The translations under genes were made by a program, and so were the position numbers. Positions 1 through 36,178 of a DNA stretch of 36,178 nucleotides are shown one piece after another. Numbering within the stretch: position 1 is the stretch's first letter; the number at the start of each line of letters is the position of its first letter. The notes under the pieces are model-generated. The model saw only the letters and a program-made list of their open reading frames with translations. It had not been told where the DNA came from and searched no databases. Source of the DNA: Ignavibacteriota bacterium (GTDB lineage Bacteria > Bacteroidota > Ignavibacteria > UBA10030); the NCBI GenBank assembly GCA_003155495.1, contig PMDB01000062.1, positions 36,816-72,993 of the forward strand, read 5' to 3'.

Positions 1-142
1 ATTTGGGATAAAATAAAGTGGGGTAAAAAGATAGATTACAATATCTGAAGGATGGAACGTATCATCTCTTCAAAATGTAACTTCCCAATGCTCTCTTTTT
101 TATTTATAGGATAAAAAACAAAAATACAACAAGAGAAAACTA

Positions 143-940
143 ATGGCCATCATAGAGACAAAGAAACTAACCCGCACATTCGGTTCATCCATAGCGGTGA
201 ATGCATTAGATATGAGTATTGAAGTAGGAGAGGCGTTTGCTTTGCTGGGTCCAAACGGAGCGGGTAAAACAACCGCCATTAAAATGCTCACCACGCTTCT
301 TCCTGTTAGCTCAGGCGAGGCATTCATTTGTGGCTTCAGTATCACGACGCAGCCGAAGAACGTACGAAGAGTGATTGGATATGTACCACAGATGCTTTCT
401 GTTGATGGCACACTGACGGGGATGGAAAATCTCTTGCTGTTTGCCCGGCTATATGATATTCCTTCAAAAGAATGTAAGCCACGGGTATTAGATTCATTGG
501 CTTTTATGGGGCTGAGCGATGCAGCAAAAAAACCTGTGCGTGAATACTCCGGAGGAATGATAAGAAGGTTGGAGATTGCTCAATCCATGTTGCACCATCC
601 TGCCGTTTTATTTTTGGATGAACCTACAGTGGGTCTTGACCCAATTGCCTGTAAAACAGTTTGGGATCATATACTACAATTGAAAAAAGAATACCACACA
701 ACCATTCTCATGACTACGCATCTCATGGATGAAGCAGATCATTTATGCAATCGCGTTGCTTTCATGTCCCGTGGTACATTAGTTGCTTCCGGTACGCCGC
801 AGGAATTGAAGGACTCCATCCAGAAACCGGGCTCAACATTAGAGGACGCATTTATTCATTATACGTCCGAAACATTATCAGAAGGAAACAATTTTAGTGC
901 TATTTCAAGAGAACGAAAGACAGCGGAAAGATCTGGATAA
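143..940 (+). CDS. ABC transporter ATP-binding protein, DrrA-like
   Basis: This 265-residue protein is the nucleotide-binding half of an ABC-2 type exporter acting at the cytoplasmic face of the inner membrane. The Walker A motif GPNGAGKTT lies at residues 36-44, the signature YSGGM near residue 135, Walker B with LFLDEP near 156-161 (catalytic Glu160), and the switch His at about 193. The overall pattern, including the GLDP after Walker B, matches the daunorubicin-resistance DrrA family. The ATG is preceded by an AGAGAA stretch. The permease gene follows directly, so the two form one exporter. The substrate cannot be read from the sequence: drug, polyketide, lipid or polysaccharide are all possible. 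The ATPase assignment is secure. Confidence 0.93.
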   Translation: MAIIETKKLTRTFGSSIAVNALDMSIEVGEAFALLGPNGAGKTTAIKMLTTLLPVSSGEAFICGFSITTQPKNVRRVIGYVPQMLSVDGTLTGMENLLLFARLYDIPSKECKPRVLDSLAFMGLSDAAKKPVREYSGGMIRRLEIAQSMLHHPAVLFLDEPTVGLDPIACKTVWDHILQLKKEYHTTILMTTHLMDEADHLCNRVAFMSRGTLVASGTPQELKDSIQKPGSTLEDAFIHYTSETLSEGNNFSAISRERKTAERSG

Positions 941-944
941 ATCA

Positions 945-1706
945 ATGAGATCATTTATTCGAAAAACATGGGTGATTGCTGATTTTGAAATCAGAAAAAT
1001 ATTGCACGACCCGACAGAAGTACTTTTGCGTGCTGTGCAACCGGCATTGTGGCTGTTGATTTTCGGACAGGTTATGGCCCGCACACGAATGATTCCCGGA
1101 GAAAATTATCTTGATTTCATGTCGCCCGGTATTTTAGCGCAAAGTGTTTTATTCGTTTCTATTTTTTATGGTATCGCTATCATCTGGGAAAGAGATTTAG
1201 GACTTACCCATAAATTTCTTGCAACACCTACTCCCCGCACAGCGCTTGTGCTTGGCAAAGCCATATCTGCCGGCATTCGTTGCATCCCATTAATGTTGAT
1301 TATTTATATTCTCACAGCATTACTGTCAGTTCATGTTTTATGGAATCTGGTGAATATCATCGGAGTAATATTCTTATTGCTTTTGGGCGCTATTCTCTTC
1401 TCCACCTTCTCGCTCATCATTGCATGTTTGGTAAAAACCCGCGAACGGTTTATGGGAATAGGTCAACTTATGACCATGCCTTTATTCTTTGCCAGTAATG
1501 CGATCTATCCAATAGATATAATGCCCGGATGGCTTAAAATAATCTCTCATTTTAACCCGCTTACGTATATGATTGACGGAATGAGATTATTAATGATTGG
1601 AACACCTTCCGGTTTTTCATTGCTCACAGATTATACTGTCCTCGCACTATCATCATCGGTATTTGTACTGATAGGAGGCAGTTTGTATAAACGGGTTATC
1701 ATTTAA
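945..1706 (+). CDS. ABC-2 type permease, DrrB-like
   Basis: This roughly 253-residue integral membrane protein partners the ATPase just upstream. After an amphipathic start (FEIRKILHDPTEVLLRAVQP) come about six hydrophobic segments, which is the ABC2_membrane layout of DrrB and NodJ type exporters. The ATG at 945 lies four bases after the ATPase stop and matches the usual family N-terminus. A GTG at 897, preceded by GAAGGA, would add 16 residues and overlap the ATPase gene by 44 bases, so it remains possible. Translational coupling with the ATPase is likely. The transported substrate is unknown. Confidence 0.88.
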   Translation: MRSFIRKTWVIADFEIRKILHDPTEVLLRAVQPALWLLIFGQVMARTRMIPGENYLDFMSPGILAQSVLFVSIFYGIAIIWERDLGLTHKFLATPTPRTALVLGKAISAGIRCIPLMLIIYILTALLSVHVLWNLVNIIGVIFLLLLGAILFSTFSLIIACLVKTRERFMGIGQLMTMPLFFASNAIYPIDIMPGWLKIISHFNPLTYMIDGMRLLMIGTPSGFSLLTDYTVLALSSSVFVLIGGSLYKRVII

Positions 1707-1781
1707 AGTTACACACATGTTTTATTGCGCCTCATTCAGCGGGATTGCGTTAGGCGACATTTCTAAGAGAGGAATATTAGG

Positions 1782-4304
1782 ATGAACCAGCTCCCTCCAG
1801 CTTTTTGGAGCATTTCCGTAACTGAAATGCACCAAAAGCTTGAAACCACAAAAGATGGATTGACGGGCGATGAAGCCAGAGCGCGGCTCGCACGCTATGG
1901 CGCTAATCTCCTCAAGCCCCCCAAGCGGTCGGATGTGTGGACGCTCCTGCTCAACCAATTTAAAAGTCCAATCATTCTTATTCTATTTTTTGCGACAGGG
2001 TTGTCATTTTTTCTTCGTGATCCGGTTGATGCATTCATTATTCTTTCCATCGTCCTCGTCAGCGGCTTGCTCGGGTTTTGGCAGGAGCGCGGTGCTTCGA
2101 ATGCTATCGCAAAACTGCTTTCTATCGTGCAAATCAAAGCAGAAGTCCTGCGTGATGGAAGCTCCAAAGAAATTCCGGTCGAAGAGATTGTGCCGGGCGA
2201 TATTGTCATTCTGAACGCCGGCGATATTGTTCCCGGTGACGGGCTGGTTCAAGAATCCAAAGATCTTTTCGTCGATGAAGCCATGCTCACGGGTGAAACT
2301 TTTCCGGTGGAAAAAGCAGCGGCATTATTGCCCGTGGAAACACCGTTGGGTCAACGGACAAACGCACTTTGGATGGGAACCCATGTGGTTAGCGGCAGCG
2401 CAACCGCATTGGTAGTACGCTCCGGCAAAGAAACCGAGTTCGGCAAAGTGTCCGAGCGGCTAAAACTCAGGCCGCAGGAAACGGATTTTGAGCACGGTAT
2501 CCGGCGGTTTGGTTATTTTCTCATGGAAATCACACTGGTGCTGGTAGTCGCCATATTTGCCATCAATGTCTATTTGGCACGTCCGGTGCTAGACTCATTT
2601 CTCTTCTCGCTCGCACTTGCTGTTGGGCTAACACCGCAACTGCTTCCTGCAATTATCAGCATCAACCTTTCCCATGGCGCCAAACGTATGGCTCAAAAAA
2701 AGGTCATCATCAAGCGGCTCGCTTCGATTGAAAACTTCGGCAGTATGAACGTGATCTGCTCCGATAAAACAGGTACCCTGACTGAAGGAATCGTGCACGT
2801 CCAATCCGCTTGTGATGTGGAAGGTGCTCCAAGCGATAAAGTCCTTCTTCATGCTTATCTCAATGCTTTCTATGAAACGGGGTTTACGAACCCGATTGAT
2901 GAAGCCATACGCGCTCATCGCCAGTTTGACCTATCGGGTTACCAAAAGCAAGACGAGATCCCGTATGATTTTCTTCGTAAGCGGTTGAGTATACTGGTTT
3001 CACAAGGTGATACACATCTGATGGTGGCCAAAGGCGCACTGTCGAATGTGCTCGCCGTCTGCTCCTCGGCGGAAACCGGAAATGGAACCATCGTTGATAT
3101 TACCGCAGTACAGGACCAAATCGAGAAGCTCTTTGAAGAATTCAGTAGAAAGGGTTTTCGTACGCTGGGTATTGCGTATAAAAATATGGGTTCAGAGTCG
3201 CGCATCAGTAAAGATCACGAAATGGGCATGACGTTTTCAGGATTCCTTGTTCTATTTGATCCTCCCAAACCGAATATTATTGAGACTATTACCAGCCTCA
3301 AGAATCTTGGTGTTACACTCAAGATTATCACAGGCGACAATCACCTCGTCGCCGCCAACGTCAGTCAACAGATGGGATTGTCGGATACAAAAATCCTCAC
3401 AGGTCAGGACCTCCGTCAATTGAGCGACGCCGCATTGCTCAAACGCGTGGCAGATGCAGATGTCTTCGCTGAAATCGAACCGAATCAAAAAGAGCGCATC
3501 ATCCTCGCTCTCAGAAAAGCTGGAAATGTCGTTGGGTACATAGGCGACGGCATGAATGATGCCTCGGCACTTCATGCTTCCGATGTCGGTATTTCTGTTG
3601 AGAGTGCTGTAGATGTCGCCAAAGATGCAGCAGATATAGTCTTACTCGAAAAGGACCTGGGCGTTTTGGTGCAGGGCGTGCGCGAGGGAAGGGCAACCTT
3701 TGCCAACACACTCAAGTATGTGTTCATGGCAACCAGTGCAAATTTCGGAAACATGTTCAGCATGGCTGGAGTTTCCCTTATTTTGCCGTTTCTCCCATTG
3801 CTGCCCAAGCAGATTCTGCTGACGAATCTCATGACGGATTTCCCAGAGATGACGATTGCAACCGATAGTGTGGATAAAGAAATGATTGACTATCCACGAC
3901 GATGGGACATTAAGGCAATCCGCAAGTTCATGATTACATTTGGAATTGTGAGTTCGGTGTTTGATTATCTCACTTTTGGTGTACTTCTGCTCGCCCTTCA
4001 TGCTACTCAGGTTCAATTCAGAACCGGTTGGTTCCTTGAATCCGTTGTCTCCGCGTCTTTGATTGTGCTCGTTATTCGAAGCCGGAGACCCTCCTTCAAG
4101 AGTCGACCGGGGAAATATCTCATCATGGCAACCCTGTCAATTGTTGTCGTAACGTTGATTGTACCTTTCACTCCATTCGCCGAGATTTTTGGATTCAGCC
4201 CTCTGCCATTTTCGTTCTTTCTGCTCATCGGGATCATTGTATTGTTTTACATTATCACAGCGGAAATAGCGAAGACTGTTTTCTACAAAAAAGTGAAATT
4301 TTGA
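1782..4304 (+). CDS. mgtA: P-type ATPase, magnesium-importing (MgtA/P3B) type
   Basis: This 840-residue P-type ATPase has all the family marks: TGET at 170-173 in the actuator domain, the phosphorylation motif DKTGTLT with Asp328, KGA in the nucleotide-binding domain, TGDN in the P-domain, and GDGMNDAS starting at Gly588. The membrane motif VGLTPQLLP before the P-domain and the C-terminal half (TGWFLES, then IRSRRP) match MgtA/MgtB magnesium transporters better than calcium or heavy-metal pumps. No metal-binding CxxC domain is present at the N-terminus. It is slightly shorter than enterobacterial MgtA (about 900), mainly at the N-terminus. The start follows a GAGAGGAA ribosome site. The leader from the upstream permease is only 75 bases, so no room is seen for a long magnesium riboswitch. 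Substrate is inferred from family resemblance. Confidence 0.88.
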   Translation: MNQLPPAFWSISVTEMHQKLETTKDGLTGDEARARLARYGANLLKPPKRSDVWTLLLNQFKSPIILILFFATGLSFFLRDPVDAFIILSIVLVSGLLGFWQERGASNAIAKLLSIVQIKAEVLRDGSSKEIPVEEIVPGDIVILNAGDIVPGDGLVQESKDLFVDEAMLTGETFPVEKAAALLPVETPLGQRTNALWMGTHVVSGSATALVVRSGKETEFGKVSERLKLRPQETDFEHGIRRFGYFLMEITLVLVVAIFAINVYLARPVLDSFLFSLALAVGLTPQLLPAIISINLSHGAKRMAQKKVIIKRLASIENFGSMNVICSDKTGTLTEGIVHVQSACDVEGAPSDKVLLHAYLNAFYETGFTNPIDEAIRAHRQFDLSGYQKQDEIPYDFLRKRLSILVSQGDTHLMVAKGALSNVLAVCSSAETGNGTIVDITAVQDQIEKLFEEFSRKGFRTLGIAYKNMGSESRISKDHEMGMTFSGFLVLFDPPKPNIIETITSLKNLGVTLKIITGDNHLVAANVSQQMGLSDTKILTGQDLRQLSDAALLKRVADADVFAEIEPNQKERIILALRKAGNVVGYIGDGMNDASALHASDVGISVESAVDVAKDAADIVLLEKDLGVLVQGVREGRATFANTLKYVFMATSANFGNMFSMAGVSLILPFLPLLPKQILLTNLMTDFPEMTIATDSVDKEMIDYPRRWDIKAIRKFMITFGIVSSVFDYLTFGVLLLALHATQVQFRTGWFLESVVSASLIVLVIRSRRPSFKSRPGKYLIMATLSIVVVTLIVPFTPFAEIFGFSPLPFSFFLLIGIIVLFYIITAEIAKTVFYKKVKF

Positions 4305-4783
4305 ATGGGAAATATATAAAAGACCGGAAACGTCGCCCGACAAAGATAAAAATATAGAATAGAATTATTAATACTATAAATATGCCGAACATAGTACACA
4401 ATAATACACACAAGAAAACAATCCGCAATCCTTGGTGGACTGAGATAGGGAAATAAATAATGTTGTGAGATGAAATCATCATAGCCAGTTTTTTTTATTG
4501 AGTGAGCCAACACCCCGCAATTACCGTCGTAGCTTTCGTGTTTTTCAACACAAAACTTACTGATATGGATATTGATATTCGAGAAAAGGCAAGACATATT
4601 GAATGGAACTTAAAAATCAATGGAATGCAAACAGATTACCAAGTGGTATCGATTTTTATCGACTCCAGGCAGGATATTATGCTGAAACAAAGAAACTTAT
4701 CTTACCCATATGATTAAGAGGCTTTTACGATTGATTTTATATTTAAAAAATATTGCCAGCCTGTTTTTATAAAAAAGAGTATT
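4305..4783. other. Gene-poor interval, no supported gene
   Basis: This 479-base AT-rich stretch lies between the convergent ends of mgtA (+) and the receiver-domain gene (-). No clear hairpin-plus-T-run terminator is seen. A 71-codon GTG-initiated frame at 4502-4717 has no ribosome-binding site and no recognisable domain. Its section around 4565-4690 reads like plausible protein, so a decayed gene fragment cannot be excluded, but I do not call it. Confidence 0.5.
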
Positions 4784-5164
4784 CTATTCTTCCTTTTCAA
4801 GCATTCTGTGAAGCAACGCAACAATTTCCGGAGTATTGTACGGCTTCTGGATAAAACTTTCTGCGCCGGATTTAATAATTTCTTCTTTTACTCCCGGATG
4901 AAAATATCCGCTCGCAAGAATTCCTTTTATTTCCGGATTTATTTCCTTCATCTGCAGAAATGCATCCCATCCGCCAAGGTAAGGCAAACCGAGATCGGAA
5001 AGGACGACTCCAATACTCTCTTTGTTTTTCGTGAATACCTCTATGGCATCTAAGCCATCGGTCGCCGTGAGCACTTTAAAATCATGTGCTTCAAGCATCG
5101 TTTTCAGAAGTTCTCTTAAACCAACATCATCTTCTACAACAAGGACTGTATCGTATTTCTTCAA
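4784..5164 (-). CDS. Single-domain response regulator (CheY-like receiver)
   Basis: This 126-residue protein is a lone receiver domain with no output domain. The acidic pocket is Glu11-Asp12-Asp13, the phospho-acceptor is Asp57 (in LSDLGLP), the switch Ser is 85 and the conserved Lys-Pro is 107-108. The LP(Y)(x)GG motif after the phospho-acceptor and the LASGYF stretch resemble receivers that pair with hybrid histidine kinases. No kinase gene is adjacent, so its partner must lie elsewhere. It could act as a phosphorelay intermediate or by protein contact. It is on the same strand as the hemerythrin and methyltransferase genes, but a 279-base gap argues against a shared operon. Confidence 0.92.
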   Translation of the reverse strand: MKKYDTVLVVEDDVGLRELLKTMLEAHDFKVLTATDGLDAIEVFTKNKESIGVVLSDLGLPYLGGWDAFLQMKEINPEIKGILASGYFHPGVKEEIIKSGAESFIQKPYNTPEIVALLHRMLEKEE

Positions 5165-5443
5165 TACCCCAATTTCCTTTGATTATTCTTCAACATTGAG
5201 CAGCATCTTCTTGTCTCAAGCCCGAAGGTAAATGACAAGATGGAAGGTTTTCACTCAGAAATAACCCCGACGTTAGAAAATATCTTCTGCAAATAAGAAA
5301 ACAGCTAAGACAATATGTACATAAAATATGTCTCTGATTCTTCTATGTCAAGCTTTTTTCCACAATCTGACGAATATTCGTTCTTCAATGCTTATTGATA
5401 AGAGAATCTTCTCTTTTTACCTATTTTTTTTTGTAGCTCTCTG
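5165..5443. other. Intergenic region upstream of the receiver-domain gene
   Basis: This 279-base AT-rich gap separates two minus-strand genes. It should hold the promoter of the receiver-domain gene and the end of the hemerythrin transcript. I see only a short imperfect hairpin around 5399-5415 followed by T residues on the + strand, too weak to call a terminator, and no gene. Confidence 0.4.
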
Positions 5444-5980
5444 TCATATTTCGTGCGCCATACGGTGAAATCTTTCATGCTCTCCTTTGCCTGTCTCCTG
5501 TTCCTCGAGTTTGTCAAATGCTTTTTCCAGATCACTCTGATCATCGGGCGTCAGGTATCTTTCGCTCATCGGAAAGAGAACATTGTTTTCCTTAGCAATA
5601 TGAGCGCGAAGAAGTTCAATATATTGACGTATAATTTGTGCGATTTTTCCAGCTGCATCTATTTTTCCTAATTTATGATCACGTAGCGCTTGTTCCAATC
5701 TGCGAATGAGTTCGCGTCCGGTGCTGTGTTCGTGGAGCATAACTGCTATCGGCCCTTGTTCCTTCGACATCCCTCGTTCCTGCAATCGCGTAAAGAAGTG
5801 CTTCTCCTCTTTCGCATGGTGACAACCATCTGTAAAGTTGCGGGAAAAATCAATAATCTTCTCAACCCTACCTGCATCCACTTGATGCGTCGATTCGAAA
5901 GTCTGCACCAATCGTTCAGCGCCTTCAAGCATCTTGAGAACGATTGTATGCTCGTGCATAAGTATTTCTGTTGGTTTCAC
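5444..5980 (-). CDS. Hemerythrin HHE domain protein
   Basis: This 178-residue cytoplasmic four-helix protein carries the histidine and carboxylate pattern of a hemerythrin-like di-iron site. The candidate ligands are His9/His11 in the first helix, His54-His55 with Glu58-Glu59 and His61 in the second, His83/His85 and Glu90 in the third, and His127 with Glu131 in the fourth. Such proteins bind oxygen or nitric oxide, or protect and repair iron-sulfur clusters; which one applies here is unknown. Translation seems to start at a GTG preceded by AGAAGAA, because the alternative ATG lies directly before His9. The methyltransferase gene ends 54 bases upstream of it, so the two may be co-transcribed. 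Confidence 0.9.
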   Translation of the reverse strand: MKPTEILMHEHTIVLKMLEGAERLVQTFESTHQVDAGRVEKIIDFSRNFTDGCHHAKEEKHFFTRLQERGMSKEQGPIAVMLHEHSTGRELIRRLEQALRDHKLGKIDAAGKIAQIIRQYIELLRAHIAKENNVLFPMSERYLTPDDQSDLEKAFDKLEEQETGKGEHERFHRMAHEI

Positions 5981-6034
5981 GAATTTTTCTTCTGAATAAG
6001 CATAATAATAATTCTACATTCGATTGTCATTCTC

Positions 6035-6796
6035 TCACCGGGCAAGAACAACTAAGTCTTTTGAGGATATTTCATGATAAGCATCCAATGCCATATTGCC
6101 AAAGAGCAGGACAGTACCGTACCCTGCATCTTTTAAGGTGCGAACGATATCCGATGACCGCCAAGGAAAGAGCCGAATAGAATTCAGAGAATGTTCCATC
6201 CGTCCGCCGCTCTTATGTATGGTCAAGATATTAAATACGATGCTCTCTCCTTCGTAATCATAAAACCGAACAAATATTTTATCATTCACTTCCTTGACGC
6301 TGAGAATTCGTTCGCGGAATTTAAGGATGCGGTCGTAATTCAGCAACTGCAGGAATACTCGTCCATCGGATTTCAATATTTTACGAAAACTCTCGAATGA
6401 CTGAAAAAGTTCTTCCTCTGTTAATACATGCGGGAGTGTATTGCCAAGACAGAAGACCGCATCGAATTTATTATGTACAAACTCATTCATACCCTGAAAA
6501 GACGTTTGAATTGTGTCAACCTGAACGCTCATGTGTTCTGCATTTTGTTTTGCTTGCCGGAGCATTTGCGCTGAAATATCCGTGGCTGTCACGTGAAGTC
6601 CGAGCTGAGCAAGCAGGATTGAATGGAATCCCGTGCCGCATCCCGCATCAAGTGCTGTCGTCAAATTATACTTCTTTATCAGCGATTGAAAGATTGGACT
6701 TTCTTTTGCAAACCTGCCTTCCAGACCTGTCATCTCATCATAATATTTATCGGCAAGCGAATCGTAGAACTGTTCCGGACTTTGATTGTTCTTCAT
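6035..6796 (-). CDS. Class I SAM-dependent methyltransferase
   Basis: This 253-residue protein has a Rossmann-fold methyltransferase core. Motif I is LDAGCGTGFHS near residues 49-59, followed by an acidic residue at the end of strand beta-2 (VTATDIS), then a motif resembling FDAVFCLGNTLPH and the post-motif ILKSDGRVFLQLLNYD. The DAVFCLGN and NYDRIL signatures resemble the glycine/sarcosine and small-molecule N-methyltransferase group, but the substrate cannot be assigned. It is encoded directly upstream of the hemerythrin gene on the same strand. Confidence 0.88.
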   Translation of the reverse strand: MKNNQSPEQFYDSLADKYYDEMTGLEGRFAKESPIFQSLIKKYNLTTALDAGCGTGFHSILLAQLGLHVTATDISAQMLRQAKQNAEHMSVQVDTIQTSFQGMNEFVHNKFDAVFCLGNTLPHVLTEEELFQSFESFRKILKSDGRVFLQLLNYDRILKFRERILSVKEVNDKIFVRFYDYEGESIVFNILTIHKSGGRMEHSLNSIRLFPWRSSDIVRTLKDAGYGTVLLFGNMALDAYHEISSKDLVVLAR

Positions 6797-6845
6797 AACT
6801 ACTCAATTAATTCAGATATATTTTTGTTAGTACAGCATTGCTGAG

Positions 6846-6865
6846 AAAAAAAGGAAGTTCCCTTC
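6846..6865 (-). terminator. Weak intrinsic terminator after the polyferredoxin gene
   Basis: On the minus strand, GAAG, a GGAA tetraloop and CTTC form a four-pair hairpin followed by C and seven T. It lies about 50 bases past the stop of the NapH-like gene. The stem is short, so this is a tentative call. Confidence 0.35.
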
Positions 6866-6914
6866 ATTTCTGTTATAAAAAGATATGTGTCTTTTTCGCT
6901 GTCAAACTGGCTTT

Positions 6915-8471
6915 TTAAAAAGGAAATTCCTGCGAGCTATCGAAGGATGGTTCCGTCTTTTTGGACTGCGGCTTCTTCGCCTTCTGATGGATTTGATTGG
7001 CACTCACATAGATAGCTTTGCTCGGCCGGACAGGACAGGCATGTTCACAGGCTCCGCATCCAACGCAGATTTCGTTATTGATTTCCGGAATCATAAGCTT
7101 CTTTTCGTATGGCACCATTGTTACCGCTTTGGTCGGACAATGTTCGGAACATGCACCACAATCTTTTTTCTTTGTAACGACGATACAATCATCTTTGACA
7201 AACTGTACTTTTCCGATCTGAACTTCTTTTTTTGATGGTACATCAAGCGGCAGAATTGCGCCGGTCGGGCATACCTGGCTGCAAAGAGCACAATCGAAGT
7301 TGCAGTAGCTGGCATCATAATTCATTTTCGGTTGAAAGACACCTGCAATTCCATATTCAAGGAAGGACGGGAGCAACACTTGCGTTGGACACGAACTGAT
7401 GCACAGATGACAAGCTGTACAAAGAGTGGAGAATCTTTTCACGCCCAATGATCCGGGCGGCGAAATCGGATGTTGACGGTTTTCGCTAAATCCATTTTGA
7501 ATTCTTCCTACCGTGCTCTCAATTCGAATGACAGGCATCAGCAAACCAAGTGCAGGTAAAACTGAAATCTTTAATACATTTCGCCTACCGCCGTCTGCTT
7601 CTTTGGATGTGTCTGATAGTTTTGTCCATCTTCCTTTATAACTCATTCCTACTGTCGGACAAGCAGCAAGGCAATTGAAACAACCTATGCAAGCAGCGAA
7701 ATCAATTTCCATTGAACTGCTCTTAATGCAGTTTGCCTTGCAGACCCGTTCACATAATCCGCATTCTTTACAATTATTCTTGTCGATCACAATCTTGAAA
7801 AATGAGAACCTTGAGAGAAGCCCCAGAAAGGCTCCAGCCGGACAAAGCAAATTACAAAACAACCTCCCGTGGTTGTACGAGAGATATGTTACCAACGCTA
7901 AAATACCGAGAGAAGCGAGCACGGAACCTGTGTTAATATGAAGAATTGGAATTGGGAAGAGAAATATAAAACCGAAGAGTCCAAGAATATATCCGAGCAT
8001 ATTATTTGCTACCACAACAAAAGGACTCACCAGGTTAGAAAGGATACGGCCGTAATTGCTAAACGGTTCAAACAAATTCAGCAGAATCACACTTCCAGAG
8101 AATGCAAAAACTCCCGTAAGAACAAATACGGAGTAATGCAAAATATAATGCTGTTCTTTATATTTAAACCGACGGCGTTTATTCAGTCGTTTCGCAATTC
8201 GGATTACAATATCCTGTAAAATCCCAAGCGGACAGAGAGCAGAACAATAGACTCTGCCAAAGAGAACGGTTATGACCAAAACAAAGAAGAGTCCAAACGA
8301 AGCACTGCTCAACACGATCAATGTTCGTATAAATGACGGTACGAGCTGCGTCGATATGAAGAAGCCGTGTATTCCAATAGGAATTACATTGCCGAAGTCA
8401 AGAAAGAGAAGGGTTAATGCAAGAAAAAATACTATCGCAACAGCAATGCGAATTCGTTTTAACCACTGCAA
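6915..8471 (-). CDS. NapH-like membrane polyferredoxin (multi 4Fe-4S)
   Basis: This 518-residue inner-membrane electron-transfer protein has an N-terminal NapH/YccM-like membrane domain with two CxxxCP sites (Cys76/80 and Cys206/210) between several hydrophobic helices. A ferredoxin-like section has Cys quartets at 234-244 and 261-271. A further C-terminal section has clusters at 351-361, 390-401, 438-445 (with Cys429) and 469-479. About six 4Fe-4S clusters are therefore possible. A TTG start is used: AAGGTGG sits five to six bases before it and straddles the stop of the upstream DUF362 gene, so translation is probably coupled. The last 25 residues are charged and low complexity. It probably moves electrons between a quinol or ferredoxin and its DUF362 partner; the reaction is unknown. 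Confidence 0.88.
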   Translation of the reverse strand: MQWLKRIRIAVAIVFFLALTLLFLDFGNVIPIGIHGFFISTQLVPSFIRTLIVLSSASFGLFFVLVITVLFGRVYCSALCPLGILQDIVIRIAKRLNKRRRFKYKEQHYILHYSVFVLTGVFAFSGSVILLNLFEPFSNYGRILSNLVSPFVVVANNMLGYILGLFGFIFLFPIPILHINTGSVLASLGILALVTYLSYNHGRLFCNLLCPAGAFLGLLSRFSFFKIVIDKNNCKECGLCERVCKANCIKSSSMEIDFAACIGCFNCLAACPTVGMSYKGRWTKLSDTSKEADGGRRNVLKISVLPALGLLMPVIRIESTVGRIQNGFSENRQHPISPPGSLGVKRFSTLCTACHLCISSCPTQVLLPSFLEYGIAGVFQPKMNYDASYCNFDCALCSQVCPTGAILPLDVPSKKEVQIGKVQFVKDDCIVVTKKKDCGACSEHCPTKAVTMVPYEKKLMIPEINNEICVGCGACEHACPVRPSKAIYVSANQIHQKAKKPQSKKTEPSFDSSQEFPF

Positions 8472-8480
8472 GCGGCCACC

Positions 8481-9401
8481 TTATACATTTAGCCGCTTAA
8501 TGCGAAGATTTTCCAAATCCATTCTACCGACTTTTTGATCTGCCGCTATCTGGATATATCGCACATCAGCCGGATCCATTCCAAAAAGTTTCGCAGAAGC
8601 AGTGTCGATCGCGACCATATCCGTAGAAATGAGAAGCGATTTCATCGTCACAACATCTTCCACGGAAACACCGCGAGGACCATTTTGCTTCATGACATAA
8701 TAGGCATCAACAATATTCAAGGTCGGCTTGCGATAGGTGGCATAATCTGCAATGCATTGATGCAGATCATTCCGATGCCATATTCCCCTATCCCACACAT
8801 TTCCCATCATATTTTTCATCGTGATGGTCAATCGTGCTCCCCCATGATGCTTCAATACCGGGACATTGATAAAAACATCTGAACTGAGGAGAAGTTCGTG
8901 CTCTTTAGCGCTTGTAATGCTCTTGCCATGAGGGATCGATATCTCATGATAATATCCTTCCGTATGCCCGGGTACAATTTTTCCACCTGAATCTTTGACT
9001 GCCGATTCGATTCCGCTGTTCTTATAGCACCGCTGCCAATTATCGCACGTGTGATCAAACACATAGACTTCGCTTGCACCCGCAGTGCGGCAATAGCGAA
9101 CAATTTCTGCCACCAATTTTGGATTTGTATTTCCACCACGCTCCGGAGTGACATCCCAGCCGATGTTAGGTTTGATAACAACCTTCTGCCCTTTCTTCAC
9201 AAACTTTCCAATTCCGCCAAAAGCTTCCATCCCCTTTTTTAGCATGACATCCGGTTCGCCTCCTTTAACTGCAACCAAATCAAATGGAAGATCACTCTCC
9301 TCATACGGAGCAGCGAAAAGATTTTGATATTTACCGGCAAATGCTGCACCGACAATGACAGATGCACCTAAACCTTTTCTAAAAAAAGTTCTACGATCCA
9401 T
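8481..9401 (-). CDS. DUF362 protein with Tat signal
   Basis: This 306-residue protein begins with a twin-arginine export signal (RRTFFRKG, then a hydrophobic stretch to about residue 30). The mature part is a DUF362 domain, recognised from VVIKPNIGWD, YVFDHTCDNW, the VPVLKHHGGARLTITMKNM region and the C-terminal STDMVAIDTASAKLFG. DUF362 has no firmly known reaction and often occurs next to ferredoxin domains; here the neighbour 9 bases downstream is a NapH-like polyferredoxin. Tat export suggests folding with a cofactor before translocation and action on the outer face of the membrane. The ATG has GAGG seven bases upstream. Confidence 0.9.
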   Translation of the reverse strand: MDRRTFFRKGLGASVIVGAAFAGKYQNLFAAPYEESDLPFDLVAVKGGEPDVMLKKGMEAFGGIGKFVKKGQKVVIKPNIGWDVTPERGGNTNPKLVAEIVRYCRTAGASEVYVFDHTCDNWQRCYKNSGIESAVKDSGGKIVPGHTEGYYHEISIPHGKSITSAKEHELLLSSDVFINVPVLKHHGGARLTITMKNMMGNVWDRGIWHRNDLHQCIADYATYRKPTLNIVDAYYVMKQNGPRGVSVEDVVTMKSLLISTDMVAIDTASAKLFGMDPADVRYIQIAADQKVGRMDLENLRIKRLNV

Positions 9402-9456
9402 AGACTACCTCTTATTCTAAGAATTGTCTTCCTTCCGATTTAATATCTCTTGCTTT

Positions 9457-10005
9457 CTATGGCTGATTCACTTTTCGAAAATAATGGTGTGCAATTGTCG
9501 ACACGCCAATGATTTTCACACCATCCCACCATGAGAAGATGAGAAATCCCGCCTGAATAGAATTAACCCAGTTATGTACATAGACTATATTTAGTTGAAT
9601 GGTACCGATGGTAAAGATAATAAAAGAGCCAATAACTGTAGAAACCATTATCCACCAAAATTCCCGGCGAAGCTTTACAAGATAACCGACAACAAAAGCT
9701 GCAATAGGAAATGAGAGCAGATATCCTCCCGTTGGACCTAAGATTCTTGAGAGCCCAAATGCACCTCCAGTGAAGACCGGAATACCGATAGCACCAAGGA
9801 TCAAATAAAGTCCCATACTTGCCGATCCGCTACGTTTCCCGAGCAGCGCACCTGCCAAGAGAACAAAAAATGTTTGCAACGTATAAGGAACTGGTTGATT
9901 CGGTATCTCAATTTGTGCGCCGATTGCTGTGAGGATAGAAAAAGTAATCGCCCAAAAGGTCTGCACACTCGCCCGTTCATCCGGTAAGCTGAGTTCTTTT
10001 GTCAT
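9457..10005 (-). CDS. bioY: Biotin transporter BioY (ECF S component)
   Basis: This roughly 182-residue membrane protein is the substrate-binding S component of an energy-coupling-factor biotin transporter. Typical BioY features are the NQPVPYTLQTFFVLLAGALLG block, the LGAIGIPVFTGG and GPTGGYLLSFPIAAFVVGYL repeats, and about six hydrophobic helices. I chose the ATG at 10005, preceded by CGGAA; an in-frame ATG at 10026 has a good GGAG six bases upstream and would add seven residues, and a still longer form starts at 10059. No EcfA or EcfT genes are nearby, so it uses a shared energising module or works alone. No biotin synthesis gene is adjacent. Confidence 0.93.
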   Translation of the reverse strand: MTKELSLPDERASVQTFWAITFSILTAIGAQIEIPNQPVPYTLQTFFVLLAGALLGKRSGSASMGLYLILGAIGIPVFTGGAFGLSRILGPTGGYLLSFPIAAFVVGYLVKLRREFWWIMVSTVIGSFIIFTIGTIQLNIVYVHNWVNSIQAGFLIFSWWDGVKIIGVSTIAHHYFRKVNQP

Positions 10006-10064
10006 AGTATTATTCCGTTTTATGAACATATGGGTCTCCGCAGTTTTTAAAATATTCATAGGGT

Positions 10065-10093
10065 AAATTAGATAAATGTGGCAAGAAAATCAA
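10065..10093 (-). promoter_or_regulatory. Candidate promoter for bioY
   Basis: Read on the minus strand, TTGATT at 10093-10088 and TAATTT at 10070-10065 are separated by 17 bases. Transcription would begin near 10058, some 30-50 bases before the bioY start. The region is AT-rich, so a chance match is possible. Confidence 0.38.
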
Positions 10094-10117
10094 ACTTTTG
10101 CAGTGTTCTTTTCTTGT

Positions 10118-10146
10118 TTGACTTATACGCGTTTTTTCAATATATT
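10118..10146 (+). promoter_or_regulatory. Candidate sigma-70 type promoter before tRNA-Gln
   Basis: TTGACT at 10118-10123 and TATATT at 10141-10146 are separated by exactly 17 bases, close to consensus. It faces tRNA-Gln and prs and could drive both. The predicted start near 10153 coincides with the first base of a hairpin followed by seven T, which is unusual. Confidence 0.5.
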
Positions 10147-10152
10147 TTAATT

Positions 10153-10178
10153 CCAACTCAATTGGAGTTGGTTTTTTT
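10153..10178 (+). terminator. Terminator-like hairpin directly after a promoter
   Basis: CCAACTC at 10153-10159 pairs with GAGTTGG at 10165-10171 over a five-base loop, followed by seven T at 10172-10178. This is a textbook intrinsic terminator on the + strand, yet no + strand gene lies upstream, since bioY is divergent. It may be a 5'-end hairpin of the tRNA-prs transcript, an attenuator, or the end of a very short RNA. Confidence 0.55.
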
Positions 10179-10289
10179 ATGATGGTCTCATCAAAGGAAT
10201 TAGAGTTCGTCTCTGGTTTTGAATGATAGAATACCACGCTTGCTGGGACACTCTCAGACATTGCGTCGTTGACAGATGAACCAAATGAT

Positions 10290-10361
<72 letters not shown>

Positions 10362-10388
10362 CAAGCTGATTGAGATTCATAGGATTAT

Positions 10389-10470
10389 AGTCTTGTGGTA
10401 AGATATCCCGCAGTGCGGGACATTCCCAGATTCTGAGTCATAAGACCATCCGCTTTTAGCGGAGCATCTT
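10389..10470 (+). other. Structured segment between tRNA-Gln and prs
   Basis: Two tight hairpins are visible: CCCGC/GCGGG (10407-10411 with 10415-10419) and TCCGCT/AGCGGA (10449-10454 with 10458-10463). GTCTT at 10390-10394 can pair with AAGAC at 10442-10446. GTGGTAAG at 10395-10402 and CCCAG at 10425-10429 repeat words of the tRNA-Gln just upstream, at nearly the same spacing (22 against 24 bases). It may be a decayed tRNA copy or a leader structure; neither hairpin has a T-run. Confidence 0.3.
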
Positions 10471-10564
10471 GGAATACTAGCAATGAGCATATTCATCAAG
10501 ATAGTGCTGGTTCGTAGCATTCTAATAATTGAAAGGAATAATGGCTACTAGCGAAAGGAAATTG

Positions 10565-11509
10565 ATGAGCGAGTTGAAGATTTTCTCCGGACGATCAAAC
10601 CGCCCATTGGCAGAACAAATCTGCATTAAAGCAAAGATCCCTCTTGGAGAAGTTGCCTTTCAGACATTCAGCGATGGCGAGCTCTGGGTCAAGTTTATTG
10701 AAAATATTCGCGGTGATGATGTCTTTATTATTCAACCGACACAGCCGCCGGCGGAAAATTTGATGGAGTTATTGATCATGCTGGATGCAGCAAAACGAGC
10801 ATCGGCAAAACGTGTCACGGCGGTCATTCCGTATTTTGGATATGCTCGTCAAGATCGAAAAGACCAGCCGCGCGTCTCGATTAGCGCAAAGCTTGTTGCT
10901 AATCTGATTACAAAAGCGGGTGCTGATCGCGTGATCACGATGGATTTGCATACAGCGCAGATCCAGGGATTCTTTGATATACCAATGGACCATTTATATT
11001 CATCGGCAGTGTTGATTGAGTGTTTTACAAAAATGGATATTTCTAATCTTGCTGTCGCTTCACCTGATGTTGGAAGCATTAAGATGGCGCGTTCGTACGC
11101 CAAACGACTTGGCTGCGAGTTGATTCTGATCGATAAACGGCGGCCGAAAGCAAACGAAGCCGAAGTATTGAATATCATCGGTAATGTTGATAATAAAAAT
11201 ATTCTTATTGTTGACGATTTGATCGACACAGGCGGTACATTCGTCAACGCTGCGCAAGCTTTGAGAAAAAAAGGAGCAAAAGAAATTTTTGGCGCATGTA
11301 CACATCCCATTTTGTCCGGAACAGCGTATAAGCGGATCGAAGAATCAGTCGTCAAGGAACTCATTGTTACTGATACACTTCCGTTGAAACAAGAGTGCGC
11401 CAAGATCAAAATTCGCTCGATTGCGAATATCTTCGCTCAAGCGATTCTCCGAACACACCGGAATGAATCCATCAGTTCACTATTTGATGTTGATAAAGAT
11501 AAGTCTTAA
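10565..11509 (+). CDS. prs: Ribose-phosphate pyrophosphokinase (PRPP synthase)
   Basis: This enzyme transfers pyrophosphate from ATP to ribose 5-phosphate, giving PRPP for purine, pyrimidine, histidine and NAD synthesis. The protein is 314 residues from the chosen ATG, close to the 315 of E. coli Prs. Visible motifs are the YFGYARQDRK catalytic region, MDLHTAQIQGFF, VASPDVGS, and the PRPP-binding loop ILIVDDLIDTGGT. I chose the ATG at 10565 because AAAGGAA lies four bases before it and MSELKIFSG matches family N-termini; TTG 10529 and ATG 10541 are upstream alternatives. It heads the translation operon, with rplY starting 14 bases after its stop. Confidence 0.96.
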   Translation: MSELKIFSGRSNRPLAEQICIKAKIPLGEVAFQTFSDGELWVKFIENIRGDDVFIIQPTQPPAENLMELLIMLDAAKRASAKRVTAVIPYFGYARQDRKDQPRVSISAKLVANLITKAGADRVITMDLHTAQIQGFFDIPMDHLYSSAVLIECFTKMDISNLAVASPDVGSIKMARSYAKRLGCELILIDKRRPKANEAEVLNIIGNVDNKNILIVDDLIDTGGTFVNAAQALRKKGAKEIFGACTHPILSGTAYKRIEESVVKELIVTDTLPLKQECAKIKIRSIANIFAQAILRTHRNESISSLFDVDKDKS

Positions 11510-11523
11510 CGAGGAGATACACG

Positions 11524-12252
11524 ATGTCTGAAATAACCATAACCGCGGAAATCCGAAAGGATGTTGGCAAACGCTCACGTGCACTTCGTGGAACCGGCAA
11601 AGTGCCTGGAATCTACTATGGACATGGACAGCAAAATATTCCGGTATCATTATCGGAAATATCACTCAAGCCGTTATACTCAACTTCGGCAATGCATGTT
11701 ATCAATCTGAAGTTGGATGATGGTTCATCCCATTTGTGCGTCTTGAGAGATGTGCAACTCGATCCGGTGACCGAATCGCCTGTACATTTTGATTTGTTCG
11801 GTTTGAATCAAAACGAATCACTGACCATCGAAGTGCCGGTCAAGTTGACAGGCGGCATTCCGAAAGGCGTCCGTGAAGGCGGGATCCTGCAGCATATTTT
11901 ACATAAGCTGAAAGTCTCGTGCTTGCCAAAGAATATTCCAGACCATATAGAGATTAATGTAGAAGAGTTAGAGATTAACCGTTCTGTTCATGTGAAGGAT
12001 CTGAAAATTCCAGATGTGAAAATCCTAGAAAATGAAACCAGTACGGTTGTCGCAGTCGTTCCGCCTGTAGTGGTGAAAGAAGCCGAAGTGGCTGCTGTTG
12101 CCGCACCTACGACTGAAGCACTCGCTGAACCAGAAGTTATAGCAAAGGGTAAAAAGCCTGAAGAAGGTGCTGAAGTAGCTGACGAGAAAAAGAAACCTGA
12201 AGAAAAGAAAAAACCAGAAGAGAAAAAGAAACCTGAAGAGAAAAAGAAATAA
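11524..12252 (+). CDS. rplY: 50S ribosomal protein L25/general stress protein Ctc
   Basis: This 242-residue protein is the long (CTC or TL5) form of L25, which binds 5S rRNA. Residues 1-90 are the L25 core (RKDVGKRSRALRGTGKVPGI near the start) and about 95-180 the C-terminal beta domain (PKGVREGG is typical). The remaining 60 residues are low complexity: an Ala/Val/Glu stretch and then a Lys-Pro-Glu tail of KKKPEE repeats. GAGGAG precedes the ATG. The tail is probably disordered and highly charged. It lies between prs and pth, the arrangement seen in many bacteria. Confidence 0.95.
   Translation: MSEITITAEIRKDVGKRSRALRGTGKVPGIYYGHGQQNIPVSLSEISLKPLYSTSAMHVINLKLDDGSSHLCVLRDVQLDPVTESPVHFDLFGLNQNESLTIEVPVKLTGGIPKGVREGGILQHILHKLKVSCLPKNIPDHIEINVEELEINRSVHVKDLKIPDVKILENETSTVVAVVPPVVVKEAEVAAVAAPTTEALAEPEVIAKGKKPEEGAEVADEKKKPEEKKKPEEKKKPEEKKK
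12187..12249 (+). repeat. 18-bp tandem repeat coding KKKPEE
   Basis: Three near-identical 18-base units at 12187-12204, 12205-12222 and 12223-12240, plus a half unit to 12249, encode the C-terminal tail of L25. The differences are synonymous, between CCT and CCA for Pro and between GAA and GAG for Glu. Confidence 0.85.
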
Positions 12253-12276
12253 TCTTCTAATCGTCTTTGAGATTTG

Positions 12277-12867
12277 ATGTATTGCATCGTTGGTTTGGGA
12301 AATCACGGAAGTGAGTATACACAGACACGCCACAATGTGGGTTTCCTGGTCGTCGATGAGTTTGCTGCCGTAACAGGTGTCACTTTTCGCCCCGGCAATG
12401 GGGATTACTGGTTTGCGCAGTGTTCTTTGAATAACGTAGAAGTCACATTATTGAAACCAGCAACCTTTATGAACAACAGTGGAATAGCTGTTCAGGAATT
12501 TCTGGAACAGCATGAAATTCCGCTAGAGAGTTTACTCATAGTGTGCGATGATTTCCAATTGCCCTTGGGTTCAATTCGAATGCGGCAGAATGGAACCGAT
12601 GGCGGGCACAATGGATTATCGTCTGTTATATATCATTTACAAACGGACCAGTTTTCCAGACTTCGCTGCGGCATTGCATCTACATTGATGCCGGCAGAAA
12701 AAACTAAGATGAAGGATTTTGTGCTCGAACAGTTTTCCGAATCCGAACTTTCGAACGTAAAGTTGATGGTTGAACGTGCACGCGACGCTTGTATATCTTA
12801 TGTTGAGGATGGTATAGATCTGACAATGAATCGATTCAATACCAAATTAAATGAAGAAAGTAGTTAA
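12277..12867 (+). CDS. pth: Peptidyl-tRNA hydrolase
   Basis: Pth releases peptides from peptidyl-tRNA that drops off the ribosome. This 196-residue protein has all family marks: GLGN and the catalytic His in TRHNVGF near the N-terminus, LKPATFMNNSG, DDFQLPLG and the GGHNGLSS loop. The ATG at 12277 is used; a TTG directly before it is in frame. No convincing Shine-Dalgarno is visible and the gene starts 24 bases after rplY, so translation probably depends on coupling. Confidence 0.95.
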   Translation: MYCIVGLGNHGSEYTQTRHNVGFLVVDEFAAVTGVTFRPGNGDYWFAQCSLNNVEVTLLKPATFMNNSGIAVQEFLEQHEIPLESLLIVCDDFQLPLGSIRMRQNGTDGGHNGLSSVIYHLQTDQFSRLRCGIASTLMPAEKTKMKDFVLEQFSESELSNVKLMVERARDACISYVEDGIDLTMNRFNTKLNEESS

Positions 12868-12875
12868 ATAACCCT

Positions 12876-12912
12876 GCCCTCTTGTCGGAGCGTATCTTCC
12901 GATTGAGCGGGC
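12876..12912 (+). promoter_or_regulatory. Possible S6:S18-binding leader of rpsF
   Basis: Before rpsF, an outer stem GCCC (12876-12879) with GGGC (12909-12912) encloses an asymmetric internal loop and an inner stem TCGGA (12885-12889) with TCCGA (12898-12902). Many bacteria carry an autoregulatory rpsF leader in which S6:S18 binds a stem with a conserved CCG. The position and a CCG at 12899-12901 fit loosely. This is a resemblance only. Confidence 0.35.
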
Positions 12913-12945
12913 CATCATTATCACAAGTCCAAAGGGAACATACCT

Positions 12946-13389
12946 ATGTCACAGAAACAAAAAATCTACGAGACGACGTTCATTGTGAACGCCGGCCTCG
13001 ATGATCCACAGATCGACGTCATTATCGACAAGGTGAAGGAACTCATCACCAAGCATGGCGGCGAAATTATGGAGTTAGCAAAATGGGGGCGCAAGCGATT
13101 TGCGTATCCTATTAAAAAGAAAAACAACGGGTTTTACGTGCTATGCGAGTTCAGCTCGAGCGGTGATATCGTTGCAAGGCTTGAACGCCATTTTCAACTC
13201 GATGAGAACATCATTCGATTTCTCATTATTGCGTTGGATAAGAAGGCATTGCAGGCTCGCATCTCAGCAAGCGATCTCATGAAACAGTTGGCTCCTGCAG
13301 CGGTTCCATCTATAGGCGGTTCCCCTCCGGTGGCTCTCGCCGATGACATCGCGCAGGTTCCGGAAACCCCAACCCAAAGCAACGTATGA
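12946..13389 (+). CDS. rpsF: 30S ribosomal protein S6
   Basis: S6 binds the central domain of 16S rRNA together with S18. The first 95 or so residues are the S6 fold: YETTFIVNAGLD, then AKWGRKRFAYPIKKKNNGFYVL and LERHFQLDENIIRFLII. About 45 further residues at the C-terminus are low in structure and rich in Ala/Pro. The start has AAAGGGAA upstream. S18 follows 34 bases later without an intervening single-strand binding protein gene, which many bacteria carry here. Confidence 0.96.
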   Translation: MSQKQKIYETTFIVNAGLDDPQIDVIIDKVKELITKHGGEIMELAKWGRKRFAYPIKKKNNGFYVLCEFSSSGDIVARLERHFQLDENIIRFLIIALDKKALQARISASDLMKQLAPAAVPSIGGSPPVALADDIAQVPETPTQSNV

Positions 13390-13423
13390 TTCTCACGACG
13401 ATAGATAAGGAAGGATATACATT

Positions 13424-13801
13424 ATGGCTATGACACAGCGTTCATCAAATCCACGGGGATCGCAACGAGGAGGGTCACAAGGAGGTCCACAACGAGGAGG
13501 GTCACAAGGAGGACCACAACGCGGTGGATATCGACGCGATGCTTCTCCGAACGGTCAGCGTTCCACAAATCGACAACAACTGCAGCGAAAAAAACGAACG
13601 TGCAGATTCTGCGACGCAAAGGATGTCTATATTGACTATAAAAACGAGAAACGTCTTCAACGCTTCGTGTCCGAGCAAGGGAAGATCATCCCCCGGCGAA
13701 TCACGGGCACTTGCACCCGTCATCAGCGCCAACTAGTAAACGCCATCAAACGTGCCCGGCATCTTGCATTGTTATCGTTTGTCAATGACGCTGTGAGTTA
13801 A
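13424..13801 (+). CDS. rpsR: 30S ribosomal protein S18 with RGG-rich N-terminus
   Basis: S18 partners S6 in the 30S platform. The core begins near residue 54 ([20 protein letters not shown]) and ends at the usual [13 protein letters not shown] CxxC and a later Cys-x-x-His in TCTRHQ suggest a zinc-binding (C+) form. At 125 residues it is about 50 longer than typical S18. The extra length is an N-terminal tail rich in Arg, Gly, Gln and Ser with two RGGSQGGPQ units, like an RGG RNA-binding tail. RNA contact by this tail is an inference. GGAAGG lies before the ATG. Confidence 0.95.
13466..13519 (+). repeat. 27-bp tandem repeat in rpsR
   Basis: Two adjacent 27-base units (13466-13492 and 13493-13519) differ by one base and encode RGGSQGGPQ twice. 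The near-perfect DNA identity suggests recent slippage or duplication. Confidence 0.88.
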
Positions 13802-13842
13802 GCAATTCTCATCATGATTTTTGTGCAAAAGGAGTATGTACT

Positions 13843-14286
13843 ATGAAAGTGATATTAAGAAAAAATTCAGATAAGCTGGGCAGTATTAGTGATGTTGTAT
13901 CTGTAAAAGACGGATATGCGCGCAATTATCTCATTCCGCGCGGCATTGCGTACGAAGCCACAGAAGGCAGTTTGCGCCAGCTTGAGGAGGAACGGAAACA
14001 ACAATCTCGATTCGTTGATAAAGAACGCAAACAGGCTGAAACCCTTGCCGCACAACTTGAAAAGATTTCTATCACCATCAAGATGAAAGTTGGCGAGGAA
14101 GATAAACTTTTTGGTTCCGTCACTTCTCAGATGATCACCGATGCACTCGTGGAAAAAGAGATCACTTTAGATAAACGGCATATTGAATTGGAAGAACCTC
14201 TCAAAGCTCTTGGCATTTACGATGTACCCGTCAAACTTGCTGGTGGCGTGATAGGCAAGATTAAGGTTTGGATTGTGAGAGAATAG
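13843..14286 (+). CDS. rplI: 50S ribosomal protein L9
   Basis: L9 is a two-domain protein that binds 23S rRNA near the L1 stalk. The N-terminal domain shows KVILRKNSDKLG and the VSVKDGYARNYLIPRG signature; a long connecting helix (about residues 45-75) joins the C-terminal domain ending KIKVWIVRE. The length, 147, is normal. AAAGGAG lies upstream of the ATG. It is the last gene of the prs-rplI operon, and a strong terminator follows about 40 bases after the stop. Confidence 0.96.
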   Translation: MKVILRKNSDKLGSISDVVSVKDGYARNYLIPRGIAYEATEGSLRQLEEERKQQSRFVDKERKQAETLAAQLEKISITIKMKVGEEDKLFGSVTSQMITDALVEKEITLDKRHIELEEPLKALGIYDVPVKLAGGVIGKIKVWIVRE

Positions 14287-14322
14287 TCTTATGGTTTCAC
14301 AACAATACTCTATAGAATACCG

Positions 14323-14351
14323 AAAAGGCAGCATCACACGCTGCCTTTTTT
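14323..14351 (+). terminator. Intrinsic terminator of the prs-rplI operon
   Basis: GGCAGC at 14327-14332 pairs with GCTGCC at 14340-14345 over a seven-base loop, with an AAAA/TTTT extension and a run of six T. Confidence 0.9.
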
Positions 14352-14479
14352 CTTTTCTGTTTTGGGATTCTTTTTGTTTATAGTAATGTTTAATAGATAG
14401 TCGCTCTGGATGAACAATTGATTGAGTTTCCCTTAGTTATTTTACAGAACGACATAAAGCATAAGACAAAAGAAATACT

Positions 14480-16318
14480 ATGAGAGAGAAAAAAATTAAA
14501 AATCTTGATGAAGCCACTATTCGCTTCGCCGGAGATTCCGGCGACGGAATGCAGCTTGCGGGCACACAATTCACCAACACGACCGCCATTCTTGGAAATG
14601 ATTTGAGTACCCTGCCTGATTACCCTGCTGAAATTCGTGCACCACAGGGAACGACATCCGGCGTCAGTGGATTTCAAATCCACTTCGGCAGCACAGAAAT
14701 CAACACACCGGGTGATTCATGTGATATGCTTGTAGCAATGAACGCCGCCGCCCTTAAGGTCAATCTCCACTCGCTCATTAAAGGTGGTTCCATTATCGCT
14801 AACACCGACGGTTTTAACGACAAAAACCTTAAGCTTGCAGGATATTCTTCCAATCCTCTGAAAGATGAATCCCTCTCGACCTATCAAGTATTTGAGGTGG
14901 ACATTACAAAGTTGACCATAACATCACTTCAAGAGATGAATCTCTCCAGCAAGCTTGCTGATCGCTCCAAAAATTTTTTTGCTCTTGGAATGATGTACTG
15001 GTTGTATGATCGCCCTCTGGAACCTACACTGAAATGGCTTGCCGAAAAGTTTGCCAACAAATCTGATATTCGTGAAGCAAATATACGAGTATTGAAAGCA
15101 GGGTGGAATTACGGCGAGACAACCGAACTCTTTAAAGTGCGTTATGCTGTTGCACCGGCACGACTTGCCCCGGGGAAATACAGAAATATTACCGGCAACC
15201 AAGCGACTGCATGGGGTTTGATGGCGGCAGCTCAAAAGGCAAAAATCGATCTCTTTCTTGGCAGTTACCCTATAACGCCAGCGAGTGATATTTTACATGA
15301 ACTTTCTATCTATAAGAATTTTGGTGTAAAAACGTTTCAGGCGGAAGACGAGATTGCAGGAATCACATCTGCCATCGGTGCATCTTTTGCCGGAGCGCTT
15401 GGAGCAACAACAACAAGTGGACCCGGACTCTCTTTGAAAACTGAAGCGTTAGGACTTGCGGTGATGGTTGAATTGCCTCTTATCGTTGTCAATGTTCAGC
15501 GCGGCGGTCCGAGCACCGGTTTACCAACGAAAACTGAACAAGCCGATTTACTTCAAGCACTCTATGGACGCAACGGCGAAGCACCTCTTCCTGTCATTGC
15601 TGCCGCTACACCTTCTGATTGTTTCCATGTCGTCTATGAATCTGCACGTATCGCAATCAAGTATATGACTCCTGTTATCTGCCTCACGGATGGCTACCTC
15701 GGCAATGGTTCTGAGCCGTGGTTGATTCCTGATTATGAAAAACTTCCAGACATTATTCCTCACTTCAGAACAGACCCAATAGGATTTCTCCCCTACGAAC
15801 GAGATGAGATAACCCTTGCGCGTCCTTGGGCAATCCCCGGCACTCCTGGACTTGAACATCGTATCGGAGGCCTGGAGAAACAAAATCTTACCGGAAATGT
15901 CAACTATGAAGCCGCAAATCATGAACTCATGGTTCGCTTGCGTTCCGAAAAAATCGAGCGAATTGCCAACGACATTCCGACGGCAGAAATTGAAGGCGAC
16001 CGACAAGGGGACGTTTTGGTTGTCGGGTGGGGAAGTACCTATGGAGCAATTAAAACAGCAGTACAGCGCCATCGTGCAAAGGGACACCATGTTTCACAGT
16101 TGCACTTGAGATATCTTAATCCGATGCAAAAGAATATTGGAGCAATCATCTCCCGGTTCAAAACGATTCTCGTACCCGAACTTAATTTAGGCCAACTCAT
16201 CAAGATCATACGTGCGGATTACCTCGTGCCTGCGGTTGGACTCAATAAAGTACAAGGAGCACCATTTCTCGCCGAAGAGATTGAAGTAAAGATTGATGAG
16301 CTTATCAAAGGACATTGA
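14480..16318 (+). CDS. korA: 2-oxoglutarate:ferredoxin oxidoreductase alpha subunit (gamma-alpha fusion)
   Basis: This subunit works with KorB to oxidise a 2-oxoacid, probably 2-oxoglutarate, to the acyl-CoA with reduction of ferredoxin; the reaction also runs in reverse in the reductive TCA cycle. The 612-residue protein begins with the gamma domain (RFAGDSGDGMQLAG, residues 10-190). It continues with the pyrimidine-binding alpha domain (FLGSYPITPASDILHELS, then TTTSGPGLSLKTEALGLAVM) and a C-terminal transketolase-like domain. This fused layout is typical of KorA in Bacteroidota and Actinobacteria. Its stop overlaps the korB region with three bases between the stop and the korB ATG. Substrate choice over pyruvate is inferred from layout. 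Confidence 0.92.
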   Translation: MREKKIKNLDEATIRFAGDSGDGMQLAGTQFTNTTAILGNDLSTLPDYPAEIRAPQGTTSGVSGFQIHFGSTEINTPGDSCDMLVAMNAAALKVNLHSLIKGGSIIANTDGFNDKNLKLAGYSSNPLKDESLSTYQVFEVDITKLTITSLQEMNLSSKLADRSKNFFALGMMYWLYDRPLEPTLKWLAEKFANKSDIREANIRVLKAGWNYGETTELFKVRYAVAPARLAPGKYRNITGNQATAWGLMAAAQKAKIDLFLGSYPITPASDILHELSIYKNFGVKTFQAEDEIAGITSAIGASFAGALGATTTSGPGLSLKTEALGLAVMVELPLIVVNVQRGGPSTGLPTKTEQADLLQALYGRNGEAPLPVIAAATPSDCFHVVYESARIAIKYMTPVICLTDGYLGNGSEPWLIPDYEKLPDIIPHFRTDPIGFLPYERDEITLARPWAIPGTPGLEHRIGGLEKQNLTGNVNYEAANHELMVRLRSEKIERIANDIPTAEIEGDRQGDVLVVGWGSTYGAIKTAVQRHRAKGHHVSQLHLRYLNPMQKNIGAIISRFKTILVPELNLGQLIKIIRADYLVPAVGLNKVQGAPFLAEEIEVKIDELIKGH

Positions 16319-16320
16319 CC

Positions 16321-17373
16321 ATGAGTAATCTTATCGAAAATATCCCCATACAATCTCAATTGGGCAGCAATGTAAAATACACTACAAAAGATTTCCAGAG
16401 TGATCAAGAAGTCCGGTGGTGTCCGGGATGTGGCGACTATTCCATCCTCGCACAAGCCCAGCGCATCATGCCTGATATCGGCATCCCGAAGCATCAAATC
16501 GTCTTTGTCTCCGGCATTGGTTGTTCTAGTCGTTTCCCCTATTATTTGGATACGTACGGATTTCATGGAATTCACGGACGCGCTACGGCAATTGCCTCAG
16601 GTGTCAAGCTTGCGCAACCCGATCTTTCCGTTTGGGTAGTTACAGGAGATGGTGACGGTATGAGCATAGGCGGCAATCATCTCATTCACCTCCTGCGCCG
16701 TAATATCGATGTGAATGTCCTTTTATTCAATAATCAGATCTATGGATTGACCAAAGGACAATACTCACCGACCTCGGAAAAAGGAAAGATCACAAAATCG
16801 ACGCCGTACGGTTCTCTTGATTACCCATTCAATCCTGCCTCGCTTGCACTCGGCGCCAGCGCAACATTCGTTGCACGTACGCTCGATCGTGATCCGAAGC
16901 ATCTCCAATCGATCCTGAAACGCGCCCATGGTCACAAGGGAACTTCATTCGTCGAAATCTACCAAAACTGCAATGTGTTCAACGACGGTGCATTTTTTCA
17001 GTTCACAGAGAAAGCGACAAAAGACGACAGCGTGATATATCTCGAACATGGCAAGCCGCTTATCTTCGGCAAGGAAAAAGACAAGGGCATTCGACTGAAT
17101 GGATTTTCACCCGAGGTTGTATCACTCAAGGAGGGCAAGGCTTCCATTCATGACCTGCTTGTGCATAACGAAACAGACACAACACTTTCCTTCATTCTGG
17201 CAGATATGACCTACCACTCTCATATGCCGCGTCCGCTGGGAGTGTTTCTTTCCATAGAACGCCCGACATACGAAAACGAAATGCAGCGCCAGATCGAATT
17301 TGCAATTGAGAAACGCGGTGAAGGAAATATGGAGAAACTACTGAATTCCGGCGAGACTTGGACAATTCAATAA
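16321..17373 (+). CDS. korB: 2-oxoglutarate:ferredoxin oxidoreductase beta subunit
   Basis: This 350-residue subunit binds thiamine diphosphate and one 4Fe-4S cluster. WCPGCGDY near residue 35, GIGCSS and the Cys in EIYQNCNVF supply the cluster ligands. The thiamine site is GDGDGMSIGGNH followed by FNNQIYGLTKGQ. The ATG at 16321 has AAAGGA eight bases upstream within the end of korA, so the subunits are translationally coupled. A TTG six bases earlier is in frame but badly placed. A strong terminator follows. Confidence 0.94.
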   Translation: MSNLIENIPIQSQLGSNVKYTTKDFQSDQEVRWCPGCGDYSILAQAQRIMPDIGIPKHQIVFVSGIGCSSRFPYYLDTYGFHGIHGRATAIASGVKLAQPDLSVWVVTGDGDGMSIGGNHLIHLLRRNIDVNVLLFNNQIYGLTKGQYSPTSEKGKITKSTPYGSLDYPFNPASLALGASATFVARTLDRDPKHLQSILKRAHGHKGTSFVEIYQNCNVFNDGAFFQFTEKATKDDSVIYLEHGKPLIFGKEKDKGIRLNGFSPEVVSLKEGKASIHDLLVHNETDTTLSFILADMTYHSHMPRPLGVFLSIERPTYENEMQRQIEFAIEKRGEGNMEKLLNSGETWTIQ

Positions 17374-17394
17374 TTTTTTAATATCTTGAGATGC

Positions 17395-17431
17395 GGGGTG
17401 TGGTTTCGAGAAGGAGATCACACCTTTTTTT
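17395..17431 (+). terminator. Intrinsic terminator after korB
   Basis: GGTGTGGT at 17397-17404 pairs with ATCACACC at 17417-17424 (with one G-T pair), the stem can extend by two G-T pairs, and seven T follow. Confidence 0.85.
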
Positions 17432-17464
17432 CTGCCACGGTATCTATGACATTGAGGAATCCCA

Positions 17465-18448
17465 TTGCCGCTCCAGTTTGAATCATTTAAGACGATTATC
17501 GATTCTCATAAACGGTTTATCCTGACTTCCCATGTGAATCCTGACGGCGACGGCCTCGGCTCTGAAGTTGCTCTCGCCCACTATCTCGAATTAAGAGGCA
17601 AACAAGTTTCTATTTTAAATTGCAGTGCAACACCGGAGAACTACCTCTTTCTTCACCAACTCCATCCCATCCTTCAATTCAATTCGCCACACCATGGAGA
17701 CATTGTTGAGAATGCTGAAGTTATTATTTTACTCGATGCGAATGATCCGGACAGATTAGCTGCAATGGCACCGTTCATTATGAAAAGTCATGCCCTGAAA
17801 GTCTGCATCGACCATCATCCGGAACCAGGCAAGTTTGCGGATCTGTATCTTTTAGATGAACAATCACCTGCAACCGGGGAAATCATTTATTCCTTTATCT
17901 CTATGACAGGTGGCACGATCGACCTCGTAACAGCAACGGCGCTCTACACAGCGATTATGACCGATACCGGTTCATTTCGGTATCAGAAGACCGATTCGGA
18001 AGTCCACACAATCGTTGCTCATCTACTTCAGGCGGGAGCCGATCCAGTTGATATTTATGAACAGGTGTACGAATGTACCTCGGCAAAACGCATGCGATTG
18101 CTGGGAATGGCGCTTGCCAACCTGCAGACATTGTACGATGGAAAGCTCGCCTACATTGTTCTCACGCGTGAAATGTTTGAAACCAGCGGCACCACCGAAG
18201 AGGACACCGATGCTTTTGTGCCTTACACACTGACGATCGACGGAGTTCAGATTGGATTGATGTTCTCAGAAATGGACGATATCGTCAAAGTGAGTTTTCG
18301 TTCTAAAGGTGATATTGCAATTAATGAATTAGCGAAGGAATTTGGCGGCAACGGACATAAAAACGCCGCCGGTGCACGTATTTCCAGCGCAAAGCTCGAC
18401 GATGTTGTGCATCAAGTACTAAAGAGTGCAGGTAAATTTGTGAAGTGA
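17465..18448 (+). CDS. DHH/DHHA1 phosphoesterase, NrnA-like
   Basis: This 327-residue protein belongs to the DHH family of manganese-dependent phosphoesterases. The metal-binding motifs are NPDGDGLGSE near residue 25, LLDANDPDR, CIDHHPEPG (the DHH motif), and TDTGSFRY. The C-terminal DHHA1 domain has GGNGHKNAAGA. This combination is typical of NrnA-like enzymes that degrade short oligoribonucleotides, cyclic dinucleotide products or phosphoadenosine phosphate; the exact substrate is not readable. It starts at a TTG with GAGGA six bases upstream, the only well-placed site. It lies between a terminator and a bidirectional terminator and is probably its own transcription unit. Confidence 0.9.
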   Translation: MPLQFESFKTIIDSHKRFILTSHVNPDGDGLGSEVALAHYLELRGKQVSILNCSATPENYLFLHQLHPILQFNSPHHGDIVENAEVIILLDANDPDRLAAMAPFIMKSHALKVCIDHHPEPGKFADLYLLDEQSPATGEIIYSFISMTGGTIDLVTATALYTAIMTDTGSFRYQKTDSEVHTIVAHLLQAGADPVDIYEQVYECTSAKRMRLLGMALANLQTLYDGKLAYIVLTREMFETSGTTEEDTDAFVPYTLTIDGVQIGLMFSEMDDIVKVSFRSKGDIAINELAKEFGGNGHKNAAGARISSAKLDDVVHQVLKSAGKFVK

Positions 18449-18489
18449 GAATATCAATACACAACGAAGTAATACGTACCAATAAAAAA

Positions 18490-18519
18490 GGCGCTCACAA
18501 ATTCTGTAAGCACCTTTTT
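18490..18519. terminator. Bidirectional intrinsic terminator
   Basis: A ten-position stem (18490-18499 with 18505-18514, two mismatches) is flanked by six A on the left and five T on the right. It ends the DHH gene on + and the DUF4900 gene on -. Confidence 0.85.
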
Positions 18520-18573
18520 CAAACCTACAATAACTTCAAACTTATTTTATTATCTTTTTTTTTGTTTGCAAAT

Positions 18574-19881
18574 TTAGTTCCAAAAAGTGTCACTAATTTG
18601 GGAATCATCAACCCAATTTTGTACCTGAAATGGCAACCGTGGATAACCTTCCGGCGATTGAGATTGCAGTCGTGTATCGTAATCATAGTCCTTTTGAAAT
18701 CCAGTTTGAATGACACCATTTGAAAACGTCCCAACAGGATCGCGCGCTAGTTGTTGAACACCACCAATAATCTTTAACTTCCCTCCTTTATCACGCGTAT
18801 CATAGTTCTCCGCCCCAAACCCTCCTGTTCTACTAAATATCGATGCATCGATCTCCAGTCCATCTGGTTGAGGAGATTTATTATTTTCGGCATTTAGTGA
18901 TATATGAATGTCATTATCAGCAACGAGTCCCAACATATCATCACTTGTTGCAGAAGGGTTTGTCACGGTAGGAGGCGTTTGTGCATAAACGACCGATGAA
19001 TCTATTAATATTCTCCCGGAACCTACATCACCAAGAGTTATTCGTCCATTCAATACTCCCTTCACATGAAGGTCTGCATTATTAACGAGCAGAACACCGC
19101 TTGCAGCTACTGCTGCGACTGAAGCATACGTTGTACATTTTGGCACGGTACCATTAGGAGAACCATTCATAGCTGTGCTTGATTCAGTCCAGCCATTCGC
19201 ACCTGTTCGCACAATCACTTTTCCATTTGCTAAAAATTCGACGTATGTATTTAAGCCGTTAATGTATTCTCCTGCTGCCCCCTTCGTTTTTAAATCAGTA
19301 AGATCTGTCGGTATATTTACATCAACACCTTTTTTGTATCCGCCATTAAACGCTGGATTATCTGAAGGATCCATCTTCTGAACACCATTTTTTGTTGTCA
19401 CCATCCCTTGAAATACCGGATTCCCAGAAACATGTAAGAAATCTTGTGTATGCAATGGTCCCCTGCAAATGTCTCCTGTTATCCAGTAGATTGGATTTCC
19501 ATTAATCATTTCGGTCTGGCTATAAAAAGCAAATTGAGAAAAACTACTACTTTGTATCATTATTGCAGTTGTTGATTGCACACCATTGAACGTCCCTGTG
19601 ATAAGTAATTGATCTAAAAATGGAGCTGTGTTTGTCCGGCTTGCAGTGTATGTGCCGCCCATAAAACTAATTACCTGAGACGGATTTGGTGTGCTACTGG
19701 AGACAAACGCTTGCGAAATAGCTATGTTAGCGGCGCTTTCCATAGTAAGATTGGCTTGTTCTATGACTTGATATGCAATATATTTTTCATAGGCCTTAGA
19801 TGATATAGCAGACATTCTAAATCCCATCACCATGAAAGTGACGTTAAAAGCTATAACCAACAACATTGCTGTGCGTCCCAT
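18574..19881 (-). CDS. DUF4900-like, PilX-like membrane-anchored surface protein
   Basis: This 435-residue protein starts with one hydrophobic helix (about residues 4-26) directly after MGRT, then a helical stretch (AYEKYIAYQVIEQANLTMESAANIAIS) resembling the N-terminal spine of minor pilins. The rest is Ser/Thr/Asn/Gly-rich with many short beta-like segments and ends DTFWN. The layout, including a DICRGPLHTQDFLHVSG segment, matches proteins annotated DUF4900 in Chlorobi/Ignavibacteria and Thermotogae. AAAGGAG precedes the ATG. It is the last gene of a three-gene unit with spacings of 12 and 15 bases. Function is unknown; a surface appendage or adhesin role is inferred. No canonical prepilin cleavage motif is present. 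Confidence 0.75.
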   Translation of the reverse strand: MGRTAMLLVIAFNVTFMVMGFRMSAISSKAYEKYIAYQVIEQANLTMESAANIAISQAFVSSSTPNPSQVISFMGGTYTASRTNTAPFLDQLLITGTFNGVQSTTAIMIQSSSFSQFAFYSQTEMINGNPIYWITGDICRGPLHTQDFLHVSGNPVFQGMVTTKNGVQKMDPSDNPAFNGGYKKGVDVNIPTDLTDLKTKGAAGEYINGLNTYVEFLANGKVIVRTGANGWTESSTAMNGSPNGTVPKCTTYASVAAVAASGVLLVNNADLHVKGVLNGRITLGDVGSGRILIDSSVVYAQTPPTVTNPSATSDDMLGLVADNDIHISLNAENNKSPQPDGLEIDASIFSRTGGFGAENYDTRDKGGKLKIIGGVQQLARDPVGTFSNGVIQTGFQKDYDYDTRLQSQSPEGYPRLPFQVQNWVDDSQISDTFWN

Positions 19882-19896
19882 AACCTATCTCCTTTA

Positions 19897-20538
19897 TTAC
19901 CTTGCTGAAGTTTGGAGTATTGAGTTCCTCGATATCGAACGTATTTGCCGCCAAAGCATTACGTAATTTGAGGTATCCATCATATAATCTTGTTTTGCTT
20001 GATAAGGACTCTCAAGTTTGAGAGTAACATCGATCGGTCCAATATTGCCTAAATTAGCAATTGGGAAAGCTAATGTATTAGTCGGATCCATAATATCATA
20101 ATATCTGAAACTAAATTGGGTCACACCGAGATTCATTCTACTTTCCACACCGTTTACGGTCCTGTACACGTAGCAATCGTTTGGATTTGCAGTTTCTGGT
20201 ATCTCTGAAGGTTTTCCAACCCGCCATTGAACAATATCAGCAGCAACCGCCCCCGGTGTAGTCGATCCGGATAGATCAGTGAGAAACTGAAATGTATCGG
20301 CTTTGGCCACTTGAATTGGAGGAATACCTGTTAGGGTAGCATTTGAGTTCAGTCCAACGCGCTTAAGATCCTGTTCCAGCATTACCGTCAGCGTAGCCAT
20401 ATTTCTTTGAAGCATATAATCCGCCGAATATGCATCTGAATTTTCATGTGCACTTTGATTAAGGCGGATCACTATAAGAAAAAGCAATCCAAAGACCAAG
20501 AACGATCCAATCGTATCAAGGAGTGATGAAGTTCCCAT
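19897..20538 (-). CDS. PilW-like pseudopilin-type protein
   Basis: This 213-residue protein has a single N-terminal hydrophobic helix (about residues 6-25, then RLNQSAHENSDAYSADYMLQRNMATLTVMLEQDLKRVGLN), followed by a beta-rich region. The helix followed by a polar amphipathic run and LEQDLKRVG resembles PilW/GspJ minor pseudopilins, which have a similar DLRRA/G segment. The usual leader and FTLIE motif are absent: only MGTSS precedes the helix. GAGGAAAG sits seven bases before the ATG. Product function is unknown; the pilin resemblance is by layout rather than strong sequence identity. Confidence 0.65.
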   Translation of the reverse strand: MGTSSLLDTIGSFLVFGLLFLIVIRLNQSAHENSDAYSADYMLQRNMATLTVMLEQDLKRVGLNSNATLTGIPPIQVAKADTFQFLTDLSGSTTPGAVAADIVQWRVGKPSEIPETANPNDCYVYRTVNGVESRMNLGVTQFSFRYYDIMDPTNTLAFPIANLGNIGPIDVTLKLESPYQAKQDYMMDTSNYVMLWRQIRSISRNSILQTSAR

Positions 20539-20550
20539 AATGTTCTTTCC

Positions 20551-21132
20551 TCAATAAAAACTGAAGATATATGATAATTTTATTGTATCAACACCTTTAC
20601 CACTTAGGTCACCTGCAGATGTTTCAAAGACTTTCCGATCTACAGATGAGTTTATCGCTATATCCATCCGTTTGAGCCAAGTTGGTACTGCGGAAGGAGA
20701 ATAGGCAGGTGGAATTGTATCGATATAATAAACTTGTGCCGAGACGTGAAATCTATCAACATTTGTTATCGAAGTGTCTATCGTAAAACCGTTATAATCA
20801 TCAAAGTCATCAAACGAAGTGTCCTTACCAACCCATTCAGGAGGACCGTAAATATTTTTACCGCCAATATCTGGTCCAAGATCCGCTGCTGCCGTAAATA
20901 TTGTCGCAGGCGCTGGAATAGTAGCAAGAGGAGGTCGTACGACTGTTTTTTCGTCATAATTCATACCGCTTGCTTTTTGGATATAAGAAGTCGCCAAAGA
21001 AGCTGCATAAATACCTAATTTTGTTTGGCGTAAAACAGTCCCTTGTTGCAGAGAGTTTCGGTTTACAGTGAACACAGTTGTTCCCAACAGAATCATTGCT
21101 CCTGAAACTAACATCATCTGTCCGGTATTCAT
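20551..21132 (-). CDS. PilV-like pseudopilin-type protein
   Basis: This 193-residue protein begins MNTG and a hydrophobic helix (QMMLVSGAMILLGTTVFTV), then a helical stretch with SLATSYIQKASGMNYDE, which recalls the region after the helix in PilV/GspI pseudopilins where ATSYIQ-like segments are common. The remainder is beta-rich and ends ...SYIFSFY. It heads the three-gene unit, with GAGAGA upstream of the ATG and a promoter candidate about 50 bases further up. No GFTLIE motif or charged leader is present. Function unknown. Confidence 0.65.
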   Translation of the reverse strand: MNTGQMMLVSGAMILLGTTVFTVNRNSLQQGTVLRQTKLGIYAASLATSYIQKASGMNYDEKTVVRPPLATIPAPATIFTAAADLGPDIGGKNIYGPPEWVGKDTSFDDFDDYNGFTIDTSITNVDRFHVSAQVYYIDTIPPAYSPSAVPTWLKRMDIAINSSVDRKVFETSAGDLSGKGVDTIKLSYIFSFY

Positions 21133-21178
21133 ATTCTCTCAATGCCTTTTTATTAATTAGAATTAAAATCTTGTCTAT

Positions 21179-21207
21179 AGTATAGATTATCTCAATTTCA
21201 TATTCAA
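21179..21207 (-). promoter_or_regulatory. Promoter of the pilin-like gene unit
   Basis: On the minus strand TTGAAT (21207-21202) and TATACT (21184-21179) are separated by 17 bases. The predicted start near 21172 leaves a leader of about 40 bases before the first pilin-like gene. Confidence 0.5.
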
Positions 21208-21487
21208 GTGTTAAGTTGGCGCATTGCTATTTTTATCCTCTCACGTCTATATAATGCATCAATATATAGCGAACGCTTTCTAATTGTGTGACTCAAATCA
21301 CTGTATCGATCCTCATGTTCAGTCTCCTCGTTTCCGCGGTCACCTTCATATTTTGTGCCAAAAAAAGGAGAAGCGAAAGCATTAAATTTTTCAGCATTTT
21401 ATTCTTCTAACTTTTTGTATGAAAATATTTTCTACAAACTTCCACAAAAAATAGGAATTTAGGAAGTGGCGAAAGTAAAATGACGAT
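21208..21487. other. Intergenic remainder upstream of the pilin-like unit
   Basis: With the promoter above, the gene-free interval is 355 bases (21133-21487). Apart from that promoter I see AT-rich sequence with no convincing frame. ACTTCC and GGAAGT words around 21440-21470 could form a weak hairpin after the Nudix gene, but without a proper T-run. Confidence 0.4.
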
Positions 21488-22027
21488 TTATTCGGAAATG
21501 TGCGATTTTGCTATGTTCCATGCCGCTATTGTCATTCCATCCCAAATCCTTCCGATGGTAATACGGGCATCCACTTCATCCGGAGCCAGAGATACTATTT
21601 CGAACTCCTCCGTCTCATCCGGTATTGGTGGAACCTCAGTAAGGTTTTTCGCAATGAAGACCCGGCAGAGTTCATCCGTTATGCCGTTATAAGGATTGAA
21701 TTCGCCGGCCTTGTACCAATCGCTTGCAATGAATCCTGCTTCTTCTTCAAGTTCATGCTTTGCGGTTTCTTCATAAGTGTGCCCATCCTTCACACCGCCG
21801 CAAGGAAGTTCAAGGCTTTCCCGGTCATTCAAGTATCTGTATTGGTTTACGAAAACAATTCTGCCGTTATTTAACACCGGTACAACCATACTTGCCCCAT
21901 TGGTATGGACATAGTGATATTCCCCTCGTTTCCCGCTTGGCAGTTCGGTTTCATCCTTTTTATACATCCACCAAGAATTATGGAAGAGAACGGCTTCAGA
22001 AATTTTTTTCCACTTTTTAAGAGGCAT
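21488..22027 (-). CDS. Nudix hydrolase, ADP-ribose pyrophosphatase-like
   Basis: This 179-residue protein contains a Nudix box: GGVKDGHTYEETAKHELEEE, then AG. Nudix enzymes cut nucleoside diphosphates linked to another group; the surrounding sequence (VVPVLNNGRIVFVNQYR and LELPCGGV) resembles the ADP-ribose pyrophosphatase group (NudF). The usual Arg of the REUxEE core is His here (KHELEEEAG), although the metal-binding glutamates are present. It lies 263 bases after sucD, beyond a repeat region, and may be transcribed on its own. Confidence 0.88.
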   Translation of the reverse strand: MPLKKWKKISEAVLFHNSWWMYKKDETELPSGKRGEYHYVHTNGASMVVPVLNNGRIVFVNQYRYLNDRESLELPCGGVKDGHTYEETAKHELEEEAGFIASDWYKAGEFNPYNGITDELCRVFIAKNLTEVPPIPDETEEFEIVSLAPDEVDARITIGRIWDGMTIAAWNIAKSHISE

Positions 22028-22125
22028 ATTTAAATAAGAAATTGAAGATCAGGAATGAGGAATTAGCGGTTTATCGTTTTTGATATTTCATTTCGCATTT
22101 TACTTTTAGGGAATCTCAAAAAACT

Positions 22126-22263
22126 CCAAATCACAAATTACAAATAGCAAACAAATTCTCATGATAAAAAAACAAACATAAAAAATTCATTTTATCGATC
22201 ATTGAGATTTGGGATTTGGTCATCATTTGAAATTTGATGCTTGTCCCAAAAGGACTCTTTTGG
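22126..22263. repeat. Imperfect inverted repeat of CAAAT-like words
   Basis: The left arm at 22126-22160 is a run of CAAAT-type words (CCAAATC, CAAATTAC, CAAACAAATTCTC). The right arm at 22204-22236 is its approximate reverse complement (GAGATTTGGG, ATTTGG, ATTTGAAATTTG). A perfect seven-pair hairpin, CCAAAAG/CTTTTGG (22246-22252 with 22257-22263), follows without a T-run. It lies in the 263-base gap between sucD and the Nudix gene. A dispersed non-coding repeat or a miniature element is possible; only a genome comparison can tell. Confidence 0.45.
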
Positions 22264-22290
22264 AGGAACCTGAGTTATGAGAGGCGCCCT

Positions 22291-23307
22291 TTATTTTATC
22301 TTCCTTTTATGCTTCATACTTTTTCCTTTGGCATTACTCAACGCCCTGCGTTTTTTGCGGGATCCTTTTTTCACATCGGCCGTCTTCCTTCTATCGTCTC
22401 TCTTTTTAAATCTTTGAAGTAATTTTTCCATCGTCTCACCGATGAGCGCCGGGCTATCGACGACGGTGATTCCGGCTTTACGCAATGCCTTCATCTTTTC
22501 GTCTGCCGTTCCTTTACCACCGGAGATAATAGCTCCTGCATGACCCATCCGGCGTCCCGGAGGTGCAGTGCGTCCGGCAATAAACCCAACAACCGGTTTC
22601 TTTACATATTTTTTGATGTACTCTGCCGCTTCCTCTTCCGCTGTTCCGCCAATCTCACCAATCATTATAATAGCATCTGTTTTATTGTCTGCATGAAAAA
22701 GTTTTATCACATCAATAAACTGTGTTCCAATGATCGGATCGCCTCCAATGCCGACACACGTAGATTGTCCGATACTTCGCTCTGTAAGCTGTGAGACTGC
22801 TTCATAAGTCAAAGTTCCGCTTCGCGATACCACTCCAACTCGCCCGGGTCTATGAATGAAGCCGGGCATAATTCCAATCTTCGCTTCTCCCGGAGTAATC
22901 ACACCCGGACAATTTGGCCCGACAAGCCGGATTCCTTTTCTTGATACATATTCGTACACCTTCACCATATCACTTGTCGGAATCCCCTCGGTAATCGCCA
23001 CGATGAGATTGACTCCGGCGTTTGCAGATTCCATAATTGCATCGGCAGCAAAAGCTGCAGGAACGAAAATAATAGAAGCGTTAGCCCGTTCACTTTCCAC
23101 TGCCTCTTTTACCGTATTGAATACGCGAACTGGACGCGGCAATTGATCCTTCTCATTGCCTTGATAGAGTGTGCCGCCTTTTCCGGGTGTAACACCGGCA
23201 ACCACTTTTGTTCCATACTCCATCATTTGCTTCGTATGGAAGGTTCCTTCGCTGCCTGTAATTCCCTGCACAATGAGACGTGTATTTTTATCAACGAGGA
23301 TGCTCAT
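22291..23307 (-). CDS. sucD: Succinyl-CoA ligase (ADP-forming) alpha subunit
   Basis: The alpha subunit binds CoA and carries the phosphohistidine that relays phosphate between succinyl-CoA and a nucleoside diphosphate. Visible motifs are [48 protein letters not shown] and the active-site region [10 protein letters not shown] with His256. The catalytic protein ends near residue 298, the normal length. Here a 40-residue tail follows in which 20 of the last 38 residues are Lys or Arg. The beta subunit gene is not in this window. It is the last gene of the long minus-strand operon, 36 bases after gatA. Confidence 0.94.
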
Positions 23308-23343
23308 AAAGAATGATATTCCTCTTTTTGATGGATAATGGTA

Positions 23344-24756
23344 TTATGTTGTTTCCAAAAAATCGGCTACTCGTAATAATGTCGATTCCTTAAAATGCGG
23401 GCTAAGAATCTGCAAACCAATCGGTAATCCTTGATGATCCTCTCCGCATGGTACGCTGATACCCGGAATGCCTGCAAGATTTGCCGATGTCGTATAAATA
23501 TCCGAGAGATACATTTGCAGAGGGTCATTCATTTTTTCGCCTGCCTTAAACGCAGTACTCGGCGATGTCGGTGTGATAAGGCAGTCAACTTTCGCGAACG
23601 CTTTTGTAAAATCTTCCTGAATCAATCGTCGGACTTTTTGACCTTTCCTATAATACGCATCGTAGTAGCCGGCGGAAAGGACATACGTGCCCAGCATAAT
23701 GCGCCGCTTGACCTCTGTGCCAAATCCCTCACTCCGCGATTTGATATACATTTCGGAAAGATCATGTACATCTTCCTTCCTGTAGCCGTATCGCGCTCCG
23801 TCATACCGTGCAAGATTCGATGATGCTTCTGCCGTAGCAAGAATATAATATGCCGCGATCGTATATTCTGTATGGGGAAGGTTCACTTCCGTGATAGTCG
23901 CTCCATTGCCTCGCAATATATCAATTTTCTTCTCTATCGATTGACGAATTTCAGAATCGAGCGCTTCACCAAAATATTCCTTTGGAATTCCGACACGCAA
24001 ACCTCGCACATCTTTGGTTAATTGCGAAAGATAATCCGGAACTGGTACTTCTGCTGATGTTGAATCGTTGGGATCATGTCCGGCTATAACTTGAAAAACA
24101 TTCGTTGCATCTCTTGTCGTCAACGCGAAAGGACCAATGGAATCAAACGATGATGCATAGGCAACAAGCCCGTAGCGTGAAACTCGCCCATAGGTTGGCT
24201 TTAATCCTATCACTCCGCAAAACGCAGCCGGCTGTCGAATGGATCCGCCTGTATCCGATCCTAATGAAGTTGTGGACATCCCTGCCCGCACAGCAACCGC
24301 GGATCCGCCGCTTGATCCCCCGGGAATGCGCGTCTCATCTTGCGGAAGCTTTACTCGTCCATATGCCGAGTTCTCTGTGGATGAACCCATCGCAAATTCA
24401 TCCATATTAGCTTTGCCTATGATAACAGCATCAGCGGTACGCAAACGCTGAACGACAGTCGCATCATAGAGAGAAATGAAATTTTCCAATATTTTTGATC
24501 CGCATGTCACTCGCTCGTCTTTCATGCAAATAACATCTTTTATAGCCATCACCATTCCTGCGAGCGGTCCTGCTGTTCCATTCTGCAGCTTTTTATCAAC
24601 ATTCTTCCCCTGCTCAAGCGCTTTTTCCGGAAATACTGAAAGAAGCGCGTTCAGATGCTTTTTTTCTTCAATCGTACGGAGATATTCTGAAGTAATGCGC
24701 TCACAGGTCGTTGTTCCCGCTGTAAGCTCCGCTCGTAGTACGTCAAATGATTTCAT
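23344..24756 (-). CDS. gatA: Glutamyl-tRNA(Gln)/Asp-tRNA(Asn) amidotransferase subunit A
   Basis: GatA hydrolyses glutamine so that GatB can amidate Glu-tRNA(Gln) or Asp-tRNA(Asn). The amidase-signature triad is visible as the Lys in MVMAIKDV (residue 73), a cis-Ser in GGSSGGSA (148) and the nucleophile Ser in GSDTGGSIRQPA (172), spaced as in known GatA. The chosen ATG gives MKSFDVLRAEL, like other GatA N-termini, with GCGAG before it; an ATG at 24774 and a TTG at 24807 are in-frame alternatives. GatB and GatC are not in the window. tRNA-Gln (TTG) lies elsewhere in the window. Confidence 0.94.
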   Translation of the reverse strand: MKSFDVLRAELTAGTTTCERITSEYLRTIEEKKHLNALLSVFPEKALEQGKNVDKKLQNGTAGPLAGMVMAIKDVICMKDERVTCGSKILENFISLYDATVVQRLRTADAVIIGKANMDEFAMGSSTENSAYGRVKLPQDETRIPGGSSGGSAVAVRAGMSTTSLGSDTGGSIRQPAAFCGVIGLKPTYGRVSRYGLVAYASSFDSIGPFALTTRDATNVFQVIAGHDPNDSTSAEVPVPDYLSQLTKDVRGLRVGIPKEYFGEALDSEIRQSIEKKIDILRGNGATITEVNLPHTEYTIAAYYILATAEASSNLARYDGARYGYRKEDVHDLSEMYIKSRSEGFGTEVKRRIMLGTYVLSAGYYDAYYRKGQKVRRLIQEDFTKAFAKVDCLITPTSPSTAFKAGEKMNDPLQMYLSDIYTTSANLAGIPGISVPCGEDHQGLPIGLQILSPHFKESTLLRVADFLETT

Positions 24757-24807
24757 GGAACTCGCTGTATGCATTATTGTGGAGATGTGAATTTCAGGAT
24801 TCAGCAA

Positions 24808-25011
24808 TTAGCCTTGCGGCTTTGTATCGCTCTTCTCGTCGAGCTTTTTTGTTTCCTTCTCAACTTCATCCTGTACATCTTTTGCTGCTTTGCGGAATTC
24901 ACGAATTCCCTGACCTAATCCTCGTGCCAACTCCGGCAATTTTTTTGCGCCGAAGAACACGAGAACGATAAGGAGAATAAGAAACAGTTCTTGACCGCCT
25001 ATGGATCCCAT
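24808..25011 (-). CDS. tatA: Sec-independent translocase TatA
   Basis: TatA forms the pore-associated part of the twin-arginine translocase that exports folded proteins. The 67-residue protein has the short N-terminal membrane helix (LFLILLIVLVFFG), the FGAKKLPELARGLGQGIREFRKA amphipathic helix typical of TatA/TatE, and a charged tail. The ATG at 25011 is favoured over the longer frame because AGGAG lies eight bases upstream and the family starts there. It begins one base after the purQ stop. A substrate is present in the window: the DUF362 protein with a Tat signal. TatC is not seen here. Confidence 0.94.
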   Translation of the reverse strand: MGSIGGQELFLILLIVLVFFGAKKLPELARGLGQGIREFRKAAKDVQDEVEKETKKLDEKSDTKPQG

Positions 25012-25012
25012 A

Positions 25013-25756
25013 TTACAAACTCCTTTCTGCAACCAAACTTTCTGCTCTCTGCAACTGTGAATTGACACTTTGAATCATGGATTCAAATATTTTTCTTCCA
25101 TCTGTATGTTTTAAAACGGGGTCAGAGGCACGTTCAGGATGCGGCATCATTCCCAGTACGTTTCCGGTTTTATTGATAATACCTGCAATATTACTCAACG
25201 AGCCGTTAGGATTTGCATCGTCTGTAACCTTACCCGATCGATCGCAATAACGAAACACTATCCGCTGATCGTCTTCTAGTTGTTTGAGCGTCTCGGGATC
25301 GGTAAAGTAATTCCCTTCTCCATGGGCAATTGGAATTTCGAGGATCTCGCCTGATTCACATCGGTGCGTGAATTTTGTATGAGCATTCTCAACCCGAAGA
25401 TGCAAATACTTGCAGATGAACAGCAGAGATTTATTTCGAAGCAATACACCCGGCAGCAACCCTGCTTCTGTAAGGACTTGAAACCCATTGCAGATTCCAA
25501 TAACCAAACCGCCGTTATGAGCAAAACGAACGACATCCTTCATGACCGGTGAAAAACGTGCTATGGCACCGCACCGAAGATAGTCACCATACGAAAAACC
25601 ACCCGGAAGAACAACAACATCCACATCGCCAATAGAACCCTCTTTGTGCCAAATCAGCCTAGCATCCTGACCCATGATGGTCTCAGCTACATAGTGAGCG
25701 TCATGATCGCAGTTTGAACCGGGGAAAACGATTACACCAATTTTTACTTTTACCAT
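25013..25756 (-). CDS. purQ: Phosphoribosylformylglycinamidine synthase subunit PurQ
   Basis: PurQ is the glutaminase of the fourth step of purine synthesis. This 247-residue protein has the class I amidotransferase triad: nucleophile Cys89 in [10 protein letters not shown], then His206 and Glu208 in [17 protein letters not shown] at the N-terminus and [17 protein letters not shown] are typical of PurQ. AGGA lies seven bases before the ATG. It is directly downstream of purS, as in other genomes with the small-subunit form; the purL subunit is not in the window. Confidence 0.96.
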
Positions 25757-25767
25757 ATTCTGTCCTG

Positions 25768-26022
25768 CTACTCTTTGACAGGTTCAGTGGTGAATGAATA
25801 GCTTTCCATGACAAGATTCGCAAGGAGTTTATCTGAGATCTCTTTGGTCATTCGTTCTGCATCTTCACGTGAATTCGTATCCATATCCATCTCGATATAC
25901 TTGCCGATCCGCACATCACCAACAGCATCAAAGCCAAGCGAATGAATACCCTGTTCCACAGCTTTCCCTTGCGGATCAAGGATGGATTTTTTTAATGTCA
26001 CAAATACTTTTGAATGATACAC
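25768..26022 (-). CDS. purS: Phosphoribosylformylglycinamidine synthase subunit PurS
   Basis: PurS is the small bridging subunit of the three-part FGAM synthase and pairs with PurQ and the small PurL. The 84-residue protein has the PurS layout: [34 protein letters not shown] and a C-terminal helix with [16 protein letters not shown] is the start, with AGGAG seven bases upstream. Eleven bases separate it from purQ. Confidence 0.95.
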
Positions 26023-26031
26023 GTCCGTCTC

Positions 26032-26796
26032 CTATATATCAATTCTTGAAAATTTCTCTGCCCCTTTTGGTTCATTCTCGGTTTTTTTAAATAACTTTGT
26101 CAAACTTTGCACAGCAAACCTGATTAATCCGAAGAGGATGTAGAGTGCAAGCATTAGGAAGAGAAGTGTCCCCTTTGAAAATACGACGACAAGCATTCCA
26201 ATGAGCAATCCGACAACTTTCCAAGGATGAGCTTTTATCTGACGTTTGGAAAATTTTGGAATTGTATCATACTTCACACGGCTCACCATCAAGAAAGAGA
26301 GCACAAGAACAAGCCCTGTTAATCCGTCTCCAGTCCAGCCGCTCAAACCAAACCCTTCTCCATAGTATTGAAGAATGAATGCGCAGACTGTGATCGCTTG
26401 CATTGGAATCGGTAACCCATTGAAGTAATCCTTATCGAATCCAACCAATTGAACATTAAACCGCGCTAACCGTATAGCTCCGAACACAACAGGCAGAGCC
26501 GCTATGATGACTCCCCAATTTCCCAATGTGTACAGATATGCCTGATACACCATAAACGACGGCGCTGCGCCAAATGAAACCACATCTGCGAGCGAATCAA
26601 GTTCGACACCAAACTGGCTTGATGAACGCGTAATGCGCGCCATCACTCCATCCAGCGAATCAAAAATAGCGGCAAGAATGATAAACCAAGCTGCCGTCTG
26701 AAAGTGCCCCTGATTGACACTGAGAATGGAAAGAAATCCACAAAAGATATTCAACGTTGTAAAAAGACTTGGAACTACTGCTCGAGTAATTTTCAT
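26032..26796 (-). CDS. pssA: CDP-diacylglycerol-serine O-phosphatidyltransferase
   Basis: This membrane enzyme makes phosphatidylserine from CDP-diacylglycerol and serine. The CDP-alcohol phosphotransferase motif is perfect: Asp49-Gly50, Ala53-Arg54, Gly63, Asp67 and Asp71. About eight hydrophobic segments span the 254 residues, and the C-terminus is cytosolic and charged. Its start overlaps the psd stop by four bases (ATGA), so the decarboxylase and synthase are made together. The pair yields phosphatidylethanolamine. Confidence 0.95.
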   Translation of the reverse strand: MKITRAVVPSLFTTLNIFCGFLSILSVNQGHFQTAAWFIILAAIFDSLDGVMARITRSSSQFGVELDSLADVVSFGAAPSFMVYQAYLYTLGNWGVIIAALPVVFGAIRLARFNVQLVGFDKDYFNGLPIPMQAITVCAFILQYYGEGFGLSGWTGDGLTGLVLVLSFLMVSRVKYDTIPKFSKRQIKAHPWKVVGLLIGMLVVVFSKGTLLFLMLALYILFGLIRFAVQSLTKLFKKTENEPKGAEKFSRIDI

Positions 26797-27470
26797 CTTA
26801 TTTTTTTCTCCGATTCGCTCCGGGGATATTCTCCCAGTATTGTTTCGCCGGCTTTCGTAATATCCCCGATCTGCACGCGAACGTTTACGGACAGAGGGAA
26901 GAACACATCTACACGAGAACCGAATTTAATCATGCCAAACCGTTCACCCATATTCACCGTATCACCCGGTTTCAATAAGCAAACAACACGCCGAGCAACA
27001 AATCCGGCAATTTGTTTGAACATCACTTTGCCGTTCGCACCTTCAAGTCCAACAATCATTTGCTCATTCTTTTCCGATGCCTTGTCTTCGAATGCAGCAA
27101 AGTACTCCCCTTTGACGTATCGGGTGTGCCGTACTGTCCCTGTGATAGGATTGCGATTGACATGAACATCGAGCGGCGACATAAAAATGCTGACCTGCTC
27201 TACATCCGTATGGAAGAATTCATCATCGTGAATTCTTTTTGTAACAATAACTTTGCCATCTGCAGGAGCGATAATAAGATTTTCGCCTTTCGGTGTCGTG
27301 CGCTCGGGATCACGAAAAAAATTTGTTGTAAAACCAAGAAATGCGAGTGAGACCACGATGAGCGAGTAGCGATAGGATTTCGGCTCGATAAAAAGAAGTG
27401 CAATAACAATAATGACAACACATACGGCTGCAATAGTGAAATAGACATCGTATCCATACCTTGTAATCAT
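26793..27470 (-). CDS. psd: Phosphatidylserine decarboxylase
   Basis: This protein is the precursor of a pyruvoyl enzyme that makes phosphatidylethanolamine. It is the short (Psd-A) form, about 225 residues: two hydrophobic helices (YFTIAAVCVVIIVIALLF and SLIVVSLAFLGF), then NFFRDPERTTP, IIAPADGKV, FMSPLDVHVNRNP, FAAFEDKASEKNEQ and the self-cleavage site KFGSRVD, where the Ser becomes the pyruvoyl group. I chose the ATG at 27470, seven bases after the lipA stop; earlier starts at 27497 and 27533 would overlap lipA. The Shine-Dalgarno is weak, so coupling with lipA is likely. Confidence 0.93.
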   Translation of the reverse strand: MITRYGYDVYFTIAAVCVVIIVIALLFIEPKSYRYSLIVVSLAFLGFTTNFFRDPERTTPKGENLIIAPADGKVIVTKRIHDDEFFHTDVEQVSIFMSPLDVHVNRNPITGTVRHTRYVKGEYFAAFEDKASEKNEQMIVGLEGANGKVMFKQIAGFVARRVVCLLKPGDTVNMGERFGMIKFGSRVDVFFPLSVNVRVQIGDITKAGETILGEYPRSESEKKIR

Positions 27471-27477
27471 TGGATTC

Positions 27478-28359
27478 TTAAACCTGTCCTGCTGCATGAT
27501 AAGAACTGCGTACCAATGGTCCAGACTCAACATGCCGGAATCCCATCTTCAATCCTTCTTCTTTCAACATCTTAAACTCATCCGGATGCGCATACCGGTC
27601 AATCGGAAGATGTTCTTTCGTAGGCTGGAGATATTGTCCGAGCGTGAGGATATCACACTGCACAGCACGAGCATCACTCATCACTTCTAAAATTTCTTCC
27701 GTCCGTTCTCCCACACCAAGCATCAATCCTGTCTTCGTCACAAATCCTTTTTTCTTTGCCCGATCAAGCACTTCCAGTGATTGCCGGTAATTTGCCTGAG
27801 GGCGCACTGTCCGATACAAACGCGGAACAGTTTCTAAATTATGATTGAGAATGTCCGGTTTTGCGGCAAGTACGATATCAAGCGCTTCCTTACTTCCTTT
27901 GAAATCAGGAATAAGCACTTCTACCTTGCATCCCGGAACCCGTTCATGAATCAGCCGTATCGTTTCTGCAAATATCGGTGCGCCTCCATCCTTCCGCTCA
28001 TCACGGTTCACAGATGTTATAACCGCATGCCGAATCTTCATCAACTTAACCGCTTCTACAACACGGCGCGCTTCATCCCAGTCTAAGCCATAATCCGGAC
28101 GTCCTGTTTTCACCGCACAGAACCCGCAAGACCGAGTACAAATATCGCCAAGAATCATGAAAGTTGCAGTACCTAAATTCCAACATTCTCCCATATTGGG
28201 ACATCGGGCTTCCTCGCACACTGTGCGCAGGTTATGCGAGCGCATAATGCCATCGAGACGGACATATTCCTTGCCGCCGGGGATTTTTGCTTTTAACCAC
28301 TCCGGGCGTTGAAACCGAGGCGATACCGTTTTTTCTTTTTGTGTTTCTTGAATTTCCAA
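27478..28359 (-). CDS. lipA: Lipoyl synthase
   Basis: LipA inserts two sulfur atoms into the octanoyl chain on E2-type proteins. Both 4Fe-4S sites are visible: the auxiliary CX4CX5C at Cys48, Cys53 and Cys59 ([12 protein letters not shown]), and the radical-SAM CX3CX2C at Cys74, Cys78 and Cys81 (CTRSCGFC). The conserved RSSYHA near the C-terminus coordinates the auxiliary cluster. Length is 293. It starts at a TTG five bases after the E2 stop. It sits between its E2 substrate and psd, with lipB upstream, so octanoylation, sulfur insertion and the target are all encoded in one operon. Confidence 0.96.
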
Positions 28360-28364
28360 AACCG

Positions 28365-29669
28365 TTATTTCACCGATTGAAAGTCAAAATGTTCAAGCTG
28401 CCATTTCACTCGAGACAGGAATTTCCCGCCCGTTGCTCCATCGATGATACGATGGTCAAATGTCATTGTTAAGTACACCACCGACCGAATGCCTATCGAA
28501 TCTTTTCCGGAATCATTCGTCACAACTTGCGGCCGTTTCTTGATCAAACCAACGCCGATAATTGCCGACTGCGGCTGGTTGATAATCGGTGTTCCGATGA
28601 TGCTGCCGAAAATACCATAATTTGTCATCGAAAATGTCCCATCGGCGATGTCGTTGGGCGTTAATTTCTTCGTACGTGCACGAAGAGCAATATCCGTTAA
28701 TGATCGAGCCATATCTACGAAATTTTTCTCTTCAGCGTTGCGCACCACTGGCACAATCAATCCATTGGGCGACGCGACTGCCATGCCGAGATTGATGAAG
28801 TTCTTATAGATGATCGTATCGCCTTCTACCGAGCAATTGACAAGAGGAAATTCTTTCAACGTGCTCACAACCGCATAGGCAAAGAAGGGCGTGTACGTCA
28901 GTTTGAACCCTTGCCGCTTTTCGAACTGTTCTAATATACTCAAACGAAAGTTCACAATCTCGGTCATATCTGCTTCATCAACGACAGTGACATGGGGAGT
29001 AGTATTCACGCTTCGTACCATATGTTCTGCCATCTTCTTCTGGATATTATCCATTTTGACGATGCGATACTTCGGCGACGGGTATTTCTTTGATAATTCC
29101 AAGATATCGACACTGAGAATACTAAAGGACCTGTCATTCGAATATAATTCAGCGGCATTCCGCTCCCGTTGTTTAAGATAGGTGAACACATCATCCTTTG
29201 TCACTCGACCGTTAGAGCCTGACCCTTTAATTTTTTCGAGATCACGTTGTGCGATCCCTTCTCGTTTTGCAATCATCTTTACAAGCGGAGAATAGAATCG
29301 TTGTGCGTTACGTTTTTGCTCCCAGTCTTGAACGATTGACAACTGATCTTGCGGTACACCAATGTCTTCTTGAGGCTTCTTTGCAGTCGCTTCAGGACTT
29401 ACATCTTGGTATGTGTCTATGCTGATCGATGCATCTGTTTCGATATATGCTATGATTGTTCCGACCAAAACAGTATCGTGTTCTTTCGCAAAGACCTTCG
29501 CTACTATCCCGCTGACCGGCGATGGAATTTCCGAGTCGACTTTATCGGTGCTGATTTCGAGGAGTGTTTCGTCTTTTTCAATCTTCTCCCCCAGATTTTT
29601 TACCCATCGGAGAATCGTCCCCTCCTGAATGCTTTCTCCCATCTTCGGCATAATGATTTCAACTTGCAT
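28365..29669 (-). CDS. 2-oxoacid dehydrogenase E2 (dihydrolipoyl acyltransferase)
   Basis: E2 forms the core of the complex and transfers the acyl group from the lipoyl arm to CoA. From the ATG at 29669 (AAAGG upstream), the 434-residue protein has one lipoyl domain with the lipoylated Lys43 in STDKVDSE, a linker, a peripheral subunit-binding domain ([13 protein letters not shown], then [13 protein letters not shown]) and the catalytic domain ending [11 protein letters not shown] with its active-site His. Which 2-oxoacid is used (pyruvate, branched-chain or 2-oxoglutarate) is not decided by sequence; the fused E1 neighbour fits pyruvate or branched-chain acids. It is 11 bases after E1. Confidence 0.93.
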
Positions 29670-29680
29670 ACATGCCTTTC

Positions 29681-31729
29681 TCAATATCCTGCAAGTTGTT
29701 CAAGAGCGGCGAGTATTTTCTGTTTGTTCGGCAGCATGGCATCTTCCAGTGGTGGGCTGTACGGAACCGGCAAGTCTAATGCAGCTACGCGCATAACGGG
29801 CGCATCGAGATGTTCAAAACAATTCTTCACGATAAGTGCGACAACTTCGGCGCCAAAACCAGCCGTCAGAGTATCTTCATGAATCACGGCAACTCTATTG
29901 GTTTTCTTGACTGATCGATAGATCGCTTCCTCGTCTAACGGATTTAACGTGCGCAAATCGATCACCTCCACACTCACGCCATTCGATTCCATCATTCGTG
30001 CAGCTTCCAACGATTGATGCACCATCGCTCCGTAAGTAACAACTGTAAGATCATTCCCTTGACGTCGTATTGCCGCGACTCCAAAAGGCAGGACATAATC
30101 AACATCGGGTTCAGGTGTGGATGCATACCCCTGTCGATACAATCCTTTATGCTCCATAAAGATTACAGGGTCGTCGCCGCGAATAGCCGACTTCAACAAT
30201 CCTTTCGCATCTGCTGCTGTGGATGGGAATGCTAACCGGATTCCCGGAATGTGTGCCATAAATCCTTCGATGCATTGACTGTGATAATGTCCGCCATGAA
30301 TGTAACCGCCAACGGGAACCCGAATAACCATCGGACACGACCACATTCCATTGGATCGATACCTCATCATCGCCAGTTCATCGCGAATCTGCGTAAATGC
30401 CGGCCAGATATAATCGCCAAATTGGATTTCCGGAACCGGAGTCCAACCTTTTAATGACATACCGATTGCGACACCGACAATGCTTGCCTCTGCTAATGGC
30501 GAATTAAATGTCCGTTCAATTCCATATTTCGTTAGAAGACCTTTCGTCGCCGTGAAGACTCCGCCTTTTCTATCGGCAACATCCTGGCCAAACACAACCA
30601 TCTTCGGATTACTGCTCATCTCCTCATTCAAAGTATGATTGATAGCATCCACCATCACAATTTTGTTTCCGGAATGTTCCGGTTCGATAAATTCCGATGG
30701 TGGAGTTGCATGTGCATTTCCATACACATGCTGCAGAACTGTTGAAGGATCCGGAAGCCGTTGATTCTCTGCCCATTCAGCAGCAGATTCAACGGTGCAC
30801 CTTATTTCCTCTTTCATCTCCGTTATTTCATTTTCACCTAAATATCCTTGTTCAAGAAGAAACCGCGTCAACCGTAGAACTGGATCACGCGTGAGATCTT
30901 GCTCGATATCTTCCGCTTTTCTATATTTTTTCGGATCATCCGATGATGAATGCGGCGAGAGTCGAACAACATGTGCCTGTATTAAAGATGGACCATTATT
31001 ACTCCGCGCATGATGCACAGCTTTCTGCATCGCAGTAAACGTTTCTGCCACATCAGTGCCATCGCATTGAAAATGTTCCATTCCTTTAAAACCCTTTGTC
31101 GCCTCATAGATCGACCCGCCCGCTGTTTGGGTTGTCACGGGGACAGAAATTGCGAGTTTGTTATCTTGAATAAAAAAGATGACCGGTAACACTTCACGCG
31201 CTGCCCAATTCACAGCCTCAAAGAATTCACCTTCACTGGTTGCACCTTCTCCGGAAGAGACATAGACGACTTCGTCGCACTTGTCCTTCTTTATTGCAAG
31301 CGCAACTCCCACTGCCTGAAGATATTGTGTTCCTGTCGGACTTGATTGGGATACAATACGAAGATCTTTTTTTCCGAAATGCCCAGGCATTTGTCTCGCC
31401 CCGCTCGCTGGATCTTCCCCCCGATGCAATGCCGCAAGAAAGATTTCTTCAGATGTTATTCCATATTTGAGGACAAATGCTTGGTCCCTATAGTATGGAA
31501 AAGCCCAGTCGTAACCGGGCTTGAGAGCTGTCGCAGCAGCAATTTGGGCTGCCTCATGTCCTGAACCGCCTACATGAAAAAAAATCTTCCCTTGCTTAAA
31601 AAGCGTTTCTTGCTTCTCATCCATCCGTCGGGAAAGAAGCATGATTCGATATGCGTGAACCAATTCTTCATTCGACAATCCGATCAAGTTCACATCATGT
31701 ATTTGAACTGCTTCCGTTACATCGCTCAC
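29681..31729 (-). CDS. 2-oxoacid dehydrogenase E1, alpha-beta fusion
   Basis: E1 is the thiamine-dependent decarboxylase of the complex. The 682-residue protein is one chain: the alpha domain (about 1-330) has the thiamine motif starting GEGATSEGEF (Gly160 to Asn190), and the beta domain (about 345-682) begins NKIVMVDAINHTLNEEM and contains FGQDVADRKGGVF and GFMAHIPGIRLAFPS. Most bacteria encode the two halves as separate genes, so this is a natural fusion, known in Bacteroidota and Chlorobi. GTG start with AAGGAG about eleven bases before. It follows lipB by 49 bases and precedes E2 by 11. Substrate is pyruvate or a branched-chain 2-oxoacid. Confidence 0.93.
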   Translation of the reverse strand: MSDVTEAVQIHDVNLIGLSNEELVHAYRIMLLSRRMDEKQETLFKQGKIFFHVGGSGHEAAQIAAATALKPGYDWAFPYYRDQAFVLKYGITSEEIFLAALHRGEDPASGARQMPGHFGKKDLRIVSQSSPTGTQYLQAVGVALAIKKDKCDEVVYVSSGEGATSEGEFFEAVNWAAREVLPVIFFIQDNKLAISVPVTTQTAGGSIYEATKGFKGMEHFQCDGTDVAETFTAMQKAVHHARSNNGPSLIQAHVVRLSPHSSSDDPKKYRKAEDIEQDLTRDPVLRLTRFLLEQGYLGENEITEMKEEIRCTVESAAEWAENQRLPDPSTVLQHVYGNAHATPPSEFIEPEHSGNKIVMVDAINHTLNEEMSSNPKMVVFGQDVADRKGGVFTATKGLLTKYGIERTFNSPLAEASIVGVAIGMSLKGWTPVPEIQFGDYIWPAFTQIRDELAMMRYRSNGMWSCPMVIRVPVGGYIHGGHYHSQCIEGFMAHIPGIRLAFPSTAADAKGLLKSAIRGDDPVIFMEHKGLYRQGYASTPEPDVDYVLPFGVAAIRRQGNDLTVVTYGAMVHQSLEAARMMESNGVSVEVIDLRTLNPLDEEAIYRSVKKTNRVAVIHEDTLTAGFGAEVVALIVKNCFEHLDAPVMRVAALDLPVPYSPPLEDAMLPNKQKILAALEQLAGY

Positions 31730-31778
31730 TTTTTGTGAGACTCCTTATAGAACAAAATAAATCTCCGTCGCCGAAACT

Positions 31779-32513
31779 TCATTGAGTTGCAAGATTCTGC
31801 GATAGTTCTTTCTCTTTTTCTTCCGTATTCAAATTCTGTATCATTGCGTTCAATGCTTCTTTATCTATCCAACGAGGCTGATTGCCGAAGACATTAGCAA
31901 AGGAATAAACCAATGCTTCCTGAACAGATTGAAATGGAAGTACCTGCCCCAATATTTTCTGCATCGATGTGACGCCTTTATGGAAAATACCGCAAGGAAT
32001 GATCCGATTGAACTTTTCTAAATCGGTATTCACATTAAGTGCAAATCCATGCATCGTTACCCAACGGCTTACTTTCACTCCAATAGCTGCAATCTTCTCG
32101 CCCTGCACCCATACGCCAGTCATTTCCTTTTCACGCCCTGCTGAAATTCCGAATTTCACTAACGTCTGAATAATCACTTCTTCGATACTCCTCAGGTACC
32201 GGTGAACATCTAAAAAGTAATTGTTGAGATCGAGAATGGGATAAACGACGATCTGACCGGGGCCATGATAGGTCACATCCCCGCCGCGATCGACGTGAAA
32301 AACATCCGTACCGCCAGCCTTCAGTTCTTCTTCTGAAGCAAGGAGATGATTGTCGTCGCTTCCTTTCCCAAGCGTATACACATGTTCGTGTTCTGTGAGA
32401 AGGAGAACATCTTCCACAGCAGCGGATTGACGGAGTGCCAGTATCCCCTGCTGAAGCAACCATGCATCTGCATATTTGGTTCGTTTAATGTCTGAAACGA
32501 GAAGAGGAATCAA
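31779..32513 (-). CDS. lipB: Octanoyltransferase LipB
   Basis: LipB moves octanoate from acyl carrier protein to the lipoyl domain of E2. Signature motifs are RGGDVTYHGPGQIVVYPI (about 76-93) and the HGFALNVN loop. The catalytic Cys174 in IIPCGI and Lys147 in IGVKV are both present. Length 244. A TTG start is used, with AGAG seven to eight bases upstream. It lies between lpdA (22 bases) and E1 (49 bases), so the lipoylation enzymes are made with the complex they modify. Confidence 0.95.
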   Translation of the reverse strand: MIPLLVSDIKRTKYADAWLLQQGILALRQSAAVEDVLLLTEHEHVYTLGKGSDDNHLLASEEELKAGGTDVFHVDRGGDVTYHGPGQIVVYPILDLNNYFLDVHRYLRSIEEVIIQTLVKFGISAGREKEMTGVWVQGEKIAAIGVKVSRWVTMHGFALNVNTDLEKFNRIIPCGIFHKGVTSMQKILGQVLPFQSVQEALVYSFANVFGNQPRWIDKEALNAMIQNLNTEEKEKELSQNLATQ

Positions 32514-32535
32514 TCAGTTTCTCTTTTCAAAAACC

Positions 32536-33930
32536 TTAAATGTTGATTGCAACATCGAACGCCTGACCGGCGGCTTCCATCACTGCTTCCGACAACGTCG
32601 GATGTGCATGCATGGTATTATGCAATTCTTCCCATGTCGTTTCCAGTGCTTTCGCCATGCCAAGCTCGGCAATCATTTCTGTCGCTTCCGAGCCAATGAT
32701 GTGGGCACCAAGCAATTCTCCGTATTTTTCATCAAAGACTAATTTCACTGTCCCTTCAGTTTCACCAATTGCCATCGCCTTACCCAACGGGCGAAACGGA
32801 AAACGGCCAATTTTGACTTTATATCCTTTGGCAACTGCCGCTTCTTCCGTCAAACCTACGCTTGCAACCTGCGGTTGACAATATGTGCAGCTTGGAATGT
32901 TTAATTTATCGATACCATGTTTCGCTTTCCCTGCTATGTGGTCGACAGCAACAATTCCTTCGTGCGAAGCGACGTGCGCTAATAACGGCTGACCCGATGC
33001 ATCGCCAATAGCGTAGATTCCATCGATATTGGTTTTTCCAAATTCATTGACACTGATGAAACCGCGCTCGGTCTTCACTCCGACCGCTTCAAGTCCGAGA
33101 TTTTCAATATTCGCCTGAACACCAACTGCCATCAGTGCAAGGTCTGCCTTAATATCTTTCTTTCCATCGTTATCAGAAACCGTCACCGTCACTTCATGAT
33201 CGATCTTCACACTTTCGACCTTCGTGTTCGTGAGAATATCAATTCCGGATTTCTTTAGACTGGTATCAAGAATTTTTGTAATCTCCTTGTCCTCGATCGG
33301 AAGAATCGATGGCAGCATTTCCACAATAGTTACTTTGGTTCCGAATGAATTGTAGAAATACGCAAACTCTACTCCGATAGCTCCGCCGCCAATGACAATC
33401 AGTGATTTTGGCTGCTCCGTCAGCGACATTGCCTCTGTACTCGTGATGATTTTCTTCCGATCAATAGTAACGCCGGGAACCGAGCGCGGCCTTCCGCCTG
33501 TAGCGAGAATAATGCTTTTCGATTTGATTGTATCTGTGACTTTGCCGTCTTTTGTCACTTCAATGGAATTTCTACCGATAAGTTTCGCTGTTCCGGAAAT
33601 GGTTTCGATCTTATTCTTCTTCATTAAATATTCAACACCTTTGGAGATGCGATCAGCAACTCCGCGGCTTCTCGCAATAATCTTGGAAAAGTCATACGTA
33701 AGCCCGGTATGAGAAATGCCGAATTCCTGCGACTTCTTAAAAGCATTATACAATTCTGCACTTTTGATGAGTGCTTTTGATGGAACACATCCCCAATTGA
33801 GGCATACGCCGCCAAGTTTATCACGTTCCACCAGACCAATTTTCATCCCAAGCTGCGCAGCTCGAATTGCCGCTACATAACCGCCTGGACCGCCTCCGAT
33901 CACTGTCACATCGTATTGCCGCTCTGCCAT
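32536..33930 (-). CDS. lpdA: Dihydrolipoyl dehydrogenase (E3)
   Basis: E3 reoxidises the dihydrolipoyl arm and reduces NAD. The 464-residue protein from the ATG at 33930 shows the FAD-binding VIGGGPGGYVAAI at the N-terminus, the redox disulfide Cys43/Cys48 in GGVCLNWGCVPSK, the NAD-binding IGGGAIGVEFAYFY and the catalytic HAHPTLSEA near the end. A TTG seven codons earlier is in frame but less likely; AGAAAGAA precedes the ATG. It is the first gene of the long minus-strand operon and serves E1/E2 downstream. Confidence 0.96.
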   Translation of the reverse strand: MAERQYDVTVIGGGPGGYVAAIRAAQLGMKIGLVERDKLGGVCLNWGCVPSKALIKSAELYNAFKKSQEFGISHTGLTYDFSKIIARSRGVADRISKGVEYLMKKNKIETISGTAKLIGRNSIEVTKDGKVTDTIKSKSIILATGGRPRSVPGVTIDRKKIITSTEAMSLTEQPKSLIVIGGGAIGVEFAYFYNSFGTKVTIVEMLPSILPIEDKEITKILDTSLKKSGIDILTNTKVESVKIDHEVTVTVSDNDGKKDIKADLALMAVGVQANIENLGLEAVGVKTERGFISVNEFGKTNIDGIYAIGDASGQPLLAHVASHEGIVAVDHIAGKAKHGIDKLNIPSCTYCQPQVASVGLTEEAAVAKGYKVKIGRFPFRPLGKAMAIGETEGTVKLVFDEKYGELLGAHIIGSEATEMIAELGMAKALETTWEELHNTMHAHPTLSEAVMEAAGQAFDVAINI

Positions 33931-33971
33931 AGTATTCTTTCTATTGAACAAAATATCGCTTTTCCGCGCTT

Positions 33972-34000
33972 AATATAGTCAGAAGTGTTCCGAAAGGCAA
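33972..34000 (-). promoter_or_regulatory. Promoter candidate of the lpdA-sucD operon
   Basis: On the minus strand TTGCCT (34000-33995) and TATATT (33977-33972) have a 17-base spacer. A transcript from near 33965 would have a leader of about 35 bases before lpdA. It is the best match in the divergent gap to smpB. Confidence 0.5.
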
Positions 34001-34168
34001 AGCAGTCAAACTTCGCTCTACCCACCTTCTATGAAACAATGAATCATCTCATCCGAGTTCCCGTTTGATGAATAAATTGTTCTTCCCATTCACGCCAAAA
34101 GTTCCGGTAAGGTATTACAGCGCTCTTTCTGATGAATTTTATCTCATAGAATAAATTAAGAATTCTCA

Positions 34169-34197
34169 TTGATTCTTTTTTACTTTTCAGGTATGTT
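34169..34197 (+). promoter_or_regulatory. Promoter candidate of smpB
   Basis: TTGATT at 34169-34174 and TATGTT at 34192-34197 have a 17-base spacer. Transcription from about 34204 would leave only about 12 bases before the smpB ATG, with no visible Shine-Dalgarno, so the message would be nearly leaderless. Confidence 0.42.
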
Positions 34198-34215
34198 AAA
34201 AACAAAAATGTGCAG

Positions 34216-34677
34216 ATGGCAGAAGCACCACAACGTATCTCAATAAGCAACCGCAAGGCACGGCACGATTATTTCATCATCGAAGCGTTTGAAGCTGGCA
34301 TTGTTCTCACCGGCACCGAGGTGAAGTCGCTGCGACAGGGCAATGCAAATCTCCAGGACAGTTATGCTGAATTGAGAAGCGGTGAAGTATGGTTGGAAGG
34401 AATGCATATCAATCCGTACGAGCATGGCAGTATTTACAATCACGAACCTCGACGCAAACGGAAGCTGTTGCTGCAGAAAAAACAAATCCGAAAGCTGTTG
34501 GGAGGATTGAAAGAAAAAGGATTAACGCTCGTTCCCTTGTCTGTGTATTTCAAGGGACCGTACGCAAAAGTAGAACTCGCGCTCGCGCGCGGCAAAAAAA
34601 GTTATGATAAGCGTGAAGCAATTGCTAAGCGAGAATCTGATCGAAACCTTGCTCGACTGAAAAGGAGTAGAACGTAA
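34216..34677 (+). CDS. smpB: SsrA-binding protein SmpB
   Basis: SmpB carries tmRNA to stalled ribosomes. The 153-residue protein shows the family marks NRKARHDYFIIEAFEAGIVLTGTEVKSLR, ANLQDSYAE, and YEHGSIYNHEPRRKRKLLLQKKQIRKL, with a basic C-terminal tail including YDKREAIAKRESDR. The ATG at 34216 is used; a GTG two codons earlier is in frame. No Shine-Dalgarno is clear. tyrS starts three bases after its stop. The tmRNA gene is not in the window. Confidence 0.95.
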   Translation: MAEAPQRISISNRKARHDYFIIEAFEAGIVLTGTEVKSLRQGNANLQDSYAELRSGEVWLEGMHINPYEHGSIYNHEPRRKRKLLLQKKQIRKLLGGLKEKGLTLVPLSVYFKGPYAKVELALARGKKSYDKREAIAKRESDRNLARLKRSRT

Positions 34678-34680
34678 GAA

Positions 34681-35907
34681 TTGTTCCCCCCCATCAATGA
34701 ACAAATGGATGTGATCAAGCGCGGAGTCTTCGAAATTATTCCGGAAGAAGATCTCGTCAAGAAGCTTGAACATTCCATCAAAACAAAGAAGCCGCTCAAC
34801 ATCAAACTTGGCTGCGACCCAAGCCGTCCTGATTTACATTTAGGGCATTCTGTAGTCCTTCGCAAACTTCGGCAATTCCAAAACCTCGGACACCAAGCAA
34901 TCCTTATCATCGGCGATTTTACCGGAATGATCGGAGACCCATCGGGAAAAAGCAAAACACGTCCTTCACTGACTCTTGCAGAAACACGTCAGAATGGTCA
35001 GTCCTACTTCGAACAAGCAACGAAGATCCTTTCGTCTCAACGAGTAACAATGCAGTATAATTCCGAGTGGTTAAACAAGATGAGCTTTGCCGATGTTATC
35101 CGGCTTGCAAGTAAATATACGGTTGCACGAATGTTGGAGCGTGATGATTTTACAGTTCGCTACAAAGCCGGCGAACCGATCAGCGTGCATGAATTCCTCT
35201 ACCCTCTGGCACAAGCGATGGACTCGGTTGCTATTCATTCTGATGTTGAACTCGGCGGAACAGATCAAAAATTTAACCTCCTGGTTGGAAGAGATATCCA
35301 GCGTGAATTCGGTCAGGAACCGCAAGTGATATTAATGATGCCCATTCTTGCCGGCACGGATGGTATTGAGAAGATGAGTAAATCTCTCGATAACTACATT
35401 GGCGTGAGCGATACGCCAAAAGATATCTATGGCAAGACGCTCAGTATTCCCGATAAATTAATCTATCAGTATTTCGAGTTGGCAACCGATGTTCCGAAGA
35501 AAGAACTTTTAGAAATCAAAAAGTCTTTGGACAATCCAAATACCAATCCTCGCGATATAAAGCGTACACTCGCACGGACGTTTGTCCGGATGTATCATTC
35601 ACAGGAAGCGGCAACTGCCGCCGAAGAAGAATTCGATAGAATATTCGTAGAGAAAAGTATTCCGGACGATATAGAAGAATTTACGGTAAGCGCTCCTATG
35701 ACTATTATCGCTTTGATGGCAGAAGCAAAACTCGCCGCTTCAAAGGGTGAAGCGCGGCGGTTGGTCGATCAAGGCGGCGTGAGTATTGACGGCGAACGTA
35801 TTTCCGATCCCAATGTACTTCTACCGGATAAAAGTGAATTTATTCTTAAAGTTGGTAAACGAAGATTTTTAAAAGTTAAAAAACCGTTGACATATACAAA
35901 CTCATGA
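34681..35907 (+). CDS. tyrS: Tyrosyl-tRNA synthetase
   Basis: This class I synthetase charges tRNA-Tyr. HIGH corresponds to HLGH at residues 53-56, and KMSKS is exact at 231-235. The C-terminal 70 residues form an S4 RNA-binding domain (LAASKGEARRLVDQGGVSIDGERI). The 408-residue length and sequence resemble the TyrS subgroup with the LGCDPSRPDLHLGH opening. The start is TTG three bases after smpB, with AAAGGAG 13 bases before; an ATG eight codons later lacks a ribosome site. It is probably co-transcribed with smpB. Confidence 0.94.
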   Translation: MFPPINEQMDVIKRGVFEIIPEEDLVKKLEHSIKTKKPLNIKLGCDPSRPDLHLGHSVVLRKLRQFQNLGHQAILIIGDFTGMIGDPSGKSKTRPSLTLAETRQNGQSYFEQATKILSSQRVTMQYNSEWLNKMSFADVIRLASKYTVARMLERDDFTVRYKAGEPISVHEFLYPLAQAMDSVAIHSDVELGGTDQKFNLLVGRDIQREFGQEPQVILMMPILAGTDGIEKMSKSLDNYIGVSDTPKDIYGKTLSIPDKLIYQYFELATDVPKKELLEIKKSLDNPNTNPRDIKRTLARTFVRMYHSQEAATAAEEEFDRIFVEKSIPDDIEEFTVSAPMTIIALMAEAKLAASKGEARRLVDQGGVSIDGERISDPNVLLPDKSEFILKVGKRRFLKVKKPLTYTNS

Positions 35908-36009
35908 AAATATCACTCCCAAGTATCATTTTATGCTCTTGCTCCACCACCCCTCATAAAGTGAGTCTGCGTAACTATTGTAATACCGCTTCGCGGATTT
36001 CTTTATACG

Positions 36010-36024
36010 CTCCTCCACGAGGAG
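36010..36024. repeat. GC-rich hairpin in the tyrS-pdaD gap
   Basis: CTCCTC at 36010-36015 pairs with GAGGAG at 36019-36024 over a three-base loop, followed by GGGGACATGGGGAGGAG. It is markedly more G/C-rich and purine-skewed than its surroundings. The 206-base gap (35908-36113) shows no gene; a nine-A run lies at 36069-36077. No T-run follows the hairpin, so it is not a standard terminator, and a dispersed repeat is possible. Confidence 0.4.
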
Positions 36025-36113
36025 GGGACATGGGGAGGAGTACTTTGTTCCTATTCTTGAGATTCCGCAAAAAAAAAGAAATAACCTATCATTAATCTTT
36101 TCGGAGATTTGAA

Positions 36114-36178
36114 TTGTTTACTCCCACGAAAATGTTTTTTTCTAAAGGCGTCGGACGCCATAAAGACTACCTTCAATC
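36114..36178 (+). CDS. pdaD: Pyruvoyl-dependent arginine decarboxylase, 5' fragment
   Basis: Only the first 21 codons and two further bases lie in the window. From a TTG with GGAG seven bases upstream, the peptide reads FTPTKMFFSKGVGRHKDYLQ after the start Met. The pattern P-x-K-x-FF-x-KGVG-x-HK matches the N-terminus of PdaD-type pyruvoyl-dependent arginine decarboxylases of Chlorobi and relatives, which make agmatine for polyamine synthesis. The self-cleavage site is beyond the edge, so identity rests on this short motif. Confidence 0.72.
   Translation, partial: MFTPTKMFFSKGVGRHKDYLQ

Follow-up and report, generated by a model that had tools for sequence, protein, structure and literature searches.

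The window, a stretch of 36,178 nucleotides of DNA from an Ignavibacteriota bacterium with a genome of 3.59 Mb, contains three adjacent genes, V, W, and X, whose products are likely to be the filament subunits of a type IV machine that does without a prepilin peptidase. We would describe the system as a variant of the type IV filament machine that lacks leaders and, apparently, a peptidase, and that occurs widely in the phylum. The window lies on contig C110 of its genome. The V-W-X cassette lies on the minus strand between positions 18574 and 21207, and its ORFs were found where an earlier note on this DNA had placed them. That note described three tightly spaced pilin-like genes without canonical leaders, and the ORFs, the gaps between them, and the lack of a G-FTLIE site or N_methyl match confirm it. 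The features of the locus are:

17465-18448, plus strand: DHH phosphoesterase gene, convergent to X
18490..18514, no strand assigned: imperfect inverted repeat GGCGCTCACA-AATTC-TGTAAGCACC flanked on either side by A/T tracts, seen by eye and not flagged by the scan
18574..19881, minus strand: gene X, 435 aa, large third subunit, contains DUF4900, starts without a leader (MGRTAMLLV...), tip of the filament in the proposed model
19888..19895, minus strand: Shine-Dalgarno of X (AAAGGAGA), from its sequence and from enrichment in orthologues
19897..20538, minus strand: gene W (ORF), 213 aa, PilW/GspJ-like pilin, leaderless (MGTSSLLDTIGS...), with Asp8
20545..20552, minus strand: Shine-Dalgarno of W (GAGGAAAG), from its sequence and from enrichment in orthologues
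20551..21132, minus strand: gene V (ORF), 193 aa, PilV/GspI-like pilin, leaderless (MNTGQMMLVSGAMILLG..., MNTGQMM...)
21186..21214, minus strand: promoter-like site TTAACA-17-GATAAT with an extended −10 (TG), upstream of V, 10/12 in a consensus scan
21488-22027, minus strand: NUDIX gene, upstream of the trio

The intergenic gaps within the cassette are 12 and 15 bp, and these short gaps, together with the good Shine-Dalgarno sequences before W and X, are compatible with one transcript. Good ribosome sites had been ascribed to all three genes, which holds for X and W, but the site of V is weaker. The single promoter of the earlier note has a counterpart in the promoter-like site ahead of V, although such matches are frequent in an AT-rich stretch and the phylum may use other promoter types, so this site is at best a weak candidate for the promoter of the trio. 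The inverted repeat is possibly a terminator shared by X and the convergent DHH gene. The window also codes for a 2-oxoacid:ferredoxin oxidoreductase pair and a 2-oxoacid dehydrogenase E1/E2 complex (14480-17373 and 28365-31729).

The canonical leader and the G-FTLIE site are absent from V, W, and X of the window, and the N_methyl profile (PF07963) has zero matches in the whole window genome. The frame is closed, with no in-frame ATG, GTG, or TTG from the upstream stop to the start, in 92 of 101 V, 92 of 102 W, and 105 of 112 X genes. Shine-Dalgarno sequences of at least 4 nt were found 3–10 nt upstream of the chosen starts in 56 V, 76 W, and 86 X genes of these sets, compared with 14–18 V, 3–27 W, and 11–15 X genes when the same spacing was applied to points 18–60 nt further upstream, where the start of a leader would fall. 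Because of these Shine-Dalgarno sites and the closed upstream frames, the leaderless starts are fixed; the starts of V, W, and X are thus real, with each gene opening at the mature N-terminus and its hydrophobic helix.

The earlier note had also seen a Gly at positions 2–4 of each protein, just before the helix, as a possible rule. Gly is indeed common: about three quarters of the V and W proteins have it, and it lies within residues 2–5 in 110 of 112 X. However, W proteins without it frequently start with MA, MS, MN, MT, or MQ (MATLLDII, MSIMMDYI, MQFILDNI), and V proteins without it start with MSTYQ (MSTYQTL), MSSNQ, MAQS (MAQSFFA), or MPQT (MPQTLLA). Because so many V and W do not conserve this Gly, an ‘MG-’ cleavage rule is rejected, and where unusual processing or none had been suggested, the evidence favors none. 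The persistence of Gly in most copies of all three proteins may reflect some trimming, of which the Gly could be either a leftover or a target. A Lys or Arg in residues 2–8, ahead of the helix, occurs in 1 of 101 V and 0 of 102 W, whereas X has a positive charge in 109 of 112. Without positive charge before the helix in V and W, the positive-inside rule does not account for their N-in insertion.

The dedicated prepilin peptidase of such systems, an A24 enzyme, was sought with one profile, PF01478, which has no match anywhere in the window genome. It matches 4 of 61 related genomes, compared with 57 of 61 for the PF00437 ATPase family. In a phylum-wide sample of 395 genomes, W was found in 117 and PF01478 in 51, with both in 13, so the peptidase profile is undetected in 104 of the 117 W-bearing genomes, including 12 of the 13 that are nearly closed (one or two contigs). 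The four PF01478-positive relatives (G009, G036, G038, G055) each have an N_methyl prepilin as well, and at locus L222 of G038, the A24 gene adjoins a canonical leader-bearing pilin with GFSLTELMVVL. The detection of A24 in relatives with canonical pilin clusters indicates that the search works where the enzyme exists, and a prepilin peptidase was also matched in the control genome, Thermus composti. Elsewhere in the phylum, PF01478 gives some weak matches (E about 1e-4 to 1e-7), and a single family profile was used, which leaves room for a very divergent enzyme.

Such an enzyme, or a non-homologous one, might clip after a short M(G), MNTG, or similar sequence, in which case the pathway would be canonical with an ultra-short leader. 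The frequent Gly at residues 2–4 would fit this explanation, but not the many V and W listed above that have no Gly (beginning MATLLDII, MSIMMDY, MAQSFF, or MPQTLL), and the 1–3 residues at most that precede the Gly of the trio compare with 6–26 residues in the leader of a class III signal peptide, in which Gly is the last residue (PMC4471445). A poorly recognizable A24 protein does occur in T2SS-like clusters of Bacteroidia (PMC5553014), and the weak PF01478 matches point the same way; yet a profile of the L222 A24 enzyme, run against all of the loci examined, matched only four canonical clusters, and no convincing GxGD polytopic protein was seen beside the machine operons checked. We therefore consider an ultra-short leader to be unlikely, and prefer subunits made without any leader. 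An orphan canonical pilin with a leader (GFSLTELMVVLVIIGVLVLLALPKLLP) was seen beside transposase-like ORFs in another relative, G003 (L218:7518-7955); its N-terminal segment is nearly identical to that of the L222 pilin, and G003 has no detectable prepilin peptidase.

V is present in 55, W in 54, and X in 39 of the 61 related genomes. The lower count for X is probably due to some X copies that have diverged: they give low scores but still lie behind W. With X alone as the query, no relatives were found in the contig collection, but a 12-sequence alignment of X did find them. About 100 loci share the V-W-X order, which is kept, with X after W, in essentially all of the loci read. Given this recurrence, the arrangement is more than chance, and conservation of the trio extends over Ignavibacteria and into other groups of the phylum. 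The earlier note had set its proposal against two outcomes, an unconserved trio or a well-characterized pilus operon with standard processing, and what is seen is a conserved trio in an operon of pilus type with no standard processing.

At the search depths used, the single trio of the window genome is the window's own. Other genomes have more than one, with four at L072 and two each at L075, L079, L088, and L103. The four at L072 lie within 11 kb (L072:222-11053, G043:C30) and have diverged N-termini, with X starting MTGHAI, MTGRAI, or MSGRAI; here the cassette appears to be multiplying away from the machine. Tandem extra copies of X, two or three behind one V-W pair, occur at L077, L081, L102, L105, L113, and L226, which suggests that they are interchangeable tip proteins.

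The earlier note reported no assembly ATPase, peptidase, or secretin nearby, and this is correct within the window; the peptidase is, moreover, undetected genome-wide. However, the ATPases, platform protein, and secretin are encoded on another contig of the same genome, C69 (locus L065), so the lack of a machine nearby is only a matter of location, and the idea of a machine-less cassette was wrong, since in many relatives the machine and the trio form one operon. The machine on C69 gives matches to T2SSF (92 bits), T2SSE (320 bits), a second T2SSE (115 bits), and secretin (73 bits), together with a PilO-like protein that weakly matches T2SSM. Its PilB and PilT-like genes are separated by 291 bp, with the trio missing between them. 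In the relatives, the operon reads PilC (PF00482)-PilB (PF00437)-V-W-X-PilT-like ATPase-PilM/N-like-PilO-like-secretin, often with a Big/CarbopepD_reg protein at the end, and it embeds the trio or a paralogous trio in families f2, f5, and f6 and in part of f1/f3. This order is found at L021, L024, L026, L028, L030, L051, L054, L059, and L060, and, lacking the terminal gene, in groups of the phylum that are more remote (L082, L083, L089); it is followed as far as PilO, where the locus ends, at L226, and partly at L223-L225. Thus, a traffic ATPase, a platform protein, and a secretin are linked to the pilins by the operon in relatives, and the window genome has its own machine on C69.

The space between PilB and the trio was also inspected for an overlooked small pilin gene, but no convincing candidate or other conserved small ORF is present there. 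A GspG with a canonical leader is therefore not seen, as the window genome has no N_methyl match and there is no conserved extra small ORF beside PilB. On C69, the PilM-like and PilN-like ORFs are broken at unresolved bases (N) (L065:12605-14174, G000:C69); this split is probably an assembly gap, and in relatives the two are fused into a single PilM/N-like protein of about 530 aa. A PF00437 ATPase with a length of 432 aa and no platform protein lies by itself between ATP synthase genes and an SRP54-like gene on contig C16 (L066:9561-10859, G000:C16), and a short ATPase resembling it is present in most relatives. Pairs of PilB-like ATPases (564–567 aa) alternate with response-regulator genes at L220:8360-12609 and L221:8039-12857, at L221 with small zinc-ribbon-like ORFs as well. 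With response regulators as partners and no pilins or platform protein, these extra ATPases were rejected as a second pilus, and from their gene content they appear to belong to a different system from the trio machine.

The W proteins of this lineage have an invariant Asp (38 of 38 aligned), at codon 8 (MGxxTxLD) or codon 6 (MATLLD), and in the window, Asp8 of W is the sole acid of the trio N-termini. In group f33, the acid is missing from W and is found instead in V, as an Asp or Glu at codon 6 (MNDYSDL, MIGYSEV). Codons 4–8 were compared in 126 V-W pairs, which include a few genes read twice from overlapping loci (121 distinct W); the acid is in W only in 96 pairs, in V only in 26, in both in 0, and in neither in 4. 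Exactly one partner thus bears the acid in 122 of 126 pairs, nearly always at codon 6 or 8, although these pairs are not independent events, since the carrier switches about six times on the W tree. The mutual exclusion of the acid between V and W across the whole set is striking. The four pairs with no acid are one with a mis-picked start (L036), both trios of L080, with Asn in V, and L213, with Glu at codon 3 of W. If the initiator Met is removed, the residue encoded by codon 6 moves to position 5, that of Glu5 in canonical pilins. Residue 2 permits Met removal in 46 of 101 V, 70 of 102 W, and 103 of 112 X, and because this is only part of V and W, the match of codon 6 to Glu5 is not general. 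What may correspond to Glu5 is one acid per trio, in W or V, with none in the other two subunits.

These data also bear on whether V, W, and X are still filament subunits. They could be membrane proteins of pilin origin that no longer take part in filament assembly and now serve the envelope in a fixed accessory or adhesive role, as the detachment of the window genome's trio from its machine, the extra trios in some genomes (four at L072), and the lack of a known major pilin might suggest. But in many Ignavibacteriales, as in the distant groups examined, one copy of the trio is still located between PilB and PilT, and the acid near the Glu5 position is kept, which is most sensible in a polymer, so we find this explanation very improbable and retain filament subunits as the preferred reading.

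X matches the Pfam family DUF4900 (PF16241) with 30.8 bits, above the curated cut-off of 29.4, and so falls within this family by score; the function of the family is not known, and no paper naming it was found in the literature searched. PF16241 matches 19 of 35 X orthologues at E ≤ 0.01. V and W gave nothing meaningful against Pfam, but 14 of 38 W orthologues match the NCBI model PRK10557, ‘prepilin peptidase-dependent protein’ (best E 9e-5). In a sequence search of the PDB, W had a single weak relevant match, TTHA1219 (E 0.33), V had nothing relevant, and X had no match among solved structures. The AF2 model of W has a helix at residues 3–59 followed by a beta domain (mean pLDDT 87.9), and that of V a helix at residues 3–55 followed by beta strands (mean pLDDT 83.4). 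Thus, V and W are predicted to have the architecture of mature pilins, a long N-terminal helix and a beta-sheet domain, from the first residues (residue 3). In Foldseek searches against the PDB, the four best matches for W are the type IV-like pilin TTHA1219 (probability 0.94–0.99), and the first match for V is the minor pseudopilin XcpV/GspI (probability 0.66, modest score); we count this agreement as weak and indicative, all E values being at least 0.001. The family-level similarity to GspI/GspJ-type pilins might be taken to mean ordinary minor pilins of a type IV pilus or T2SS with mis-assigned start codons, but this can hardly be correct, as the closed frames and the enrichment of Shine-Dalgarno sequences at the leaderless starts reject it, unless starts other than ATG, GTG, or TTG are used throughout, and the window genome has neither an N_methyl prepilin nor an A24 match.

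In the mechanism that we propose, the hydrophobic helix of each subunit would be inserted N-in/C-out by Sec/SRP/YidC, with removal of the initiator Met as the most processing that would occur; that V and W reach the N-in orientation by inserting together with X is only an idea. PilC and PilB would then pull V, W, and X out of the membrane to build from them a short pilus or pseudopilus that passes through the secretin. X would cap the tip, as proposed for GspK and Thermus ComZ, and the one acid per trio, in W in this lineage and in V in others, would take the role of Glu5. The PilT-like ATPase, whose presence suggests retraction, would retract the filament. The terminal Big-type protein suggests attachment, and the parallel with the Thermus cluster of GspI-like, GspJ-like, and ComZ proteins suggests a tip receptor, for DNA in Thermus. 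The most likely job of the machine would be that of a short retractable filament binding something outside, whether a surface, a polymer, or DNA. It is a more tentative proposal, with a chance somewhat short of even, that Ignavibacteria and other groups of the phylum hold a class of machines without any prepilin processing, in which the ribosome makes mature subunits, there is no peptidase and no separate major pilin, the filament is a V-W-X heteromer, and a single acid per trio replaces Glu5.

To our knowledge, leader removal by a prepilin peptidase is regarded as the universal first step of type IV filament assembly and as diagnostic of these filaments. The present results suggest that trimming of the subunits, which is assumed to be a necessary step for these nanomachines, is apparently dispensable. 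Genome surveys call type IV systems by the canonical major pilin, and a lineage apparently without this pilin and without leader removal would have such machines overlooked. The role of the leader, its cleavage, and Glu5 becomes testable in cultivable relatives.

In the literature searched, which was that readable without subscription, leaderless pilins were not found, and pili lacking a peptidase appear only as the MSHA (MSH) loci and in some DPANN archaea. MSH loci resemble the trio loci in having no prepilin peptidase gene, but MSH genomes have the peptidase elsewhere (PMC6668835), whereas the genome of the trio has none detected and its subunits are leaderless. The so-called T2SS of Bacteroidetes, described for Cytophaga hutchinsonii (PMC5553014), is from the same phylum and has divergent minor pseudopilins, and it clusters with T4aP (PMC6668835); unlike the trio machine, the C. 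hutchinsonii system has a GspG-type major pseudopilin and a Peptidase_A24 in its cluster (PMC5553014). GspI-GspJ-GspK of the T2SS are like the trio in combining an I-like and a J-like protein with a larger third one, and the best fold match of V is XcpV, but the V-W-X machine differs from the T2SS: its subunits are leaderless, it has neither a GspO peptidase nor, as far as the operon shows, a GspG, and it includes a PilT-like ATPase. In Thermus thermophilus, TTHA1218-TTHA1219-TTHA1220 likewise place a GspI-like and a GspJ-like pilin beside a large third protein, ComZ, a GspK-like pilin with an inserted solenoid that is proposed to be a DNA receptor at the tip (PMC5131608, PMC6561018). TTHA1219 is the closest solved fold to W, while the parallel between X and ComZ is one of position and size only, as X has no sequence match to any solved structure. 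The Thermus cluster differs in having canonical prepilins and, in Thermus composti, a match to the prepilin peptidase. Compared with all of these systems, the trio machine appears to work like a type IV filament and yet to depart from the superfamily in two of its defining features, the leader and the peptidase.
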